DNA of 64,000 nucleotides from Gammaproteobacteria bacterium (GCA_029884165.1 JAOUIH010000006.1:1-64000); one strand, 5' to 3'. Shown: positions 1 through 64,000, counted from the stretch's first letter. The notes: generated from the letters alone by a model not told the origin. Numbers and translations are program-made.

Positions 1-1
1 G

Positions 2-1777
2 GAAGGCTACTTCGAGGCAAACCAGAGTTTCGAGGTCGGTGACGAGCCGAGCCGGACGATCACGATCGAGATGCGCAAGCTCCCGGGCTTCGTCACCGTA
101 GCGACCGACCCGGCTGTCGAGGCGACCGTGACCGTCGACGGAACCCTCATCGGCGACGCGCCTTTCGGTCCGCTGGAGCTCGAGCCGGGTACGCACACGA
201 TCGAAGTCAGCGCAGAGCGCTACCTGCCCTATGTCGACCAACTGCCCGTCCCGGGCCTCGGCGGGCGCCAGGTCGTCGACGTGCAGCTGGTGCCTCGCTG
301 GGCCGACGTTCAGATTGCGACGAATCCGCCCGGGGCCGAGGTCATTCGTGACGAAACCGTCCTGGGCCGGACGCCGGTCAGTCTCGAACTGCTCGAGGGC
401 AACCACGACCTGGTCGTCATCCTGGAAGGGTACAAGGCCTGGGACACGACAGTAGAAGCCCGGGCCAACGAAGACATCGTGCTGCCGGTCGTGGACCTGG
501 AGCCCGCAAACGCGCAGCTGACGGTGAATACGATTCCGCGCAGCGCCAACGTCACGGTGGACGGGCGCTACCGGGGACAGTCGCCGGTCAAGCTCGCTCT
601 GTCACCCGATACGGACTACCGGATCGGCCTGTCGAAGGCGGGATACGGATCTACCGAGAGGAGCGTCCGCCTCCGCTCCGGTGCGTCCGAATCCATCACG
701 GTCGACCTGGCTGCGCGCACCGGCAAGGTCACGATCGCCGCGCTGCCGGGTGATGCGCGAATCCTGATCGACGGACGCGATCGCGGCAGCGGTACGATGA
801 CCTTCGACCTGTCCTCGGCGCCGCACGAGCTCGAAGTGCGCATGGACGGCTACCAGTCCTTCAAGCGCGATTTCACGCCCCGGCCGGGTTACCCGCAAAC
901 CATCCAGGTCCGGCTGCTGAGCGAGGAAGAGATACGCCAGCGGAGCATAGCCGCGGCGACCACGAACTCGCAGGGCCAGGAACTGCGTCGGATCGAGCCG
1001 GGCACGTTCACGATGGGTGCTTCGCGCAGCGAGCAGGGCCGCCGCGCGAACGAGGTCATCGTGCCGGTGACGCTGACGAAGCCCTTTTTCATCGGCGCGA
1101 AGGAAGTCACCAACCGCGAGTACGCACGCTTCCGGCCGAACCACGATTCCGGTTCCGGCGTACACGCGGCGCTCGCCGGCGACAACAACCCGGTCGTGAA
1201 CATCAGCTGGGAAGATGCGGTCGATTACCTGAACTGGCTCAGCACCCAGGAGGGCCTGACGCCGGCTTACCAGAAGCGGTTCGAGAAGTGGGAGCCGGTG
1301 ATGCCGGTGCCGAACGGTTACCGGCTGCCGACGGAAGCCGAGTGGGTATGGGCCATCCGCTACCAGGGCCGCCCGGTCGCGACGCGCTTTCCCTGGGGCA
1401 ATGACCTGCCGCCGCGGCGTGACAGCGGCAACTACGCGGACCAGTCGGCCCGCCAGCTGGTTCCCTCGTTGCTGCCGGGCTACGACGACGGTTTCGCATC
1501 CACGGCGCCGGTCGGCAGCTTCCCGGCCAATGCGCTCGGCATCTACGATGGGGGCGGCAACGTCGCCGAATGGGTGCAGGATTATTATGCGGTGCCGCAG
1601 CCCGGGCTGACGGAGGCGCTGGTCGACCCGATGGGCCCGAGTCGCGGTTCCTACCACGTGATCCGTGGCTCGAGCTGGCGCCACGCCGGCGTCACCGAAC
1701 TCCGCGGAAGCTACCGGGACTTCGGCAACGACGGGCGCATCGACGTCGGTTTCCGTATTGCGCGAAACATCGACTAG
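2..1777 (+). CDS. PEGA-repeat protein with C-terminal SUMF1/FGE-like domain (5' partial)
   Basis: The reading frame is open from base 2, so the true start lies left of the window; 591 residues are visible. After the tail of one PEGA unit come four more (about residues 30-98, 103-165, 173-235, 242-305), each with the V.V.T.P..A.V.VDG pattern. PEGA units are small beta domains usually found in envelope or surface-layer proteins. Residues 326-591 form a formylglycine-generating-enzyme/sulfatase-modifying fold (RIEPGTFTMG near its start, RLPTEAEW, GGNVAEWVQD, RGSSW, GFRIA at the end). The C-terminal segment that carries the catalytic cysteines in true FGE has none, so this is probably a binding or scaffold module. 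It stands upstream of the MotA-like/FHA/VWA genes. Its TAG stop lies inside the repeat element that starts at 1774. Confidence 0.88.
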   Translation, partial: EGYFEANQSFEVGDEPSRTITIEMRKLPGFVTVATDPAVEATVTVDGTLIGDAPFGPLELEPGTHTIEVSAERYLPYVDQLPVPGLGGRQVVDVQLVPRWADVQIATNPPGAEVIRDETVLGRTPVSLELLEGNHDLVVILEGYKAWDTTVEARANEDIVLPVVDLEPANAQLTVNTIPRSANVTVDGRYRGQSPVKLALSPDTDYRIGLSKAGYGSTERSVRLRSGASESITVDLAARTGKVTIAALPGDARILIDGRDRGSGTMTFDLSSAPHELEVRMDGYQSFKRDFTPRPGYPQTIQVRLLSEEEIRQRSIAAATTNSQGQELRRIEPGTFTMGASRSEQGRRANEVIVPVTLTKPFFIGAKEVTNREYARFRPNHDSGSGVHAALAGDNNPVVNISWEDAVDYLNWLSTQEGLTPAYQKRFEKWEPVMPVPNGYRLPTEAEWVWAIRYQGRPVATRFPWGNDLPPRRDSGNYADQSARQLVPSLLPGYDDGFASTAPVGSFPANALGIYDGGGNVAEWVQDYYAVPQPGLTEALVDPMGPSRGSYHVIRGSSWRHAGVTELRGSYRDFGNDGRIDVGFRIARNID

Positions 1778-1933
1778 CAGGGTGTTGAAAAAACACCCTG
1801 CTGGCGCGAAACAAGGATGTCTCGCCCGCGGTTCAAGCACGTAAGTGCTTGAACCGTCGGGCGCGAGTCCGGACATGCGCCGGACCCGCGACCTTGAAAA
1901 AGGTCTGGACGACCTTGTTCAACATCCTGCTAG
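1774..1933 (+). repeat. Hairpin-rich MITE-like element, copy 1
   Basis: About 160 bp bounded by CTAG at both ends, with inverted termini TAGCAGGGTGTTGAAAAA and TTCAACATCCTGCTA. Internal hairpins are visible: a 9-bp or longer stem at 1778-1800 with loop GAAAA, a perfect 11-bp stem at 1830-1855 with loop GTAA, a GTCCGG/CCGGAC stem near 1866-1884, and GACCTT/AAGGTC near 1890-1905. A second copy lies inverted at 6780-6938. There is no transposase inside, so it would be a non-autonomous or REP-like element. The left terminus supplies the TAG stop of the PEGA/SUMF1 gene. Confidence 0.85.
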
Positions 1934-1952
1934 CGGTGTGGCGGGACGCGCG

Positions 1953-1976
1953 CTGCCAGCGCGAAACGAGGACGTC
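1953..1976 (+). repeat. Fragment related to the MITE-like element
   Basis: A 24-base stretch (CTGCCAGCGCGAAACGAGGA followed by CGTC) matches the subterminal part of the 6780-6938 copy, read on the minus strand, at about 20 of 24 positions. It looks like a decayed piece of a third copy. The remaining bases up to the start codon at 2170 show no gene. Confidence 0.45.
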
Positions 1977-2169
1977 CGTTCTGGCAGTGCCCGGCGACGG
2001 GGCCCGACAAGATGGGCAGGATGAAGCCTGCAAAGCGCCGCCAGGGCCGCTCACGCCCCTCCCGGGGGTGGTCTTTCGCGTCAGCAGGCAGGATTTAGGG
2101 TGGCGATCTGGTGTAATTTTTGCGCCTGCCCGCTGTCGAAGTAACGACCCGGAAAAACGAGGCATCTGG

Positions 2170-2469
2170 ATGCGTAAATCGCTTAAGCTGTCGGCCGCCT
2201 TTCTGCCGCTGTTGCTGGGCTGGTCGGCGCTGGCCCAGGAAGCTCCGCCCGCGGCCGAGCCGGACCCGGCGCCGGCCGCGGAGGAACCCGTCGATGCGGG
2301 CGAAGAACCGGCCGGGGATGCGGCCGGTGACGAACCCGGCGACGAGGAACTCTACGATTTCGATATCTCCGACCTGGACGAGCAGACTTACGACGAGGAA
2401 GACGATGGTTTCGTGCCGACTGAAGAAATCCCGGCGGACGAGCCGATCCCGTTTCCGAGCGACATCTGA
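2170..2469 (+). CDS. Small acidic exported protein
   Basis: 99 residues. Residues 1-22 form a typical signal peptide (MRKSLKL, a hydrophobic core, then SALAQ). The mature part is strongly acidic and rich in Pro, Ala, Glu and Asp, with no cysteine and no recognised fold, so it is probably disordered in the periplasm. A longer open frame extends left into the repeat element, but the ATG at 2170 is preceded by GAGG at a good distance and begins exactly at the signal peptide. The MotA-like gene starts 39 bases downstream, so the two are probably co-transcribed. Function unknown; an accessory part of the region 1 machine is an inference from position. Confidence 0.72.
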   Translation: MRKSLKLSAAFLPLLLGWSALAQEAPPAAEPDPAPAAEEPVDAGEEPAGDAAGDEPGDEELYDFDISDLDEQTYDEEDDGFVPTEEIPADEPIPFPSDI

Positions 2470-2508
2470 GCGCGGCCAGGCAAATCCCCAGGATCCGGAA
2501 CTTTTCTG

Positions 2509-3309
2509 ATGAACAAGAAAAACATACCTGTCGAGTTCGTATATCAGCTGTTTGCGCTGATCATATCGATCATCGTGGTGCACGGGTTCTACGTTTCCGT
2601 TGTGCGCCCGAACGCGAACGCAGACCTCGAGCGGCAGGCTATCGAAGCGGCGGCCAATCCAGACTACGTCAGGGATCGTTCCACCTGGATACTGTTGAAG
2701 GACCCCGAGCAGGAGTCCTGTTTCGTGCTCATGTTCTGGGCGCTCGCCATCATGGGCTACAAGTCCAGGATGATCATCGACGAGCGCAAATTGCTTGACG
2801 TTGACCTGATCCCGATAGCGGAGGGCATGCGGATCCTGCCTGAGGATACGCGCGAGTTCGCGCGCCAGGTCCAGGCCCTGCCGGACAAGCAGCAACGCAT
2901 GGTGCTGCCGCGAGCGCTGCTGAACGCGCTGCGCCGGTTCAGCACCACCCGCAATATCCAGGACGTGTCGAGCAGCACGCACACGATTTTCGAGTCCGAG
3001 GCCGACAAGCTGGAATCGGAGCTTTCGATGATCCGCTACATCGGCTGGGCCATCCCGTCCATCGGGTTCATAGGAACGGTCCGCGGTATCGGCGATGCGC
3101 TGGCTCAGGCGGACAAGGCCGTGCAGGGCGACATCGCGGGCGTTACACAGAGCCTGGGCGTCGCGTTCAATTCCACGTTCATTGCGCTGCTGATCAGTAT
3201 TTTCCTGATGTTCCTGGTTCACCAGCTGCAGCTGCAGCAGGAGCGATTGGTATTCGACAGCGAGAATTACACGAATGACAAGCTGATCCGGCACATGAAG
3301 TCGGATTGA
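2509..3309 (+). CDS. Divergent MotA/TolQ/ExbB-family channel protein
   Basis: 266 residues with predicted membrane segments near 12-31, 69-84, 177-193 and 213-240. The C-terminal part (about 155-245) carries the family signature: YIGWAIPSIGFIGTVRGIG, matching the ExbB segment around GLLGTVxGM, then GVAFNSTFIALLISIFLM as the last helix. The family forms pentameric inner-membrane channels that convert ion flow into movement of a TolR/ExbD/MotB partner. The N-terminal half is not typical ExbB, so this is a separate subfamily. The gene is followed by the FHA gene and by two genes whose proteins start with ExbD-like helices, which would be its natural partners. Confidence 0.85.
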   Translation: MNKKNIPVEFVYQLFALIISIIVVHGFYVSVVRPNANADLERQAIEAAANPDYVRDRSTWILLKDPEQESCFVLMFWALAIMGYKSRMIIDERKLLDVDLIPIAEGMRILPEDTREFARQVQALPDKQQRMVLPRALLNALRRFSTTRNIQDVSSSTHTIFESEADKLESELSMIRYIGWAIPSIGFIGTVRGIGDALAQADKAVQGDIAGVTQSLGVAFNSTFIALLISIFLMFLVHQLQLQQERLVFDSENYTNDKLIRHMKSD

Positions 3310-3328
3310 GGTCTCAGGGCGCAGTCAA

Positions 3329-4708
3329 TTGAACCGTCTGGCATTACACCTGAACGATGCGGGAATCACGCTGCTCGACGAGCGCAGCATCCTGTACCGC
3401 GAGCCTGGCTTTGCCTTGCTCGGGGATCATGATCTGGCGACGGGCAATGCCGCCTTCGCGAGCGCGCGCATCAATCCCCGGCGCATCCAGAACCGTTACT
3501 GGTCGGAACTGTCCGCGACGCCCCTGGTCGACCAGCGTTTCGGCCACCTGACCACGGCCGACCTGGCGATACGGCAGCTCGAGCAACTGTGGGAGGCCGC
3601 AGGGACGCCGGGTGCCCAGGTCGTTGTCGCCGTACCCCCGTACCTCGATCCCGCCAGGCTCGGCCTGTTTCTCGGTATCGCCGCGGAGATCGACATGCCT
3701 GTCGCGGCCCTGGTCGATGCGGCCGTGGCGGCGACCCGGCGCGAATACCGCAACGCGGTACCGGTGCACATCGACATGGGCCTGCATGCGACGACACTGA
3801 CGCGCCTGTCGCAGGCGGGCCAGGCGCAGTTCGAGCGGTCGGAGGTGCTGAACGAATTCGGAATCTACGCGTTGTACGACGCCTGGCTGACGGCGATCGC
3901 CGAGGCTTTCGTGCAGCAATCGCGCTTCGACCCGCTGCACACCGCCGCGACCGAGCAGATCCTGCTTGATCGGCTGGCGGGATGGCTCGCGCTGGCCAGC
4001 CGGGATCCCGTGGTGGCCATGGAACTCGAGTACGCGGGGATCCCGCATCGTGCGGAGATCGAGTCCCTGGCCCTGATCGCCGCCGTGGCGCCATTCTACC
4101 AGCAGATATCGAGCCGGCTCCGCGCGCTGTATCGCGCGGGAGAACTGCCGGCGATCCAGGTGAGCGATCGCATAGCCCGCCTGCCTGGCCTCGCCGACAT
4201 GCTGAAGGCTCGCATCGGGGGCGAGGTTTATGCGCTGGAGCCGGGCGCGACGGCGCGCGGCGCCCTCGCGCGCTGCCCCGACCAGACGGCCGCAGGAGGA
4301 TCCGTCAGCCTCCTGCGCCAGCTGCCGTGGGACCAATCGCCGTTCGTCATCGAGCGCCCGGAGGTGCATCATGCAGATGGCGATGTTCCGACGCACGTAC
4401 TGTTCGGCAGCCAGGCTTACGCGATCGGTGAGACACCGTTAGTGCTGGGCTCGCAGGCAGGCGACGCGGAGCGATCGATTCCGCTCGCGGCGGACATGCC
4501 CGGCATGTCGCGGCGACACTGTTCGCTCGCACGAATCGACGGGCGCTGTGTCGTGGAGGACCACAGCCGTTACGGCACATTCCTCAACGGGCACCGCATC
4601 AACGGCTCCACCGTGCTGCAGGTAGGCGACACGATACGGATCGGGTCCCCGGGGTTCGAATTCCAGTTGATCACGACCGACGAAAAACATGGCTCGACGA
4701 CGGCGTAA
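3329..4708 (+). CDS. Actin/Hsp70-like (ASKHA) protein with C-terminal FHA domain
   Basis: 459 residues from a TTG start. The N-terminal 300 residues resemble the Hsp70/FtsA ATPase fold: an early LHLNDAGITLLDE strand pair, then VVVAVPPYLDPARLG followed by AALVDAAVAA and VPVHIDMGLHATTLTRL, like the VPAYF, NEPTAAAL and DLGGGTFD blocks of DnaK. The glycine-rich phosphate loop is altered, so ATPase activity is uncertain. Residues about 350-455 are an FHA domain with the phosphothreonine-binding core SRRH and YGTFLNGHRI. This suggests cytoplasmic reading of Ser/Thr phosphorylation. The 3' end overlaps the next gene by 20 bases, pointing to translational coupling. Confidence 0.8.
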   Translation: MNRLALHLNDAGITLLDERSILYREPGFALLGDHDLATGNAAFASARINPRRIQNRYWSELSATPLVDQRFGHLTTADLAIRQLEQLWEAAGTPGAQVVVAVPPYLDPARLGLFLGIAAEIDMPVAALVDAAVAATRREYRNAVPVHIDMGLHATTLTRLSQAGQAQFERSEVLNEFGIYALYDAWLTAIAEAFVQQSRFDPLHTAATEQILLDRLAGWLALASRDPVVAMELEYAGIPHRAEIESLALIAAVAPFYQQISSRLRALYRAGELPAIQVSDRIARLPGLADMLKARIGGEVYALEPGATARGALARCPDQTAAGGSVSLLRQLPWDQSPFVIERPEVHHADGDVPTHVLFGSQAYAIGETPLVLGSQAGDAERSIPLAADMPGMSRRHCSLARIDGRCVVEDHSRYGTFLNGHRINGSTVLQVGDTIRIGSPGFEFQLITTDEKHGSTTA

Positions 4709-5783
4709 CACAGAAGTCTTCAGCATGTCGTTCCTCGACTGCATGAGTTGCGGGTTCGGGGCGGTCATCCTGTTCTTCATGATTATCAACTCGCAGGTGA
4801 CGCGTACGACCGATGCCCCGCCGCAGGAGTTACAGGGTGAAACCACCCGGCTGGAGTTCGAGATCCTGGACCAGCGGAAGAATCTCGTGCTCGCACGCAA
4901 CACAATGGAGGAACTCGACGACGAACAGGTGCGGGCCGAGGACGAGATCTCCCGGATCATTGCTCTGCTCGAGAAGCTCAAGGCCGAGCTGCAGAAGGAA
5001 GACAAGGAGACGGTTGCAAAAATCGAGCGAGTCGAAAAACTGAAGTCCGACATCGAGCGCCTGGAGGAGGAAAAGAAAAGGCTGCTCGCGCTCGAGGCGT
5101 CGCAGGAGTCGGGCAGCAAGGTCCGCACGTTCACTGGCGCCGGCGACCGCCAGTACCTGACCGGCCTCAAGGTAGGCGGGCAGCGGATCCTGGTGCTGGT
5201 CGACGCGTCGGCCAGCATGCTGGACCGCAAGATCGTCAACGTTATCCGCCGTCGCAACATGTCCGACGACGTCAAGCTGCGCTCGCGCAAGTGGCGCCAG
5301 GCCATTGCGAGTGTCGACTGGCTTGCCGCGCAGTTCCCCCCTGCCAGCAAGTTCCAGATTTATACGTTCAACAACGAGACCCGGCCGGTATTGAAGGGCA
5401 CGGATGGGGTCTGGCTCGACGTCGGCGACGGCGAGCAGCTGGACAGGGCGATCCGAGTGCTGCGCCGAACGGTGCCGGAGAACGGCACGAACATGAAGGA
5501 TGCGTTCAACGTGATCAACCAGATGAACCCGCGGCCGGACAACGTCATCGTGCTGGTCGACAGCCTGCCGACCATGAACGCGCCGGAGACCGACCGCGGG
5601 ATGGTGACCGGGCAGGAGCGACTCCGATTCCACTACGAGGCCGAGACCGAGATCCCGAGCGGCATCCCGGTCAACATCCTGCTTTACCCGATGGAGGGCG
5701 ACTACAACGCGGCAATCGCCTATTGGCTGCTCGCGTACCGTACCGGTGGCTCATTCATGAGCATCAGCAAGGACTGGCCGTAA
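4689..5783 (+). CDS. VWA protein with ExbD-like N-terminal membrane helix (paralog 1)
   Basis: 364 residues. A short basic start (MARRRRN) leads into one membrane helix, residues about 12-34, with SFLDCMSCGFGAVILFF. Asp17 sits where ExbD/TolR carry their ion-coupling aspartate, and Cys18 and Cys21 form a CxxC beside it. Residues about 45-140 are a charged coiled coil. From about 165 a von Willebrand A domain follows, with an intact MIDAS DASAS at 172-176 and later conserved positions (NGTNMKDA, VDSLP). Predicted topology is N-in with coiled coil and VWA in the periplasm. The next gene is a paralog 7 bases downstream. A partnership with the MotA-like protein at 2509 is inferred. Confidence 0.86.
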   Translation: MARRRRNTEVFSMSFLDCMSCGFGAVILFFMIINSQVTRTTDAPPQELQGETTRLEFEILDQRKNLVLARNTMEELDDEQVRAEDEISRIIALLEKLKAELQKEDKETVAKIERVEKLKSDIERLEEEKKRLLALEASQESGSKVRTFTGAGDRQYLTGLKVGGQRILVLVDASASMLDRKIVNVIRRRNMSDDVKLRSRKWRQAIASVDWLAAQFPPASKFQIYTFNNETRPVLKGTDGVWLDVGDGEQLDRAIRVLRRTVPENGTNMKDAFNVINQMNPRPDNVIVLVDSLPTMNAPETDRGMVTGQERLRFHYEAETEIPSGIPVNILLYPMEGDYNAAIAYWLLAYRTGGSFMSISKDWP

Positions 5784-5790
5784 AACCGAG

Positions 5791-6783
5791 ATGAGGAAGC
5801 GCAGAAACATCGAAGTCTTCAGCCTGTCGTTCCTCGACTGCATCTGCTGCGGTTTCGGTGCAATCGTGCTGCTGCTCGTGCTCAGCAAGATCTACGAGCC
5901 AGCGGTTATAGAAAAGACCGAAGAGGATCTCAAACAGTTGATAGCGCTATTGCAGGAAGAACTGTTCGAGATACAGGGCCAGACGGACGTCATCATGCGG
6001 GACCTGCGGACCGCGCGCACGGAAACGACCGAGAAAAAAATGACGCTCTCAAAACTGCAAAAGGAGCTCAATTCGGTCATGGGTCAATTCGAGCTGTTGC
6101 AGACCGACTCGCCGGCACTTGATGTGGACGAGGGTGAACTTCTCGCCGCCCGGCAGCAGCTCACCGAAGAGATGATGCGCCTGAACCCGACGTTCCGGCG
6201 CGCGCCGGACGACTCTATCGGCGGCATCCCGGTCGATTCGGAGTACATCATCTTTATCATCGACACCTCGGGCAGCATGCAGGCGAAGTGGGACTGGGCC
6301 GAGCAGAAGCTCAGTGAGGTGCTGGACGTTTACCCCACGGTCAAGGGGCTGCAGATCATGAACGACAACGGCCGGTTCATGTTCACGCAATATGGCCGGA
6401 CCTGGTTGCCGGATACGCCGCAGCTGCGCCAGGCAATCAAGCAGACCATGCGCCAGTGGGCGCCCTTCAGTGATTCCGACCCGTCCGACGGGATCGCGTA
6501 CGCGATCCAGTCATTCTGGGCGCCGGACAAGAAGATCAGCCTGTATGTGTTCGGCGACGAATTCCAGGGCACCTCGATGGAAGCCGTGCTTCGCAATATC
6601 GACGACATCAATCGCGAGGACGAGGACGGCAACCGCCTTGTCCGGATACACGCTGTCGGCTTCCCGTACAACTTCACCGGGCGAAACATCCCGCAAAGCT
6701 CCCAGCGTTTCGCCGGCCTGATGCGCCTGCTCTGCGAGCGCAACGGCGGCACCTTCGTCGCGCTCACGGAACGCGACCACTAG
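5791..6783 (+). CDS. VWA protein with ExbD-like N-terminal membrane helix (paralog 2)
   Basis: 330 residues with the same layout as the preceding gene: MRKRRN, then a helix with SFLDCICCGFGAIVLLLVL (Asp16, Cys17, Cys20), a coiled coil at about 40-120 and a VWA domain from about 150 with MIDAS DTSGS at 158-162. The two proteins share the RRNxEVFSxSFLDCxxCGFGA start but diverge strongly afterwards, so an old tandem duplication is likely, and they may work as a heteromer. The TAG stop falls within the terminus of the inverted repeat element at 6780-6938, so the original C-terminus may have been changed by insertion. Confidence 0.86.
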   Translation: MRKRRNIEVFSLSFLDCICCGFGAIVLLLVLSKIYEPAVIEKTEEDLKQLIALLQEELFEIQGQTDVIMRDLRTARTETTEKKMTLSKLQKELNSVMGQFELLQTDSPALDVDEGELLAARQQLTEEMMRLNPTFRRAPDDSIGGIPVDSEYIIFIIDTSGSMQAKWDWAEQKLSEVLDVYPTVKGLQIMNDNGRFMFTQYGRTWLPDTPQLRQAIKQTMRQWAPFSDSDPSDGIAYAIQSFWAPDKKISLYVFGDEFQGTSMEAVLRNIDDINREDEDGNRLVRIHAVGFPYNFTGRNIPQSSQRFAGLMRLLCERNGGTFVALTERDH

Positions 6784-6938
6784 CAGGATGTTGAAAAAGG
6801 TCGTCCAGACCTTTTGCAACGTCTTGAGTCCGGCGCATGTCCGGCCTCGCTCCCGACGGTTCAAGTATTTACGTGCTTGAAGCGCGGGCGAGGCATCCTT
6901 GTCTCGCGCTGGCAGGGTGTTGAAAAACACCCTGCCAG
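6780..6938 (-). repeat. Hairpin-rich MITE-like element, copy 2 (inverted)
   Basis: Reverse complement of the element at 1774-1933, same length within a base or two and clearly alignable along its whole length, including the terminal GCAGGGTGTT hairpin and the central TTCAAG...CTTGAA stem (here imperfect). The outer end next to the VWA gene keeps CTAG; the other end has CCAG. The two copies are in opposite orientation and enclose the five genes from 2170 to 6783. The bases from 6939 to 7092 show no gene; a GGAGGA ribosome site at 7080-7085 serves the next gene. Confidence 0.85.
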
Positions 6939-7092
6939 CGGTTTGTGCCATCGGCCGGGCCGGCCGCCACATTTCGTCAGAATTGATCCCGACCGGGCCA
7001 CTTCGGCGCCCCGGCGCCGGCCCGATCCGACCCTGTAATTGACTCCGAAGGCAGCCACAAACGTGGCGCTCAGCGAACCGGAGGAAATCATC

Positions 7093-7815
7093 ATGAATAG
7101 CAGGATCTTACTGGCAGCACTGGCTGTATCCGCCCTGGCGAACCCGGCATTGGCCGGCGAAAGCAGTTCGGGCAAGGAGGTCGTAGGCGTCGGCTCGGGC
7201 GCCGTCGTGGGCGCGATCGCGGGCGGCCCGGTAGGTGCCATCATCGGCGCCGCCATCGGCGCCAAACTGGGCGACGCATTTTACCGGCAGGACGTCGAGG
7301 TAGAGCAGCTGACCGCCGACCTCGGTGCCGCCCGGCAGCGCGAGGGCCGTCTGCGCGGCGAAGTCGGCACGCTGAATGCGAGCGTCGACCGGCTGGGCGC
7401 GGAACTCGATCGCATGCGCGGCCTGGCCCGGCCGGAACTGCTGGCCCTGCTGCAGTCCGGCATCGAGATGGACCTGCTGTTCCGCACCGACGAGGACGCG
7501 CTGTCCGACGATACGGCGACGCGCCTGCGACAGTTCGCGGCGAGCCTCGCGGCGATGCCCGATGTGGCCATAAAGCTCGACGGTTATGCCGACGAGCGTG
7601 GCGATGCGGACTATAACCGCGAGCTATCGGAGCGGCGCGCGGCATCGGTCCGGGCCCTGCTCGTGTCCGGCGGCGTCCGCGCCGAGCGCATCCGGGTCGA
7701 TGCGCACGGAGAATCGCCAGCGGCCGACAGCAACGCCGACAGCTACGCGCTGGAGCGCAAGGTCAGCCTGACACTGTTCCTCGACGACTCGCCGGCGGTT
7801 GCGTCCAATCCCTGA
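7093..7815 (+). CDS. Glycine-zipper OmpA-family protein
   Basis: 240 residues. The ATG at 7093 follows GGAGGA and opens a signal peptide (cleavage probably after NPALA, residue 21); an in-frame upstream ATG at 7039 would add 18 residues without a signal shape. Residues 30-60 are a glycine zipper (GSGAVVGAIAGGPVGAIIGAAIG), residues 66-110 a short coiled coil, and 125-235 an OmpA-type peptidoglycan-binding domain with GYADERGDADYNRELSERRA (Asp167, Arg181). The combination resembles the PdsO-type OmpA proteins known from proteobacterial sortase systems, but no sortase is visible. It could be the cell-wall anchor of the upstream machine; that link is only positional. Confidence 0.82.
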   Translation: MNSRILLAALAVSALANPALAGESSSGKEVVGVGSGAVVGAIAGGPVGAIIGAAIGAKLGDAFYRQDVEVEQLTADLGAARQREGRLRGEVGTLNASVDRLGAELDRMRGLARPELLALLQSGIEMDLLFRTDEDALSDDTATRLRQFAASLAAMPDVAIKLDGYADERGDADYNRELSERRAASVRALLVSGGVRAERIRVDAHGESPAADSNADSYALERKVSLTLFLDDSPAVASNP

Positions 7816-7848
7816 CCCCCTGCGAACCCGGCCTGGAGTCTCGCTTCG

Positions 7849-7876
7849 GCCGGCCCTTGCGGGCCGGCTTCTTTTT
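7849..7876 (+). terminator. Rho-independent terminator after the OmpA-family gene
   Basis: Perfect 8-bp stem GCCGGCCC/GGGCCGGC around loop TTGC, followed by TTCTTTTT. It lies 33 bases past the stop of the OmpA-family gene and before phhB. Confidence 0.85.
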
Positions 7877-7975
7877 GCCCGCCCACCCGGATCAGGAACA
7901 GGGAACTCCATTTTTCATGCAAAAGCCGATGCCTCGCCTTATAGTGTGGCCGGGTTTCTGCCGGAACATGTACTC

Positions 7976-8317
7976 ATGACCGACCTGGCGCAACGAAAGT
8001 GCAAGCCCTGCGAGGGCGGCGTCGAGCCACTTGCCCCTGATGCGGCGCGCACGCTGCTGGCGGCGCTCGACGACGCCTGGTCGCTGTCCGACGACGGCCG
8101 GTCGATATTCCGTGAGTTCCACTTCCCCGGCTATGGCCGAACGATGGCATTCGTCAACGCCGTCGCGTGGATTGCAACGGTCGAGGGGCATCATCCTGAC
8201 CTCCGAGTCGGCTACAGCAAGTGTGTCGTCGACTACACGACGCACGCGATTGGCGGGCTCTCCGATAACGACTTTATCTGCGCAGCCAAGATCGACCGGC
8301 TGCTGGCCGACGCATGA
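7976..8317 (+). CDS. phhB: 4a-hydroxytetrahydrobiopterin dehydratase (pterin-4a-carbinolamine dehydratase)
   Basis: 113 residues, the usual length. It has the PCD signature GHHPDLRVGY, with His72, His73, Pro74 and Asp75 forming the pterin-binding and catalytic motif. The enzyme regenerates dihydrobiopterin after aromatic amino-acid hydroxylation and in many proteobacteria supports phenylalanine hydroxylase. No phhA is present in the window; the homogentisate genes at 51-54 kb could be the downstream end of the same catabolism. The last four bases overlap the start of the dehydratase gene (ATGA). Confidence 0.9.
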   Translation: MTDLAQRKCKPCEGGVEPLAPDAARTLLAALDDAWSLSDDGRSIFREFHFPGYGRTMAFVNAVAWIATVEGHHPDLRVGYSKCVVDYTTHAIGGLSDNDFICAAKIDRLLADA

Positions 8318-9324
8318 ACGCGCCGCATGTGCCGGACATAGGGGACGTCGAGGCTGCCGCGGAGCGCTTGCGCGGCATCGCGGTGGAAACGCCGCTCCTT
8401 CGCTCGCCCGAACTCGACGAGCGGGTCGGCGGCACGGTGCTGCTGAAAGCCGAGAACCTGCAGCGTACGGGTTCGTTCAAGATCCGTGGCGCCTATAACC
8501 TGATGAGCCAGCTGACGCCCGAACAGGCGTCGCACGGCGTCGTAGCCTGGTCTTCCGGCAATCATGCGCAAGGCGTTGCAGCGGCCGGCACGCTGCTTGG
8601 CATCCGGACGACGATCGTCATGCCCGAAGATGCGCCGCGCGCGAAAATCGAAAACACGCGCAGGCTGGGCGGAGAGCCCGTGCTGTACGACCGTTACACT
8701 GGCGACCGCGAAGCGATCGCGCGCAAAATCGCCGCGGAGCGGGGTGCCGAACTGGTGCCGTCGTACGAACATTCGGACATCATCGCCGGCCAGGGTACCG
8801 TCGGACTCGAAATCATGGACCAGGCCCTGGACTATGGACTGGTACCCGACCAGGTGCTGATCTGCTGCGGCGGCGGGGGGCTGGGTTCGGGTTGCGCGAT
8901 CGCGATCAAGGCACGATCGGCGGAGACCCGGGTGTACCTCGTTGAACCGGAAGACTTCGACGATACAAGGCGTTCGTTCGAGCAGGGCCGCCGGGTGCGC
9001 AACGAAGGCAAGGCGCGGTCGATCTGTGATGCGCTGCAGACCGACATGCCGGGCCAGATGACCTTCGATATCAACCGCAGGCTGGCGTCGGGCGTTCTGA
9101 CCGTCAGCGACGACGAGGTCAGGGAGGCGATACGCTTTGCATTCCGGTACCTGAAACTGGTGGTCGAGCCGGGTGGTGCCGTCGCGCTTGCCGCTGTCCT
9201 GGCGGGCAAGGTGGATACGAACGGCAAGGTGACGGCAGTGGTGCTGAGCGGCGGCAACATAGACACGGCGCTGTTCGCCGCGATTCAGAGCGAGGACGGC
9301 GAGGAGCGTCTCAGCCCGAGTTGA
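8314..9324 (+). CDS. Threonine/serine dehydratase, PLP-dependent fold type II
   Basis: 336 residues. The PLP lysine is Lys56 in RTGSFKIRGA, the asparagine motif is SSGNHAQG, and the phosphate-binding glycine loop is CCGGGGLGSG. The length fits catabolic threonine ammonia-lyase or the 3-hydroxyaspartate/serine dehydratase group without the C-terminal ACT regulatory domain. It should deaminate L-threonine or L-serine to a 2-oxo acid in the cytoplasm. It overlaps phhB by 4 bases, so they are co-translated, and its 3' end overlaps the convergent ParA gene by 14 bases. Substrate is not decidable from sequence alone. Confidence 0.88.
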   Translation: MNAPHVPDIGDVEAAAERLRGIAVETPLLRSPELDERVGGTVLLKAENLQRTGSFKIRGAYNLMSQLTPEQASHGVVAWSSGNHAQGVAAAGTLLGIRTTIVMPEDAPRAKIENTRRLGGEPVLYDRYTGDREAIARKIAAERGAELVPSYEHSDIIAGQGTVGLEIMDQALDYGLVPDQVLICCGGGGLGSGCAIAIKARSAETRVYLVEPEDFDDTRRSFEQGRRVRNEGKARSICDALQTDMPGQMTFDINRRLASGVLTVSDDEVREAIRFAFRYLKLVVEPGGAVALAAVLAGKVDTNGKVTAVVLSGGNIDTALFAAIQSEDGEERLSPS

Positions 9325-10078
9325 TCAGCGGGTTGTGCAACACGGTAACGTTGCCGGCCGGCTTGTTGCTGACGCCGGTATCGTGCAGGTCGCGCCGTCG
9401 GTTCGGCCAGCTATCCAGCCAGTCGATGACTTTTTGCAGCTCGTCGAGATCCTTTTGCACCTTGTATCCCGGCATGTCGACGATTCCGACGCCTTCCTCC
9501 GACGCGTGCACGAAATTCTGGCTGTCGCGCATAACCGCGATGATCGGGATTCCGAGCGAACTGAGGAAGCGCATCAGCTTGTCGAAGCTCTTCGTGTTCT
9601 GCCGTGTGCGGTTGGCGACGACGGCGAGCTTGTTGTCCCGCCTGTCGACCTTGGCTACGAGGAGCAGGTCTGCGACGGCACGCGATGCTGCGTGGATGTC
9701 TATCGACGACGGCAGGACAGGCACGAGGATACTCGTTGCATCCCCGGTGAGAGCCCGCAGGTCGTCGTGCGTCAGGCTCGCCGGCGAGTCGACGATCAGG
9801 TTCTTCGTCTCGTTCGGCACGCGCAGCTGCCAGCTCCGCGTCGCCTGCATGCTCTTCTTGTATGCAGCGATGCCATGGATCGGGGGCTGGGCGGCTTCCC
9901 GCTTGTCCAGCCAGCGCATCGACGAACCCTGCGGGTCGCAGTCCATCAGCGCCGGCATCGGCCCCTGCTTCGCGTAGAAGCTGGCGATGTTCGTCGCGAG
10001 CGTCGTCTTGCCGCAACCACCCTTGGGGTTCAGGATGACGATCGTGTTCAGGTCGCGTCTGTTTGGCGTAATGAGCAT
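9311..10078 (-). CDS. ParA/MinD-family ATPase, solitary
   Basis: 255 residues with the deviant Walker A KGGCGKTT at 19-26, the DCDPQGS motif near 46-52 and DSPAS as switch II. These are features of ParA/Soj-type ATPases that position chromosomes, plasmids or protein clusters. There is no ParB, parS-like repeat array, chemotaxis or carbon-fixation gene beside it, so the cargo is unknown. The C-terminal tail beyond about residue 225 (SWPNRRRDLHDTGVSN) is not part of the fold. The 186 bases between its start and the next gene hold nothing recognisable. Confidence 0.85.
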   Translation of the reverse strand: MLITPNRRDLNTIVILNPKGGCGKTTLATNIASFYAKQGPMPALMDCDPQGSSMRWLDKREAAQPPIHGIAAYKKSMQATRSWQLRVPNETKNLIVDSPASLTHDDLRALTGDATSILVPVLPSSIDIHAASRAVADLLLVAKVDRRDNKLAVVANRTRQNTKSFDKLMRFLSSLGIPIIAVMRDSQNFVHASEEGVGIVDMPGYKVQKDLDELQKVIDWLDSWPNRRRDLHDTGVSNKPAGNVTVLHNPLINSG

Positions 10079-10264
10079 TGTCTTCGCGTCTGCCTGCTCG
10101 CTGTAATCCCGACTCGCAGCTATGAATACTCGACGTACCTGCCCTCATCGGGCTGAGTACTGCGTCACACTGTCACGCAATACCGGCCGCAGTTCCTTGC
10201 GCCGGTTCACATAATACCGGACCCGGATGGCGGCTGTTAGCCGTCTGCGGACATCCCGCTCGCG

Positions 10265-11146
10265 TCATCGGACCGCATCCGGCCGTTTCCTGCCGGTAAT
10301 CGCCAGCGCAATGCCACCGAGAATCAGGGTGCCGGAGACAAGCAGCCGCGCGGACGCGGGCTCACCCAGCAGGACGACGCCGCCGGCCGCCGCTATCGCC
10401 GGCACGGAGAGCTGGACGAGCGCAGCCTGCGCCGACGAGAGGCCGCTCAGCGCGGCATACCAGATGACGTAGCCCAGGCCGGACGTCATGCCACCCGACA
10501 GCAGCGCGAGCGCCGCGCCTTGCACGGAAACCGAAGCGCCCCCCGAAGCGGCCGTGACGAGCAACAGCGCCGGCACGACGGCCAGCACGAAATTCCGGGT
10601 CGTGGCGGCCAGCGCGTCGGACTCGCGGCGGCCGAGCAGCGAGTAGATGCCCCAGGCGACACCGGCGAGCCCCATCGCGACCGCGCCCCAGCCCGATGGA
10701 GCCCCGGCACCCGGCAGGAGAAGCCAGCCGAGGCCGCCCGCGGCCAGCAGCCAGCCCAGCCATTCCGGTGCCGACGGCCGCTCGCCGGCCAGCAGTGCCG
10801 CCGCCAGCATGGTCGCCTGCACGAGGCCGAACAGCAGCAGCGCACCGGTTGCGGCGTCGAGCCCAATGTACGCATACGAAAACAGGGCAGCGTAGGCGAA
10901 CAGGGCGAGGGCCGGTCGCCAGCCCCCGGTCGTCTGCCGGTCCACTCTTGGCCGTGCCATGAGGGCGCTGATGAGGGCGAGCGTCGCGGCTCCGGCCAGC
11001 ACGCGCAGGCCGGTGAAACTTGCCGCGTCGATCGCGCCGCCGGCGAGTGCCTTGCGGCAGATCAACGAGTTGCCGGCGAACGCCAGCATCGCAACGGCGG
11101 TGAGTGCGGCGGTTTTCAGGTCGACCGCTGCAGGGAGCCGCCTCAC
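10265..11146 (-). CDS. EamA/DMT-family exporter
   Basis: 293 residues from a GTG start, with about ten membrane helices arranged as two EamA repeats. The first repeat starts AMLAFAGNSLICRKAL with IDAASFTGLRVLAGAATL; the second repeats SLLGR and GGMTSGLGYVIWY. The family exports amino acids and other small metabolites across the inner membrane by proton or solute antiport; the substrate cannot be told. It lies 46 bases downstream of the methyltransferase gene on the same strand, probably as the last gene of a three-gene unit. Confidence 0.88.
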   Translation of the reverse strand: MRRLPAAVDLKTAALTAVAMLAFAGNSLICRKALAGGAIDAASFTGLRVLAGAATLALISALMARPRVDRQTTGGWRPALALFAYAALFSYAYIGLDAATGALLLFGLVQATMLAAALLAGERPSAPEWLGWLLAAGGLGWLLLPGAGAPSGWGAVAMGLAGVAWGIYSLLGRRESDALAATTRNFVLAVVPALLLVTAASGGASVSVQGAALALLSGGMTSGLGYVIWYAALSGLSSAQAALVQLSVPAIAAAGGVVLLGEPASARLLVSGTLILGGIALAITGRKRPDAVR

Positions 11147-11192
11147 GTGAGATCGGGCAGACGCCGCGCGCCGGTCGTCCGCCCTGCGATCG

Positions 11193-11960
11193 TCATTCGG
11201 CCGGTTTGCGCAGCTTCAGCACGAAACGATCGGTCATGCCGCGCAGACCTTCCGAGAACACGTTTTGCGTCCGGTCGTCCTCCGCGAAGTGCAGCACGTC
11301 GCTCTCGCTCTCGACGACGAAACCCGCCGCCTCGGCGGCTTCGACGACGCGCGATTTCTCGATCCGGTGCAGGGCAGCGTTGTCCGTGCCGGCATTGCCC
11401 GCATGGTCGATGACACCAAACACGCCGCCCGGCTTCAGGACGGACTTCACGGATTCGAGCATTGCCACGGCGGCTTCGGCGCCGTCGCGGTTGTATACGT
11501 CGTGGAAGTTGAGGGCGCTCAGCGCGACATCGAAGGGCCCGTCGGCGGCGGCGAGATCACCGAAATTCTTGTCGAGGCGTATGACGTTGGGCAGCCGCCC
11601 GTCCGCGAGCCTCGCGTTCAGCGCCTTGTCATTTGCGCCGTCCCGGAATCGCAGAATGAAGTCCGGATTCTGTGCAGCGACCCGACCGTCCGGCCCCACC
11701 GCCAGCGACAGGACCTCCGTGTACCAGCCGCCTGCCGCCATGATGTCGATGACGCTCATGCCCGCCTCGACGCCGAGGAATTCGAGAACCTGGGCGGGAC
11801 GCCGCCCTGCGTCGCGGGCCCGGTCGTCGGCCGAGCGGGTCTCGCTCGCGATGCGCTCGGCCAGCGTATGGTGCGCGCCATACAGCGCCGTCGCGGAGAG
11901 CGCTCCCAGCGCCAGCGCCGCCAGCCGCATGGTGATCCCGGACTTCAGTCTGCTCTGCAT
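11193..11960 (-). CDS. Exported class I SAM-dependent methyltransferase-like protein
   Basis: 255 residues starting at the ATG whose upstream GGAG is 7 bases away; an in-frame extension upstream is not needed. Residues 1-30 look like a signal peptide (MQSRLKSGITMRLAALALGALSATALYG is split between a basic start and a hydrophobic core). The rest is a class I methyltransferase fold with motif I VIDIMAAGGWYTEV, then LNFHDVY and LKPGGVFGVIDH. Periplasmic methyltransferase-like proteins of this type are common in proteobacteria but have no settled function. Neighbours on the same strand are the GFA-family gene (100 bases upstream) and the DMT exporter. Confidence 0.82.
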   Translation of the reverse strand: MQSRLKSGITMRLAALALGALSATALYGAHHTLAERIASETRSADDRARDAGRRPAQVLEFLGVEAGMSVIDIMAAGGWYTEVLSLAVGPDGRVAAQNPDFILRFRDGANDKALNARLADGRLPNVIRLDKNFGDLAAADGPFDVALSALNFHDVYNRDGAEAAVAMLESVKSVLKPGGVFGVIDHAGNAGTDNAALHRIEKSRVVEAAEAAGFVVESESDVLHFAEDDRTQNVFSEGLRGMTDRFVLKLRKPAE

Positions 11961-12060
11961 GTCGATTCTCCAACCTGGCGGGATACGTGGCCGCGGCCGG
12001 CGGGTTCCCGCGGACCCGCTGCCGGCCATCGTCCTGGGCAGCGGCCAGCATAGCGGAAAC

Positions 12061-12480
12061 TCATCCCTGCGGATATTCGGCCCAGGCGGGGAGCTCGTCC
12101 TGGTCGCAGGACCAGCCGGCGCGCGAGTCCCAGAAGATACGGCCGAGGGGCCTGGCCAGCGGCTCGCTGTCGAGCGAGCCGGCCGGTACGACCGCCATGC
12201 TGAGATCCGGCGCGACGCGCGGCAGCGGGCTGCCGCAGATCGGGCAAAAAACCGTCCGAAAACGCGCTGCGTCCGGTACCTTGTAGCTCGCCAGCAGGTC
12301 CTCGCCGGCAGTCCAGCGCACGCTGTCGGGTACGAGGATCAGGTTGGTCGCGTGCCCGGTGCCGGTCGCCTTGCGGCAACGACGGCAGTGGCAGTGCAGA
12401 AACGTCCGCAGCTCGCCGCTGATCTCGAAGCGAATCGCGCCGCACAGGCAGCCGCCCATCAGGGTCTCTCGCGTCATCAA
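12061..12480 (-). CDS. GFA/CENP-V-family zinc protein
   Basis: 139 residues with the cysteine set of the glutathione-dependent formaldehyde-activating enzyme family: GGCLCG (Cys11, Cys13), HCHCRRC (Cys30, Cys32, Cys35) and FCPICGS (Cys79, Cys82). These bind two zinc ions. The family often acts as, or is annotated as, glutathione-S-conjugate or aldehyde detoxification, but most members are uncharacterised. It is the first of three minus-strand genes. Confidence 0.88.
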   Translation of the reverse strand: MMTRETLMGGCLCGAIRFEISGELRTFLHCHCRRCRKATGTGHATNLILVPDSVRWTAGEDLLASYKVPDAARFRTVFCPICGSPLPRVAPDLSMAVVPAGSLDSEPLARPLGRIFWDSRAGWSCDQDELPAWAEYPQG

Positions 12481-12598
12481 TGCACCTCGCCACAGGCCGG
12501 GACCGGCTCCATGATAGCCGACGGGTTGGCGCGATGGGCCGGGGCGTGACGCCCGGCATGGCGTGAGCAGCCGCCCCGCTGCATACTTGCTTCACCCC

Positions 12599-13882
12599 AT
12601 GGCCAACCCAGACCCAAATCCAGCGGCTGCCAGGCAATATGACCTGCCGTATGCCGTGCTGCTGTTCGCAATCGCGGTACTGGTTGTGGGTTTCGCGATC
12701 GACAGGCAGGGTCTCCTGGCGGGCAGTCCCGGCTGGGGAACCGCCGTTTTTTTCGTCGCTTACGGGCTGTTCACGATTACGGTCGGCTTCCCGCACCCGG
12801 GCTTCGGGCATGTCTCCTTCGACCGTGTTGCGCAGATCGCGAGCCTGCTCGTGCTCGGGCCGGTCGACGCGGCCTGGATCAATGGCGTCGCATCACTGAT
12901 CTATCCCTGGCACCGCCTCCGTAGCGGCACGCCGCTCAGAACGGTGCTGACCGCGTCACTGCACAACGCCGGCCTGATGTCGCTCGCGATACTCGGCTGC
13001 GGTCAGGCTTACGTGATGCTCGGCGGTCCGGTGCCGCCGGTCGACCTGAACCTGCGGACGGTGGGCCTGTTGCTGTTCCTGATGCTGGCGATGCAGGTCG
13101 TCAACGATCTCGGCATGATGGTGCTGTTCAGGATGCGGCGCGTGAGCCCGTCCAAGGTGCTCAACATATTCACGACCGGCCTGGAGCTGAGTTCCGGACT
13201 CGTGGCGATCCTGGTGGCTCTCGCCTGGGTCAATTTCGACGGGCCGTTCTTCGTATTGCTGTTGCTCGTGCTGAGCCTCGGCATGCTCGCGCTGAAAAAC
13301 TATGCGGTCATCCGCATTCGCCTCGAGGCGCTGGTCGACGAACGAACCGAGGAATTGAGGCTCAAGTCGATCGAGCTGGAGCGACAGGCAACTCACGACA
13401 AGCTGACGGGCCTCTACAACCGACGCTATGCCGACGACTATCTGCAACGTGAGATCGAGAACGCCCATCGCTACGGACGAGAGTTCACGATTGCGCTCGC
13501 CGACATAGACCACTTCAAGAGCATCAATGACCGGTTTTCGCACGCCGTCGGCGATCGGGTTCTTGCCCGGATCGCAGAGATCCTGGTCTCGCGCTGCCGC
13601 AAGACCGACATGGTCGCGCGTTACGGAGGCGAGGAATTCCTGATCTGTTTTCCGGATACGAGTACGGAATTCGCCGAGCAGATCTGCAGCCAGATCCGTC
13701 TCGCCGTGGAGGAGGCGAACTGGTCCGGCATACATCCTGGGATACCGGAGGCAATCGACATCACGATCAGCTTCGGCATCGCCGAGATAGGTGACGATTC
13801 GCGGCGGACGACCGTCCTCAGCGAGGCGGACACTCGCCTTTACAAGGCGAAGCACGGGGGCAGGAATCGGGTCGTCGTCTGA
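12599..13882 (+). CDS. Membrane diguanylate cyclase (GGDEF)
   Basis: 427 residues from the ATG at 12599; a GTG at 12563 would add 12 residues, and neither has a strong ribosome site. About six membrane helices occupy residues 15-235, then a short helical linker (RLEALVDERTEELRLKSIEL) leads to a GGDEF domain. The active site is GGEEF at 343-347, and RKTD lies exactly five residues before it, which is the inhibitory I-site. It should therefore make cyclic di-GMP and be product-inhibited. No EAL or HD-GYP partner is nearby. Confidence 0.9.
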   Translation: MANPDPNPAAARQYDLPYAVLLFAIAVLVVGFAIDRQGLLAGSPGWGTAVFFVAYGLFTITVGFPHPGFGHVSFDRVAQIASLLVLGPVDAAWINGVASLIYPWHRLRSGTPLRTVLTASLHNAGLMSLAILGCGQAYVMLGGPVPPVDLNLRTVGLLLFLMLAMQVVNDLGMMVLFRMRRVSPSKVLNIFTTGLELSSGLVAILVALAWVNFDGPFFVLLLLVLSLGMLALKNYAVIRIRLEALVDERTEELRLKSIELERQATHDKLTGLYNRRYADDYLQREIENAHRYGREFTIALADIDHFKSINDRFSHAVGDRVLARIAEILVSRCRKTDMVARYGGEEFLICFPDTSTEFAEQICSQIRLAVEEANWSGIHPGIPEAIDITISFGIAEIGDDSRRTTVLSEADTRLYKAKHGGRNRVVV

Positions 13883-13897
13883 ACCGGGGGTCGAGAC

Positions 13898-15748
13898 TCA
13901 GAACATCTCGCTCGGGCCCGGCACATCGGTCGTCGGCTTGTCGCGCGCCGCAATCCAGTCACCGGTTATCATCTTGTCGTAGCTCAGGCCCGGGCCGACC
14001 ATCGGGTATACGCCCGCGTCGGGGTCGATGATCACCTCGAGGAATGCCGGGCCATCGAACGCGATGAACTCGGCGATCGTCGTCTCGATGTCTGCCTTGC
14101 GGTCCAGTCGCCTGGCGAACCGGAAGCCGTCGGCCTCCGCCGTCCTGACGAAATCCTTCCTGTGCAGGGACTTGTCGCTGCCGGACATCCGGCCCTTGTA
14201 GTAGAGCTTCTGCCACTGACGGACCATGCCGTCGCCGTAGTTATTGAGCACGACAATCTTGACCGGCAGCCCATAAGTCGTCGCCGTTTCGAGCTCGCCG
14301 ATGTTCATCCGCATGCTCGCGTCACCGTCGATGTCTATGACCAGCCGGGACGGCTGGGCGAACTGGGCGCCAATCGCCGCCGGCAGTCCGAATCCCATCG
14401 TTCCCATGCTCCCGGACGTCAGCCAGAGCCTCGGCTCCTTGAAGTCGAAATACTGCGCCGCCCACATCTGGTGCTGGCCGACGCCGGTGGTGATGATCGC
14501 CTGTCCTCCGGCCAGCCGATTCACGGCCTCGATGACGGCGTAGGGCTGGATCAGGGTGCTATTCCGGTCGTAGTTCATCCGGTGCCGCGACTTCAAGGCG
14601 GCGATGTGGCGGTGCCAGTCATCGAGCTGTTTTTCGAAGCCGATGCGCTTGCCGAAGGCCAGCAGGTCTTCGAGATCGCGCTTCATCACCCCCACGTGAT
14701 GCCAGTTGACGGATTTGACCTTGCCGATTTCCGATACGTCGATGTCGAAGTGTGCGATGTGACGCGCATTCGGCGCGAAGCGGCCAGGATCGCCGGCAAC
14801 CCGGTCGTCAAAGCGAGCGCCCACCGCTATCAGGAAATCGCAGTCCTCGACCGCGTAGTTCGCGAATGCGGTGCCGTGCATGCCCAGCATGTGCAGCGAC
14901 AGCGGGTGAGTAGTGTCACTGGCACCGAGACCCATCAGCGTCGTGGCGACCGGAATGCCGTAGGCGGCAGCAAAGCGCCGCATCGGCTTGGTAGCCTCGC
15001 CGTTGATCACGCCGCCGCCTGCGTAGATCAGCGGCCGTTCCGATTCGGCGAGCATCCGGTAGAAGCGTTCGCAGGCATCGTCCGTCAGCCGGTTGTCGAT
15101 CACGGCCTTGAGCCGCGTCCTGTAACCGGTCAGCGGCAACGATCCGCCTCCGGTGAACGCGCCCTCCCAGTTCTGTATGTCTTTAGGGATGTCGATGACG
15201 ACGGGTCCGGGACGCCCTGTGCGTGCGACCTCGAAAGCGGTCCGCATTGTCGCTTCGAGGCGGGTCGGGTCGGTGACGAGGAAAATATGTTTCGCGACCG
15301 CGCCCATGATCGCGGATACGGGCGCTTCCTGGAACGCATCGGTGCCTATGGCCTGGGTCGGCACCTGCCCGCAGATGACCACGATCGGGACGGAATCGGC
15401 CATGCAGTCGCGCACCGGCGTAACCGTGTTGGTCGCGCCGGGGCCCGACGTGACCATGACCACGCCGACGCGGCCGCTGGCGCGTGCATAGCCGGCCGCC
15501 ATGAAACCGGCGCCCTGTTCATTGGCCGGCACGATGAGCCGCATCGGCGACGTGCCGTCCGGCAGCCGGTGGCCGTCGTTGTAGCGGAAGACCGCGTCGT
15601 AGGTGGGCAGGATTGCGCCGCCGCTGTAACCGAACACCGTGTCGACGCGTTCGTCCGCCAGCACCTGCACGACGATGTCTGCCCCGGTCATGCGGGACCC
15701 GGCCAGCGGGTGGCTGTGGTTCTGGTCGGCGTCGACTAGCAAGTTCAT
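13898..15748 (-). CDS. ilvB: Acetolactate synthase large (catalytic) subunit
   Basis: 616 residues. TPP-dependent fold in the usual order: VDTVFGYSGGAILPTYDA at the N-terminus with the catalytic glutamate region PANEQGAGFMAAGYARA, the FAD/middle domain, and the C-terminal TPP-binding motif IDGDASMRMNIGELETA. It condenses pyruvate units, or pyruvate with 2-oxobutyrate, in isoleucine-valine-leucine synthesis. The regulatory subunit gene is not downstream but starts at 15905 on the opposite strand, an unusual layout. The upstream ribosome site is weak, and an internal ATG (residue 20, MTGADIVVQVL) is an alternative start. Confidence 0.95.
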   Translation of the reverse strand: MNLLVDADQNHSHPLAGSRMTGADIVVQVLADERVDTVFGYSGGAILPTYDAVFRYNDGHRLPDGTSPMRLIVPANEQGAGFMAAGYARASGRVGVVMVTSGPGATNTVTPVRDCMADSVPIVVICGQVPTQAIGTDAFQEAPVSAIMGAVAKHIFLVTDPTRLEATMRTAFEVARTGRPGPVVIDIPKDIQNWEGAFTGGGSLPLTGYRTRLKAVIDNRLTDDACERFYRMLAESERPLIYAGGGVINGEATKPMRRFAAAYGIPVATTLMGLGASDTTHPLSLHMLGMHGTAFANYAVEDCDFLIAVGARFDDRVAGDPGRFAPNARHIAHFDIDVSEIGKVKSVNWHHVGVMKRDLEDLLAFGKRIGFEKQLDDWHRHIAALKSRHRMNYDRNSTLIQPYAVIEAVNRLAGGQAIITTGVGQHQMWAAQYFDFKEPRLWLTSGSMGTMGFGLPAAIGAQFAQPSRLVIDIDGDASMRMNIGELETATTYGLPVKIVVLNNYGDGMVRQWQKLYYKGRMSGSDKSLHRKDFVRTAEADGFRFARRLDRKADIETTIAEFIAFDGPAFLEVIIDPDAGVYPMVGPGLSYDKMITGDWIAARDKPTTDVPGPSEMF

Positions 15749-15904
15749 GTGCGCGGCGGAAGCAGTGCGTAAGTGTCGGATTTCATGCGAGTGTTTACTA
15801 ATTTTTATTGCATTGCAATACTGCTTGCCCTGCGCCAGTATCCGGGCCTCCCGGCCGGCAATTGGTTTCAGGAGAATTCATCCAGGCCTTCGAGGACGAG
15901 CTGC
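15749..15904. promoter_or_regulatory. Divergent ilvB/ilvN control region with AT-rich palindrome
   Basis: The 156 bases between the two divergent acetolactate synthase genes include an AT-rich stretch at 15790-15822, which stands out in GC-rich DNA. It holds the palindrome ATTGCATTGCAAT at 15807-15819 (arms ATTGCA/TGCAAT around a central T), a possible dimeric regulator site. Promoter boxes for both directions could fit here (for example TTTACT at 15794 with AATACT at 15817 toward ilvN), but matches are weak. The operator role and the promoters are inference. Confidence 0.45.
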
Positions 15905-16426
15905 ATGCGTCACGTGATCGCGGTATTGCTACAGAACGAAGTCGGTGCGCTGACCCGCATGACCGGGATGTTCTCGTCACGCGGCTATAACATCGATTCG
16001 CTGAACGTTGCGCCGACCGATGATCCGACGGTGTCGCGCGTAACGCTCGTCGTGTCCGGCTCGGACGCGGCGATCGCGCAGCTCAATACGCAGCTGGCAA
16101 AACTGATCGACGTTGTGAACATACACGACATGACGCTCGGCGATCACTTCGAGCGCGAACTCGCGATCCTGAAGCTGAAGCTCGCCACCGGCGGGTTCGC
16201 GAAGGTTATCGTGCTGGCGAAAGAGCACGGCGCCGAAGTCCTTGACGACGCGCAGGCCAGCTGCACGCTGCAGCTGACAGGGCGCCCTGCCGAAGTCGAG
16301 GCATTCATCGATGCAGCACAGAAGATCGGCAAGCTGCAGGCGGTGGCGCGCAGCGGCAGCGTCGCAGTCTCGAAGGGCGAAGTCACGCTGTCGTCCTACC
16401 AGAAGCACCATCGCCTGACCGGCTGA
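15905..16426 (+). CDS. ilvN: Acetolactate synthase small (regulatory) subunit
   Basis: 173 residues. The ATG at 15905 gives the classic start MRHVIAVLLQNEVGALTRM; a longer in-frame ORF from 15773 has no homology and was rejected. Residues 3-75 are an ACT domain with NIDSLNVAPT and VSRVTLVV, which binds valine for feedback control; the C-terminal ALS_ss domain follows (VIVLAKEHGAEVLD). It is often named ilvH when paired with ilvI. The gene heads a tight operon with proB 3 bases downstream. No leader peptide rich in Ile, Val or Leu codons was seen. Confidence 0.93.
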   Translation: MRHVIAVLLQNEVGALTRMTGMFSSRGYNIDSLNVAPTDDPTVSRVTLVVSGSDAAIAQLNTQLAKLIDVVNIHDMTLGDHFERELAILKLKLATGGFAKVIVLAKEHGAEVLDDAQASCTLQLTGRPAEVEAFIDAAQKIGKLQAVARSGSVAVSKGEVTLSSYQKHHRLTG

Positions 16427-16429
16427 CGA

Positions 16430-17563
16430 ATGACCGATTATTCGTTTGGGGCACTCAGGCGCCTGGTCGTCAAGATCGGTTCGGCGTTGCTGGTGGACAG
16501 CGACGGTCGATTCGCAAGGGAGCGGCTCGATCAGATCGCGGAGGACATTGCGGCGCTGCATCAGCAGGGTCAGGAAGTTCTCGTCGTTTCGTCGGGCGCC
16601 GTAGCTATCGGCTGCAGCATCCTGGATCTGAACCGGCGACGTGCGCGGCTCGAGGAATTGCAGGCAGCAGCGGCGGCGGGGCAGGTTCAACTGGTGCGGG
16701 CCTGGCAGGAGTCGCTTTCCGAACACGGAATTCGCGCCGCGCAGATCCTGCTGACGCCGGACGACACCGAAGTCCGGCGGCGTTTTCTCAACGCGCGCGG
16801 AACGCTCAACAAGTTGCTCGAGTTGCGGGTCATCCCGGTCATCAACGAAAACGACACGGTAGCCACGGACGAGTTGCGCTACGGTGACAACGACCGACTC
16901 GCAGCTCGCGTCGCGCAGCTCGTGATGGCGGACGGGCTTGTCCTGCTGTCGGACGTGGACGGCTTCTATGATTCGGACCCGCGCGGAAACCCGGAGGCCG
17001 TGCATATCCCGCTCGTGCGAGACGTGACGGACGACGTGCTGGCCAGGGCAGGAGGATCCGGATCCGTCCTCGGCAGCGGCGGCATGCGGACCAAACTGCT
17101 GGCGGCGCGGATAGCGACCCATGCCGGCTGCGTGACGGTCATAGCGAGCGGCCACGTCGACCATCCGCTCAGGACACTGGCCGCCGGCGGCAGGTGCACG
17201 GTTTTCATGCCGGAGGGCTCGCCGGCGGCGATACGCAAGCAGTGGCTGGCCGGCATCCTCGAGGTACGCGGCAGCCTGCGGGTCGACGCCGGTGCGCAGA
17301 AGGCACTCGAGTCGGGCAGCAGCCTGCTGCCGGTCGGTCTTGTCGAGGTGCAGGGTGACTTCAGGCGCGGTGACGCAGTGCAGCTGCTCGGGCCGGGTGG
17401 CAGAGAGCTAGGCCGCGGTCTCGCGAGTTACGCGAGCGAAGAAGCCAGCGCCATCGTCGGCTGCCGCTCGGAGGAAATAGAGGAGAGACTCGGTTATCGT
17501 GGCAGGTCGGTAATCGTGCATCGTGACGACCTGGTGCTGTTCGGACAGGCAGGCAGGAAATGA
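16430..17563 (+). CDS. proB: Glutamate 5-kinase
   Basis: 377 residues. Amino-acid kinase domain with [39 protein letters not shown] and the [12 protein letters not shown] motif, followed by a C-terminal PUA domain (from about 280). It phosphorylates glutamate in the first step of proline synthesis and is usually inhibited by proline. Transcriptionally coupled to ilvN (3-base gap) and overlapping proA by 4 bases (ATGA). Confidence 0.96.
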
Positions 17564-18840
17564 CGGGCGAGAAAGACAAGCTGGACGTTGTAGCGATGAT
17601 GCGAGGCATCGGTCTGGCGGCGCGCGCCGCCGCTGCCGAACTCGCGCGCTCCGACGGCGAACTGCGCAACCGGGCGCTCTGCGAGGCCGCGCGTCTGATC
17701 AGGGAGCGCCGCGCCGCGATCGAGGCTGCCAATCGCGCGGATATGGCGGCCGGCGAGACTCGCGGGCTGAGTGCGGCGCTGCTGGACAGGCTGATGCTGG
17801 ATGACGTTCGCATCGATGCAATGGCGACAGGGCTCGAGGCGATAGCGGCGATGCCGGATCCCCTCGGCCGGGTGCTGGCGGAGTGGGACAGGCCGAATGG
17901 GCTCGTCATCCAGCGCGTGTCCGTCCCGCTCGGCGTCATAGGCATCATCTACGAGAGCCGGCCCAACGTGACTGCCGACGCGGCCGGACTGTGCCTGAAG
18001 TCCGGCAATGCAGTCATCCTGCGGGGCGGTTCCGAGAGCTTCCGGTCGAGCCTCGCCATACACGAATGCCTGGTCGAGGCCTTGCGGCGGACCGGCATCG
18101 ATCCGGCCGCCGTGCAGATGGTACCGACGACCGACCGCGCCGCGGTGGGCTACCTGCTGTCGTCGATGACCGACTTTGTCGACGTCGTCGTGCCGCGGGG
18201 CGGCAAGAGTCTCATCCAGCGCGTGCAGTCCGAGGCGAGGGTGCCGGTGATCGGCCACCTGGAGGGCATATGCCACCTCTATGTGCACGAATCCGCCGAC
18301 GCGGAGATGGCCGAGCGGCTCGCCGTCAATGCCAAGATGCGTCGCACCGGCATTTGCGGTGCGGCCGAGACCCTGCTGATCGACCGGACCGCCGCCGGGC
18401 GGCTGCTGCCCCGGCTCGTCGGCGCACTGAACGATGCCGGGTGTGCGGTTCGCGGCGATGCGGAGTCGCGGGCGCTTTGCCCGACCGTTCTGCCGGCTAC
18501 CGAGGCCGACTGGTCGACCGAATACCTGGACGCAATCATTGCCTGCCGTGTCGTCGACGACATTGCGCAGGCGATCGAGCATATCGGCCATTACGGCTCG
18601 GGCCACACCGAGAGCATCGTCGCCGACGACGAGGCAGCAGCGGCCCGCTTCCTCGCGGAGGTGGACAGCGCAATCGTCATGCATAACGCCTCGACCCAGT
18701 TTGCCGACGGCGGCGAGTTCGGCATGGGTGCGGAAATCGGCATCGCGACCGGCCGCATTCATGCGCGCGGTCCCGTCGGCGCGGAGCAGCTGACCAGCTT
18801 CAAGTACGTCGTGCGCGGCTCCGGGCAGGTTCGGCCCTGA
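17560..18840 (+). CDS. proA: Glutamate-5-semialdehyde dehydrogenase (gamma-glutamyl phosphate reductase)
   Basis: 426 residues, normal size. Aldehyde-dehydrogenase superfamily fold with [29 protein letters not shown] and the catalytic cysteine in [14 protein letters not shown]. It reduces gamma-glutamyl phosphate with NADPH to the semialdehyde that cyclises to pyrroline carboxylate. It overlaps proB (ATGA) and shares TGATG with the next gene, so the four genes from ilvN read as one transcript. Confidence 0.96.
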
Positions 18841-20441
18841 TGGAGTCGGCCGGCCGGCAGTTCGACCTGGTCGTCATCGGCGGCGGCATCAACGGCGCCG
18901 GCATCGCCCGCGATGCCGCCGAGCGGGGCCTGTCCGTGCTGCTGCTGGAGGCTCGCGACTTCGGCAGCGCTACGTCGGCCTGGTCCACCCGGCTGATTCA
19001 CGGCGGTCTGCGCTACCTGGAATACGGCGAACTGCCGCTCGTCTACGAGTCCCTGCGCGAACGAACGCGCCTGCTGCAACTTGCGCCGCATCTCGTCCGG
19101 CCGCTGATGATTACGATCCCGATCTATGCGGGCAGCCGTCGCGGGCGCCTGCTCGTTCGCATGGGCATGCTCGCCTACGACATCCTGTCGCATGGCAAGG
19201 AGTTGCCGGGGCACCGGATGCTGTCCAGGGACGAGCTGATCGACGCGGAACCCGGGTTGAACGACGAAGGCCTCGTCGGCGGCGCCCGCTACTACGACGC
19301 CCAGGTCCGGTATGCCGAGCGGCTGGTGCTCGAGAACATAATCGCCGCAGGCCGCGCGGGTGCCGAGGTCCGGAACTACAGTCCCGTCACCGGGATCCAG
19401 TGCCGCGGGCCCGGCGACCTGCACATCCGCTACGAGGAGGGGCCGGGCGGAGCCGAGTGCGTCGCCGCTGCGCGCGTCGTCGTCAACGCGGCCGGGCCAT
19501 GGGTGGACCAGGTACTTGCGCTGAACGACGAGGCGCACCCGCGCGTGATGGGAGGAACCAAGGGCAGTCACATCGTCGTCGGCCACTTCGACGGAGCGCC
19601 ATCGACGGCGCTGTATGTCGAGGCGAAGTCCGATGGCCGCCCGATATTCATCGTGCCCTGGAACGGGCAATACCTGATCGGCACGACCGACATCCGTTTC
19701 GACGGCGACCCCGCCGACGCTGCGCCCGGCGATGAGGAGATCGAGTACCTCATCAACGAGACGAATCGCATTTTCCCGGCCGCGCGGCTCGCGCTGCGGG
19801 ACGTCCATTTTGCCTATGCGGGCGTCCGTCCGCTGCCGTACCAGGCTCGCGGGCCCGAATCGGCGATAACGAGGCGGCACATCATCAAGCGGCATCGCGG
19901 CGCCTCGCGCGGCCTCGTGTCGATCATCGGCGGCAAGCTGACGACGTATCGCAGCCTCGCGGAGCAGGCTGTCGATCTCGTGTCGCGCATGTCCGGCCAG
20001 GGGCGTACGGCCTGCCGGACCGGTGAGCTGCCGCTGCCCGGTGCGGTCGGCCTCGATGCCGCAGCCGAGCAGGCCAAGTCTGTTCCAGGCCTGTCGGAAA
20101 GCGGCGCGCAGCGGCTTGTCGACATCTACGGTGGCCGGGTTGCCGAGTTGCGCGAGATCGTCGACGCCGAGCCGGAACTCGGGCGAACGCTCGACCCGGA
20201 ACGGTCAGTGCTGGCGGCCGAGGTCGCGCTGGCCGTCCGGCGCGAGTATGCACTGCAACTGACCGACATCGTGCATCGCCGCATGATGGTCGGCCTGTCG
20301 GCGGATCTCGGCGCCCGTCTCACGCTGTCGATCGCGAGCATCGCTGCCGCAGAGCTCGACTGGGGCAGCCGCGAAGCCGAGCGGCAGCTCGGGCTGCTCA
20401 ACGCGCACAACGGCGTGTTGCGACGTATCGACCGGTCCTGA
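18840..20441 (+). CDS. glpD: FAD-dependent glycerol-3-phosphate dehydrogenase
   Basis: 533 residues. FAD-binding GGGINGAGIARDAAERG at the N-terminus, then SAWSTRLIHGGLRYLEYGE, PWNGQYLIGTTD and GGKLTTYRSLAEQAVDL, all typical of aerobic GlpD; a C-terminal helical domain closes it. It oxidises glycerol-3-phosphate to dihydroxyacetone phosphate and passes electrons to quinone at the inner membrane. It is coupled to proA by TGATG. There is no glpK, glpF or glpR beside it, so the operon context is unusual for a glycerol gene. Confidence 0.93.
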   Translation: MESAGRQFDLVVIGGGINGAGIARDAAERGLSVLLLEARDFGSATSAWSTRLIHGGLRYLEYGELPLVYESLRERTRLLQLAPHLVRPLMITIPIYAGSRRGRLLVRMGMLAYDILSHGKELPGHRMLSRDELIDAEPGLNDEGLVGGARYYDAQVRYAERLVLENIIAAGRAGAEVRNYSPVTGIQCRGPGDLHIRYEEGPGGAECVAAARVVVNAAGPWVDQVLALNDEAHPRVMGGTKGSHIVVGHFDGAPSTALYVEAKSDGRPIFIVPWNGQYLIGTTDIRFDGDPADAAPGDEEIEYLINETNRIFPAARLALRDVHFAYAGVRPLPYQARGPESAITRRHIIKRHRGASRGLVSIIGGKLTTYRSLAEQAVDLVSRMSGQGRTACRTGELPLPGAVGLDAAAEQAKSVPGLSESGAQRLVDIYGGRVAELREIVDAEPELGRTLDPERSVLAAEVALAVRREYALQLTDIVHRRMMVGLSADLGARLTLSIASIAAAELDWGSREAERQLGLLNAHNGVLRRIDRS

Positions 20442-20442
20442 G

Positions 20443-20463
20443 CTGAGCCCCTTCGGGTCTCAG
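20443..20463. terminator. Hairpin between convergent glpD and icd genes
   Basis: CTGAG and CTCAG pair around a CCC/GGG inner stem with loop TTC (one internal mismatch). It sits between the two convergent stop codons and overlaps the icd stop. There is no T-run on either strand, so it may only be a 3'-end stabilising or weak bidirectional terminator. Confidence 0.4.
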
Positions 20464-22685
20464 GCAGAGATCGAATTCACGATGCCGTTCAGCGTCGCAC
20501 TCGGGCGCATCGCACGGGTGGTCAGTGTGACGTCTGGACGATAGTAACCGCCGATGTCGACCGGCTTGCCCTGCGCCGCGTTCAGCTCGTCGATGATGCG
20601 CGTCTCCGCTTCGGCCAGTTGCCTTGCGATCGGCTCGAAGACTCGCCTGAGTTTGTCATCGTCCTGCAGAGCGAGTTCCTGGGCCCAGTACATCGCGAGG
20701 TAGAAATGGCTGCCGCGATTGTCGAGTTCGCCGACTTTGCGCGACGGCGACTTGTTGCTTTCCAGGAAGCGGCCATTGGCGCGGTCGAGTGTGCCTGCCA
20801 GGGCGAGGGCGCGCGCGTTCCCGGTCTTGTTCGCCAGGTCCTCGATTGACACCGCCAGCGCCAGGAACTCGCCGAGCGAGTCCCAGCGCAGGTGACCTTC
20901 CTCGACGAACTGCTGCACATGCTTCGGTGCCGAGCCGCCGGCGCCTGTCTCGTACAGTCCGCCACCGGCGAGCAGCGGCACTATCGACAGCATCTTCGCG
21001 CTGGTACCGAGCTCGAGGATCGGGAACAAGTCAGTGAGATAGTCGCGCAGCACGTTGCCGGTCACGGAAATCGTGTCCTGCCCGGCTCGCACCCGCTGCA
21101 GCGTCGCCTGCATCGCCTCGACGGTGGACAGCACCCGGATGTCGAGGCCCTCGGTATCATGCTCCTCCAGGTAGCGCTCGACCTTGGCAATCAGCTTGCT
21201 GTCGTGCGCCCGCTTCGGGTCGAGCCAGAAAATGGCCGCGGCCCCGGTGGCGCGTGCGCGGCTGACCGCCAGCTTTACCCAGTCGCGAATCGGCAGGTCG
21301 CGGGTCTGGCACATGCGCCAGATGTCGCCCTTGCGGACGTCATGCTCGAACACCAGCCTGCCGTCCTGGTCCGTGACCCGAACCGTCCCGTCGGAAGCAA
21401 TCCGGAAGGTCTTGTCGTGCGAACCGTATTCTTCCGCCTTCTGCGCCATCAGGCCGACATTCGACACGTTGCCCATGGTCTTCACGTCGTAGGCGCCGTG
21501 CTGCCTGCAGTCGTCGATGACCGCCTGGTAAATGCCTGCGTAACAGCGGTCGGGAATGACCGCCTTCATGTCGTGCAGCTTGCCGTCCGGTCCCCACATC
21601 CGGCCCGACGAACGGATCGCAGCGGGCATCGATGCGTCGATGATCACGTTGCTGGGCACGTGGAGATTCGTGATGCCCTTGTCCGAATCGACCATCGCCA
21701 GGGGTGGGCGAAGCTTGTACGTTGCCTGGATGTCCGCCTCGATTTCCTTCCGCTTTGCCTCGGGCAAGTCGGCGATTTTCGCGTAGACGTCGCCGATGCC
21801 GTTGTCGGGGTCGACGCCCAGTTTCTCGAACAGCTTGCCGTGCTTGTCGAAAACGTCCTTGTAATAGACCGTTACTGCATGCCCGAACATGATCGGGTCC
21901 GAAACCTTCATCATGGTCGCTTTGAGGTGCAGTGACAGCAGCACTCCCTCTGATCGTGCCCTGTCTATCTCGGTCGCGAAGAAAGCGCGCAGCGCAGCGC
22001 AGTCCATTCGTGCGGCGTCGACCACCTCGTCCGCCTGAACGGAAACTTTCTCCCGCAGCACGGTCGCGGCGCCCTTGCCATCGACGTGCTCGATCTTCAG
22101 TTGGCCGGCCTTGGCCATGACGGCCGACTTCTCGCTCGAGTAGAAGTCGCCATCGCGCATGTGCGCCACGTGCGATTTCGAATCGCGCGACCAGGGGCCC
22201 ATTGAATGGGGATGGGCCTTCGCGTACTGCTTGACCGGCGCGGCAACACGGCGGTCGGAGTTGCCCTCGCGCAGTACCGGGTTAACGGCGCTGCCGAGCA
22301 CCTTCCCATAGCGCGCCCGGATTTCCTTCTCCGCCTCGGTCTTCGGCTCCTCCGGGAAATCCGGCAGCGCATAGCCCTGCGAACGCAGCTCCCGAATCGC
22401 TGCCGTCAGCTGTGGGATCGAGGCACTGATGTTCGGCAGCTTTATGATGTTGGCATCCGGCGTCTTGGCCAGTTCGCCGAGTTCGGCAAGATCGTCGGCC
22501 TGTCGCTGCGCGCCGCTGAGCTTGTCCGGGAAGTTCGCGATGATCCTGCCGGCGAGCGAGATGTCCCGTGTTTCCACTTCCACGCCGGCGACTTTCGTAT
22601 ATGCCCGTATGATTGGCAGCAGCGAGTAAGTCGCCAGCATGGGCGCCTCGTCGGTTATCGTGTAAATGATCTTCGCTTCGTTCAT
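20460..22685 (-). CDS. icd: Monomeric NADP-dependent isocitrate dehydrogenase
   Basis: 741 residues, the length typical of the monomeric type rather than the 420-residue dimeric enzyme. Start chosen at [20 protein letters not shown], which matches the family N-terminus and has AGGA upstream; the open frame runs 33 codons further without support. Conserved blocks include [13 protein letters not shown] and [26 protein letters not shown]. It decarboxylates isocitrate to 2-oxoglutarate in the TCA cycle, making NADPH. A 65-residue zinc-ribbon gene lies 52 bases upstream on the same strand. Confidence 0.95.
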
Positions 22686-22737
22686 CTTGATTCCTGCTGG
22701 TGATTGTTCTCGTCCCGCTGCGGCGCCCCTGGCTTGA

Positions 22738-22935
22738 TCAGCGGTTCTCGACGATAAGCCGCGGGCCTCCGCGGCCGAAAACATGCTTGGTGAAGATTCC
22801 GTAGACGTTGCCGCACTGGCTGCAGTGCGCTACGAAGAACCAGGGCGTCCCTTCCCGAGACGTCTCCACGCTCGGCGCGGATACGACTTTGTCGATCCCG
22901 CTTGCGGAGCAGGCGGGGCACTTGGGGTCAGCCAT
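22738..22935 (-). CDS. Small zinc-ribbon protein
   Basis: 65 residues. Two cysteine pairs, CPACSASG near the start and [10 protein letters not shown] in the middle, make a four-cysteine zinc ribbon; the tail is [17 protein letters not shown]. Likely a cytoplasmic metal-binding or nucleic-acid-associated protein; no specific function known. It has the strand and spacing of a first gene before icd. Confidence 0.72.
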
Positions 22936-23041
22936 CAGGTTCGCTCTTGTTATTCGGCGGATGCAGCCCGCCCGGGTACCGGCGCCGGCGCGCCATTATA
23001 ATGCGAGCCAGTCCAAATCTCCCGCCTGGGAATGGAATTCC

Positions 23042-25276
23042 ATGAATCAGATGACAAGAATACTGCCGGCGTCCGTGCTGGCCCTGCTGTCGATGCAGGG
23101 AATTGCGCTGGGGCAACCACATCCCGGCACGCTGGCCGGCGATGAAAGTCGGCCGCGTATCGGACTGGTCCTGGGTGGCGGCGGCGCCCGCGGCGCGGCG
23201 CATATAGGCGTGCTGCGGGAACTCGAACGCCAGCGCATACCGGTAGATGCCATAGCCGGCACCAGCATGGGCGCGATCGTCGGTGGTCTATACGCCGCCG
23301 GGGTCAGCGTCGACGAGCTCGAACAGGTCGTCCAATCCATCGACTGGTACGACGCGTTCGCCGACGCGCCCGGCCGGCAGGACCTTCGTTTCCGCCGCAA
23401 ACAGGACGACGAGGCGTTCCCGATACGCTTCACGCTCGGCATCAGGGACGGCGAAGTGCAACTGCCCAAGGGACTGATCCAGGGGCAGAAACTCGGGCTG
23501 ATCCTGCGGGAGCTCACGATCGATGCCGCGGCTGTCCGGGATTTCGACGAGCTGCCGATTCCTTTCCGCGCCGTCGCTTCCGATATCGCAACCGGGGAGA
23601 TGGTCGAGCTGGCGGAAGGCGACCTCGCGCTCTCGATGCGGGCCAGCATGTCCGCGCCGGGCATTTTCGCGCCCGTGGTCGTCGACGGACGCACGCTCGT
23701 GGACGGCGGCCTGGTGGGCAACGTTCCCGTCGACACGATCCGCGACATGGGCGTCGACATCGTCATAGCCGTCGACGTCGAATTCCCGCTGTATGAGCCC
23801 GAGCAGCTGGCATCCGCGCTCGATATCACGGCCCAGATGCTGACGGTGCTGATCCGGAAAGAAACCCGGCGGCAGCTTGCGACGCTCAACGAGCAGGACT
23901 TCCTGATCCGACCGGACCTCGGGCAGTTCGGCTCCACGAATTTCGGGGAGATCGTCGAGGCTATCGAGCCGGGCGCGACGGCGACGGCGGCAGAGGAAGC
24001 CGGCCTGGCGCGTTACTCGCTCGACCCGGAGAGCTACGCGCGATACCAGGCGCGCCGCGATGCAGGGCTGCTGCGCCCCGGGACGCTGGACTTCGTCGAG
24101 GTCAGGGCCGCAGGACCGCTGTCGCCGCGCGTACTCGAAGCGCGGCTGACGTCGAAACCCGGCGACCCGGTCGATTCGAAGCGGCTCGCCCGGGACGCGA
24201 ACGCGATCTACGGCATGGACCAGTACGAGCACGTCGACTATCGCCTGGCGAGCGTGGGCGATCGAACCGGCGTCGTGTTCGATGCCAGGCCCAAGTCCTG
24301 GGGACCCAACTTCCTGCAGTTCGGCGTATCCATGGAAGACGACTTCGAGGGCGCGACCGAGTTCAACATGTCGGCCCGCCTGACGCGCATGGGCCTGAAT
24401 TCGCGCGGCGCGGAATGGCGCAGCGATCTGCAGCTGTGCTCCGAGCCCTATTTCACCACCGAGTTCTACCAGCCGCTCAGTTTCGATTCGCGCTACTTCG
24501 TCGCACCGAGATTCGCTGTCGAGCAGCGCAACGTGCAGGCTTTTGCCGACGAATTCAGCATCGCGCGCTACCGCGTAAGTGAAGGAGACCTGGGCGTCGA
24601 CGCCGGCCGCGAACTCGGCAACTGGGGCGAGCTGCGCGTCGGCGCGTTCCGCGGCCGGGGCCATGCCGCCGTCAAGGTCGGTGATCCGGGCCTGCCGACC
24701 TTCGATTTCGACACGGGCGGGTTCTTCGCGCGGCTTGCCGTGGATACGCTCGACGATGCGCAGATCCCGAGGCACGGGCTGCGGGCGGACCTGGAGTGGC
24801 GGGGCGGGCGTCCGTCCCTGGGCGATGACGTCAACTCCGACTCCGTCGAGACCGACATCAGCCTGGTCCGAACCTTCGGGCGTCACACCTGGCAGGTCGG
24901 TGCCGTGTACAACACGACATTTTCCGACGAGCTGCAAATCCAGAACTTTTTCCCCCTCGGCGGTTTCCTGCGGCTCTCAGGCCTGGCGCGGGGCGAGATC
25001 CTGGGGCCGCACGCGGCATTGGGCCGCCTGGTTTATTACCGGCGATCGGGCACCCCGGAAGGAAGCCTGTTCGAGGTGCCGGTTTACCTCGGCGCGTCGC
25101 TGGAGGCGGGCAACGTCTGGCAGAACCGGTCGGACATGGGGTTCGGCTCGCTGATTGCCAGCGGCAGCCTGTTTGCCGGGTTCGATACCTACCTGGGGCC
25201 GTTGTTCATCGGAGCGGGTTTCGCCGAGGGCGGCAGAAACAACTTTTACCTGCAGCTCGGTGCGCCGCCGCGATGA
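23042..25276 (+). CDS. PlpD-like patatin autotransporter (type Vd)
   Basis: 744 residues. Signal peptide at 1-24 (MNQMTRILPASVLALLSMQG, then IALG). Patatin phospholipase domain from about 38: oxyanion loop GGGGARG at 45-51, nucleophile Ser75 in GTSMG, and catalytic Asp221 in DGG. A POTRA-like segment (about 345-425) and a C-terminal beta-barrel of the surface-antigen/BamA type follow. This order and size match Pseudomonas PlpD, a lipase that carries its own outer-membrane barrel. The start at 23042 follows GGAA; the open frame extends left by 78 codons without a signal. The last residues are LQLGAPPR, not the usual aromatic ending. Confidence 0.9.
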   Translation: MNQMTRILPASVLALLSMQGIALGQPHPGTLAGDESRPRIGLVLGGGGARGAAHIGVLRELERQRIPVDAIAGTSMGAIVGGLYAAGVSVDELEQVVQSIDWYDAFADAPGRQDLRFRRKQDDEAFPIRFTLGIRDGEVQLPKGLIQGQKLGLILRELTIDAAAVRDFDELPIPFRAVASDIATGEMVELAEGDLALSMRASMSAPGIFAPVVVDGRTLVDGGLVGNVPVDTIRDMGVDIVIAVDVEFPLYEPEQLASALDITAQMLTVLIRKETRRQLATLNEQDFLIRPDLGQFGSTNFGEIVEAIEPGATATAAEEAGLARYSLDPESYARYQARRDAGLLRPGTLDFVEVRAAGPLSPRVLEARLTSKPGDPVDSKRLARDANAIYGMDQYEHVDYRLASVGDRTGVVFDARPKSWGPNFLQFGVSMEDDFEGATEFNMSARLTRMGLNSRGAEWRSDLQLCSEPYFTTEFYQPLSFDSRYFVAPRFAVEQRNVQAFADEFSIARYRVSEGDLGVDAGRELGNWGELRVGAFRGRGHAAVKVGDPGLPTFDFDTGGFFARLAVDTLDDAQIPRHGLRADLEWRGGRPSLGDDVNSDSVETDISLVRTFGRHTWQVGAVYNTTFSDELQIQNFFPLGGFLRLSGLARGEILGPHAALGRLVYYRRSGTPEGSLFEVPVYLGASLEAGNVWQNRSDMGFGSLIASGSLFAGFDTYLGPLFIGAGFAEGGRNNFYLQLGAPPR

Positions 25277-25283
25277 CGGGCCG

Positions 25284-25532
25284 CTAGCGGACGATTTTTT
25301 CGAGTACCTGGGTCGGCGAATCGGATTTGCGGTAGTAGCCGTGCCGCGCCGCCATCTGCTGGAACGCCGCGTCACGCTCCGCCTCGGTCCGGTACCAGTG
25401 CAGGCGCTCCCAGTCCTCGCCCAGGAGGCCTGTGAAGGTGTCGCCGGCGGGCAGCCTGACGCGAATGCCGTAGCGCCTGTCGGCGAGGGCTTTCTCGGGT
25501 TCGACCAGGTTATGCTGGTGGCAGAAGCTCAC
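25284..25532 (-). CDS. Conserved small hypothetical protein
   Basis: 82 residues from a GTG start. No membrane segment or signal. The sequence is amphipathic and charged (GIRVRLPAGDTFTGLLGEDWERLHWY, then residues matching TEAERDAAFQQMAARHGYYRK), with a composition like a small cytoplasmic alpha/beta protein. It ends 7 bases from the convergent patatin gene. No known function. Confidence 0.6.
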   Translation of the reverse strand: MSFCHQHNLVEPEKALADRRYGIRVRLPAGDTFTGLLGEDWERLHWYRTEAERDAAFQQMAARHGYYRKSDSPTQVLEKIVR

Positions 25533-25599
25533 GTGATATGCACCTTGCGTTCGAAACGGTCGCGAGTATAGCGCAGACCCCGTAAGCCGTGCGCCCGGG

Positions 25600-26241
25600 T
25601 TACGGCTGGCGAGCGCCCCGGTCCGATGCGCCTTCGCGGTCGGCCCAGCCGAGCAAGCGGCGCGTCACGAACAGGTAGACCGGCTTGCCGGTACGCATCC
25701 AGAGGCGCGACGGGACGGCCGGTCGTGCCAGGATGTCACGCTCGCGCCTGCTCAGGTGTTCGCTGCAATAGCTCCGCTTGTGCTTCAGCAGGTGGCGCAG
25801 GTCCTCGCGCGCCAGCAAGCGGAACCACCATCCGCGAGCCGGTGCGTGCCAGGCAAGCTGAAAGTCGATGATGGCCGGACTGCCATCCGCGCCGACGAGC
25901 AGGTTGGGTTCCTTCGCAAGATCGTTGTGCGCCACGTCGCGGGCGTGAATGCGGCGCAACAGCGCCTGAGCGGCGGCGTAAAACGCCGGCTCCGCCGCTT
26001 TCGCGCGGTGCAACGGCTGGCCCTCCACGTAGCTGCGTTCGAGGATGTCCCGGCCCGCCCGCAGGAGTTCCGGCACGCCCGGCAGGCCTGCGAGCGCAGC
26101 CAGCGCGCGAGCCTCCCGCGCCAGCAGCCGCCGCGCCAACCAGCGCGTGCTGGCCGGGGCCGACCGGGCATCCCGGACGATCACGGGACCATCGTCCCGT
26201 GGTTCGAGCCGAACTTCGCCGAACAGGTCCTTTTTCAACAA
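25600..26241 (-). CDS. Small WaaP/RIO-like kinase
   Basis: 213 residues from a TTG start. The kinase catalytic loop is HARDVAHNDLAKEPN, with HND in place of HRD, and the metal site is IIDFQLA, where DFQ replaces DFG. The N-terminal lobe is short, with LAREARALAAL as the probable helix C. This matches the lipopolysaccharide core kinase (Kdo/WaaP) or RIO-like families; target could be a sugar or a protein. It is divergent from the large ATPase/WD40 gene, about 200 bases apart, with no other feature between. Confidence 0.72.
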   Translation of the reverse strand: MLKKDLFGEVRLEPRDDGPVIVRDARSAPASTRWLARRLLAREARALAALAGLPGVPELLRAGRDILERSYVEGQPLHRAKAAEPAFYAAAQALLRRIHARDVAHNDLAKEPNLLVGADGSPAIIDFQLAWHAPARGWWFRLLAREDLRHLLKHKRSYCSEHLSRRERDILARPAVPSRLWMRTGKPVYLFVTRRLLGWADREGASDRGARQP

Positions 26242-26444
26242 CTTGGCGTCCAGTTGTGCCTCCCGGGCAGCGCCAGGTCGGCGCCGGGCCGACCGCTTTC
26301 GCTGGCGCCGACGGCGCCGATTACCGAGAATACAGGACCGGTCCGACGGCCTGTCGAAAAACAGGCTGGCGGGTTTTGCGTAATGCGCTCGCGCGTCCCG
26401 GTGGCGCCGGCGCCCGGACCACGAACCCGGATAAACGGCACTCG

Positions 26445-29400
26445 ATGACTGACGGTCAGGATCGAATCAACTCGGGCCCCGGCAAGAGCGAGCCGGAGTT
26501 CTTCACCGTGGGGCCGCCGCTGCATGCGGTGCGGCCCGGTTACGTGCGCCGCGCAGCCGACGACGCGCTGCACGCTACGATCGCGAGCGGCAATTACGCG
26601 CAGGTTATCGCCCCGGAGCGGTCCGGCAAGACCAGCCTTATCTCGAGTGCGGCGGCCCGGCTGCAGAACAACGGCTACCGGGTCGCCATACTCGATCTCG
26701 CGCAGATCACCGAACGCGACGGCGGCACCGACCCGGGGCGCTGGTATTACAGCGTGGCGTACCGCCTGCAGAGGCAGCTCCGGATCAAGGAAGACCTGCA
26801 CACGTGGTGGCAGGACAAATCGATACTCAGTAACCGCCAGCGCCTCGTCGAGTTCTATGCAGAGATCCTTCTCGCGAATACGCGCAAGCCGGTGGTCGTT
26901 TTCGTCGACGAGTTGCAGAGCGTCGAGGACCTGCCCTTCGCCCAGCACCTCCTGGCAAGCATTCGCGCAGCGCACAACGCGCGCGCAACCGAGCCGGATT
27001 TTTCACGGCTCAGTTTCGTACTGTGCGGCGAGTGCGACCCGCAATCGCTGCTGGACGATCCCTCGTTGTCCCCATTCAGTATCGGGCAGCGGATCGAGCT
27101 GCCGGACTTTTCGCGCGCAGAAATCGAGATCTTCGCTACGGAACTGAACCTCCAGCCCCAGGAGGCGTCGATCGCGCTCGACCGAATATTTTACTGGACT
27201 GCGGGGCAGCCCTACCTGACCCAGAAACTCGCGCGCGCTGTATCGCGCGAGGAAGTCGCCGACGACGTCAGGGCACACGTCGACCGTATTGCGGAGCAGC
27301 AGCTTGCAGGACGCAACGCGATCCAGAACGAGCCCCATATGGGCTATATCCACAGGCGTATCGTCGAGGATAAAAAGACCTCGGAAGGCTGTCTGAACGC
27401 CTACGGTCGCATGCGCAAGGGTATCGAGGTCCCGTACGACGCGGAGTCTGCTCCGCAGCGCAAGCTGCTCGCCGTCGGGCTGACAGTCGTCGACTCCGAG
27501 GGCAAGCTCCGGTGTCGCAATCGCCTGTACAGAGCCGTATTCAGTGCACGCTGGGCGAATGAAAACCTGCCGCTGCACTGGCGGGGGCCCGCCATCGCTG
27601 CCGGCCTCGTCTTCGTGCTGCTCGCCATCCCGTTTTGGTACACGCAGCTCCTGCCGCGTCCCTACATGCGAGTGCTGACCTCGCCATCTGTCGAGCTTGC
27701 GGTCGTACGCGAGGCTTATACGAACCTGCGCTCGTTCCCTGGCCACGCGGCGACGGCGGACCGGCTGTACGCGACTTCACTCGGGCAGCGCGCGCACATG
27801 GCCTCCGACTCGGCGACCATCACGGAGATAGCGAACCATGCCGACTCCATCCCGGGGCGGGACGCGTTCGGGGACCAACTTACGGCCGAATTCTGGGATG
27901 GCCGGGTCAGTGACGCGATGCGACGCGAGCGGAGAGACGAGGCGCTGGTCGGCGCGCTCGAGGCGCTCGTGCTGGCAACGCCGGAACGTCGGCGAGTGGT
28001 AGGGTCCCTGATCGGCGACGACTATCCGCGGCTGATCGGCACGGTGCGGGGGCCGGAGGCCGAACGCCTGTTGTACAACCCCGAGAACCACCTGCTGTCC
28101 ATTATCACGGGCGCGCGCGTCGCCCAATGGGTGCAGGTCGGACAGTCGCTCGAGGAACGGCCGTCGTGGACAATCTCGGCGCTCGAGGTTACGCCGCTCC
28201 TGCGGCGCGTAGCCCTGGATCGGCAGGGAACCGTTACACGAATCGGGCTGCGTGTGAATGTCAGTCATGCTCGCCTGAACGACGTTCGGCTGCGGTTGAT
28301 TGCCCCATCCGGGCGCACGGTGGAGCTGGAGTTCTCGCAGCCGAGTTCCGCCGCCAATGAGGAGATCCGTTTCAGCGGCGCTGCGCTCTCTGCGCTGCTC
28401 GGAGAAAGCCTCAACGGCACCTGGACCCTGAGCCTGCGCGACGAGGCGCCCGGCGTGGCCGGTCACCTGGTCAGCTGGAACCTGAGCCTGAATTCACAGG
28501 CGCTGGTCGAGAGTTTCGAGCGCGGGCTCGATATTCCGCAACCGGTCGAGCGGGAATCCGACGACGTCTGGTTCAGTCGAGACGGCAGGTATGCGATCGC
28601 GCGCGCGCTGCAGAGCGATAGTGCGCGCGTGTGGGACCTGGCATACGCGCAACCCACGCGCACGATCGCGGTGCCGGCCCGCGAGCAGGTCCTGGGTCTG
28701 GCGGCCAACTCCGGGTTCCTGGTCACGGTCGCCCAGAACGCCGTGCACCTCTGGGACGTAGGCACCGGCCGCCGGGTGCGCGAACTGGACGTCGGCGCCG
28801 CCCTCGACTTGCGGCTGACCGGTGACGGTCGCCAGCTGCTCGTGACCCGGGGGCGCGAGGGCGAAACAGCATTCGAGATGTGGAGCCTCGATTCGGCGTC
28901 CATGGTTGCGGTCGTCGTCCTCGCAGGCGCGCCGGCGCTGGTTGCAGTCGATCGTGGCGGCAATCGACTGGCCGTCGCGGATTACGACCGCGCCGTTCGC
29001 GTCTGGAATTTCCGCAGTGGCGAGCTGTTGAAGCAGATAGCGCTGCATGCGCAGCCGAGTCGAGTCGAACTGTCGGCCGATGGCCAGGCGCTCGGCATCG
29101 TGCACGGCGAGCAGGGCGTCTCGATGTGGCGAACAGACCGAGACGATGCGCCGCTCGTCATGCAGCGCGCTCGCGACATCTGGCAGACAGCGTTTTCGCC
29201 CTCGGGCGACCTGTTCATCGCCGGCAGCGGTCGGCGCGGTTACCAGGTCTACCGGACCCTGGACGGCGCGGCGATCGGCCCCGCGCTCGGCGCGGGGCAG
29301 GTGCGGGATGCCCAGAGTCTGCTCGCCTTCAGCGGTGACGACCGCGCGGTGATCACCGCCGATGCCTCCGGCATGGCGCGCCTGTGGATAACGCCCCAGG

Positions 29401-30482
29401 CAGGCGCGGTCGGGGGACTACCGGGGCCCACGATGCCGCAGGACGGCCGCTGGCTGTGGCGCGAATCGGACGACCTGGTCGCGGCCGTGTCGCCGGCCGG
29501 CCAGCGCATCGCGATCGGCGACAAGGACGGGCATGTCCATATCGTGCGCGCCGACCCGAGCCAGCAGGAAGTTGCGGGGGTGTCCGACGAACTCGGTTTC
29601 CTGGGGCATCCCGGCGAAGTGCTGCAGCTCGCGTTCAGCCGCGACGGATCGCTGGTCGCCAGTGCCGGCGCCGATGGGACGATCCGCGTCTGGGACGCGG
29701 TCAGCGGCCTGCCGAGACCTTACCTGGCGAACATTTCCGCAAACGCCGTCGGTCGCATGAGTTTCTCGCCGACCGGCCGGCACCTCGCGATCCTCGGCGG
29801 CCAACGCGTCTGGATCCTGAATGTCGAAACGGGCGAAACCGTGGCGAGCGTGGAACTGGGCGAACTTCATGAAGATCTCGCATTCGCGGACGACGAAACG
29901 CTCTATCTCGCCGGCAGCGGCGGCACGTTGCGATCTCTGGTTTCGGATCGCCTCGCTCTGTGGAATCTGCGGGACGTGTGGCAGGGCCCGTCGCCGTTGC
30001 AGCGAATCCGCGTGTCGACGAGTCGGCACCTGATGGTGCTGGTAAGCTCGGATAACGTCGCGCAGGTATTCGACATCCGCAACGGGACGATCGGATCGAT
30101 CAAACTGGATCTCCCCGACGCCGTATCCGATATCGTGTTCAGCCCGTCAGGCTCGCACGTGCTGTTCCGCACGTCGCGGTGGATTCATCGCGCCGACCTG
30201 TCGCGCGCCGGGCTCGCCTGGCACAGCGCGGTGCGCGCACCGCAGTCGCTGCCGGGTTCGCGCATGGCATTCGACGCGTCGGAAGTGCCGGCCGCACACG
30301 CCGAGGCAGCAGCGTCGGTTGCTGACCAGCGCGTGCTGCTGTTGACGCGCGACTCCGGCTACGCGGAAATCGCCGAGCTCGATTTCGATTACCGGAGCGG
30401 CGCGCTCGTATTCGGTGAGCGTGCGGAGCTGCTGGAGCTGTGGCGCCGCAAGCTCGGCATTGCCGAGGGGGTGCAGCCCTAG
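26445..30482 (+). CDS. Membrane AAA-like ATPase with P-domain and WD40 propeller
   Basis: 1345 residues; ATG at 26445 chosen because the upstream frame is low-complexity and lacks support. Residues 15-375 form an AAA-like P-loop ATPase (AAA_35 type) with Walker A APERSGKTS at 57-65, Walker B VVVFVDELQ at 150-158, and GQPYLTQKLAR in the lid. A single membrane helix spans 381-399. Residues about 590-684 are a proprotein-convertase P-type beta domain (LDRQGTVTRIGLRVNVSH, LNGTWTLSLRD, SWNLSLNSQ). From about 700 to 1330 there are many WD40 blades (AFSRDGSLVASAGADGTIRV is the clearest). The ATPase is cytoplasmic; the side of the propeller is inferred as periplasmic. Function unknown; related ATPase-WD40 fusions occur in signalling and conflict systems. 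Confidence 0.82.
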   Translation: MTDGQDRINSGPGKSEPEFFTVGPPLHAVRPGYVRRAADDALHATIASGNYAQVIAPERSGKTSLISSAAARLQNNGYRVAILDLAQITERDGGTDPGRWYYSVAYRLQRQLRIKEDLHTWWQDKSILSNRQRLVEFYAEILLANTRKPVVVFVDELQSVEDLPFAQHLLASIRAAHNARATEPDFSRLSFVLCGECDPQSLLDDPSLSPFSIGQRIELPDFSRAEIEIFATELNLQPQEASIALDRIFYWTAGQPYLTQKLARAVSREEVADDVRAHVDRIAEQQLAGRNAIQNEPHMGYIHRRIVEDKKTSEGCLNAYGRMRKGIEVPYDAESAPQRKLLAVGLTVVDSEGKLRCRNRLYRAVFSARWANENLPLHWRGPAIAAGLVFVLLAIPFWYTQLLPRPYMRVLTSPSVELAVVREAYTNLRSFPGHAATADRLYATSLGQRAHMASDSATITEIANHADSIPGRDAFGDQLTAEFWDGRVSDAMRRERRDEALVGALEALVLATPERRRVVGSLIGDDYPRLIGTVRGPEAERLLYNPENHLLSIITGARVAQWVQVGQSLEERPSWTISALEVTPLLRRVALDRQGTVTRIGLRVNVSHARLNDVRLRLIAPSGRTVELEFSQPSSAANEEIRFSGAALSALLGESLNGTWTLSLRDEAPGVAGHLVSWNLSLNSQALVESFERGLDIPQPVERESDDVWFSRDGRYAIARALQSDSARVWDLAYAQPTRTIAVPAREQVLGLAANSGFLVTVAQNAVHLWDVGTGRRVRELDVGAALDLRLTGDGRQLLVTRGREGETAFEMWSLDSASMVAVVVLAGAPALVAVDRGGNRLAVADYDRAVRVWNFRSGELLKQIALHAQPSRVELSADGQALGIVHGEQGVSMWRTDRDDAPLVMQRARDIWQTAFSPSGDLFIAGSGRRGYQVYRTLDGAAIGPALGAGQVRDAQSLLAFSGDDRAVITADASGMARLWITPQAGAVGGLPGPTMPQDGRWLWRESDDLVAAVSPAGQRIAIGDKDGHVHIVRADPSQQEVAGVSDELGFLGHPGEVLQLAFSRDGSLVASAGADGTIRVWDAVSGLPRPYLANISANAVGRMSFSPTGRHLAILGGQRVWILNVETGETVASVELGELHEDLAFADDETLYLAGSGGTLRSLVSDRLALWNLRDVWQGPSPLQRIRVSTSRHLMVLVSSDNVAQVFDIRNGTIGSIKLDLPDAVSDIVFSPSGSHVLFRTSRWIHRADLSRAGLAWHSAVRAPQSLPGSRMAFDASEVPAAHAEAAASVADQRVLLLTRDSGYAEIAELDFDYRSGALVFGERAELLELWRRKLGIAEGVQP

Positions 30483-32395
30483 CGGCTGTTGCCGCGCAAC
30501 GTGCGAACCAGGAGTTCGAGCCTGGCCGCCGTGATTTCCTCTGCCGGTACCGGCTCGCCGATGCGCACGTCGACGCGCGCGAACAACTTGCCCGGTACCT
30601 TCCGGAGCCCGCCGCCGCTCTGGCGGCTGAACCAGCTTCCCCAGAGTCCGGCCAGTGCGACCGGGACGACTGGCACGGCACGCCGTTCGATGATGCGTTC
30701 GATGCCCTGCCGGAACGGCTGAATCTCGCCGTCGCGCGTGATGCCGCCCTCGGGGAAGATGCAAACGACGTTGCCGGCATCCAGTTCCGCTTCGATCCTG
30801 TCGAAGGCCTCGTTGAGCAGTGCTTCGTTTTCGCGCGCCGATGCAATCGGGATCGCCTTCGCGTCCCGAAACAGGAATCGGAGCAGCGGGATCTGGAAAA
30901 TCCTGTAATACATGACGAAGCGAATCGGGCGATGGACAGAGCCACCCAGGACGAGCGCGTCAACGAAGCTGACGTGATTGCAGACCATCACGGCGGGTCC
31001 ATGCCGCGGGATGTTTTCCTCGCCCCGGACTCGTATCCGGTACAGCAGATTCACCAGTACCCAGGCGAGAAATCGCATCAGGAACTCGGGCAGCAGGCTG
31101 TAGATATATACGGCGACCACGACATTGAGCACGGCGAGCACGAGGAACAGCTGGGGGATCGACAGGCCGGCTGCCAGCAGGGTGATGACCATGACCGATG
31201 CCGTGACCATGAACAGCGCATTCAGAATATTGTTCGCGGCAATGATGCGTGACAGGTGCTGCCGGTCCGCGCGTTGCTGGACCATTGCATACAGGGGCAC
31301 GCTGTAAAAGCCGCCGAAGGCGCCGATGAGTGCGATGTCCAGCATCACGCGCAGGCTGCCGGGTCGCACGATGAACTCGCTCACGGTCGATACGCTGTCG
31401 AGGCTCGGCGTCGGCGCCGCAAGATACAGGTCCATGGCAAACAGGCTCAGTCCGATAGAACCGAAAGGCACGAGTCCGAGTTCGATCCGGCGCCCCGACA
31501 GGCGCTCGCAGAGGAGCGAGCCGATGCCGACGCCGATCGCGAATACGACCAGCAGAACGGTGGTCACGGTCTCGTCGCCGTTCAGGATCACGAGCGTATA
31601 GGCCGGCAGCTGTAGCGTGATCGCCGAGCCGAAGAACCAGAACCACGAAATTCCGAGGATCGACAGGAATACGCTGCGGTTTTCGCGCGCATAACCGACG
31701 ATGTGCCAGGTCTCCGACCACGGATTCCAGTTGATGCGGAGGCCGGGATCGACGGCTCGGGTCAGCGGCACCTGCCTGCTCGCGAGATAGCCGCAGCACG
31801 CGATCGCGACCAGCGATCCCGCCAGCACGGCCGGTCCCGAGTGCGGTACCGCCACCACCACGCCGCCGACGATCAGTCCCAGCATGATCGCGACGTAGGT
31901 GCCGGACTCGACGAGCGCATTGCCGCCGACGAGTTCGTCGACGTCGAGCTGCTGCGGGAGGTAGGCGTACTTCACCGGGCCGAACATCGTCGACTGGCAG
32001 CCCATCAGGAACAGCACCAACAGCAGCAGAACATACTGGCTGGAGAGCAGTGCAACAGCCGCGATGAGCATCAGCGCAATTTCCAGCAGCTTGACGGCAC
32101 GTATCAGCCGCGACTTCTCGTACTTGTCGGCCAGCTGCCCCGCAGTCGCCGAGAACAGGAAAAACGGCAGTATGAACAGGGCGCCGGCGACATTCGCAAG
32201 CTGGCTCGCATTCATGCCGGCTACCAGCGTTCCCTGGAAGGTCACGAGAATGACGAGCCCGTTGCGGAACACGTTGTCGTTGAAGGCCCCGAGAAACTGG
32301 GTCACGAAGAACGGCGCGAAACGGCGTTGCCGGAGCAGTGTAAATTGGCTCGAGTCGGACAAGGCCGCGCCTTTCTGAGACCGGGGCGGGCTCAA
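30479..32395 (-). CDS. MFS transporter fused to PlsC-type acyltransferase (LplT-Aas-like)
   Basis: 638 residues. The first about 430 are a 12-helix MFS transporter related to the lysophospholipid flippase LplT (LGAFNDNVFRNGLVILVTF; LFLMGCQSTMFGPVKYAYLP). The rest is a PlsC/Aas acyltransferase with motif NHVSFVD (Asn473-Asp479) and FPEGGITRDG. The pairing would flip a lysophospholipid inward and re-acylate it. The acyl-ACP synthetase domain of full Aas fusions is missing. The stop is shared with the convergent ATPase/WD40 gene (CTAG). The 141 bases up to the divergent lipoprotein gene hold no clear promoter. Confidence 0.87.
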   Translation of the reverse strand: MSPPRSQKGAALSDSSQFTLLRQRRFAPFFVTQFLGAFNDNVFRNGLVILVTFQGTLVAGMNASQLANVAGALFILPFFLFSATAGQLADKYEKSRLIRAVKLLEIALMLIAAVALLSSQYVLLLLVLFLMGCQSTMFGPVKYAYLPQQLDVDELVGGNALVESGTYVAIMLGLIVGGVVVAVPHSGPAVLAGSLVAIACCGYLASRQVPLTRAVDPGLRINWNPWSETWHIVGYARENRSVFLSILGISWFWFFGSAITLQLPAYTLVILNGDETVTTVLLVVFAIGVGIGSLLCERLSGRRIELGLVPFGSIGLSLFAMDLYLAAPTPSLDSVSTVSEFIVRPGSLRVMLDIALIGAFGGFYSVPLYAMVQQRADRQHLSRIIAANNILNALFMVTASVMVITLLAAGLSIPQLFLVLAVLNVVVAVYIYSLLPEFLMRFLAWVLVNLLYRIRVRGEENIPRHGPAVMVCNHVSFVDALVLGGSVHRPIRFVMYYRIFQIPLLRFLFRDAKAIPIASARENEALLNEAFDRIEAELDAGNVVCIFPEGGITRDGEIQPFRQGIERIIERRAVPVVPVALAGLWGSWFSRQSGGGLRKVPGKLFARVDVRIGEPVPAEEITAARLELLVRTLRGNSR

Positions 32396-32536
32396 TATAA
32401 CAAATGCGCCTGCCGGCCTCGCCGGCCCGGAGAACTGCGAACTGGTCCATATCCGGATTTATGTCCAGTGGTATTATCGCGAACGTGGAGTTTGGGCTGA
32501 CGCCTCGCTTGGGTGTTCGCAACTCACTGATTAATC

Positions 32537-33091
32537 ATGAAAAATAGACGCCCGATCATCGTGCTCGGCGCCTGCGGCCTGCTGGCCGCCTGTGCCAGGG
32601 AGCAGCCGCCGCCGACCGTGGCGGAATTCATGGAGGACCCGATCCTGCTCGAGGCCGCCATGGTCCGCTGCGGGCAGAACCGGTCGTCGACCAAGTACGA
32701 GCCCGAATGCGTCAACGCACGCGACGCCGTCAACCGGTTCGCACGCGCGGAGGAGGAGAAGCGCCGCGCGGAGTTCGAGGCCGAATCCGAGCGCAAACGA
32801 CGTACATTGCGGCGTACCCAGGAGGCGGCGGCGGAGGCACGCCGGCGTGCCGAGGAAGCCGAACGCCTGCGCCAGGAGCAGGACTACCTGCTGCAGTTTG
32901 GCACCGAACCCGGCGCAGAGCGCCCCGCGCCGACCAGCCCGACAGACGCTGCGCCGGCCGTGCCGAGCGCCGAGCCGCCACTACAGACCGGGGCGACCGC
33001 CCCCGGCGCCACGCCGGCCGCCGGGGAAGGCCAGGACCTGCAATCGATACGGGACGAACTGCAGCGCCGGCAGGAAAGCGATCCGCGCTAG
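32537..33091 (+). CDS. EexN-family lipoprotein with charged coiled coil
   Basis: 184 residues. Lipobox LLAAC at 15-19, so an exported lipoprotein. Residues 25-70 carry the EexN pattern TVAEFMEDPILLEAAMVRC with a second cysteine in EPECVNARDAVNRF, known from entry-exclusion lipoproteins of conjugative plasmids and their chromosomal relatives. A strongly charged coiled coil (about 70-120) and a Pro/Ala/Thr-rich tail follow. No conjugation genes are near, so an envelope role unrelated to plasmid exclusion is likely. Confidence 0.8.
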   Translation: MKNRRPIIVLGACGLLAACAREQPPPTVAEFMEDPILLEAAMVRCGQNRSSTKYEPECVNARDAVNRFARAEEEKRRAEFEAESERKRRTLRRTQEAAAEARRRAEEAERLRQEQDYLLQFGTEPGAERPAPTSPTDAAPAVPSAEPPLQTGATAPGATPAAGEGQDLQSIRDELQRRQESDPR

Positions 33092-33152
33092 CGAGATCTC
33101 GCGGCGCCTGAGCCCGCCCGGGCTCGCCTCCGCGAGGTCGCCCGGGCTCGGC

Positions 33153-33980
33153 TTACCGGTACTGCTGTGCGACCCCGTCGTCTCCGTACTGCGCGTCCGG
33201 GTCACCGACTGCGAACGTGCGGACTTTCGGCTTCGGTTCCGGGGCGGCCGGCTGCGACGCCGCCGCAATGCCGGTATCCATTCCCGGCTGCGTCGGCAGC
33301 CGCGCGGTCTGGGCCGTCAGCAATTGCACGAAATTGTTCGCTGCGACCGGGGCCATGTTGCCGGAACTCGCGAAGATCCGTTCGGGCGTGACGCTGGAGG
33401 AGCCGTAGAACGCGGCATTGCTCTGCCGGTCCATCGTAATGCCGGATCCCTCGAGTGCGACGCCAGCGAACAGTCCGCGATTGCGGGAATACGAATACAC
33501 CTCGGCCTTGAATTCGACGTCGGTCGCGAGCCCGGTCTGGCGCCCGACCGGACCGGCGGCGATCGATGCGTCTGCGCCGAGCGTCAGCTTGCCGTTCTGG
33601 ATGTCCTCGACGCCCTTGCGGGTCTTGAACACCAGGATCACGTCGGATGACTGCGCGCCGGCCTGCCATCCCAGGCTGCCGCCCGTCAACGTCACGAAAG
33701 CCGGGTTGCTCCACGAGTTGTCGGGCTGGCGCACGACGAGGATGCCCTTGCCGCGCCTTGCGCCCAGCACGAATCCGACCTTGACCACATTCGGGACTAC
33801 CGCCACGGCGTAGGCCCTGGCCAGCAGTGCCGGCGGAATCGACTGCTCCGGAATGCGCAGGAACTGGTCGAGCACATCCGTTGCGTCCGCGACGCGTTTT
33901 TCTTCCGTGGTGGCCGCGGCGGCCGGCAGAGCCAGCGCGACCAGGGATATGATTAACAGGGAATGCAGGCGTATGCGCAT
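33153..33980 (-). CDS. SYLF/Ysc84-domain exported protein
   Basis: 275 residues from the ATG at 33980 (an ATG 33 bases upstream is an alternative). Signal peptide MRIRLHSLLIISLVALAL, then a SYLF (Ysc84, lipid-binding) domain: AVAVVPNVVKVGFVLGARRGKG, WSNPAFVTLTGGSLGWQAG, DASIAAGPVGR and SYSRNRGLFAGVALEG. Bacterial SYLF proteins are periplasmic and of uncertain role. The C-terminal 60 residues are Pro/Gln-rich. It ends about 60 bases from the convergent EexN-like gene. Confidence 0.88.
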   Translation of the reverse strand: MRIRLHSLLIISLVALALPAAAATTEEKRVADATDVLDQFLRIPEQSIPPALLARAYAVAVVPNVVKVGFVLGARRGKGILVVRQPDNSWSNPAFVTLTGGSLGWQAGAQSSDVILVFKTRKGVEDIQNGKLTLGADASIAAGPVGRQTGLATDVEFKAEVYSYSRNRGLFAGVALEGSGITMDRQSNAAFYGSSSVTPERIFASSGNMAPVAANNFVQLLTAQTARLPTQPGMDTGIAAASQPAAPEPKPKVRTFAVGDPDAQYGDDGVAQQYR

Positions 33981-34121
33981 AATGATCGTCCGCTGTGTGA
34001 ACATGAATGGCACCCGAAGCGCAGCCCAAGCGCGCCGCTATCGTCTTGTATTCAGATCCTGATCGCGGCCGGGAGTTCCTCTGGACCCGGATGATACTCC
34101 ATATGCGGAGGACGCTCACCG

Positions 34122-36035
34122 TCAGGCGGAACCGGGCATAGCCTCCAGGATCGGCGGCAGCGGGCACTCCAGCGATACGCAGACAGTACGCAGCATCTCC
34201 GCCTCGCGCGCATTGACCTCCCCGTCGTGCAGGACGGTTGCGGTCGCGGCCTCGAGCAGCGTCTTCATCGCGGCGGGCGACATGCGTACCAGCACGTCGA
34301 GGCAGCGATCGAAGTCCGCGACGCTCGCATGCGCGACGGCATTCAGTGTCTCGGATTCCGCCCACTGCCCGAAGCGATCGATGCCGGCGCGAAAGGCCTC
34401 GCGGCGGGATGCCTCGCCGCCATGACCGCGGAGCGCGAGCTGGCCGAGCAGCGTGACCGCGGCCCGGCGAAGCTCGTCACGGCCCGGCCTGCCGCGGCGC
34501 GTTCGATGGCCCGGCGCGGCGGACTGGCCGAGACTCGTCGACAGGATCCGGAAGAAACAGTACTCCTCGAAGTCGACTTCGCCATCCATGTCGATGAGGC
34601 GCTGCGCGAGATCGAGCAGGAACTCGAGATGCTGAGCGGGCATGCGTTTGAGGGCCGGGAACGAGATCTCGAGCAACGGCAGGCGGAAGTGCGCTCCGAG
34701 TTTCGCGACCTGCGCGTGATAGCGTTGCAGCATCGCGGTTCGTTCCGGGCCGAGTTGCTGCCGTAGCAGCTCGAACTGTCGCGCCGGCTCCGTTATGCCG
34801 GCGAGCAGCAAAGCCAGGGCCAGGAGGTAGGCTTGCGACGGCGAGTGGGCGGCGTCGCTTATGGTCATCGGCACGGCACGCCTCAGGCGCGTCGCGAAAT
34901 CGACGTGTGCGGCGCCCGGCCGTCCGACCGACGCGGCGAGTGCGGCCGGTGCAACCGCGACTGAACCGGCAAAGGCCGAGAAGGGGGCGGCCGCATCGGC
35001 ATCGTCGCCGGCGGCGGGCTCGCGGTCACGCAGGTGGATGACGGGGTACTGTGAGTCATCGAAGCCGGGCTCGAGCTTCCGGATCCGGTCGGTCAGCGGC
35101 GGGTGCGTCGCAAACAGCGACGCGAAGCGGGCACCCCGCGCGATCAGCATGTGACTGACTTCTTCAGGATCGGCTGCCCGGAAATACGACCCCGCTTCGT
35201 ATCCCCCGATCTTCTTCAATGCGCCCGCGATGCCGTCCGTCTGCCGCGTGAACTGCACCGCGGACGCGTCGGCAAGGTATTCGCGCTGCCTCGACACGGC
35301 GGCCTTGACCACGCGGGCGACGAACACGCCAATCCAGCCGAGGATGGCGAAGCCGAGACCGATCAGGATGATGCCGCCGGCATTCTTGCCGCCGCGGCGC
35401 GAGGAGACCAGGTTCGACGTCCGGGTATTGCGGAGTATCGTCCGGCCGATCATGCCGATTACCATGATGCCGAACAGCACGCCCATCATGCGGATATTGA
35501 GCCGCATGTCCCCATTCAGGATGTGGCTGAATTCGTGCGCAATGACGCCCTGCAGCTCGTCGCGGTCGAGGAGTTCGAGTGTGCCGCGAGTCACTGCGAC
35601 GGCCGCATCGCCCGGCGCGTATCCTGCCGCGAACGCATTGATGCCCGGCTCCTGCTCGAGCACGAAGATATCCGGCACCGGCACTCCGGAGGCTATGGCC
35701 ATTTCCTCGACGACGTTGCGCAGCCGCTGCCGCAGGGGGTCCTGCACGTCGGCAGAGACGAGCGTACCGCCGAGATCGGTCGCAACGCGGCTGCCGCCGG
35801 CCGACAGTCGTGCCGTTTTGAAAAGCGTCGAACCGACGATCAGCAGCGTGGCAGCGGCGGCAGTCCAGAGCAGCAGTGCCGGATGCGGCGGAGTACCGAC
35901 CTCACCGACGGTGTAGAACGCGCCGGCAACGACCAGCGTTACGCCGGCGACGATCAGCACCGTGGCGGCAAGATACACGACCACCAGCCAGCGCGTAGCG
36001 CGCCTGGCCTTGTCCTGGGCGTCGAAGAAATTCAC
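34122..36035 (-). CDS. M48-family membrane metallopeptidase with C-terminal TerB-like region
   Basis: 637 residues from the GTG at 36035, which gives the family start NFFDAQDKARRATRWLV and has AGGTGG upstream; a longer frame from 36125 overlaps lemA and is less likely. Two N-terminal membrane helices, zinc motif HEFSH with the third ligand in REYLADASAV, and two more helices after it, as in HtpX-like peptidases. The C-terminal 250 residues hold helical repeats with LIDMDGEVDFEEY and VLHDGEVNAREAEM, like TerB domains. It lies 46 bases downstream of lemA, a common pair in envelope quality control. Confidence 0.87.
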   Translation of the reverse strand: MNFFDAQDKARRATRWLVVVYLAATVLIVAGVTLVVAGAFYTVGEVGTPPHPALLLWTAAAATLLIVGSTLFKTARLSAGGSRVATDLGGTLVSADVQDPLRQRLRNVVEEMAIASGVPVPDIFVLEQEPGINAFAAGYAPGDAAVAVTRGTLELLDRDELQGVIAHEFSHILNGDMRLNIRMMGVLFGIMVIGMIGRTILRNTRTSNLVSSRRGGKNAGGIILIGLGFAILGWIGVFVARVVKAAVSRQREYLADASAVQFTRQTDGIAGALKKIGGYEAGSYFRAADPEEVSHMLIARGARFASLFATHPPLTDRIRKLEPGFDDSQYPVIHLRDREPAAGDDADAAAPFSAFAGSVAVAPAALAASVGRPGAAHVDFATRLRRAVPMTISDAAHSPSQAYLLALALLLAGITEPARQFELLRQQLGPERTAMLQRYHAQVAKLGAHFRLPLLEISFPALKRMPAQHLEFLLDLAQRLIDMDGEVDFEEYCFFRILSTSLGQSAAPGHRTRRGRPGRDELRRAAVTLLGQLALRGHGGEASRREAFRAGIDRFGQWAESETLNAVAHASVADFDRCLDVLVRMSPAAMKTLLEAATATVLHDGEVNAREAEMLRTVCVSLECPLPPILEAMPGSA

Positions 36036-36081
36036 GGGCGCCACCTGCGACGGGCGGGTAATCCCGCCCGTCTCGGCCGGT

Positions 36082-36672
36082 TCAGGTGAACGAGACGTTC
36101 GGGACGGCGCGCGTTTCCTCGGCATCGATCTCGAGGAAGCTTGCGGCGTCGAAACGGAACATGCCCGCGACGATATTGTTCGGGAAGTTCTCGACCTTGT
36201 TGTTGTAGGTCATCACCGAGTCGTTGAAGGCCTGGCGCGCGAAGGCCACCTTGTTCTCGGTACTGGAAAGCTCTTCCTGGAACTGCATCATGTTCTGGTT
36301 CGCCTTGAGGTCCGGGTAGGCCTCCGACAGCGCGAACAGCCGACCCAGCGCGGCGCCGAGCGCCCCTTCCGATTCCCCGAGCTTGCGTATGGCCTCCGCG
36401 TTGGACGGGTCGGCTTTCGCCGCGTCGAGGTCCGTGACGGCCGAGTTGCGGGCCCTGATCACGGCGTCCAGCGTCTCGCGCTCGTGCTTCATGTAGCCTT
36501 TTACCGCCTCCACGAGATTCGGAATCAGGTCGTGCCGGCGCGTAAGCTGCACGTCGATCTGCGCGAACGCATTTTTGACGCGATTCCTGAGATTGACGAG
36601 ACTATTGTAGATGCCGATCACGTAAATGATCAGCGCGCCGATGACGGCAAGGAATATCAGGAATGAACTCAC
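36082..36672 (-). CDS. lemA: LemA family protein
   Basis: 196 residues from a GTG start with GGGAG upstream. One N-terminal membrane helix (FLIFLAVIGALIIYVIGIYN), then the LemA helical domain: LVNLRNRVKNAFAQIDVQL, RRHDLIPNLVEAVKGYM and FNDSVMTYNNKVENFPNNIVA. Usually paired with an M48/HtpX peptidase, as here. Its first ten bases overlap the divergent apbE start. Confidence 0.95.
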   Translation of the reverse strand: MSSFLIFLAVIGALIIYVIGIYNSLVNLRNRVKNAFAQIDVQLTRRHDLIPNLVEAVKGYMKHERETLDAVIRARNSAVTDLDAAKADPSNAEAIRKLGESEGALGAALGRLFALSEAYPDLKANQNMMQFQEELSSTENKVAFARQAFNDSVMTYNNKVENFPNNIVAGMFRFDAASFLEIDAEETRAVPNVSFT

Positions 36673-37703
36673 CGTTGGTCTCCCGGAAGCGGTTGCGGTC
36701 GCGCAAGGATAAACCCTGCGCTCCGGCGGCGCTAGTTATTGTAATTTCGACGATTTTCTCGATCCCGGGCGGAGCTCGCGCTGACTGGCTCGGCGACTCA
36801 CGCGGCATGATGGGCACCGAGGTCAGCGTGTACCTGTGGCACGACGACGCGGAACTCGGCGCGCATGCCGTCGAGGCCGTGTTTGCCGAGATGGAGCGCA
36901 TCAACGCGCTGATGAGCACCTATCTCGAGGACAGCCGCATCTCGGAGATCAACCGGCAGGCGGCCCGGGCGCCGGTGCCGGCCGGCAAGGAGCTGTTCGA
37001 CCTGATCGAGCGCTCTCTCGATATCTCGGTCCTGACCCGCGGCGCGTTCGACATCACCTACGACAGCGTGGGCCAGCACTACGACTTCCGGGAGCGCAGG
37101 CGCCCGGACGAGGCCACCGTCGAGGCCGAGCGGCAGCGCATCGACTTCCGGCAGGTGCGGCTGCATCCCCTTGAGCAATCGGTCAGTTTCAGCCGGGATG
37201 GCGTACGTATCAACCTGGGCGGCATCGCGAAGGGCTACGCGGTCGAGCGGGGCGTCGCCGTACTGCTCGGCCTGGGTGTGCGCCACGCCCGGGTCACGGC
37301 CGGCGGCGATACGCGACTCCTCGGCGACCGGCGGGGCCAGCCGTGGATGGTCGGCGTCCGGGATCCCCGCGACGAGGAGCGCATTACGGTGACCATCCCG
37401 CTCGAAAACGAGGCGATCTCGACCTCGGGCGACTACGAGCGATTCTTCATCGAGGGCGACAAGCGCTACCACCACATCATCGAGCCGCACTCCGGCGAGC
37501 CGGCGACGGGCGTCCGCAGTGCGACGATCGTCGGTCCGGATGCCGTCATCACGGACGCCCTGTCGACCTCTGTCTTCGTCATGGGCGTCGACCAGGGCCT
37601 CCGGCTGATCGCGACACTGCCGGACTACGAGGGCATCGTCATCGACGCCGACGGCAAGCTCTATTACTCGGACGGGCTCGCGCCGCCGGAGGCGCGGCGC
37701 TGA
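36663..37703 (+). CDS. apbE: FAD:protein FMN transferase
   Basis: 346 residues. N-terminal signal-like segment (basic start, ALVIVISTIFSIPGGARA) for export. ApbE motifs: GTEVSVYLW, MSTYLEDSRISEIN, GGIAKGYAVERG, AGGDTRLLG, AISTSGDYERFF, HHIIEPHSGEPA and the metal site DALSTSVFVMG. It attaches FMN covalently to threonine in flavoproteins such as RnfG/NqrB-C in the periplasm. No target gene is close by. The start overlaps the divergent lemA gene by 10 bases, so the exact start may be slightly downstream. Confidence 0.93.
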   Translation: MNSPLVSRKRLRSRKDKPCAPAALVIVISTIFSIPGGARADWLGDSRGMMGTEVSVYLWHDDAELGAHAVEAVFAEMERINALMSTYLEDSRISEINRQAARAPVPAGKELFDLIERSLDISVLTRGAFDITYDSVGQHYDFRERRRPDEATVEAERQRIDFRQVRLHPLEQSVSFSRDGVRINLGGIAKGYAVERGVAVLLGLGVRHARVTAGGDTRLLGDRRGQPWMVGVRDPRDEERITVTIPLENEAISTSGDYERFFIEGDKRYHHIIEPHSGEPATGVRSATIVGPDAVITDALSTSVFVMGVDQGLRLIATLPDYEGIVIDADGKLYYSDGLAPPEARR

Positions 37704-37763
37704 GACGCCAAGGGCGCTGATTCGGCGGGATTTTTCCGGACTTGTGGCACCTTCGCTACGCGC

Positions 37764-37788
37764 CTGTCGCCGAAAGGCGACGGTTTTT
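37764..37788 (+). terminator. Rho-independent terminator after apbE
   Basis: Stem CxGTCGCC/GGCGACGG around a GAAA loop, followed by five T. It is 60 bases past the apbE stop. Confidence 0.8.
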
Positions 37789-38162
37789 CCCTTTAAATTC
37801 AGAAATATAGCGTTATTATTTGCGGCCTATCGGGTCCGGCAGCGCACCGGGTCCGGCAGGCACGGGCCGTTCGCCGGGGCGGTCCGACTGCGGCGATTAT
37901 GTATAGAGAGGATCGGTTGTTTGTGACTATGATCACGGCCCCGCGGCGAGTCTCGGGTCACCATAGATCGTCGGTATTCCGCGCCCTCCGCAGCCATTTC
38001 GCCGCGGCGCCGGCTTAGCCGATTCGTTGGGTTTCCGACCGTGCCCGCGGGGCATGGCGGGCGGTTTACGGTGCTCGTCCTGCGGGCCCCGGTTGATCGG
38101 CCGCGAGGCCGGGACGGCGCGCCGGGACGCGCGCCGTCGTAACGAACGCAAGGAACTTAGCC
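37789..38162. other. Long intergenic region before the TlpA-like gene
   Basis: About 370 bases without a convincing gene. An AT-rich island at 37790-37825 (AAATTCAGAAATATAGCG, TTATTATTTG) could hold a promoter. A second AT-leaning spot is near 37898-37925 (GATTATGTATAGAGAGG). The remaining part has short GC palindromes but no T-run or leader peptide. AAGGA at 38150-38154 is the ribosome site of the next gene. Confidence 0.4.
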
Positions 38163-38663
38163 ATGAAGGGACTTGGAAAGATACTGCTGGTCGCAGCGCT
38201 CACCGTACTGGCACAGGGTGGCATTGCCGCCTCCGACCTCACGGGCCAGTCGGCACCGGACTTCGCGCTGAAGAGCGCCACAGGCGAAAACCTGCGCCTC
38301 AGCGAGTACCGCGGCGACGTGGTCATGATCAACTTCTGGGCGACCTGGTGCGGGCCCTGCCGGCAGGAGATGCCCCTGCTCGATGACCTGTACAGCCGTT
38401 ACCAGCGCGTCGGGTTCAGCCTGCTCGGCGTCAACATCGACGACGATTCGCGGCGCGCGATGCAGATGGTCGAGGAACTCGGCGTGAACTTCCCGGTCCT
38501 GTTTGACGAGAAAAAAACCGTCAGCAAGCTCTACCAGGTCGAGGCGATGCCGGTCACGGTGATCGTCGACCGCGCGGGCACCGTGCGCCACGTACATCAC
38601 GGCTACAAGCCCGGCTACGAGGAGCAGTACCTGACCCAGATCCGCGCCCTCCTGCGGGAGTAA
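38163..38663 (+). CDS. TlpA/ResA-like periplasmic thioredoxin
   Basis: 166 residues. Signal peptide MKGLGKILLVAALTVLAQGG, then a redoxin fold with FWATWCGPCRQEMPLL (active-site CGPC) and the cis-proline segment VEAMPVTVIVDR. It should reduce or exchange disulfides in the periplasm, for example in cytochrome c assembly or envelope protein repair. It stands upstream of the TPR/ExbBD/TonB-like operon and may serve it, but the 53-base gap leaves this open. Confidence 0.92.
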   Translation: MKGLGKILLVAALTVLAQGGIAASDLTGQSAPDFALKSATGENLRLSEYRGDVVMINFWATWCGPCRQEMPLLDDLYSRYQRVGFSLLGVNIDDDSRRAMQMVEELGVNFPVLFDEKKTVSKLYQVEAMPVTVIVDRAGTVRHVHHGYKPGYEEQYLTQIRALLRE

Positions 38664-38716
38664 GGGCAAATATGGCGAACGACCGATATGCGCGAGCTTA
38701 GCGCGGGAGAATCACG

Positions 38717-39295
38717 GTGAGACGATTGGTGAAAGGGGCGGTGCCGGGTGTGCTGCTTATGATGGCCGGGCTTGCGGCGAATGCGCAGGATCTCGGTTCG
38801 GCCGCAACGGACGCGTCGCTCGCGAACGAGGCAGAATCGCGCCAGGAGTTCCGCAGCCTCGACGAAGAGGTGCAGTCGCTCAAGAAGGAAGTGCTCGACC
38901 TCAACCGGGACCTGTTCCTGCTCGAGGAAGAGCTGTTGTTTCCGGCAAACTCCCAGGTCGCCTTCTTCATTTCGATGGACATCGGCGAATATTTCGGACT
39001 CGACTCCGTCAACCTGAAGGTCGACGGCAAGGAAGTCGCGAACTACCTGTACACGCAGCGCGAGGTCGATGCGCTGGTTCGCGGCGGCGTTCATCGGCTG
39101 CACATGGAAAACCTCAAGGTCGGGGAGCACGAGCTGATCGCCGTGTTCACCGGCAAGGGGCCGCACGGGCGCGACTACCGGCGCGGCGCAACGCTTCGAT
39201 TCAACAAGGGCATAGGTGCCAAGTACGTCGAACTCGAGATCACCGACCGGATAAGCAAGCAGCAGCCCGAATTCGATATCCGGGAGTGGGAGTAG
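38717..39295 (+). CDS. Exported coiled-coil protein of the TPR/ExbBD operon
   Basis: 192 residues from a GTG start preceded by GGGAG. Signal peptide (VLLMMAGLAANAQ), a heptad-rich segment (FRSLDEEVQSLKKEVLDL, about residues 44-72), then a beta-rich domain with DSVNLKVDGKEVANYLYT and LKVGEHELIAVFTGKG, resembling an Ig-like fold. No known family name comes to mind. The next gene starts 3 bases after its stop, so it is the first member of the operon and probably a periplasmic part of the same machine. Confidence 0.8.
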   Translation: MRRLVKGAVPGVLLMMAGLAANAQDLGSAATDASLANEAESRQEFRSLDEEVQSLKKEVLDLNRDLFLLEEELLFPANSQVAFFISMDIGEYFGLDSVNLKVDGKEVANYLYTQREVDALVRGGVHRLHMENLKVGEHELIAVFTGKGPHGRDYRRGATLRFNKGIGAKYVELEITDRISKQQPEFDIREWE

Positions 39296-39298
39296 TAC

Positions 39299-41239
39299 TT
39301 GGCGCCTGTCCGCGCGATATTGCCGGCCATCTGTCTGACGTTGCTGGCGGCGTCAGCGCCGCCGCAGCTTGCCGTCGCCGACGAATACTTGCCGCCCACG
39401 GTAATCCAGGACCCGCAGTATGGCGAAGTCCTGTTCTACTTTTACCAGGAAGACTATTTCCCGGCGATCGTCCGGCTGCTCGCGGCGCAGAAGCAGGCGC
39501 AGTTCAACCATCATGGCGGCGAGGCGGAGCTCCTGCTCGGCGGACTCTACCTGTCCTACGGGAATCACCTGCGTGCGGCAGAAATCTTCGAGCAGCTGCT
39601 GGCCGGCAATGTCCGGCCCGAGGTCCGCGACCGGACCTGGTTCTTCCTCGCGAAGATCTGGCAGCAGCGCGGCTACCTCGAGGAATCGGCCAGTGCGCTG
39701 GCCAACATTCGTAGTTCGCTGCCGGGCTCGATGGAAGCGGAACGACGCATGCTGGCCGCGCAGCTGATGATCGACGGCGGCGACTACGCCAGCGCGATCG
39801 GGCAACTTGGCAACTGGGCCGACAGTACGGAATGGGCAAGCTACGCGCGCTTCAACCTGGCCGTCGCGCTGGTGCGCAGCGGCCAGGTCAACTCGGCCGC
39901 GGCAATGCTCGACGAGATCGGCCGCATGGACCCGTTCAACGAGGAACTTCGTTCCCTGAAGGACCGCGCCAATCTGGCGCTCGGCTACGCGTATCTGCAG
40001 GACGGCCAGCCGCTCGCGGCCAAGTTGCCGCTGCAACGGGTGCGCCTGAACGGCCCGTTCTCCAACAAGGCCCTGCTCGGGGTCGGCTGGGCCGATGCCG
40101 AAGTGCAGGACTTCCGTCGCGCCCTGGTGCCATGGATGGAACTCAAGGATCGCGACCTGCTCGATTCGGCGGTGCAGGAGTCGATGCTGGCGATACCCTA
40201 CGCCATGGCGAAGCTCGATTCGATCAGCCAGGCGGCGGACCATTACCTCAACGCCGTCGAGGCGTTCTACGAGGAATCGCGCCGGATCGACCGGATGATC
40301 GACCTGATCGAGTCCGGCGACCTGTTCGAGCAGTTTCTGGCGCAGGATCCCGCCCAGACGAGCGGGTGGTTCTGGCGGCTGGACGATCTGCCCAGGAGCC
40401 CGGAGACCCGTTATCTCTATCACCTGCTCGCCAGCCACGAATTCCAGGAAGGTCTCAAGAACTACCGTGACCTCGACTACCTGACACGTAACCTGGATCG
40501 CTGGCAGTCGAGCGTCGGCGTCTACCGCAACATGCTGGATACGCGGCAGCTGGCCTATGACGAGCGCCTGCCGCGCGTTGAGGCGAGTCTCGAAGCAGCG
40601 GACCTCGATGCGCTGGTCGAGCGCAAGCTCGAGCTGGACGCCCGCCTGAACATCATCGAGGAGAACGCCGACTTCCTGGCCCTGGCGACGAAGCGCGAGT
40701 TCGAACAGTGGGGCGAGATCACGGCGCTGGAGCGAAATCCCGCGCTCGGGGCCGAGATGGTTGAGACGGTACGCTCGGTCTCGCGGCGAACCGGCGTGGT
40801 CAGCGAGCAACAGGTGCGGCGGCCGGGCGAAGCCGATGAGGCGCGCCACAAGCTGCGCCTGCTGAAGGGCGTCCTCCAGTGGGACCTCGAAAAGGAGTTC
40901 CAGGCGCGGCTCTGGTCGGTTCGTCGCGACCTCCGGCAGGCCGGCGAGGCGCTGGTCGAGGCGCAACGGGCCCGACGCCAGATAGACGAATCGATGCGGG
41001 ACGAGCCGGCGCAGTTCGCGTCCTTGGATGCGCGCGTCAGCGGATTGAGCCCGCAGATCGACACGATCAAGGCGCGGGTCGATGCGGCTCGGGAACGCCA
41101 GCTCGGCTTCCTGCGGCGCATCGCCGTCGCGGACCTCGAGGCCCAGAAGCGGCGGCTCGATACCTACACCGTGCAGGCGCGCTTCGCACTGGCCGCCATA
41201 TACGACATGTCGGCCACGGTGGGGGCGAGCACGCAATGA
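39299..41239 (+). CDS. Large exported TPR protein (first of two)
   Basis: 646 residues from a TTG start with GGAG six bases upstream; the preceding stop is 3 bases away. Signal peptide (AILPAICLTLLAASAPPQLA), then TPR-type helical repeats over about residues 45-380 (AELLLGGLYLSYGNHLRAAE and FNLAVALVRSGQVNSAAAML are two). Residues 430-640 are long charged helices, probably coiled coil (DLEKEFQARLWSVRRDLRQA). Periplasmic scaffold by prediction. The gene overlaps the next by 4 bases. Composition and order recall TPR partners of Agl/Glt and TonB-type systems. Confidence 0.85.
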   Translation: MAPVRAILPAICLTLLAASAPPQLAVADEYLPPTVIQDPQYGEVLFYFYQEDYFPAIVRLLAAQKQAQFNHHGGEAELLLGGLYLSYGNHLRAAEIFEQLLAGNVRPEVRDRTWFFLAKIWQQRGYLEESASALANIRSSLPGSMEAERRMLAAQLMIDGGDYASAIGQLGNWADSTEWASYARFNLAVALVRSGQVNSAAAMLDEIGRMDPFNEELRSLKDRANLALGYAYLQDGQPLAAKLPLQRVRLNGPFSNKALLGVGWADAEVQDFRRALVPWMELKDRDLLDSAVQESMLAIPYAMAKLDSISQAADHYLNAVEAFYEESRRIDRMIDLIESGDLFEQFLAQDPAQTSGWFWRLDDLPRSPETRYLYHLLASHEFQEGLKNYRDLDYLTRNLDRWQSSVGVYRNMLDTRQLAYDERLPRVEASLEAADLDALVERKLELDARLNIIEENADFLALATKREFEQWGEITALERNPALGAEMVETVRSVSRRTGVVSEQQVRRPGEADEARHKLRLLKGVLQWDLEKEFQARLWSVRRDLRQAGEALVEAQRARRQIDESMRDEPAQFASLDARVSGLSPQIDTIKARVDAARERQLGFLRRIAVADLEAQKRRLDTYTVQARFALAAIYDMSATVGASTQ

Positions 41240-44043
41240 TTGCCCGGCTCGTTTCGCTGGTCCTGTTTGCGCTGGCGCTCGCGCCGGTGCAGGCGCCTGC
41301 GCAGCACGAGGATACGATCAAGAGCCTGGAAAAAAAGACCTACGAGGTCAAGCCCGGCGGCCTGATCATCGACAGTACCGACCGCGCGCGCGAGAGCTAC
41401 CGCTCCTTCCTCGACCTGATCTCGGCAGACCCCGAGCTGCGAGCGGAGGCGATGCGGCGGCTGGGCGATCTCGAACTCGAGGCGATGGAGGCGCAGGCAG
41501 GCGCAAGCGGCGACGACGGGCAGAATGCAGCGGCTTACTCGGGCGCCGTGACCCTGTTCCAGCAGCTGCTGGAGGCCTACCCGGAATACCGCCGCAACGA
41601 CACTGTCCTTTACCAGCTCGCGCGCGCATATGAAATCGGCGGCCAGACTGACGACGCGCTGCGCGTGCTGAACGAGCTGATCGCGCGGTACCCGGCCACC
41701 GAGCTGCTCGACGAGGTCCAGTTCCGCCGGGGCGAGATGCTGTTCCTGCGCAAGGACTACGACTCGGCCGAAGAGGCCTACCGCCAGGTCGTGGCTTTCG
41801 GTGACGAATCGCGCTACTACGAGCAGTCGCTTTACAAGCTGGCCTGGTCACAGTTCAAGCTGGCGAAGCACGAGGAGAGCCTGGATCCGTTCTTCGGCCT
41901 GCTCGACCGTCGGATTGGCGGCATCAAGCTGAAGGACGGCGACGAAAGGCTCGACGAGCTGAGCCGCGCCGAACGTGAGCTGGTCGAGGATACCTTCCGC
42001 GTGCTGTCGATCAGCTTCTCGTACATGGACGGCGCCGAGTCGATAGACGACTACCTGGCGAAGCGCGGCCACCCGCACTACGGCTACGTCATATACATGA
42101 ACCTGGGGGACCTGTATCTCGACAAGGAACGCTATGTGGATGCGGCCGAGACCTACGAGGCGTTTGTACGGCAGGATCCGGACCATGCGAAGGCGCCGCT
42201 GCTCCAGGTCGAGGTTATCGAAGCGTACAAGCAGGGCGGTTTCCCGACCCTGGTGCTCGACGCCAAGAAGTCCTACGTCGACCGTTACGGCATGGACCGG
42301 CCGTTCTGGCTGCTGAACCCGCCGGAGGAAAACACGGCAGTTGCCGCTCACCTGAAGGCAAACCTGACCGACCTTGCGCAGTATTACCATGCGGAGGCCC
42401 AGGCCAACGGCAAACGCGAGGACTACCAGGAAGCCGCGCGCTGGTATCGCAAGTTCCTGGACTATTTCCCGGGCGAGCCCGACAGCGCGAACACGAATTT
42501 CCTGCTCGCGGAGATCCTGTTCGAGAGCCAGGATTACTACGAGGCGACGCTCGAGTACGAACGCACGGCCTACGACTACGCGGTGCACCCGCGCTCGAGC
42601 GAGGCCGGCTACGCGGCGATCCTGGCCTACCGTGAGCACGAGCAGCGGCTGGAGGGCTCGGCCAGGGCGGCCTGGCACCAGCGCTATCTCGACAGCGGGC
42701 TGCGCTTCGCGGATACCTATCCCGAGCACCCGGAATCCGGCGCCGTGCTGACGACCGTGGCCGAGGACCTGTTCGCGCAGAACCAGTTCGATCTCGCGAT
42801 CGCGGTCGGCCAGACTGTCGTCGCGAAGCAGCCGCCGGTAGATCCGGAGCTGGCGCGCACCGCATGGACAGTCATCGCCCATTCGCAGTTCGATCTCCAG
42901 AACTACCCGGAAGCGGAGAACGCTTACTACCGCTTGCGTACGTTCGTGCCTGCGGAGGAAACGGAGGCGCAGCAGGAGATCAAGGACCGCATTGCATCGT
43001 CGATCTACAAGCAGGGTGAGCTCGCGCGCGACGCCGGCTTCCTCGATGCCGCGGTCGCGCATTTCATGCGCCTGGGACAGGCCGTACCCGATTCGAATAT
43101 CCGGGCGACGGCGGAGTACGACGCCGCCGCCGCGCTGATCACGATGGGCGAATGGGGCCGCGCCAGCGGCGTCCTCGAGGATTTTCGCAGGAACTATCCG
43201 GACAGCGAATTCGCCGACGACGTGACCGCAAAGCTCGCCGTCACCTATCTCGAATCCGGGCGCGGCGCCGAAGCCGCTGCCGAGTTCGAATCGATCGCGG
43301 ATGCCGCCACCAGCACCGACGAGGTGCGGCGCGACGCGCTGTGGAAGGCGGCTGAACTGTACAAGGACAGCGCGAAGGCGGGCGACGAGGAACGCGTGCT
43401 GAGGAACATCGTCGCGCGTTACCCCAATCCGATCGTCGAGTCGATCGAGGCGCGCAACCGACTGGCCGAACTCGCAGAAGCCCGCAACGACGGCCAGGCG
43501 CGCGTCGCCCAGCTGCAGGACATCGTGCGCGTCGACGCGACTGCGGGCGCACAGCGCAGCGATCGCACCCGCTACCTGGCGGCAAAGGCGTCGCTCGAAC
43601 TCGCAGAGCCGGTGCGCCGTAATTTCGCGGTGCTGAAGCTGACCCAGCCGCTCGCTGACAGCATGAAGCTGAAACGGGCGGCAATGGAGGACGTGCTGAA
43701 AGCCTACGGCGACGCAGCGGCCTACGGCGTCGCCGAGGTAACGACGGCGGCGACCTTCCGATTGGCCGAGGTCTACCAGCAGATGGGGCGCGACGTGATG
43801 GACTCGGAGCGCCCGGCGGAACTGGACCAGGACGCGCTGGAGGAATACGAATTCCTGATCGAGGAACAGGCGTTTCCGTTCGAGGAAAAGGCGATCGAGC
43901 TGTTCCAGGCCAACACCGATCGCGCGGCGGACGGCGTCTACGATGAGTGGGTACAGAAGAGTTTCGATGAGCTTGCCGAGCTGATGCCGGCACGCTACGC
44001 AAAACTGGAACGCAGCGAAGATGTGGTTACGGCGCTTTATTGA
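41236..44043 (+). CDS. Large exported TPR protein (second of two)
   Basis: 935 residues. ATG at 41236 overlaps the preceding stop (ATGA) and opens a signal peptide (MIARLVSLVLFALALAPVQA). More than ten TPR-like helix pairs fill the mature protein, for example YQLARAYEIGGQTDDALRVL, YMNLGDLYLDKERYVDAAET and FLLAEILFESQDYYEATLEY. Resembles GltE-like or BamD/YbgF-type periplasmic TPR proteins in design, not in clear orthology. Probably binds cell-wall or outer-membrane partners of the ExbBD unit. The start of the next gene overlaps its end by 23 bases. Confidence 0.86.
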   Translation: MIARLVSLVLFALALAPVQAPAQHEDTIKSLEKKTYEVKPGGLIIDSTDRARESYRSFLDLISADPELRAEAMRRLGDLELEAMEAQAGASGDDGQNAAAYSGAVTLFQQLLEAYPEYRRNDTVLYQLARAYEIGGQTDDALRVLNELIARYPATELLDEVQFRRGEMLFLRKDYDSAEEAYRQVVAFGDESRYYEQSLYKLAWSQFKLAKHEESLDPFFGLLDRRIGGIKLKDGDERLDELSRAERELVEDTFRVLSISFSYMDGAESIDDYLAKRGHPHYGYVIYMNLGDLYLDKERYVDAAETYEAFVRQDPDHAKAPLLQVEVIEAYKQGGFPTLVLDAKKSYVDRYGMDRPFWLLNPPEENTAVAAHLKANLTDLAQYYHAEAQANGKREDYQEAARWYRKFLDYFPGEPDSANTNFLLAEILFESQDYYEATLEYERTAYDYAVHPRSSEAGYAAILAYREHEQRLEGSARAAWHQRYLDSGLRFADTYPEHPESGAVLTTVAEDLFAQNQFDLAIAVGQTVVAKQPPVDPELARTAWTVIAHSQFDLQNYPEAENAYYRLRTFVPAEETEAQQEIKDRIASSIYKQGELARDAGFLDAAVAHFMRLGQAVPDSNIRATAEYDAAAALITMGEWGRASGVLEDFRRNYPDSEFADDVTAKLAVTYLESGRGAEAAAEFESIADAATSTDEVRRDALWKAAELYKDSAKAGDEERVLRNIVARYPNPIVESIEARNRLAELAEARNDGQARVAQLQDIVRVDATAGAQRSDRTRYLAAKASLELAEPVRRNFAVLKLTQPLADSMKLKRAAMEDVLKAYGDAAAYGVAEVTTAATFRLAEVYQQMGRDVMDSERPAELDQDALEEYEFLIEEQAFPFEEKAIELFQANTDRAADGVYDEWVQKSFDELAELMPARYAKLERSEDVVTALY

Positions 44044-44677
44044 GCCTGGCCGACCGGCCGGGACGGTGCGGGGCTGGGCGCAGGCCTGCCTGCTGCTCCT
44101 GCTCGCCGGCTGTGCGAGCACCCCGCCGCAGGTCGAGGCGCCGGTCGCCGGCGAGGAGGGCGCGGTCCTCCGCGAGGTGCCGCCACGCGCCCAGACGCTG
44201 TACGAGCAGGCCATCGCCGCGCTGGCGGCGGGGGACACCGTGGACGCGCAGCTGCGCTTCGAGGCATTCGTGCTCGAATTTCCAGACTTCCCGGGCGCCT
44301 ACGTCAATCTCGCGATCATCCATGCGAAAAACGGCGATGACCGGGCTGCCGAAGGCAGCCTCACCGACGCGCTGATTCTCGACCCGGACTATGCGCCGGC
44401 GCTGAACCAGCTCGGCATGCTATTGAGGCGGCAGGGAAAATTCCACGACGCGGAATCCGCTTATTTGAAGGCGGTCACAGCCGAGCCGGACTATGCCTTG
44501 GCACACTACAACCTGGGCGTCCTCAATGAACTGTACCTGCAGCGGCTCGATGTCGCGCTGCAGCATTTCGAGATCTACCAGGGGCTGAACGGCGCGGACG
44601 AAGAGGTCGAGAAGTGGATCACCGACCTGAAGCGCCGGCTGCAGGACAACCAGCGTACCGCGAACATGACGGAGTAG
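44021..44677 (+). CDS. TPR lipoprotein
   Basis: 218 residues. Lipobox LLAGCAS places the lipidated cysteine near residue 31. Three or more TPR motifs follow (AYVNLAIIHAKNGDDRAAEG, ALNQLGMLLRRQGKFHDAES, AHYNLGVLNELYLQRLDVAL). Likely attached to the outer membrane, where it could contact the large TPR proteins. Overlaps the upstream gene, so translation is coupled. Confidence 0.88.
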   Translation: MWLRRFIEPGRPAGTVRGWAQACLLLLLAGCASTPPQVEAPVAGEEGAVLREVPPRAQTLYEQAIAALAAGDTVDAQLRFEAFVLEFPDFPGAYVNLAIIHAKNGDDRAAEGSLTDALILDPDYAPALNQLGMLLRRQGKFHDAESAYLKAVTAEPDYALAHYNLGVLNELYLQRLDVALQHFEIYQGLNGADEEVEKWITDLKRRLQDNQRTANMTE

Positions 44678-44682
44678 AGGAT

Positions 44683-45078
44683 ATGCCGCGCCGGATCGCC
44701 ATCATGCTGCTCTGCCTCGCCCCGGAGCTTGCCGCGTTTGCGCAGGAGTCCGTCGAGGACGAGGCGAATGCAGCCAGCCGGGAAGAGCGCGAGGAACTCG
44801 AGCCTGCCGTACCGAGCGAGGTACTGGCGGCCGGGTCGGAGCGCCGCTACACGGATTCGGGCGTAATGGACGAACTCGAGCTGGGCCGCAGCGAGATCAC
44901 GGGTAACCAGGAGCTGCCTAAAGTGCTTTACATCGTGCCATGGCGGAAATCTGACCCGGGCGACCTGATGGGCCGGCCGGTCAATACGCTGCTGAACGAG
45001 GTGCTGGCGCCCGTGGATCGTTCCGAATTCGTGCGCCAGGTCGATTATTACCATCGTCTGAACGACGATAATCGCTAG
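44683..45078 (+). CDS. Small exported protein of the TPR/ExbBD operon
   Basis: 131 residues. The ATG at 44683 has GGAG and GAGG upstream and begins a signal peptide (MPRRIAIMLLCLAPELAAFA). The mature part has an acidic front (residues 20-55) and a conserved-looking end (VLYIVPWRKSDPGDLMGRP, then SEFVRQVDYYHRL). No known domain. An upstream extension of the frame was rejected because it overlaps the TPR lipoprotein and lacks a signal. Position between TPR and ExbB genes suggests a part of the complex. Confidence 0.78.
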   Translation: MPRRIAIMLLCLAPELAAFAQESVEDEANAASREEREELEPAVPSEVLAAGSERRYTDSGVMDELELGRSEITGNQELPKVLYIVPWRKSDPGDLMGRPVNTLLNEVLAPVDRSEFVRQVDYYHRLNDDNR

Positions 45079-45114
45079 CTGTAAGAACGTTTGATTTTCT
45101 AGAGGAGCAATCAA

Positions 45115-45765
45115 ATGGATGCTGTACACGCCATTGTGCGTTTTTTCCAGGAAGGTGGGGTGTTCATGTACCCCATCATGATCGTGTTCGGCCTCGGCGT
45201 GGCGATCGCGGTCGAGCGCTGGACCTATCTCACCGTGTCCGGAGCGAGCAATCGGGCCCTGTGGAAGAAGATCGTGCCCTTCCTGAAGGCCGGTAACTTC
45301 CAGGAGGCCGCTACGGTCACCAGCAAGTCCAAGGCCGCGATCGCGTCGATCCTGACCTACGGCCTGTACCGCGTGAAGTCGGCGCGTCGCCGGGACGACA
45401 TCGAGAAGGCGATGGAGGAGAGCCTGATGGAGGTGCTGCCGCGCCTCGAGAAGCGGACGCACTACCTCGCGACGCTCGCGAATATTGCGACGCTGCTGGG
45501 ACTGCTCGGCACGATCATCGGTCTGATCACGGCTTTCACCGCGGTATCCAACGCGAATCCGGCCGACAAGGCGGACCTGCTATCGGCGAGTATCTCGGTC
45601 GCAATGAATACGACCGCGTTCGGCCTGATGGTCGCAATACCGTTGCTGCTGGTCCATGCGCTGCTGCAGACGAAAACGAACCAGATCGTCGATAGTCTCG
45701 AGATGGCCAGCGTGAAATTCCTTAACGCGGTAACGGAACGTCAGCTGAAGCCGGCCGGAGCCTGA
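45115..45765 (+). CDS. MotA/TolQ/ExbB proton channel protein
   Basis: 216 residues with three membrane helices (about 18-34, 118-141, 159-182) and the family signatures LANIATLLGLLGTIIGLITAF and AMNTTAFGLMVAIPLLL. AGAGGAG provides a strong ribosome site. Forms the pentameric channel that powers TolR/ExbD-type partners with the proton gradient. The two following genes encode such partners. Confidence 0.95.
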   Translation: MDAVHAIVRFFQEGGVFMYPIMIVFGLGVAIAVERWTYLTVSGASNRALWKKIVPFLKAGNFQEAATVTSKSKAAIASILTYGLYRVKSARRRDDIEKAMEESLMEVLPRLEKRTHYLATLANIATLLGLLGTIIGLITAFTAVSNANPADKADLLSASISVAMNTTAFGLMVAIPLLLVHALLQTKTNQIVDSLEMASVKFLNAVTERQLKPAGA

Positions 45766-45769
45766 TTCG

Positions 45770-46279
45770 ATGTTACGTAGCCGCCGACATGGCCGTCGCA
45801 ACGTTGAGACGGCAGAACTCAACATCACGGCGTTCATGAACCTGATGGTGGTCCTCGTCCCGTTCCTGCTGATTACAGCGGTGTTCTCGCGACTGGCGAT
45901 TGTAGAACTCAATCTGCCAGGCTCCTCTAACGAGCCCGTTGAAGAACAGGAATTGACCTTCCAGCTGGAAGTCATCGTCCGGGATGACCGGATCGAGGTG
46001 GGCGACCGGAATATCGGCGCGCTGGGCATCTATCCCAACGGCGCCGACGGCTACGACTTCGAGGCGCTGAGCAAGAAGCTCACCGAGCTCAAACGCAGCT
46101 ATCCCGACAAGACCGACGCATCGATCTTGCTGGAGTCGGACATTTCCTATGACACGCTGGTACAGGTCCTGGACCGCGTTCGCATCGAGGAGACCATTGA
46201 CGGTGACTCGATCGTGCGCTCGGACCTGTTCCCGGATATTTCGATCGGTGACGCGCCGGTCGAACAGGGCGGAGCCTGA
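45770..46279 (+). CDS. ExbD/TolR-family protein, variant lacking the membrane aspartate
   Basis: 169 residues. A basic N-terminus, one membrane helix (about 18-38) in AELNITAFMNLMVVLVPFLL, and a periplasmic ExbD/TolR domain. The position that is aspartate in ExbD and TolR (the LVDV motif) is Asn24 here, and a proline interrupts the helix. It starts 4 bases after the ExbB stop. Probably pairs with the next gene product, which keeps the aspartate. Confidence 0.9.
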   Translation: MLRSRRHGRRNVETAELNITAFMNLMVVLVPFLLITAVFSRLAIVELNLPGSSNEPVEEQELTFQLEVIVRDDRIEVGDRNIGALGIYPNGADGYDFEALSKKLTELKRSYPDKTDASILLESDISYDTLVQVLDRVRIEETIDGDSIVRSDLFPDISIGDAPVEQGGA

Positions 46280-46282
46280 AAC

Positions 46283-46810
46283 ATGGAAAGATCCAAGCGC
46301 GCAGCAAGAATGGAGCGGCGTCACGAGCGCGGCAAGCGCGGCGGCGCGTTGAACCTCGTTTCCCTGATGGACATCTTTACGATTCTCGTGTTCTTCCTGC
46401 TGGTCAATTCGGCGGAGGTCGAGACGCTGCCAAACGCCAAGGACATCCAGTTGCCGGAGTCGATTGCGGAGGAGAAGGCGAACGAAACGGTAGTAATCAT
46501 GATCAGCGACAAGGACATCATCGTGCAGGGCCTGCCGGTAGCCAAGGTCGCGGACGTCATGAAGCTGCCGGGCAACGACATCCCGGAGCTTCGCCAGGCC
46601 CTGATGTCGCAGAACGACCGTGTCCTCAGGCGCGAGGCGCTCGATGACATCGCCGGACGCGAGGTCACGATCATGGGTGACAAGGATATTTCGTACAAGC
46701 TCTTGAAGAAGGTGATGGCGACGTGCACCGCGTCCGATTACGGCCGGATCTCGCTCGCTGTCCTGCAGAAGAGCTCTGACAAACTCGACAGTCTGAGTGC
46801 GGCCAGGTAA
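46283..46810 (+). CDS. ExbD/TolR-family protein with conserved membrane aspartate
   Basis: 175 residues. Long basic cytoplasmic tail, then a membrane helix in ALNLVSLMDIFTILVFFLLV with Asp30 in the ion-coupling position. The periplasmic part has the TolR-like beta domain (VVIMISDKDIIVQGLPVAKV). It follows the Asn-variant paralog by 3 bases. Together with ExbB the two would form a stator with unequal ExbD chains. Confidence 0.92.
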   Translation: MERSKRAARMERRHERGKRGGALNLVSLMDIFTILVFFLLVNSAEVETLPNAKDIQLPESIAEEKANETVVIMISDKDIIVQGLPVAKVADVMKLPGNDIPELRQALMSQNDRVLRREALDDIAGREVTIMGDKDISYKLLKKVMATCTASDYGRISLAVLQKSSDKLDSLSAAR

Positions 46811-46846
46811 CGGGCCCCGAAGGGACTCAAGCTCAGGAGTTGGAGA

Positions 46847-47815
46847 TTGGACTTACCGTTCTACAGAGAGTACGAACTTCCCTGGACCAGTAGTTCGGGC
46901 CAGGAAGAGAAGTTCCGACGTATCCTCGGGATCGTTCTCGCGGCGCTGCTCGTGCTCGGTCTGATCTGGCCGTTCCTGCCGACGCCCGAGCCGGACCCCT
47001 ATGACGTCGAGGAATTGCCGCCGCGTTTCACGAAGCTGCTGCTGGAACAGCAGAAGCCGCCGCCGCCCCCGCCCCCGAAGCCCGAGCCTGAGCCGGAACC
47101 CGAGCAGTTGACGCAGCCGGAGCCGGAACAGGTGGCGGAGAAGCCGCCGGAGCCCGAGCCGCAACCCGAGCCCGAACCGGAGCCGCAGATCGATCGCCAG
47201 CAGCAGGCCCGTGAGAAAGCCAAGGCCGCACTGCTGCCGTTCACCGAAGAACTGGCCCAGCTGGCAGACAGCAATGTGCTCGACCGCGTGACGGACGACC
47301 GGCCACTTAGCACATCGGTGGGACAGGCCGAGCGAAATGAACGCTCGATGATCACGTCGAAGGTCGGCACGGCCAGCGGCGGCATCAACACCGCGAGCCT
47401 CTCCCGCAACACGGGCGGGACAGGGCTCGGCGAGCGCAGCACGACGCAGGTGGAGAGCCCGGTCGAAGCGGTCGGTGACGGCGCCGGAGCCGGTGGCGCC
47501 AGGCGCACGGGCTCGAGCGGCAAGGCATCACGCAGCCGCGAAGAGATAGAGCTCGTGTTCGACAAGAACAAGGGCGCGATCTTCGCGCTATACAATCGCG
47601 CCCTGCGCGAAGACCCGACGCTCGAAGGCAAGCTCGTACTGCGCCTGACCATCGCCCCCTCCGGCGAGGTGACTTTCTGCGAGATCGTGTCGAGCGAGCT
47701 CGGCAACGATGAGCTCGAGCGCCGCCTGGTACAGCGCGTCAAGCTGTTCCGTTTCGAGGCCAGGGACGTCGAGCCGATCACAACGACCAAGCCGATAGAC
47801 TTCTTCCCGGCCTGA
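46847..47815 (+). CDS. TonB-like energy transducer with AgmX/PglI-type C-terminus
   Basis: 322 residues from a TTG start with AGGAG seven bases upstream. One membrane helix (about 26-45, ILGIVLAALLVLGLIWPFL), a Pro/Glu repeat spacer (about 62-115), a glycine-rich linker, and a C-terminal domain from about residue 225 with SREEIELVFDKNKGAIFALY and LVLRLTIAPSGEVTFCEIVS, ending PIDFFPA. This last domain is the AgmX/PglI C-terminal type known from myxobacterial gliding and related TonB proteins. It would reach across the periplasm to an outer-membrane partner. Last gene of the operon. Confidence 0.9.
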   Translation: MDLPFYREYELPWTSSSGQEEKFRRILGIVLAALLVLGLIWPFLPTPEPDPYDVEELPPRFTKLLLEQQKPPPPPPPKPEPEPEPEQLTQPEPEQVAEKPPEPEPQPEPEPEPQIDRQQQAREKAKAALLPFTEELAQLADSNVLDRVTDDRPLSTSVGQAERNERSMITSKVGTASGGINTASLSRNTGGTGLGERSTTQVESPVEAVGDGAGAGGARRTGSSGKASRSREEIELVFDKNKGAIFALYNRALREDPTLEGKLVLRLTIAPSGEVTFCEIVSSELGNDELERRLVQRVKLFRFEARDVEPITTTKPIDFFPA

Positions 47816-47925
47816 TCCGGGGAGGGCATCGGGCAAAAAGACCGGCGCAGCGCCCGGACACGGCGTTGCGGCCCCGCGCTTGCATTTGGCGTGCGTTTCC
47901 GTGACCGTAACGAAATGACAAATCG

Positions 47926-47941
47926 GGCGCCCGCGGGCGCC
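47926..47941. other. 16-bp perfect GC palindrome before the ABC transporter operon
   Basis: GGCGCCCGCGGGCGCC reads the same on both strands and lies 17 bases before the TTG start at 47959. It could be an operator or an RNA hairpin near the ribosome site GGGG, but GC-rich DNA makes such palindromes less surprising. The rest of the 143-base gap shows nothing else. Confidence 0.3.
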
Positions 47942-47958
47942 AAGCTGCGGGGAAACGC

Positions 47959-48747
47959 TTGAGATCCACGATTGCCGTCCTGGCGGCGCTGCTGATCGAA
48001 GTCGCGCCGGGCGCCGATGCAGCGGAGCCGATCGTCGCCGGGGCAAACATCGGCAACGTCCCCTGGGAGTTCCAGGATGCCGACGGCGGTTTCGTCGGCT
48101 TCGAACTCGACCTGGTTCGAGAGGTGGGCAAGCGGCTCGGCCGGGAGGTCGAGGTTGTCAACATCCCGTTCAACGGCCTGTTCTCCGCGGTGCAGTCCGG
48201 CCGCATCGATATCGCGCTGTCATCGATCACGATTACGGACAAGCGCCTGCGATCGGTTTCCTTCGCGCAGCCTTACTACGACAGCGCCCAGTCGCTGACC
48301 GTACTCGAGCAGAGCGGCAACGCCGGGCTTGCCGACATGCGTGGCAAGGTCGTCGGCGTGGACACCGGCTCGACGGGTGACATGTGGACCAGTGCGAACC
48401 AGGCGAGTTACGGATTCGGCGAGATACGTCGCTACGAAGGCCTCGCGCCTGCGATGCTCGATCTGCAGAGCATGCGCATCGACGGCTACATCTCGGACAT
48501 TCCTGCGCTCGAGTACTACATCAAGGACAAACGCGGTTTCCGGATTGCGGAGCGCATAGAGACCGGCGAGAGCTATTCGATGATGTTCGCGCGGGACAAT
48601 CCGCTGGTTGACGCGGTGGACGCTGTTATTGCCGAGCTGAAACGCGAGTCCTATCTCGCGGGCCTGCATCAGAAATGGTTCGGCTCGGTGCCGGCGCCGG
48701 GCAGCGCGACCGTGCTCGTGAAGCCGCTGCCGCGCGCACCGCAATAG
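47959..48747 (+). CDS. Polar amino-acid ABC transporter, substrate-binding protein
   Basis: 262 residues from a TTG start with GGGG before it. Signal peptide (RSTIAVLAALLIEVAPGADA), then a type II periplasmic binding protein (SBP_bac_3): PWEFQDADGGFVGFELDLVR, SGRIDIALSSITITDKR, VGVDTGSTGD and a closing WFG. The family binds amino acids such as glutamate, glutamine, histidine or cystine. The permease and ATPase genes follow directly, and catabolic genes after them suggest an aromatic or related amino acid as substrate; that is inference. Confidence 0.92.
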   Translation: MRSTIAVLAALLIEVAPGADAAEPIVAGANIGNVPWEFQDADGGFVGFELDLVREVGKRLGREVEVVNIPFNGLFSAVQSGRIDIALSSITITDKRLRSVSFAQPYYDSAQSLTVLEQSGNAGLADMRGKVVGVDTGSTGDMWTSANQASYGFGEIRRYEGLAPAMLDLQSMRIDGYISDIPALEYYIKDKRGFRIAERIETGESYSMMFARDNPLVDAVDAVIAELKRESYLAGLHQKWFGSVPAPGSATVLVKPLPRAPQ

Positions 48748-48774
48748 AGCGGAACCCTCCCGGAGCTGCGCCGC

Positions 48775-49446
48775 GTGAGTTTCGCTGAAACCTTTCTGAA
48801 CCTGGACGTTTTGCGGAACTCGTTCCCGCTCCTCCTGTCGGGCCTCGGCGTTACGGCCCGGCTCGGGCTCGTCAGCATCGCGGCAGGCCTGGTGCTCGGC
48901 CTGTTTGTCGCGTTGGCCCGGATTTACTCGGTCCAGCCGTTCCGGCTGCTCGCACGGATCTACATCGACATCTTCCGCTCGGTGCCGCTGCTGGTGCTCC
49001 TGATCGTCGTTTACTATGCCTTGCCCTTCGTCGGGCTACGGTTGTCCCCGTTCATGTCCGCGGCCTGTGCGCTGACGCTCGTGTCCGGCGCGTACGCCGC
49101 GGAGATCTTCCGAGCCGGCATCGAGGCGATTCCGCGCGGGCAGTTCGAGGCATCGCAGGCGCTCGGGCTCTCGTACCGGCACATGATGACCGATGTGATC
49201 CTGCCGCAGGCGATCCGTATCGTCATTCCGCCGCTGACGAACAACTGCATCAACGTCATCAAGGACACCGCGCTGGCATCGGTCGTCGCGATGCCGGATC
49301 TCCTGAAGCAGGCGACCCAGGCACAGGCGCTGGAGGCCAACCCGACCCCGCTCATCGTTGCCGCGCTGATGTATGTCGCTATCCTGTGGCCGCTGGTGCT
49401 GCTGGTCGGCCGGCTGGAACGCCGCTTCCGGCAGGGAGGGTCCTGA
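48775..49446 (+). CDS. Polar amino-acid ABC transporter permease
   Basis: 223 residues from a GTG start. About five membrane helices and the PAAT-type EAA loop [20 protein letters not shown]. It also has the N-terminal [20 protein letters not shown] that marks HisM/GlnP permeases. Forms the inner-membrane channel, probably as a homodimer because only one permease is encoded. Shares TGATG with the ATPase gene. Confidence 0.94.
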
Positions 49447-50183
49447 TGGCGGCCATCGTCTCGATCCGGAACCTCTCCAAGCGCTTCGGCAGCGCCCAGG
49501 TGCTGACCGGCGTCAGCCTCGACGTCGAAGAGGGCGAGGTCGTTTGCGTCATCGGTCCGTCCGGTGCGGGCAAGTCGACGCTGATCCGCTGTATCAACCT
49601 GCTCGAGGATTTCGACAAATCGGGCGAGATCTTCGTGGACGGCATCGAGGTGCGGAAAGGGCGCCAACTCGCGGCCGTGCGCGCGGAGGTCGGCATGGTG
49701 TTCCAGTCCTTCAACCTGTTTCCGCACCTGACGGTGCAGGACAACATTGCGCTCGCCCCGGAGCGCGTGCGCGGGCTGTCGGTCGAGGAGGCCAGGGCGC
49801 GGGCCAGGCGCCTGCTCGATCGCGTGGGGCTCGCCGCGCACGCCGACAAGTACCCGGGCCAGCTCTCCGGCGGCCAGCAGCAGCGCGTGGCGATCGCCCG
49901 CGCGCTTGCTATGGAACCGCGCGTGCTTCTTTTTGACGAGCCGACCTCTGCGCTGGATCCCGAGATGGTCGGCGAGGTGCTCGAGGTGATGAAGGGCCTG
50001 GCCGGTTCCGGAGTAACCATGATCGTCGTTACGCACGAAATGGGCTTTGCGCGCCAGGTCGCGGACCGCGTGATCTTCATGGACGGTGGCCAGGTCGTCG
50101 AGACCGGCACACCGCAGCAGGTGTTCGATGCACCGCGCGAGCAGCGCACCCGGAGTTTCCTGAATGCGATCATCCGCCACTGA
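49446..50183 (+). CDS. Polar amino-acid ABC transporter ATP-binding protein
   Basis: 245 residues. Walker [11 protein letters not shown]-loop [14 protein letters not shown], signature LSGGQQQR, Walker [15 protein letters not shown] and switch histidine in VVTHEMGFA, all in the GlnQ/HisP pattern. Start chosen at the ATG overlapping the permease stop, where [15 protein letters not shown] fits the family. The 3' end overlaps the aminotransferase gene by about 20 bases. Confidence 0.95.
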
Positions 50184-51471
50184 GTCGGGCACAGCCGTGA
50201 GCGCGCCGCGGCTCGATATCGACTTCGTACGCACCCAGTTCTCCGGGCTCGCGCAGGGCTGGGTGCTGTTCGATAACGCGGGCGGAACGCAGGTCCTGGC
50301 GCGCGTGGTGGAACGAATGAACGACTTCCTGTTCCACCGCAACGTGCAGATCGGCGGCAGCTATGAGCTCTCGCAGCGGGCCGCGGCGGCGCTGTTCGAC
50401 GGACGCCGCGCAATGATGCGGCTCGTCAATGCGCGACGGCCCGAGGAGATCGTGTTCGCCCCCTCGTCGACGGTCGCGCTGCAGAACCTCTCGCGGGCAA
50501 TGGCCGGGCAACTCTCGGCCGGGGACGAGATCGTCGTTACGACGACGGATCACGAGTCGAACATCGGTCCATGGGCAGGCCTGGAGCGCTGCGGTATCCG
50601 GACGAAATTCTGGCAGCCGCGCGGCGAGCGCCTGCTGCTCGATCTCGAAGACCTCGGTTCGCTGATGACGCCCCGGACCAGGCTCGTTGCGGTCACTCAC
50701 GTCTCCAACATCCTCGGCACCGTCAATCGGATCGACGAGATCGCGCGTTACGTGCACGAGCGCGGTGCCGAAATATGTGTCGACTCGGTCGCCTACGCGC
50801 CGCATGCTGCGATCGACGTCCAGACCTGGGACGTCGACTACCTCGTTTTCAGCCTGTACAAGGTTTTCGGGCCGCACGCGGCCGTCCTGTACGGCCGGCA
50901 CGAGTTGCTGGCCGAACTCGACAACCTGTATCACTACTTTTACGGCAAGGACAAGGTCCCGGCGAAACTCGAGCCCGGCAACGCGAACTACGAACTCGCC
51001 TTCGGGTCGACCGGCATCGTCGACTACCTGGGAGAACTCGGCAGGCGTAGTGGCTCTGCCGGCGGCGAGCGCGCGGCGATCGAGGCCGCCTTTGCGGCGA
51101 TACGGGCCCACGAGCAGCGCCTCGCGGAACGCCTGCTCGGGTGGCTGCGCGGCCGCCCCGACTGCCGGATCCTGGGGCTGCCCTCGGGCGGGGACCCGGG
51201 CCGGGTGCCGACGATCAGCTTCACGGTCGCGGGACACGATCCCGGCGAACTGGCCCGGCGCGTCGACGGCTACCGGATCGCGCTACGCTACGGGGACTTC
51301 CACGCCCGGCGCCTGGTCGAGTACCTTGGCCTCGCCGGCGCGAACGGCGTGCTGCGGGTTTCCATGGCGCACTACAACACGCCGGGGGAGGTCGACGCGC
51401 TGACAGAGGCGCTGGCCGAGATCCTCGGCGACGGAGCCGCCGGCGTTGGCGTACCCGGGAGCGGCTGCTAG
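50164..51471 (+). CDS. Class V aminotransferase / cysteine desulfurase-like protein
   Basis: 435 residues. PLP-dependent fold type I with [12 protein letters not shown] at the N-terminus, [27 protein letters not shown] and the PLP lysine Lys233 in SLYKVFGPH. This matches the SufS/CsdA-like subgroup annotated as cysteine desulfurase-like; the mobile catalytic cysteine loop of a true desulfurase is not evident. A role in amino-acid catabolism with its neighbours is more likely than Fe-S assembly. A GTG at 50197 is an alternative start that would avoid the overlap. Confidence 0.85.
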
Positions 51472-51531
51472 GATAGTTGCTGTGGAAACTAAAACGGCCG
51501 CGAGGCCTGGGACGGACGGGGAGAAGACGAA

Positions 51532-52542
51532 GTGAAACTGGCCAGCCTTAAAGCCGGCGGGCGTGACGGGACCCTGCTCGTCGTCAGCCGTGACCTGGAC
51601 CGTGCGGTTGCCGTGCCGCGGATCGCACGGACCCTGCAGGCCGCCCTGGACGACTGGCCGACGATCGCGCCCAGGCTCGCGTCGGCTGCGGCCCTCCTCG
51701 AACAGGGGCCCGTCGAGGGCGAGTTCGCGTTCGACCCTTGCGCCGTCGCCGCGCCGCTGCCGCGCGCCTACCACTGGGTAGACGGCAGCGCCTACGTGAA
51801 CCACGTGGAACTCGTCCGCAAGGCGCGCGGCGCAGAGATGCCGGAGAGCTTCTGGCATGATCCGCTCGTCTACCAGGGTGGCTCGGACGACTTCCTCGGG
51901 CCCTGCGACGACGTGCCCGTGCCGAGCGAGGAGTTCGGCATCGACATGGAAGCCGAGACGGCGGTCATTACCGACGACGTGCCGATGGGCTGCACAGCCG
52001 CGGAGGCCGCGGGGCATATCAAGCTCCTCATGCTGGTCAACGACGTGTCGCTGAGGAACCTGATCCCGGGCGAACTCGCGAAAGGTTTCGGCTTCTACCA
52101 GGGCAAGCCGTCTACCGCTTTTTCGCCGGTCGCCGTAACGCCGGACGAGCTCGGCGATGCCTGGCGCGACGGCATGATCCACCTGCCGCTGCGAACTTTT
52201 CTGAACGGCGAGCTGTTCGGCCAACCGGACTGCGGTGTCGATATGACGTTCAACTTCCCGCAGCTGATCGCTCACGCCACGAAGACGCGCCGGCTCGGCG
52301 CCGGTACGATCGTCGGTTCGGGCACGGTATCGAACTACGATCGCTCGAAGGGCGCGAGTTGCATCGCCGAAAAGCGCATGCTGGAGACCATCGATTCCGG
52401 CAAGCCGGGCACGCCTTTCATGAGTTTCGGCGACCGGGTAAGGATCGAGATGCGCGGCAGGGACGGCAAGAGCATCTTCGGCGCGATCGACCAGGTAATT
52501 GTGCAGGCGATAGTGCAGGCGGCAGTACGGGCACGGGTATAA
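51532..52542 (+). CDS. Fumarylacetoacetate hydrolase-family protein
   Basis: 336 residues from a GTG start. FAH catalytic fold with YVNHVELVRKARG, the acidic metal site in FGIDMEAETAVITDDVP, and LLMLVNDVSLRNLIPGEL. This is the shorter bacterial type often next to hmgA, in place of the 420-residue eukaryote-like enzyme. It should split fumarylacetoacetate into fumarate and acetoacetate at the end of tyrosine catabolism. hmgA begins 3 bases after its stop. No maleylacetoacetate isomerase gene is seen. Confidence 0.9.
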   Translation: MKLASLKAGGRDGTLLVVSRDLDRAVAVPRIARTLQAALDDWPTIAPRLASAAALLEQGPVEGEFAFDPCAVAAPLPRAYHWVDGSAYVNHVELVRKARGAEMPESFWHDPLVYQGGSDDFLGPCDDVPVPSEEFGIDMEAETAVITDDVPMGCTAAEAAGHIKLLMLVNDVSLRNLIPGELAKGFGFYQGKPSTAFSPVAVTPDELGDAWRDGMIHLPLRTFLNGELFGQPDCGVDMTFNFPQLIAHATKTRRLGAGTIVGSGTVSNYDRSKGASCIAEKRMLETIDSGKPGTPFMSFGDRVRIEMRGRDGKSIFGAIDQVIVQAIVQAAVRARV

Positions 52543-52545
52543 GCG

Positions 52546-53853
52546 ATGGACGCAACGAGAGTGCAGGCGGGCTACATGAGCGGATTCCGCAACGAGTTCG
52601 CGACCGAGGCATTGCCCGGGGCGCTGCCCGTAGGGCAGAACTCGCCGCAGCGCTGCGCCTACGGGCTCTATGCCGAGAAGTTGAGCGGGACCGCATTCAC
52701 TGCGCCGCGTGCGGCGAACCTCCGGAGCTGGCTGTATCGAATCCGCCCATCGGTCGTCCACGGCGAGTTTCGGCCGATCGACAAGGGCCTGGTAAGAACC
52801 GGCCCGGACGGCACACTGACCATGCCTGACCAGCTGCGCTGGGACCCGCTGCCGATGCCCGAGGGCGGCGCGGATTTCGTTGACGGCCTCGTGACGATGG
52901 CGGCAAACGGTGCGCCGCTCGCGCAGGCCGGAATCGGCATACATATATATCGTGCGACTCGCTCGATGGGCGACCGGTATTTCCAGGATGCGGACGGCGA
53001 ATTGCTGATCGTGCCGGAAGCCGGCGGGCTTACGCTCCACACCGAGTTCGGCCTGATAGGGATAGTGCCCGGCGAGATCGCGGTCATCCCGCGCGGCGTC
53101 AAGTTCCGAGTCGACCTCGCGGGCGAGTCCGCGCGGGGCTACGTTTGCGAGAACTACGGCGCGGCGCTGACGCTGCCCGAGCGCGGGCCGATCGGCACCG
53201 ACGGTCTCGCGAACAGCCGTGACTTCCTTGCGCCGGTCGCGGCCTACGAGGATCGCGAGGGCGAGTTCGAGCTCGTGTTCAAGCTGGCCGGCAACCTGTT
53301 CGCCTGCACGCTCGGCCACTCGCCGCTCGACGTCGTCGCGTGGCACGGCAACCTCGCTCCCTACAAATACGATCTCCGCCGCTTCAACACGATCGGCTCG
53401 ATCAGCTATGACCACCCGGACCCGTCGATATTCACGGTACTGACGTCGCCGTCGGACACGCCGTGCACCGCGAACGTCGACTTCGTGATCTTCCCGCCCC
53501 GCTGGCTGGTCATGGAGCACAGTTTCCGGCCGCCCTGGTACCACCGCAACCTGATGTCCGAGTTCATGGGACTGATATACGGCGTCTACGATGCAAAGAC
53601 CGGTGGGGGCTTCGTGCCCGGTTCGTCCAGCCTGCACAACTGCATGGCTGCGCACGGCCCGGACCGCGCTGCGTTCGAGGCCGCCAGCGAGCGGCGACTC
53701 GAGCCGGAGAAGCTCGAAGACACCATGGCTTTCATGTTCGAGTCGCGCTACCTGATTCAGCCAACGGCATATGCGATGCAGTGTGCCGCGCTGCAATCCG
53801 GTTACCGCGACTGCTGGCAGGACCTGCCGAAGCGGTTCCGGGAAACACCCTGA
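52546..53853 (+). CDS. hmgA: Homogentisate 1,2-dioxygenase
   Basis: 435 residues, normal length. It begins [19 protein letters not shown], then [20 protein letters not shown], both typical of HmgA. The iron ligands are visible: His333 and Glu339 in [12 protein letters not shown] and the histidine of [13 protein letters not shown]. It opens the homogentisate ring to maleylacetoacetate. Together with the FAH-family gene it makes the lower part of phenylalanine/tyrosine degradation; phhB at 7976 may feed the same route from a distance. Confidence 0.97.
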
Positions 53854-53871
53854 GGGCCGCGGAACCGCACG

Positions 53872-54912
53872 ATGAAAGCTGCCCTGTACGAGCGTTTCGG
53901 CGGTCCCGTCGCCGTCGCGGAACTCCCCGAGCCGGAGCCCGGGCCCGAGGGGGCGGTACTCGAGGTGCGCGCAACCGGCATCTGCCGGAGCGACTGGCAC
54001 GGCTGGCTCGGCCACGATCCCGACATCCGGTTGCCGCACGTGCCCGGCCATGAACTTGCCGGCGTCGTCGTCGAGGTCGGCCGGCAGGTACGTAACTTCG
54101 CCCCCGGCGACCGCGTGACCGTGCCCTTCGTCTGCGGCTGTGGCCACTGCCCGCAGTGCGCCAGCGGCAACGAGCAGGTCTGCGATCGCCAGTCACAGCC
54201 GGGCTTCACGCACTGGGGCTCCTACGCGGAGCGGGTCCGGATCGACTACGCCGATCGCAACCTCGTGCGCCTGCCCGATGCGCTCGACTTCGTCACCGCC
54301 GCGAGCCTGGGCTGCCGCTTCGCGACCTCCTTCCGCGCGGTAGTGGCGCAGGGACGGGTCGCGGCCGGGCAGTGGGTTGCGGTACACGGCTGCGGCGGCG
54401 TCGGGCTCTCCGCGGTGATGATCGCTGCCGCGCTCGGCGCCCGGGTCCTCGCCATCGACGTGAACGATGCGGCGCTGGCACTCGCGCGGCAAGCCGGTGC
54501 CGAGGCGTGCATCGACGCCGCCCGCGTCGACGACGTGCCGGCCGCGATCCGGGACGCGACGGGCGGCGGGGCCGCCGTGTCACTCGACGCGCTCGGTTCG
54601 GCCGTCACCGCCTTCAACTCGGTCGCCTGCCTGGCCAAGCGCGGGCGGCACGTGCAGGTCGGGCTGATGGCAGGCGATGACAGTCGCGCGCCGCTGCCGC
54701 TGGAACTTGTGATTGCGCGCGAACTCGAAGTGGTCGGTAGCCACGGCATGCAGGCCCACCGGTATCCCGACATGCTCGCGATGATCCTCGATGGCCGGCT
54801 CGATCCGGCCCGGCTGGTCGGCCGGCGGGTGACGCTCGCCGAGGCCGCTGCCGGACTGGGCTCGGAGGTTTACCTCCGCGGTCCCGGCATCAGCGTCATA
54901 GATCGTTTCTGA
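53872..54912 (+). CDS. Zinc-dependent alcohol dehydrogenase (MDR family)
   Basis: 346 residues. Catalytic zinc ligands in [10 protein letters not shown] and [12 protein letters not shown], structural zinc cysteines in [17 protein letters not shown], and the Rossmann motif [15 protein letters not shown]. Medium-chain alcohol dehydrogenase; the substrate is not decidable. It lies 18 bases after hmgA and 1 base before the next gene, so it belongs to this operon. Confidence 0.93.
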
Positions 54913-54913
54913 C

Positions 54914-55444
54914 ATGAATTTCCGCAGCGACAGCACCATCGCCATCTCCGTCATCGCGGCCGTCGTACTGTGGTCGGTCGCGACGCTGCTCGAGTCGCAG
55001 TTCGCCGGCAGGGACGGCGATGCCGCGTCGGCCGGGCAGGCGGCCTTCCCGTCGGGCGTGCGCGAAGACACCGGCGTACGTTCCGAGAGGCCCGCCCAGG
55101 GCTGTACGGAGGCGGAACAGTCGCTGATGCAGCTCGTCGACGCGTCGCAGTCCTGCGAGACCGACGAGGATTGCACGATCTTCGATTACGGCTACCCGAT
55201 CCAGTGCATGACCTCGATCAACAAGGACCGGATCCCGGCGATCCGGCAGTCCTACGCAAGCTACGAACAGAGCTGCGAGTATCGCGTCTATTACGACTGC
55301 CCGTCCGAGCCGTTCGTGCGGGTTCCGCTCTGCCGCGCGAACCGCTGCATCGTCGAGTTGCACACGCTCGACGGACTGAAGGACGAGACACTCGATCACA
55401 TCGGCAATCGCGGCCGGCGCCCGCGGGCCGCGCCGGAAAGCTGA
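54914..55444 (+). CDS. Membrane-anchored cysteine-rich protein
   Basis: 176 residues. One N-terminal membrane helix (TIAISVIAAVVLWSVATLL), then a periplasmic or exported domain with eight cysteines in pairs (GCTEAEQ, SCETDEDCTIFDYGY, QCMTS, SCEYRVYYDCPS, LCRANRCIVEL). A secreted disulfide-rich domain is likely. The CETDEDC pattern is found in small extracellular domains of several bacteria, but no function is established. Starts 1 base after the dehydrogenase stop. Confidence 0.75.
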   Translation: MNFRSDSTIAISVIAAVVLWSVATLLESQFAGRDGDAASAGQAAFPSGVREDTGVRSERPAQGCTEAEQSLMQLVDASQSCETDEDCTIFDYGYPIQCMTSINKDRIPAIRQSYASYEQSCEYRVYYDCPSEPFVRVPLCRANRCIVELHTLDGLKDETLDHIGNRGRRPRAAPES

Positions 55445-55479
55445 GCCGGATGACGCACGCAGGCGTCAGGGGAGGAGCC

Positions 55480-55884
55480 ATGCTGAAGTCACTGCTTGCC
55501 GCCACGCTCGCCGCGTTCCTGATGCTGCTGATCGTGAACGCGTTCGTGTTCCCGCTGGTATTCGGCAGCGGCGTCCCGCTGCCGTACTCGAACCTCCGGC
55601 CGGAGCCGCTGTTCGTATTCAATATCGCGGCCCTGGCCGCGACCGCGCTGCTGCTTTCCCTGGTCTGCCGCCAAGCCGGCGCGACGACTGCCTCCGGCGC
55701 CTCGACGCTCTGCGCGCTGTGTGGGTTGCTGACCGCAATGCCGAGCGCGCTGCACACGCTGTCGCTGGTCGATATCGCCCCGGCTGCGCAGATCGCACCG
55801 GTCGCCTGGACCGTGTTTACCTGGGGCATCGCGGGTTCCCCGGTCGGGCTGATGCTGCGGCGCTACGGCCCCCCGGACGCATGA
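55480..55884 (+). CDS. Small integral membrane protein
   Basis: 134 residues. ATG at 55480 follows a strong GGGGAGGAG site; an in-frame ATG at 55450 is less likely. Four hydrophobic helices (about 3-25, 45-65, 75-92, 100-125), no charged active-site motif. Unknown function. Overlaps the glycosylase gene by 4 bases (ATGA). Confidence 0.72.
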   Translation: MLKSLLAATLAAFLMLLIVNAFVFPLVFGSGVPLPYSNLRPEPLFVFNIAALAATALLLSLVCRQAGATTASGASTLCALCGLLTAMPSALHTLSLVDIAPAAQIAPVAWTVFTWGIAGSPVGLMLRRYGPPDA

Positions 55885-56465
55885 GGGACTCGACCCGGGT
55901 CGGGGTGCCGGCGCTTCCGTCCGCCGCGGCGGGATTCCCGCCGGTGGCCCGGGTGGATGCCGGCTGCCTCGTGCTCGGCAGCCTGCCGGGCCGGCGCTCG
56001 CTCGAGGCCGGCGAATACTATGCGCATCCCCGCAACGCTTTCTGGCGCATCATGGGCGAAGTCGCCGGCGCCGGGCCCGAACTACCGTACCCCGGGCGGC
56101 TCGAGCGCCTGGTCGAGGCGCGCATCGCGCTCTGGGACGTGCTCGCGTCGTCGGAACGGCCGGGTAGCCTGGACGCGGCCATCCGGCGTGACAGCGCGGT
56201 GCCGAACGACTTCGCCGCTTTCCTCGGGGCACATGCGCGCATACAGTGCATCTGTTTCAACGGGCAGGCGGCCGCGTCGCTGTTCTCCCGCCTGGTCGCG
56301 AACGAGGCCGGTGTCCCGCTGTCGGGCATCCGGCTCGTCACGCTGCCGTCGACGAGCCCGGCGCATGCCGCGCTGCCGTTCGAGGCGAAGCTCGGGCACT
56401 GGGCCGACGCGTTACGGCCCGTCATACGGAATCATTCATCCAGCCCCGGGGCGGGGCATCAATAA
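55881..56465 (+). CDS. DNA-deoxyinosine glycosylase (uracil-DNA glycosylase superfamily)
   Basis: 194 residues. Uracil-glycosylase fold with LVLGSLPGRRSLEAGEYYAH, PRNAFWRIMGEV and IALWDVLASSERPGSLDAAI, matching the hypoxanthine-DNA glycosylase family; later blocks are CICFNGQAAASLF and TLPSTSPAHAA. It should remove deaminated adenine from DNA. The ATG overlaps the membrane-protein stop. Confidence 0.9.
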   Translation: MRDSTRVGVPALPSAAAGFPPVARVDAGCLVLGSLPGRRSLEAGEYYAHPRNAFWRIMGEVAGAGPELPYPGRLERLVEARIALWDVLASSERPGSLDAAIRRDSAVPNDFAAFLGAHARIQCICFNGQAAASLFSRLVANEAGVPLSGIRLVTLPSTSPAHAALPFEAKLGHWADALRPVIRNHSSSPGAGHQ

Positions 56466-56478
56466 AAGGAACAGACCC

Positions 56479-56853
56479 ATGATCGGTTACGTCACGCTGG
56501 GAACGAACAAATTCGAGCAGGCCGCGAAGTTCTACGACAAGCTGCTCGCGGAGATCGGCGCCAAGCGCTTCATGGAGAGCGACCGCTTCATCGCCTGGGC
56601 CACCAGCCCGCAGGCGCCGTCGGTTTCGATCATCAAGCCTTACGACGGCAAGAAGGCGAGCGTCGGTAACGGCGTGATGGTCGCACTGGCCGTCGACTCC
56701 CAGGCCAAGGTAGACAAGCTGTACAAGAAGGCGCTGGAACTCGGCGGGACCGACGAGGGCGGCCCCGGCTTCCGGATGGACGGCTTCTACGCAGCCTATT
56801 TCCGCGACCTGGACGGCAACAAGCTGAACGCGTTCTGCATGTCGCACGGCTAG
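56479..56853 (+). CDS. VOC-family (glyoxalase-fold) protein
   Basis: 124 residues; ATG at 56479 has AAGGA upstream. VOC fold with IGYVTLGTNKFEQAAKFYD, a central VSIIKPYDGKKASVGNG and GFYAAYFRDLDGNKLNAFC. The N- and C-terminal metal positions of a glyoxalase are only partly present, so enzyme activity is uncertain. A longer overlapping frame from 55957 is a shadow of the glycosylase gene. Confidence 0.88.
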   Translation: MIGYVTLGTNKFEQAAKFYDKLLAEIGAKRFMESDRFIAWATSPQAPSVSIIKPYDGKKASVGNGVMVALAVDSQAKVDKLYKKALELGGTDEGGPGFRMDGFYAAYFRDLDGNKLNAFCMSHG

Positions 56854-56902
56854 GCCGATAGTACAGGTGTCCCGGAACGAGGCTGTGTGAATACTCGGAA
56901 TT

Positions 56903-56985
56903 CGTCATTGCGAGGAGGCGAAGCTGACGAAGCAATCGCCTGAAATCAATACCATAAAGATTGCTTCGCTGCGCTCGCAATGACG
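56903..56985. repeat. 83-bp palindromic repeat (CGTCATTGCGAG type)
   Basis: Left arm CGTCATTGCGAG, then GAAGCAATC; right arm GATTGCTTCG, then CTCGCAATGACG, pairing across the whole element with a short A/T-rich centre. This is a widespread intergenic palindrome family in bacteria, probably a small non-autonomous mobile element. It sits between the convergent VOC and PII genes and can fold into a long hairpin on either RNA. Confidence 0.85.
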
Positions 56986-57041
56986 CACCGGTGGTTCCAT
57001 ACAGCCTCGAGCGGGCCCCCGCCCGGCCGCGGCAGGCTGAC

Positions 57042-57410
<369 letters not shown>

Positions 57411-57420
57411 TTATAGCCGG

Positions 57421-58179
57421 TCATAGCATCACCGTGCCGCCGTCGACCATCAGGGTCTGGCCGGTGGTCATGTGGTTCAGGTCGCTCGCCAGGAACAGCA
57501 CGGCGCCGACGATGTCCGCGGTCTCGAGCGGACGGCGTATGGCCTGCTGCGAGAGCGTTACCTCGATAACCTTGTCGCGTTTGTCGCCGAATACTTCCGC
57601 GGTCGCGTCGGTGTTGACGACATTCGGGGCGACCGCATTGACGCGAATGTTGTAGCGGCCGACCTCGCGCGCGAGGCCACGCGTGAGGCCGATGACCGCC
57701 GCCTTCGAGGCCGTGTAGTGCAGGCCGTTCGGCATACCGTAGGTCGCCGCGAGCGAACTGATGTTGACGATCGATCCCGAGCCCTGCTGCTTCATCGCGG
57801 GTAACACGGCCTTGCAGCACTGCCAGATGCCCTTGACGTTGACGTTCATCACCTTGTCCCACTCGGCCTCGTCCAGTTTCTCGAAGGGCCGGAAGTTGAG
57901 GCTGCCGTAAAGGCCGGCGTTGTTCACCAGCACGTCGATGCGGCCGAAGCGCTCGAGCACCGCGTCGGCCATCGCGCGCGCGCTGTCGGCGCTGGTCACG
58001 TCGGTCTCGGTCATCATCCCGGCAGCGCCTTCCGCCTCGATCGCCTGCACGGTCTCGGAGCAATCCCTGACGTCGTTGACCGCGACACTCGCGCCGCGCT
58101 TCGCAAACTCCCTGGCGTAATGGCGGCCGAGCCCGCGCGAAGCGCCCGTGATGATCGCAACCTTGCCGGTGAAGTCCAT
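57421..58179 (-). CDS. Short-chain dehydrogenase/reductase
   Basis: 252 residues; ATG at 58179 with AGGAG five bases upstream. SDR motifs: ITGASRGLGRHYAREF, LVNNAGLYG, SIVNISSLAA and the catalytic YTASK, with NAVAPNVVNTD after it. NAD(P)H-dependent oxidoreductase of the FabG-like group; the substrate is unknown. The first gene of a probable two-gene unit with PII. Confidence 0.93.
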   Translation of the reverse strand: MDFTGKVAIITGASRGLGRHYAREFAKRGASVAVNDVRDCSETVQAIEAEGAAGMMTETDVTSADSARAMADAVLERFGRIDVLVNNAGLYGSLNFRPFEKLDEAEWDKVMNVNVKGIWQCCKAVLPAMKQQGSGSIVNISSLAATYGMPNGLHYTASKAAVIGLTRGLAREVGRYNIRVNAVAPNVVNTDATAEVFGDKRDKVIEVTLSQQAIRRPLETADIVGAVLFLASDLNHMTTGQTLMVDGGTVML

Positions 58180-58340
58180 GACAGCTCCTGGAAAGTCCGG
58201 GTGGAGAATCGAGGCCGCCATGCTAGCAAGCGCCGCAGCGCGAGGGTACCGGGAGATGCGCCGCTGGCGGCAGCGGCGTAAGATCGGTGCTGGACACAGT
58301 GAATCGCGGCTCGCGCCGACGCCGCAAGAAGTCGCACCGC

Positions 58341-59366
58341 ATGAAATCGATCACCTCGCTGCTGCAGGAACCTGCCGGGCTGCGCTTCAACGGAGCCGCG
58401 CTCGCCTACGCGTTCGGCGGCTATGCGCTCGGCTGGTACGGCCTGTTCCATACGAGCCTCGCGGTCAACCTGGCGGCGACGCTGCTGCTCGCGCACTCGA
58501 TGACGATTGCCGCCTACCTGATCCACGAGTGCGGCCATAACCTGGTGTTCCGCAAGCAGCAGCACAACACGCGCCTGGGCCGTGCGCTGTCCTGGCTGTC
58601 CGGGTCGAGCTACGGCACCTACGAGGACATTCGCTACAAGCATTTCCGGCACCACGTCGACAATGCGGACGTCGTCTGGTTCGACTACGAGCGCTTCTTC
58701 CGCGAGCACCCGCGGGTTCTCGCCCTGACACGCGTCCTCGAATGGTTCTATATCCCCGCGCACGACCTGATCATGCACGGTGTGATGATGTTCGGGGCTT
58801 TCATCATCCCGCAGCGGCACAGCCAGCGGCTACGCAACGCGATCGTCATCGTCGTGCGCTGGTCGATTTTTTTCGCGGTGCTTGCCGTGAGCCCGAAGGC
58901 CGCGCTGTTGTATGTCCTGGCCTACCTGCTGATGATGACGATCCTGCGCTTCATGGACAGCATCCAGCACGACTATACCTACGACCTGACGCTATTCGAG
59001 CCCGGCAAGGCGCCCCGGAAGGGAAACTTCGAGTGGGAGCAGGAACACACGTTCAGCAACCCGCAGTCCTTCCGCCACGAATTGCCGAACTGGTTCACGC
59101 TCAACTTCGGATTCCACAACGCGCACCACGCCGACACAGCCGTACCCTGGTACCGGCTGCCGGCGAAGCACCGCGAACTGTTCGGCGACAGCCCTGAAAA
59201 CGTGGTACCGCTCTCGGCCCAGCTGAAGATCTTCCACAGGCAGCGGGTCCGGCGGGTCATGGACAACCACGGCGAGGAAACGCCGTCTGGCCGCGCATAC
59301 CTCGCCGCCGCGCGGCGGGCCGAGGTCTTTGGCGGCAACGCCGCCTCGTTCCTGACCTCGTTCTGA
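58341..59366 (+). CDS. Membrane fatty-acid desaturase
   Basis: 341 residues from the ATG at 58341; a GTG at 58287 is an alternative. Four or more membrane helices and three histidine boxes: HECGHN, HFRHH and HNAHH, which bind the diiron centre. Acts on acyl chains in the inner membrane with an electron donor not encoded here. First of a run of plus-strand genes. Confidence 0.9.
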   Translation: MKSITSLLQEPAGLRFNGAALAYAFGGYALGWYGLFHTSLAVNLAATLLLAHSMTIAAYLIHECGHNLVFRKQQHNTRLGRALSWLSGSSYGTYEDIRYKHFRHHVDNADVVWFDYERFFREHPRVLALTRVLEWFYIPAHDLIMHGVMMFGAFIIPQRHSQRLRNAIVIVVRWSIFFAVLAVSPKAALLYVLAYLLMMTILRFMDSIQHDYTYDLTLFEPGKAPRKGNFEWEQEHTFSNPQSFRHELPNWFTLNFGFHNAHHADTAVPWYRLPAKHRELFGDSPENVVPLSAQLKIFHRQRVRRVMDNHGEETPSGRAYLAAARRAEVFGGNAASFLTSF

Positions 59367-59379
59367 GCGGCGCATACGG

Positions 59380-60234
59380 GTGCAGGTACTCCGCGTCTAC
59401 CAGTCCCTCTGGGCGATGGAGCAGCGCATCCCGGGGCAGCCGGAGGCGTCCATGCGCGAGCACTTCGCGCGGATTCGCGCGGCGGGCTACGACGGCGTCT
59501 GCATCGATCTCGCGGCACACGAGATCCCGGAGTTCCGGGCTGCGCGGCCGCTGTACGAGGAGTTCGGGCTCGGCTGCATGATCAACGCGTTTCCGCACGA
59601 GCCGGACGAACTCGCGCCGCTGCTCGCCCTCGCGTGCGAGTTTGGTGCCGTGCAGGTCAACGTGATCGGCGGCGTCATGCCGCTGTACGAAGCAGAAGCC
59701 GTGCCGGTCGTGCGGCACTGGATGGCGGAGGCAAACGATGCCGGCATCAGGCTCCTGTTTGAGACTCACCGCGACAGCCTGTTGAACGACCTGTATTACA
59801 CCTTGCGCCTGATCGACCTCGTGCCCGAGATGCGGCTGTGCGCCGACCTGTCGCACTTCGTCGTCGATCGCGAACTCCGTCTGCCGCTGCCGGAGCGCGA
59901 TGCGCGCTACATGCGCAGGATCCTCGAACGTGCCGATTGTTTCCAGGGGCGCGTCGCGAACCGTGAGCAGGTCCAGGTGCAGATCGATTTCCCGCAGCAT
60001 CAGGAGTGGGTGGCGCAATTCAGGGACTGGTGGACCGAGGGCATGCGGCTCTGGCGGGCGCGCAGTGCCCCGGATGCAGAGCTGGTATTCTTGTGCGAAC
60101 TCGGGCCGCGTCCCTATGCGATCACCGACGGCGAGCAGCGCGAGCTGTCGGATCGGTGGGCGGAAGCGCTGACGATACGCGAGTGGGTTCGGGAGATCTG
60201 GCGCAAGCTGGACGAGGAGACGGCCGACGCCTGA
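59380..60234 (+). CDS. Sugar-phosphate isomerase/epimerase-like TIM-barrel protein
   Basis: 284 residues from a GTG start. Xylose-isomerase-like TIM barrel: FARIRAAGYDGVCIDLA, AVQVNVIGGVMPL, IRLLFETHRDSLLNDLYYT and MRLCADLSHFVVDREL show the acidic and histidine metal ligands. Reaction unknown. It follows the desaturase by 13 bases and leads into a VOC gene. Confidence 0.85.
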   Translation: MQVLRVYQSLWAMEQRIPGQPEASMREHFARIRAAGYDGVCIDLAAHEIPEFRAARPLYEEFGLGCMINAFPHEPDELAPLLALACEFGAVQVNVIGGVMPLYEAEAVPVVRHWMAEANDAGIRLLFETHRDSLLNDLYYTLRLIDLVPEMRLCADLSHFVVDRELRLPLPERDARYMRRILERADCFQGRVANREQVQVQIDFPQHQEWVAQFRDWWTEGMRLWRARSAPDAELVFLCELGPRPYAITDGEQRELSDRWAEALTIREWVREIWRKLDEETADA

Positions 60235-60258
60235 GCGCGCGTGCCAGGGGAGCAGTTC

Positions 60259-60639
60259 ATGGGCGACAAGCTCAACATCGGGCGAATCGGCTGGGTCGAC
60301 ATTACCGTCGACGACGCCGCAGGCCTCAGGGATTTCTATGCGCATGTCGTCGGCTGGAAACCGGAGAACGTCGACATGGGTACCTACAGCGACTTCAACA
60401 TGACGATGCCCGAATCCGGCATCCCGGCCGCCGGCATCTGCCACGCACGTGGCTCGAATGCGGGGTTGCCGCGGCAGTGGCTCGTCTACCTCGTTGTCGC
60501 GGATGTCGCTGCCAGCGCGCGCGAGTGCGTCGAGCGTGGCGGTGAATTGCTTGTCGAGCCTCGCGGACTCGCGGGCGGACGTTTTTGCGTGATCCGCGAC
60601 CCGGCCGGAGCCGTCGCCGCGCTGTACCAGGAGCCCTGA
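60259..60639 (+). CDS. VOC-family protein
   Basis: 126 residues. ATG at 60259 with AGGGGAG upstream; a GTG 18 bases earlier is weaker. VOC fold with IGWVDITVDDAAGLRDFYAH and a final FCVIRDPAGAVAALYQ. Members of this type in operons often act as small-molecule-binding or lyase enzymes; no specific reaction can be given. Confidence 0.88.
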   Translation: MGDKLNIGRIGWVDITVDDAAGLRDFYAHVVGWKPENVDMGTYSDFNMTMPESGIPAAGICHARGSNAGLPRQWLVYLVVADVAASARECVERGGELLVEPRGLAGGRFCVIRDPAGAVAALYQEP

Positions 60640-60650
60640 CGGCCGGCGCT

Positions 60651-61442
60651 ATGCAGAGCAGCCTGGAATCACCGGAGTGGCTCGCCGCTGTCGGCGCCGC
60701 AATCGCGGCGCGCGACGCCGCCGGGCGTGCCGCGGCGCTGGTCGAGGCGATCGGTGCGGTCGTCATGCACGAGGGCACCTGCCTGCTGGCTTTCTACCGC
60801 GACGCCGGGCCGGAGGTGTTGCATCACTCGCTCGAGCCGGAAGGGCGCCGGCACTACCTGGACCGCTACCTCGCCGGTCCTTACCTGCTGGATCCGCTCT
60901 ACCAGCTGGCGCTCGGCCAGGAGAAACCCAGCCTGTGCCGTTTTCGCGACGCCGTGCCCGATCGTTTCCGCTCGAGCGAATACTACCGCCAGTACTGCGA
61001 GCGTACGCACCTGCTGGACGAGATGGACTTTCTCGCGGATGTCGCGGAGGACACGACGGTCGCGCTGGTCGTGGGGCGCCGGACGCGGATGTTCACCCGC
61101 TCGGAGCTGCAGCGCCTCGCACAGATCGAGCCCGTCGTGCAGGCCGCCATGCGGCGCATCTGGCTGGACCATGCCGAGCGGCGCCGGGGCCCGCGGGGCG
61201 AGGCGATGCACCGCCGCCTGACCGAGTGTTTCGAGCGCTTCGGCGAGTCCATGCTGACGGAGCGCGAGCGCCAGATCAGCCAGCTATTGTTAAAAGGCCA
61301 TTCGTCGAAATCCGTGGCGCGCGAACTCGGGATCGCGCCCGGCACCGTGATGGTGCACAAGCGCAACTTGTTTGCGAAGCTCGGCATCAGCTCGCAGTAC
61401 GAACTGTTTTCCCGCTTCATCGGCGAGCTCGGCGCCGGCTGA
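60651..61442 (+). CDS. LuxR-family transcriptional regulator
   Basis: 263 residues; ATG at 60651. The N-terminal 190 residues are a GAF-like sensor region (GPYLLDPLYQLALGQE, YYRQYCERTHLLDEMDFL). The C-terminal helix-turn-helix has LTERERQISQLLLKGHSSKS and IAPGTVMVHKRNLFAKLGIS. It is encoded just upstream of the leucine-degradation genes and may control them or the preceding genes, in place of the MerR-type LiuR usual elsewhere; that is inference. Confidence 0.9.
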   Translation: MQSSLESPEWLAAVGAAIAARDAAGRAAALVEAIGAVVMHEGTCLLAFYRDAGPEVLHHSLEPEGRRHYLDRYLAGPYLLDPLYQLALGQEKPSLCRFRDAVPDRFRSSEYYRQYCERTHLLDEMDFLADVAEDTTVALVVGRRTRMFTRSELQRLAQIEPVVQAAMRRIWLDHAERRRGPRGEAMHRRLTECFERFGESMLTERERQISQLLLKGHSSKSVARELGIAPGTVMVHKRNLFAKLGISSQYELFSRFIGELGAG

Positions 61443-61532
61443 GGCGGCAGCTACCGTCAACAGGGTATTCAGGCTGCGGCCTCGAGCGCCGACAATCAGG
61501 GCCTTATCGCCAGCGTCCGGGGACTGACCGCC

Positions 61533-62690
61533 ATGGTGGAATTCGACTTCGGTTTGGGAGAGGACATCGAGCTGTTGCGGGATACCGTCCGCCAGTTCGC
61601 GACCGATCAGATCGCGCCGCGTGCGGCGGAAATCGACCGCAGCAATCGATTCCCGCGCGAACTCTGGCCGGCGCTCGGCGAGCTCGGGCTGCTCGGGCTC
61701 ACGGTCGAGGAGGAATTCGGCGGCGCGGGATTGGGCTACCTTGCGCACGTCATCGCGATGGAGGAGGTAAGTCGCGCGTCGGCATCGGTCGGCCTGTCCT
61801 ACGGTGCGCATTCGAACCTTTGCGTCAACCAGCTGCGCCGCTGGGGCAGCGACGCGCAGAAGCGCAGGTACCTGCCCGCGCTGATCTCCGGTGAGCACGT
61901 CGGCGCGCTCGCGATGAGCGAGCCGGGCGCGGGTTCCGACGTCATGGGCATGCGCACGAGCGCCACGCGCGACGGCGACAGCTACGTGCTGAACGGCAGC
62001 AAGATGTGGATAACGAACGCGCCCGAGGCCGACGTGGCGATCGTCTACGCGGTCACCGGCGGCACGGCGGCTGCGCCCAAGCTGTCCGCGTTCCTCGTCG
62101 AGCGCGGAATGCCGGGGTACTCCGTGGCACAGAAGCTCGACAAGCTCGGCATGCGCGGCTCCGACACGGGCGAGATCGTGCTGGACAACTGCATCGTGCC
62201 GGCCGGGAACCGCCTCGGGGAGGAGGGGCGGGGCGCCGCGATACTGATGAGCGGGCTGGACTACGAGCGGCTGGTGCTGGCGGGAGGCCCACTCGGCATC
62301 ATGCGGGCCTGCTTCGACCTCGTCATGCCCTACGTGCACGAGCGTCGCCAGTTCGGGGAGCCGATCGGCACCTTCCAGCTGATGCAGGGCAAGATCGCCG
62401 ACATGTACACGACGATGAATGCCTGCCGGTCCTACGTCTACACGGTGGCGCGGGCCTGCGACCGCGGCCTGACGACGCGTTTCGACGCAGCCGGGTGTAT
62501 CCTGCTGGCCGCCGAAAAGGCGACCTGGATGGCCGGCGAAGCAATCCAGGCGCTGGGCGGCAACGGTTATATCAACGACTATCCTGCCGGGCGGCTGCTC
62601 CGGGACGCGAAGCTGTACGAGATCGGCGCCGGCACCAGCGAAATCAGGCGCATGCTGATCGGCAGGGAATTGTTCAACGCCACGGGCTGA
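61533..62690 (+). CDS. liuA: Isovaleryl-CoA dehydrogenase-type acyl-CoA dehydrogenase
   Basis: 385 residues. Acyl-CoA dehydrogenase with [35 protein letters not shown], Glu245 in [13 protein letters not shown] as catalytic base, and [20 protein letters not shown]. This glutamate position and the carboxylase gene next to it mark the isovaleryl-CoA dehydrogenase type, which starts leucine breakdown after transamination. FAD-dependent, passing electrons to ETF. The next gene starts 12 bases downstream. Confidence 0.92.
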
Positions 62691-62702
62691 TCCGGACGAG
62701 CT

Positions 62703-64000
62703 ATGCCAGTCATAAAAACCAAAGCGAAGCTGGGCTCGAGGGATTTCGAGCGCAATGCGGACGCCAATCGCAAGCTGGCAGGCGACCTGCAGCAGGCGCT
62801 TGCCGGTGTCGCCACGGGCGGCAGCGAGCGGGCGCGCGAAAAACACCTGGCGCGCGGCAAGCTGCTGCCGCGCGACCGGGTCGGCAAACTCATCGATCCG
62901 GGCGCGCCGTTCCTGGAGATCGGCCAGCTGGCGGCCTATGGCCTCTATGACAACGAGGTGCCGGCCGCCGGCATCATCGCCGGCATCGGCCGGGTCAGCG
63001 GCGTCGACTGCATGCTGGTTGCGAACGACGCGACCGTGAAGGGCGGCAGCTACTTTCCGCTGACCGTGAAAAAACACCTGCGTGCCCAGGAGATCGCGGA
63101 GCAGAACGGGCTTCCCTGCGTCTACCTGGTCGATTCGGGCGGCGCCAACCTGCCGACCCAGGACGAGGTATTTCCCGACCGCGATCACTTCGGGCGCATC
63201 TTCTACAACCAGGCGCGGCTGTCGTCGCTGGGCATTCCGCAGGTCGCCGCGGTCCTCGGCTCATGTACGGCGGGCGGCGCCTACGTGCCGGCGATGTGCG
63301 ACGAGGCGGTCATCGTGCGCAAGCAGGGCACGATCTTCCTGGGCGGCCCGCCGCTCGTCAAAGCGGCAACCGGCGAGGTCGTCGATGCCGAGATCCTGGG
63401 TGGCGGCGATGTCCACTCCCGCATCTCGGGCGTCACCGATTACCTCGCCGACAACGACGAGCACGCGCTGGCGATCGTCCGCGAAATCGTGTCGAACCTG
63501 AACTGGCGTCGGCCGGAACTGCCGCGACGGACGGACGTCGCCGAACCGCTGTACCCGGCCGAGGAGCTCTACGGCATCGTCTCGACCGACTTCCGCTTCG
63601 CCTACGATGTGCGCGAGGTGATCGCGCGGATCGTCGACGGGTCCGAGTTCCAGGAGTTCAAGGCGCTGTACGGCGTGACGCTGGTCTGCGGTTTCGCGCA
63701 CATTCACGGCTTCCCTGTCGGCATCGTCGCGAACAACGGCATCCTGTTCTCCCAGTCGGCGCAGAAGGGCGCGCATTTCATCCAGCTCTGCAACCGGCGT
63801 GGCATACCGCTCGTATTCCTGCAGAACATCACCGGCTTCATGGTCGGGCGGCAGGCAGAGCACGGCGGCATCGCCAAGGACGGCGCGAAGATGGTCAATG
63901 CGGTCGCCACCGCGTCGGTACCCAAATTTACCGTCATAACCGGCGGATCCTTCGGCGCGGGCAACTACGCCATGTGCGGCCGCGCTTACGCGCCGCGCTT
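62703..64000 (+). CDS. liuB: Methylcrotonyl-CoA carboxylase beta (carboxyltransferase) subunit, 3' partial
   Basis: 432 codons to the window edge of an expected about 535. Carboxyltransferase fold with [72 protein letters not shown] and [20 protein letters not shown], diagnostic of the methylcrotonyl type. It transfers CO2 from biotin to 3-methylcrotonyl-CoA. The biotin subunit gene should lie to the right. Confidence 0.95.

Follow-up and report, generated by a model that had tools for sequence, protein, structure and literature searches.

Bacteria use ion-driven 5:2 motors to turn flagella, take up nutrients, keep the outer membrane intact, glide and defend themselves against phage; Zorya is one such 5:2 motor, with extra effectors. 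The AglRQS-Glt gliding complex of Myxococcus unites a TolQ-like motor, FHA and TPR proteins and the vWA lipoprotein CglB in one machine; its axle consists of the TolR-like AglQ/AglS, and the lipoprotein that bears the vWA domain stands apart from it. Type VI secretion links a kinase, a PP2C phosphatase and an FHA protein (PpkA/PppA/Fha) to an envelope machine as its control. In Bacteroidota, a motor drives a ring or track built of PorK/GldK (PMC12635249). One paragraph and two figure panels (Fig. 4c,d) of a study in Mol Biol Evol (2025; PMC12204202) describe paired genes for vWA proteins with a transpore helix, located beside tolQ with no tolR or exbD, in a family found mainly in Proteobacteria and Verrucomicrobia with a reference from Idiomarina. 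AF3 models in that study place the vWA helices within a TolQ-like pentamer, with Asp residues inside a ring of Thr.

The locus described here lies at one end of a 64,000-nucleotide stretch of DNA from a Gammaproteobacteria bacterium (the window), and it looks like the motor family of PMC12204202, every feature of which that is testable here was found. Common to both are a TolQ-like gene with a heterologous vWA pair, no tolR or exbD, the helix Asp and the pore Thr, a likeness that rests on the features described and not on alignment to the Idiomarina proteins. Because the family description and its AF3 models have already made public the core claim of a vWA pair serving as the axle in a TolQ-like pentamer, the initial annotation of the system as undescribed holds for the surrounding machine, which was not found described, and not for the core. 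The text of PMC12204202 does not mention lipoproteins, PEGA/SUMF1, kinase-TPR, PP2C or Hsp70/FHA proteins, all of which are present here, and a search of the open literature, with subscription papers and preprints outside its scope, found no paper on the kinase/FHA/PEGA/TolQ gene set. As far as found, what is new is the machine as a whole, together with its regulatory layer and the GldK-like SUMF1 partner.

An ORF check of the window recovered the five consecutive plus-strand genes of the initial annotation at the same coordinates, with intergenic gaps of 39, 19, -20 and 7 nt. The start of the window is base 1 of its contig, where the preceding PEGA/SUMF1 gene is truncated on its 5' side. The features are as follows.

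1..1777, plus strand: 3' part of the gene for the PEGA/SUMF1 protein, FHA-TM-PEGA(x4)-SUMF1, inner membrane (Pfam: PEGA 7.4e-45, FGE-sulfatase 4.3e-41)
2170..2469, plus strand: small acidic exported protein with a signal peptide and an acidic tail, fast-evolving (ORF, sequence)
2509..3309, plus strand: MotA/TolQ/ExbB-like channel subunit (PF01618 2.5e-15; TolQ alignment)
3076..3078, plus strand: Thr190 of the MotA-like protein, at the position of TolQ Thr145 (invariant; alignment)
3175..3177, plus strand: Thr223 of the MotA-like protein, at the position of TolQ Thr178 (invariant; alignment)
3329..4708, TTG start, plus strand: ASKHA/FHA protein, a cytoplasmic Hsp70-NBD-like domain with a C-terminal FHA domain (FHA 5.9e-13; AF2; DnaK/Ssz1)
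4689..5783, plus strand: VWA1, an N-in membrane helix, a long coiled coil and a predicted periplasmic vWA domain (AF2, Foldseek, alignments)
4737..4739, plus strand: Asp17 of VWA1, candidate ion-binding residue of the transpore helix (invariant in 54 sequences)
5202..5216, plus strand: MIDAS DxSxS of VWA1, D172, S174 and S176 (invariant)
5791..6783, plus strand: VWA2, a paralogous transpore helix and vWA domain (alignment; kept elsewhere when not beside VWA1)
5836..5838, plus strand: Asp16 of VWA2, candidate ion-binding residue (invariant in 16 sequences)
6262..6276, plus strand: MIDAS DxSxS of VWA2, D158, S160 and S162 (invariant)

The assignment of the second gene as a MotA/TolQ/ExbB-like channel is borne out by its match to PF01618 (MotA_ExbB; 56.8 bits against a curated cutoff of 22.9), by a gap-free alignment of its profile to residues 104-212 of solved TolQ, and by both pore threonines, which are invariant among 16 diverse sequences. 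No ExbD or TolR gene is near the locus: in this genome and two relatives, all copies of PF02472 are elsewhere. The product of the third gene had been called an Hsp70-like/FHA protein, and it combines an FHA domain recognised by Pfam with the fold of an Hsp70 nucleotide-binding domain. Its AF2 model (pLDDT 93.3), built like that of VWA1 with an alignment of relatives, has DnaK and Ssz1 as its best Foldseek matches, with a VIA Z of ~29 over ~320 residues.

By sequence, VWA1 and VWA2 match the vWA domain below the Pfam threshold (5.7e-5 and 0.021, respectively); AlphaFold and Foldseek identify a vWA fold in VWA1. In the model of VWA1, residues 13-41 form a membrane helix and residues 46-140 a long coiled coil, followed by the vWA domain, which is predicted to be periplasmic because basic N-terminal residues precede the helix. 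The helices of both proteins contain F-L-D-x-x-x-C with an invariant Asp, at the position of the Asp in ExbD and TolR. The proposal of two VWA proteins with ExbD-like helices stands for both as regards the membrane Asp, with the vWA fold modelled for VWA1. The MIDAS motif is invariant in both vWA domains, and in VWA1 it is accompanied by the nearly invariant T267 and the invariant D291. A sequence search found no solved structures for close VWA relatives or for the lipoprotein LIPO1 described below, and the coiled-coil matches that it gave were generic.

Orthologs of the locus are widespread. Some match to the MotA-like protein is present in 57 of 60 relatives, most of them full-length orthologs, with identities of 73-87% within the family and 48-65% within the order. 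The gene order PEGA/SUMF1-acidic-MotA-ASKHA/FHA-VWA1-VWA2 is kept across an order of Gammaproteobacteria; homologs of the acidic protein occupy the same position in 44 loci, and a second cluster of such proteins does so in 17. The order PEGA/SUMF1-MotA-ASKHA/FHA-VWA1-VWA2 was found in 20 loci of different genera, with two exceptions: one in which VWA2 is not beside VWA1 and the PEGA/SUMF1 gene is several kb upstream (L050), and one whose contig ends within the FHA gene (L044). A larger set of 80 named loci comprises Woeseiaceae, Pseudomonadales, Cellvibrionales and three records labelled Acidobacteriota; 57 of them have all five genes, and the order is kept in 80 of 80 as far as the contigs reach, barring relocated VWA2 genes and a locus with no FHA gene (L130). 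VWA2 is missing at the site in four long loci (L105, L108, L111 and L115). Four genomes without VWA2 beside VWA1 were checked, one for a locus of the 20 and three for loci of the 80, and because an intact VWA2 was found elsewhere in all four, clade-specific loss is rejected, the gene having merely been relocated in these genomes. The retention of VWA2, a paralog distinct from VWA1, after it left the cluster argues for an obligate VWA1:VWA2 heteropair.

Among 274 genomes sampled over the class, full-length orthologs of the MotA-like protein and of VWA1 occur in an identical set of 20 genomes from 13 families. Under the assumption of independent genomes, coincidence would have a probability of ~1e-30; this assumption does not hold, and the true significance is therefore lower but remains high. 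The two genes share a contig in 19 of these 20; in the exception (G270) the MotA gene is on another contig, a point against reading the locus as a motor. The initial annotation had set this MotA-like/VWA neighbourhood beforehand as its test, and linkage in the 19 genomes and, within the reach of the contigs, in all of the named loci bears it out. Co-occurrence and gene order together exclude the possibility that a VWA paralog lies beside a channel gene by chance. LIPO1 is present in 18 of the 20 genomes and in one other (G242), where the reading frames of LIPO1 and the TPR gene are broken alongside repeated transposase-like ORFs, so that this genome is not a case of intact LIPO1 without the motor. 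Outside the class, VWA1 and VWA2 are found together in twelve genomes of one family, two of which, when examined, had the order LIPO2-LIPO1-TPR-PEGA/SUMF1-MotA-VWA1-VWA2.

The five-gene set after PEGA/SUMF1 is real in its genes and too small in its extent, there being more genes beyond the edge of the window. Upstream in relatives, in this order, are LIPO2, LIPO1, a kinase-TM-TPR protein and the full PEGA/SUMF1 protein, giving an operon LIPO2-LIPO1-kinase/TPR-PEGA/SUMF1-MotA-ASKHA/FHA-VWA1-VWA2. In the genome of the window, the missing part of the PEGA/SUMF1 gene is on another contig (C77), which encodes the N-terminus on its minus strand and whose end overlaps the start of the window by ~90 aa with 2 differences. 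Taken together, the relatives and this contig supply two lipoproteins, the kinase-TM-TPR protein and the start of PEGA/SUMF1, and the contig further encodes a PP2C phosphatase as well as another kinase, the second of the region, bearing zinc ribbons. The lipoprotein LIPO2 contains a long linker of low complexity and is conserved in a C-terminal stretch (DDDIVARQLREAA..DPELREKLWEEYR); the lipobox Cys of LIPO1 is invariant, and no Pfam family or other family was recognised in this protein. The TPR part of the kinase-TM-TPR protein is on the far side of the TM from the kinase. The HRD and DFG motifs of the kinase are present in the genome of the window and missing in several relatives, and distant members of the family keep the lipoproteins, the TPR, PEGA/SUMF1, the motor and the vWA pair with no kinase domain and no ASKHA/FHA protein. 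For this reason, the genes that are kept are taken as the machine and those that are absent as its control, and regulation of this kind is not general. Phospho-control through the FHA protein, as proposed from the window, has become more plausible with a kinase and a PP2C phosphatase in the operon region, as a layer that is optional in distant members.

Among more distant matches to the MotA-like protein, two loci (L240 and L242) combine it with an FHA protein, a PP2C phosphatase, a trypsin-like protease and a vWA protein with the helix Asp, and the second of these also has a kinase. A third (L241) has a similar neighbourhood with the MotA-like match on a different contig. The arrangement in L240 and L242 suggests that such motors may have become coupled to phosphatase, kinase and FHA proteins in more than one way.

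Full-length relatives of the PEGA/SUMF1 protein (~808 aa) have an N-terminal FHA-like region, one TM and then the PEGA repeats. The FHA-like region lacks the usual S-R-x-H motif and gave no Pfam FHA match in the one full-length relative tested. The copy in the window contains no Cys in its SUMF1 part, and the final 60 residues are free of Cys in all 17 relatives that were aligned; the catalytic Cys of FGE is therefore absent, which rules out an active sulfatase activator and leaves the FGE likeness as a match of fold only. Besides FGE, the SUMF1 part matches GldK and PorK: the GldK match is 1.4e-26 (93.8 bits, below the NCBIfam equivalog cutoff of 350 bits) and that to the solved PorK ring protein is 5e-11. 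The N-terminal cytoplasmic region and TM rule out a GldK-like outer-membrane lipoprotein. On account of this likeness, and of the ring or track in which PorK/GldK are motor-driven, the PEGA/SUMF1 protein is a candidate for the element pushed by the motor, though its anchor is in the inner membrane.

What the data establish is the gene content, gene order, co-occurrence, the folds of two proteins and the key residues. An ExbD/MotB role for the two VWA proteins had been proposed from the window and is well supported by the synteny, the perfect co-occurrence, the invariant membrane Asp, the pair of pore Thr and the lack of a nearby ExbD/TolR. The locus probably encodes an ion-driven trans-envelope motor of the 5:2 type, with VWA1 and VWA2 as its axle, that works on parts of the envelope; its stoichiometry, rotation, ion, direction of force, target and phospho-control are what we infer. 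Five MotA/TolQ-like subunits would form a ring around the central membrane helices of one VWA1 and one VWA2, the invariant Asp of each facing the ring of conserved Thr, and ion flow would turn the ring against the axle. The two coiled coils and metal-binding vWA heads may then relay the movement to PEGA/SUMF1, the TPR protein and the two lipoproteins, and the outer membrane or cell wall would be where this mechanical work is done. In the genome of the window, the kinase-TM-TPR protein, the second kinase, the PP2C phosphatase and the FHA domains probably switch or assemble the motor from the cytoplasm.

A sharper version of this motor reading, one that names a function, likens the locus to the T9SS/gliding systems of Bacteroidota and assigns it to secretion or surface movement: the SUMF1-fold protein and the lipoproteins would be driven as GldLM drives GldK/GldN and would move or export cargo at the surface. 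It draws on the GldK and PorK matches of the SUMF1 part, on the ring or track that these proteins form (PMC12635249) and on the lipoproteins encoded in the same operon, and is nevertheless unlikely, PEGA/SUMF1 being anchored in the inner membrane whereas GldK is an outer-membrane lipoprotein, and no outer-membrane translocon or adhesin gene having been recognised in the operon. The two kinases, PP2C phosphatase and FHA domains of the region, together with a kinase protein whose TPR part lies beyond its TM, on the far side, might instead belong to a signalling device that exerts no force, whose vWA, TPR and PEGA domains sense ion flow or the state of the envelope and inform the kinase and FHA proteins inside. 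The distant members that dispense with the kinase domain and ASKHA/FHA while keeping all of the other parts make this improbable.

Two further alternatives concern the channel itself. The vWA proteins could bind at the edge of the pentamer like TolA/TonB, with the pore filled by an ExbD-like pair encoded elsewhere; such edge binding has been described for a different, first vWA family (PMC12204202), and the genome does have ExbD genes elsewhere. However, these adjoin channel genes of their own and none is linked to the locus, and the Asp at an ExbD/TolR-like place in the VWA helix is invariant, all of which makes edge binding very unlikely. An anti-phage system of the Zorya type would accord with the weak ZorA match of the MotA-like protein (4.3e-5) and is scarcely credible: no ZorB or effector genes were recognised among the neighbours of the MotA-like gene, and the locus is present with conserved order in nearly all genomes of the family, unlike patchy defence islands. 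Identity with Zorya is accordingly rejected; PADLOC gave no convincing match for the locus.

A broader proposal, tentative though quite possible, is that the ion-driven motor with the VWA1/VWA2 axle represents a distinct class of trans-envelope machine, of the rank of Tol-Pal or T9SS. An obligate heterodimer of VWA1 and VWA2 would serve as the axle in an ion motor of 5:1:1 stoichiometry, which would drive a SUMF1-fold/lipoprotein assembly and have its own kinase/phosphatase/FHA switch. If this is true, the known motors would gain a widespread relative that combines an axle of adhesion type with a phospho-switch of its own and performs a new kind of work at the bacterial surface, and a motor class so far reported only in passing would become testable in cultured bacteria, among which Pseudomaricurvus alcaniphilus is a carrier.

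The machine shares different parts with different known systems. With TolQR/ExbBD it has in common the channel fold, the essential pair of Thr and the Asp in the central helix, whereas its axle heads are vWA domains instead of the ExbD/TolR fold and there is no TolA or TonB. With GldKLMN/PorKLMN it shares a 5:2 motor, a SUMF1-fold periplasmic protein and lipoproteins; in contrast, the GldM axle has no vWA domain, no kinases are present there, and GldK is an outer-membrane lipoprotein whereas the SUMF1 part here belongs to an inner-membrane-anchored PEGA protein. The AglRQS-Glt complex likewise brings together a TolQ-like motor with FHA, TPR and vWA proteins, but its axle has no vWA. The PpkA/PppA/Fha proteins of type VI secretion resemble the control parts of the present locus, although the machine that they control is unrelated.

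An intergenic element, roughly 146 bp long and dispersed through the genome, flanks the genes from the acidic exported protein through VWA2 on both sides, its two copies in mutually inverted orientation.

1792-1937: dispersed intergenic element, first copy
2170-6783, plus strand: acidic exported protein through VWA2
6776-6921: dispersed intergenic element, second copy, inverted relative to the first
7093-7815: glycine-zipper OmpA-family protein
45115-47815: ExbB/TolQ-like gene, with two distinct ExbD/TolR genes and one TonB_C-domain gene after it

About 30 copies of the 146-bp element occur in the same genome at 87% identity or more, several of them lying at contig ends, and it resembles a mobile or REP-like repeat that is non-coding.

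The system is present as a remnant in one 2.2 Mb, single-contig genome (G242), where the frames of its lipoprotein gene LIPO1 and its TPR gene are fragmented at locus L234, next to repeated transposase-like ORFs; neither the MotA-like protein nor VWA1 has a match in that genome. Three loci whose records carry the labels Thermoanaerobaculia, Acidobacteria and Sulfomarinibacter (L127, L129 and L134) have the five-gene set with MotA identities of 60-63%, reflecting either transfer between phyla or mis-binned contigs. Other members of Gammaproteobacteria possess a second type of cluster (L240, L241, L242, L243 and L174), each locus with a varying subset of an FHA protein, a MotA-like protein, PP2C, a trypsin-like protease, a transpore-helix (vWA) protein and a kinase.

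Elsewhere in the window, the ExbB/TolQ-like gene precedes two different ExbD/TolR genes, and paired ExbD genes are also found in relatives G005 and G008. Adjoining the cluster at L193, L195, L196, L205 and L239, which span several families, are two more short lipoprotein-like genes (LP_down and LP_down2), located downstream or else upstream on the opposite strand. Most of the Woeseiaceae examined, along with some other families, have the glycine-zipper OmpA-family gene next to the cluster; the product of this gene, probably a neighbour of the system rather than a component, is close to PdsO (128 bits, against a cutoff of 152.2).
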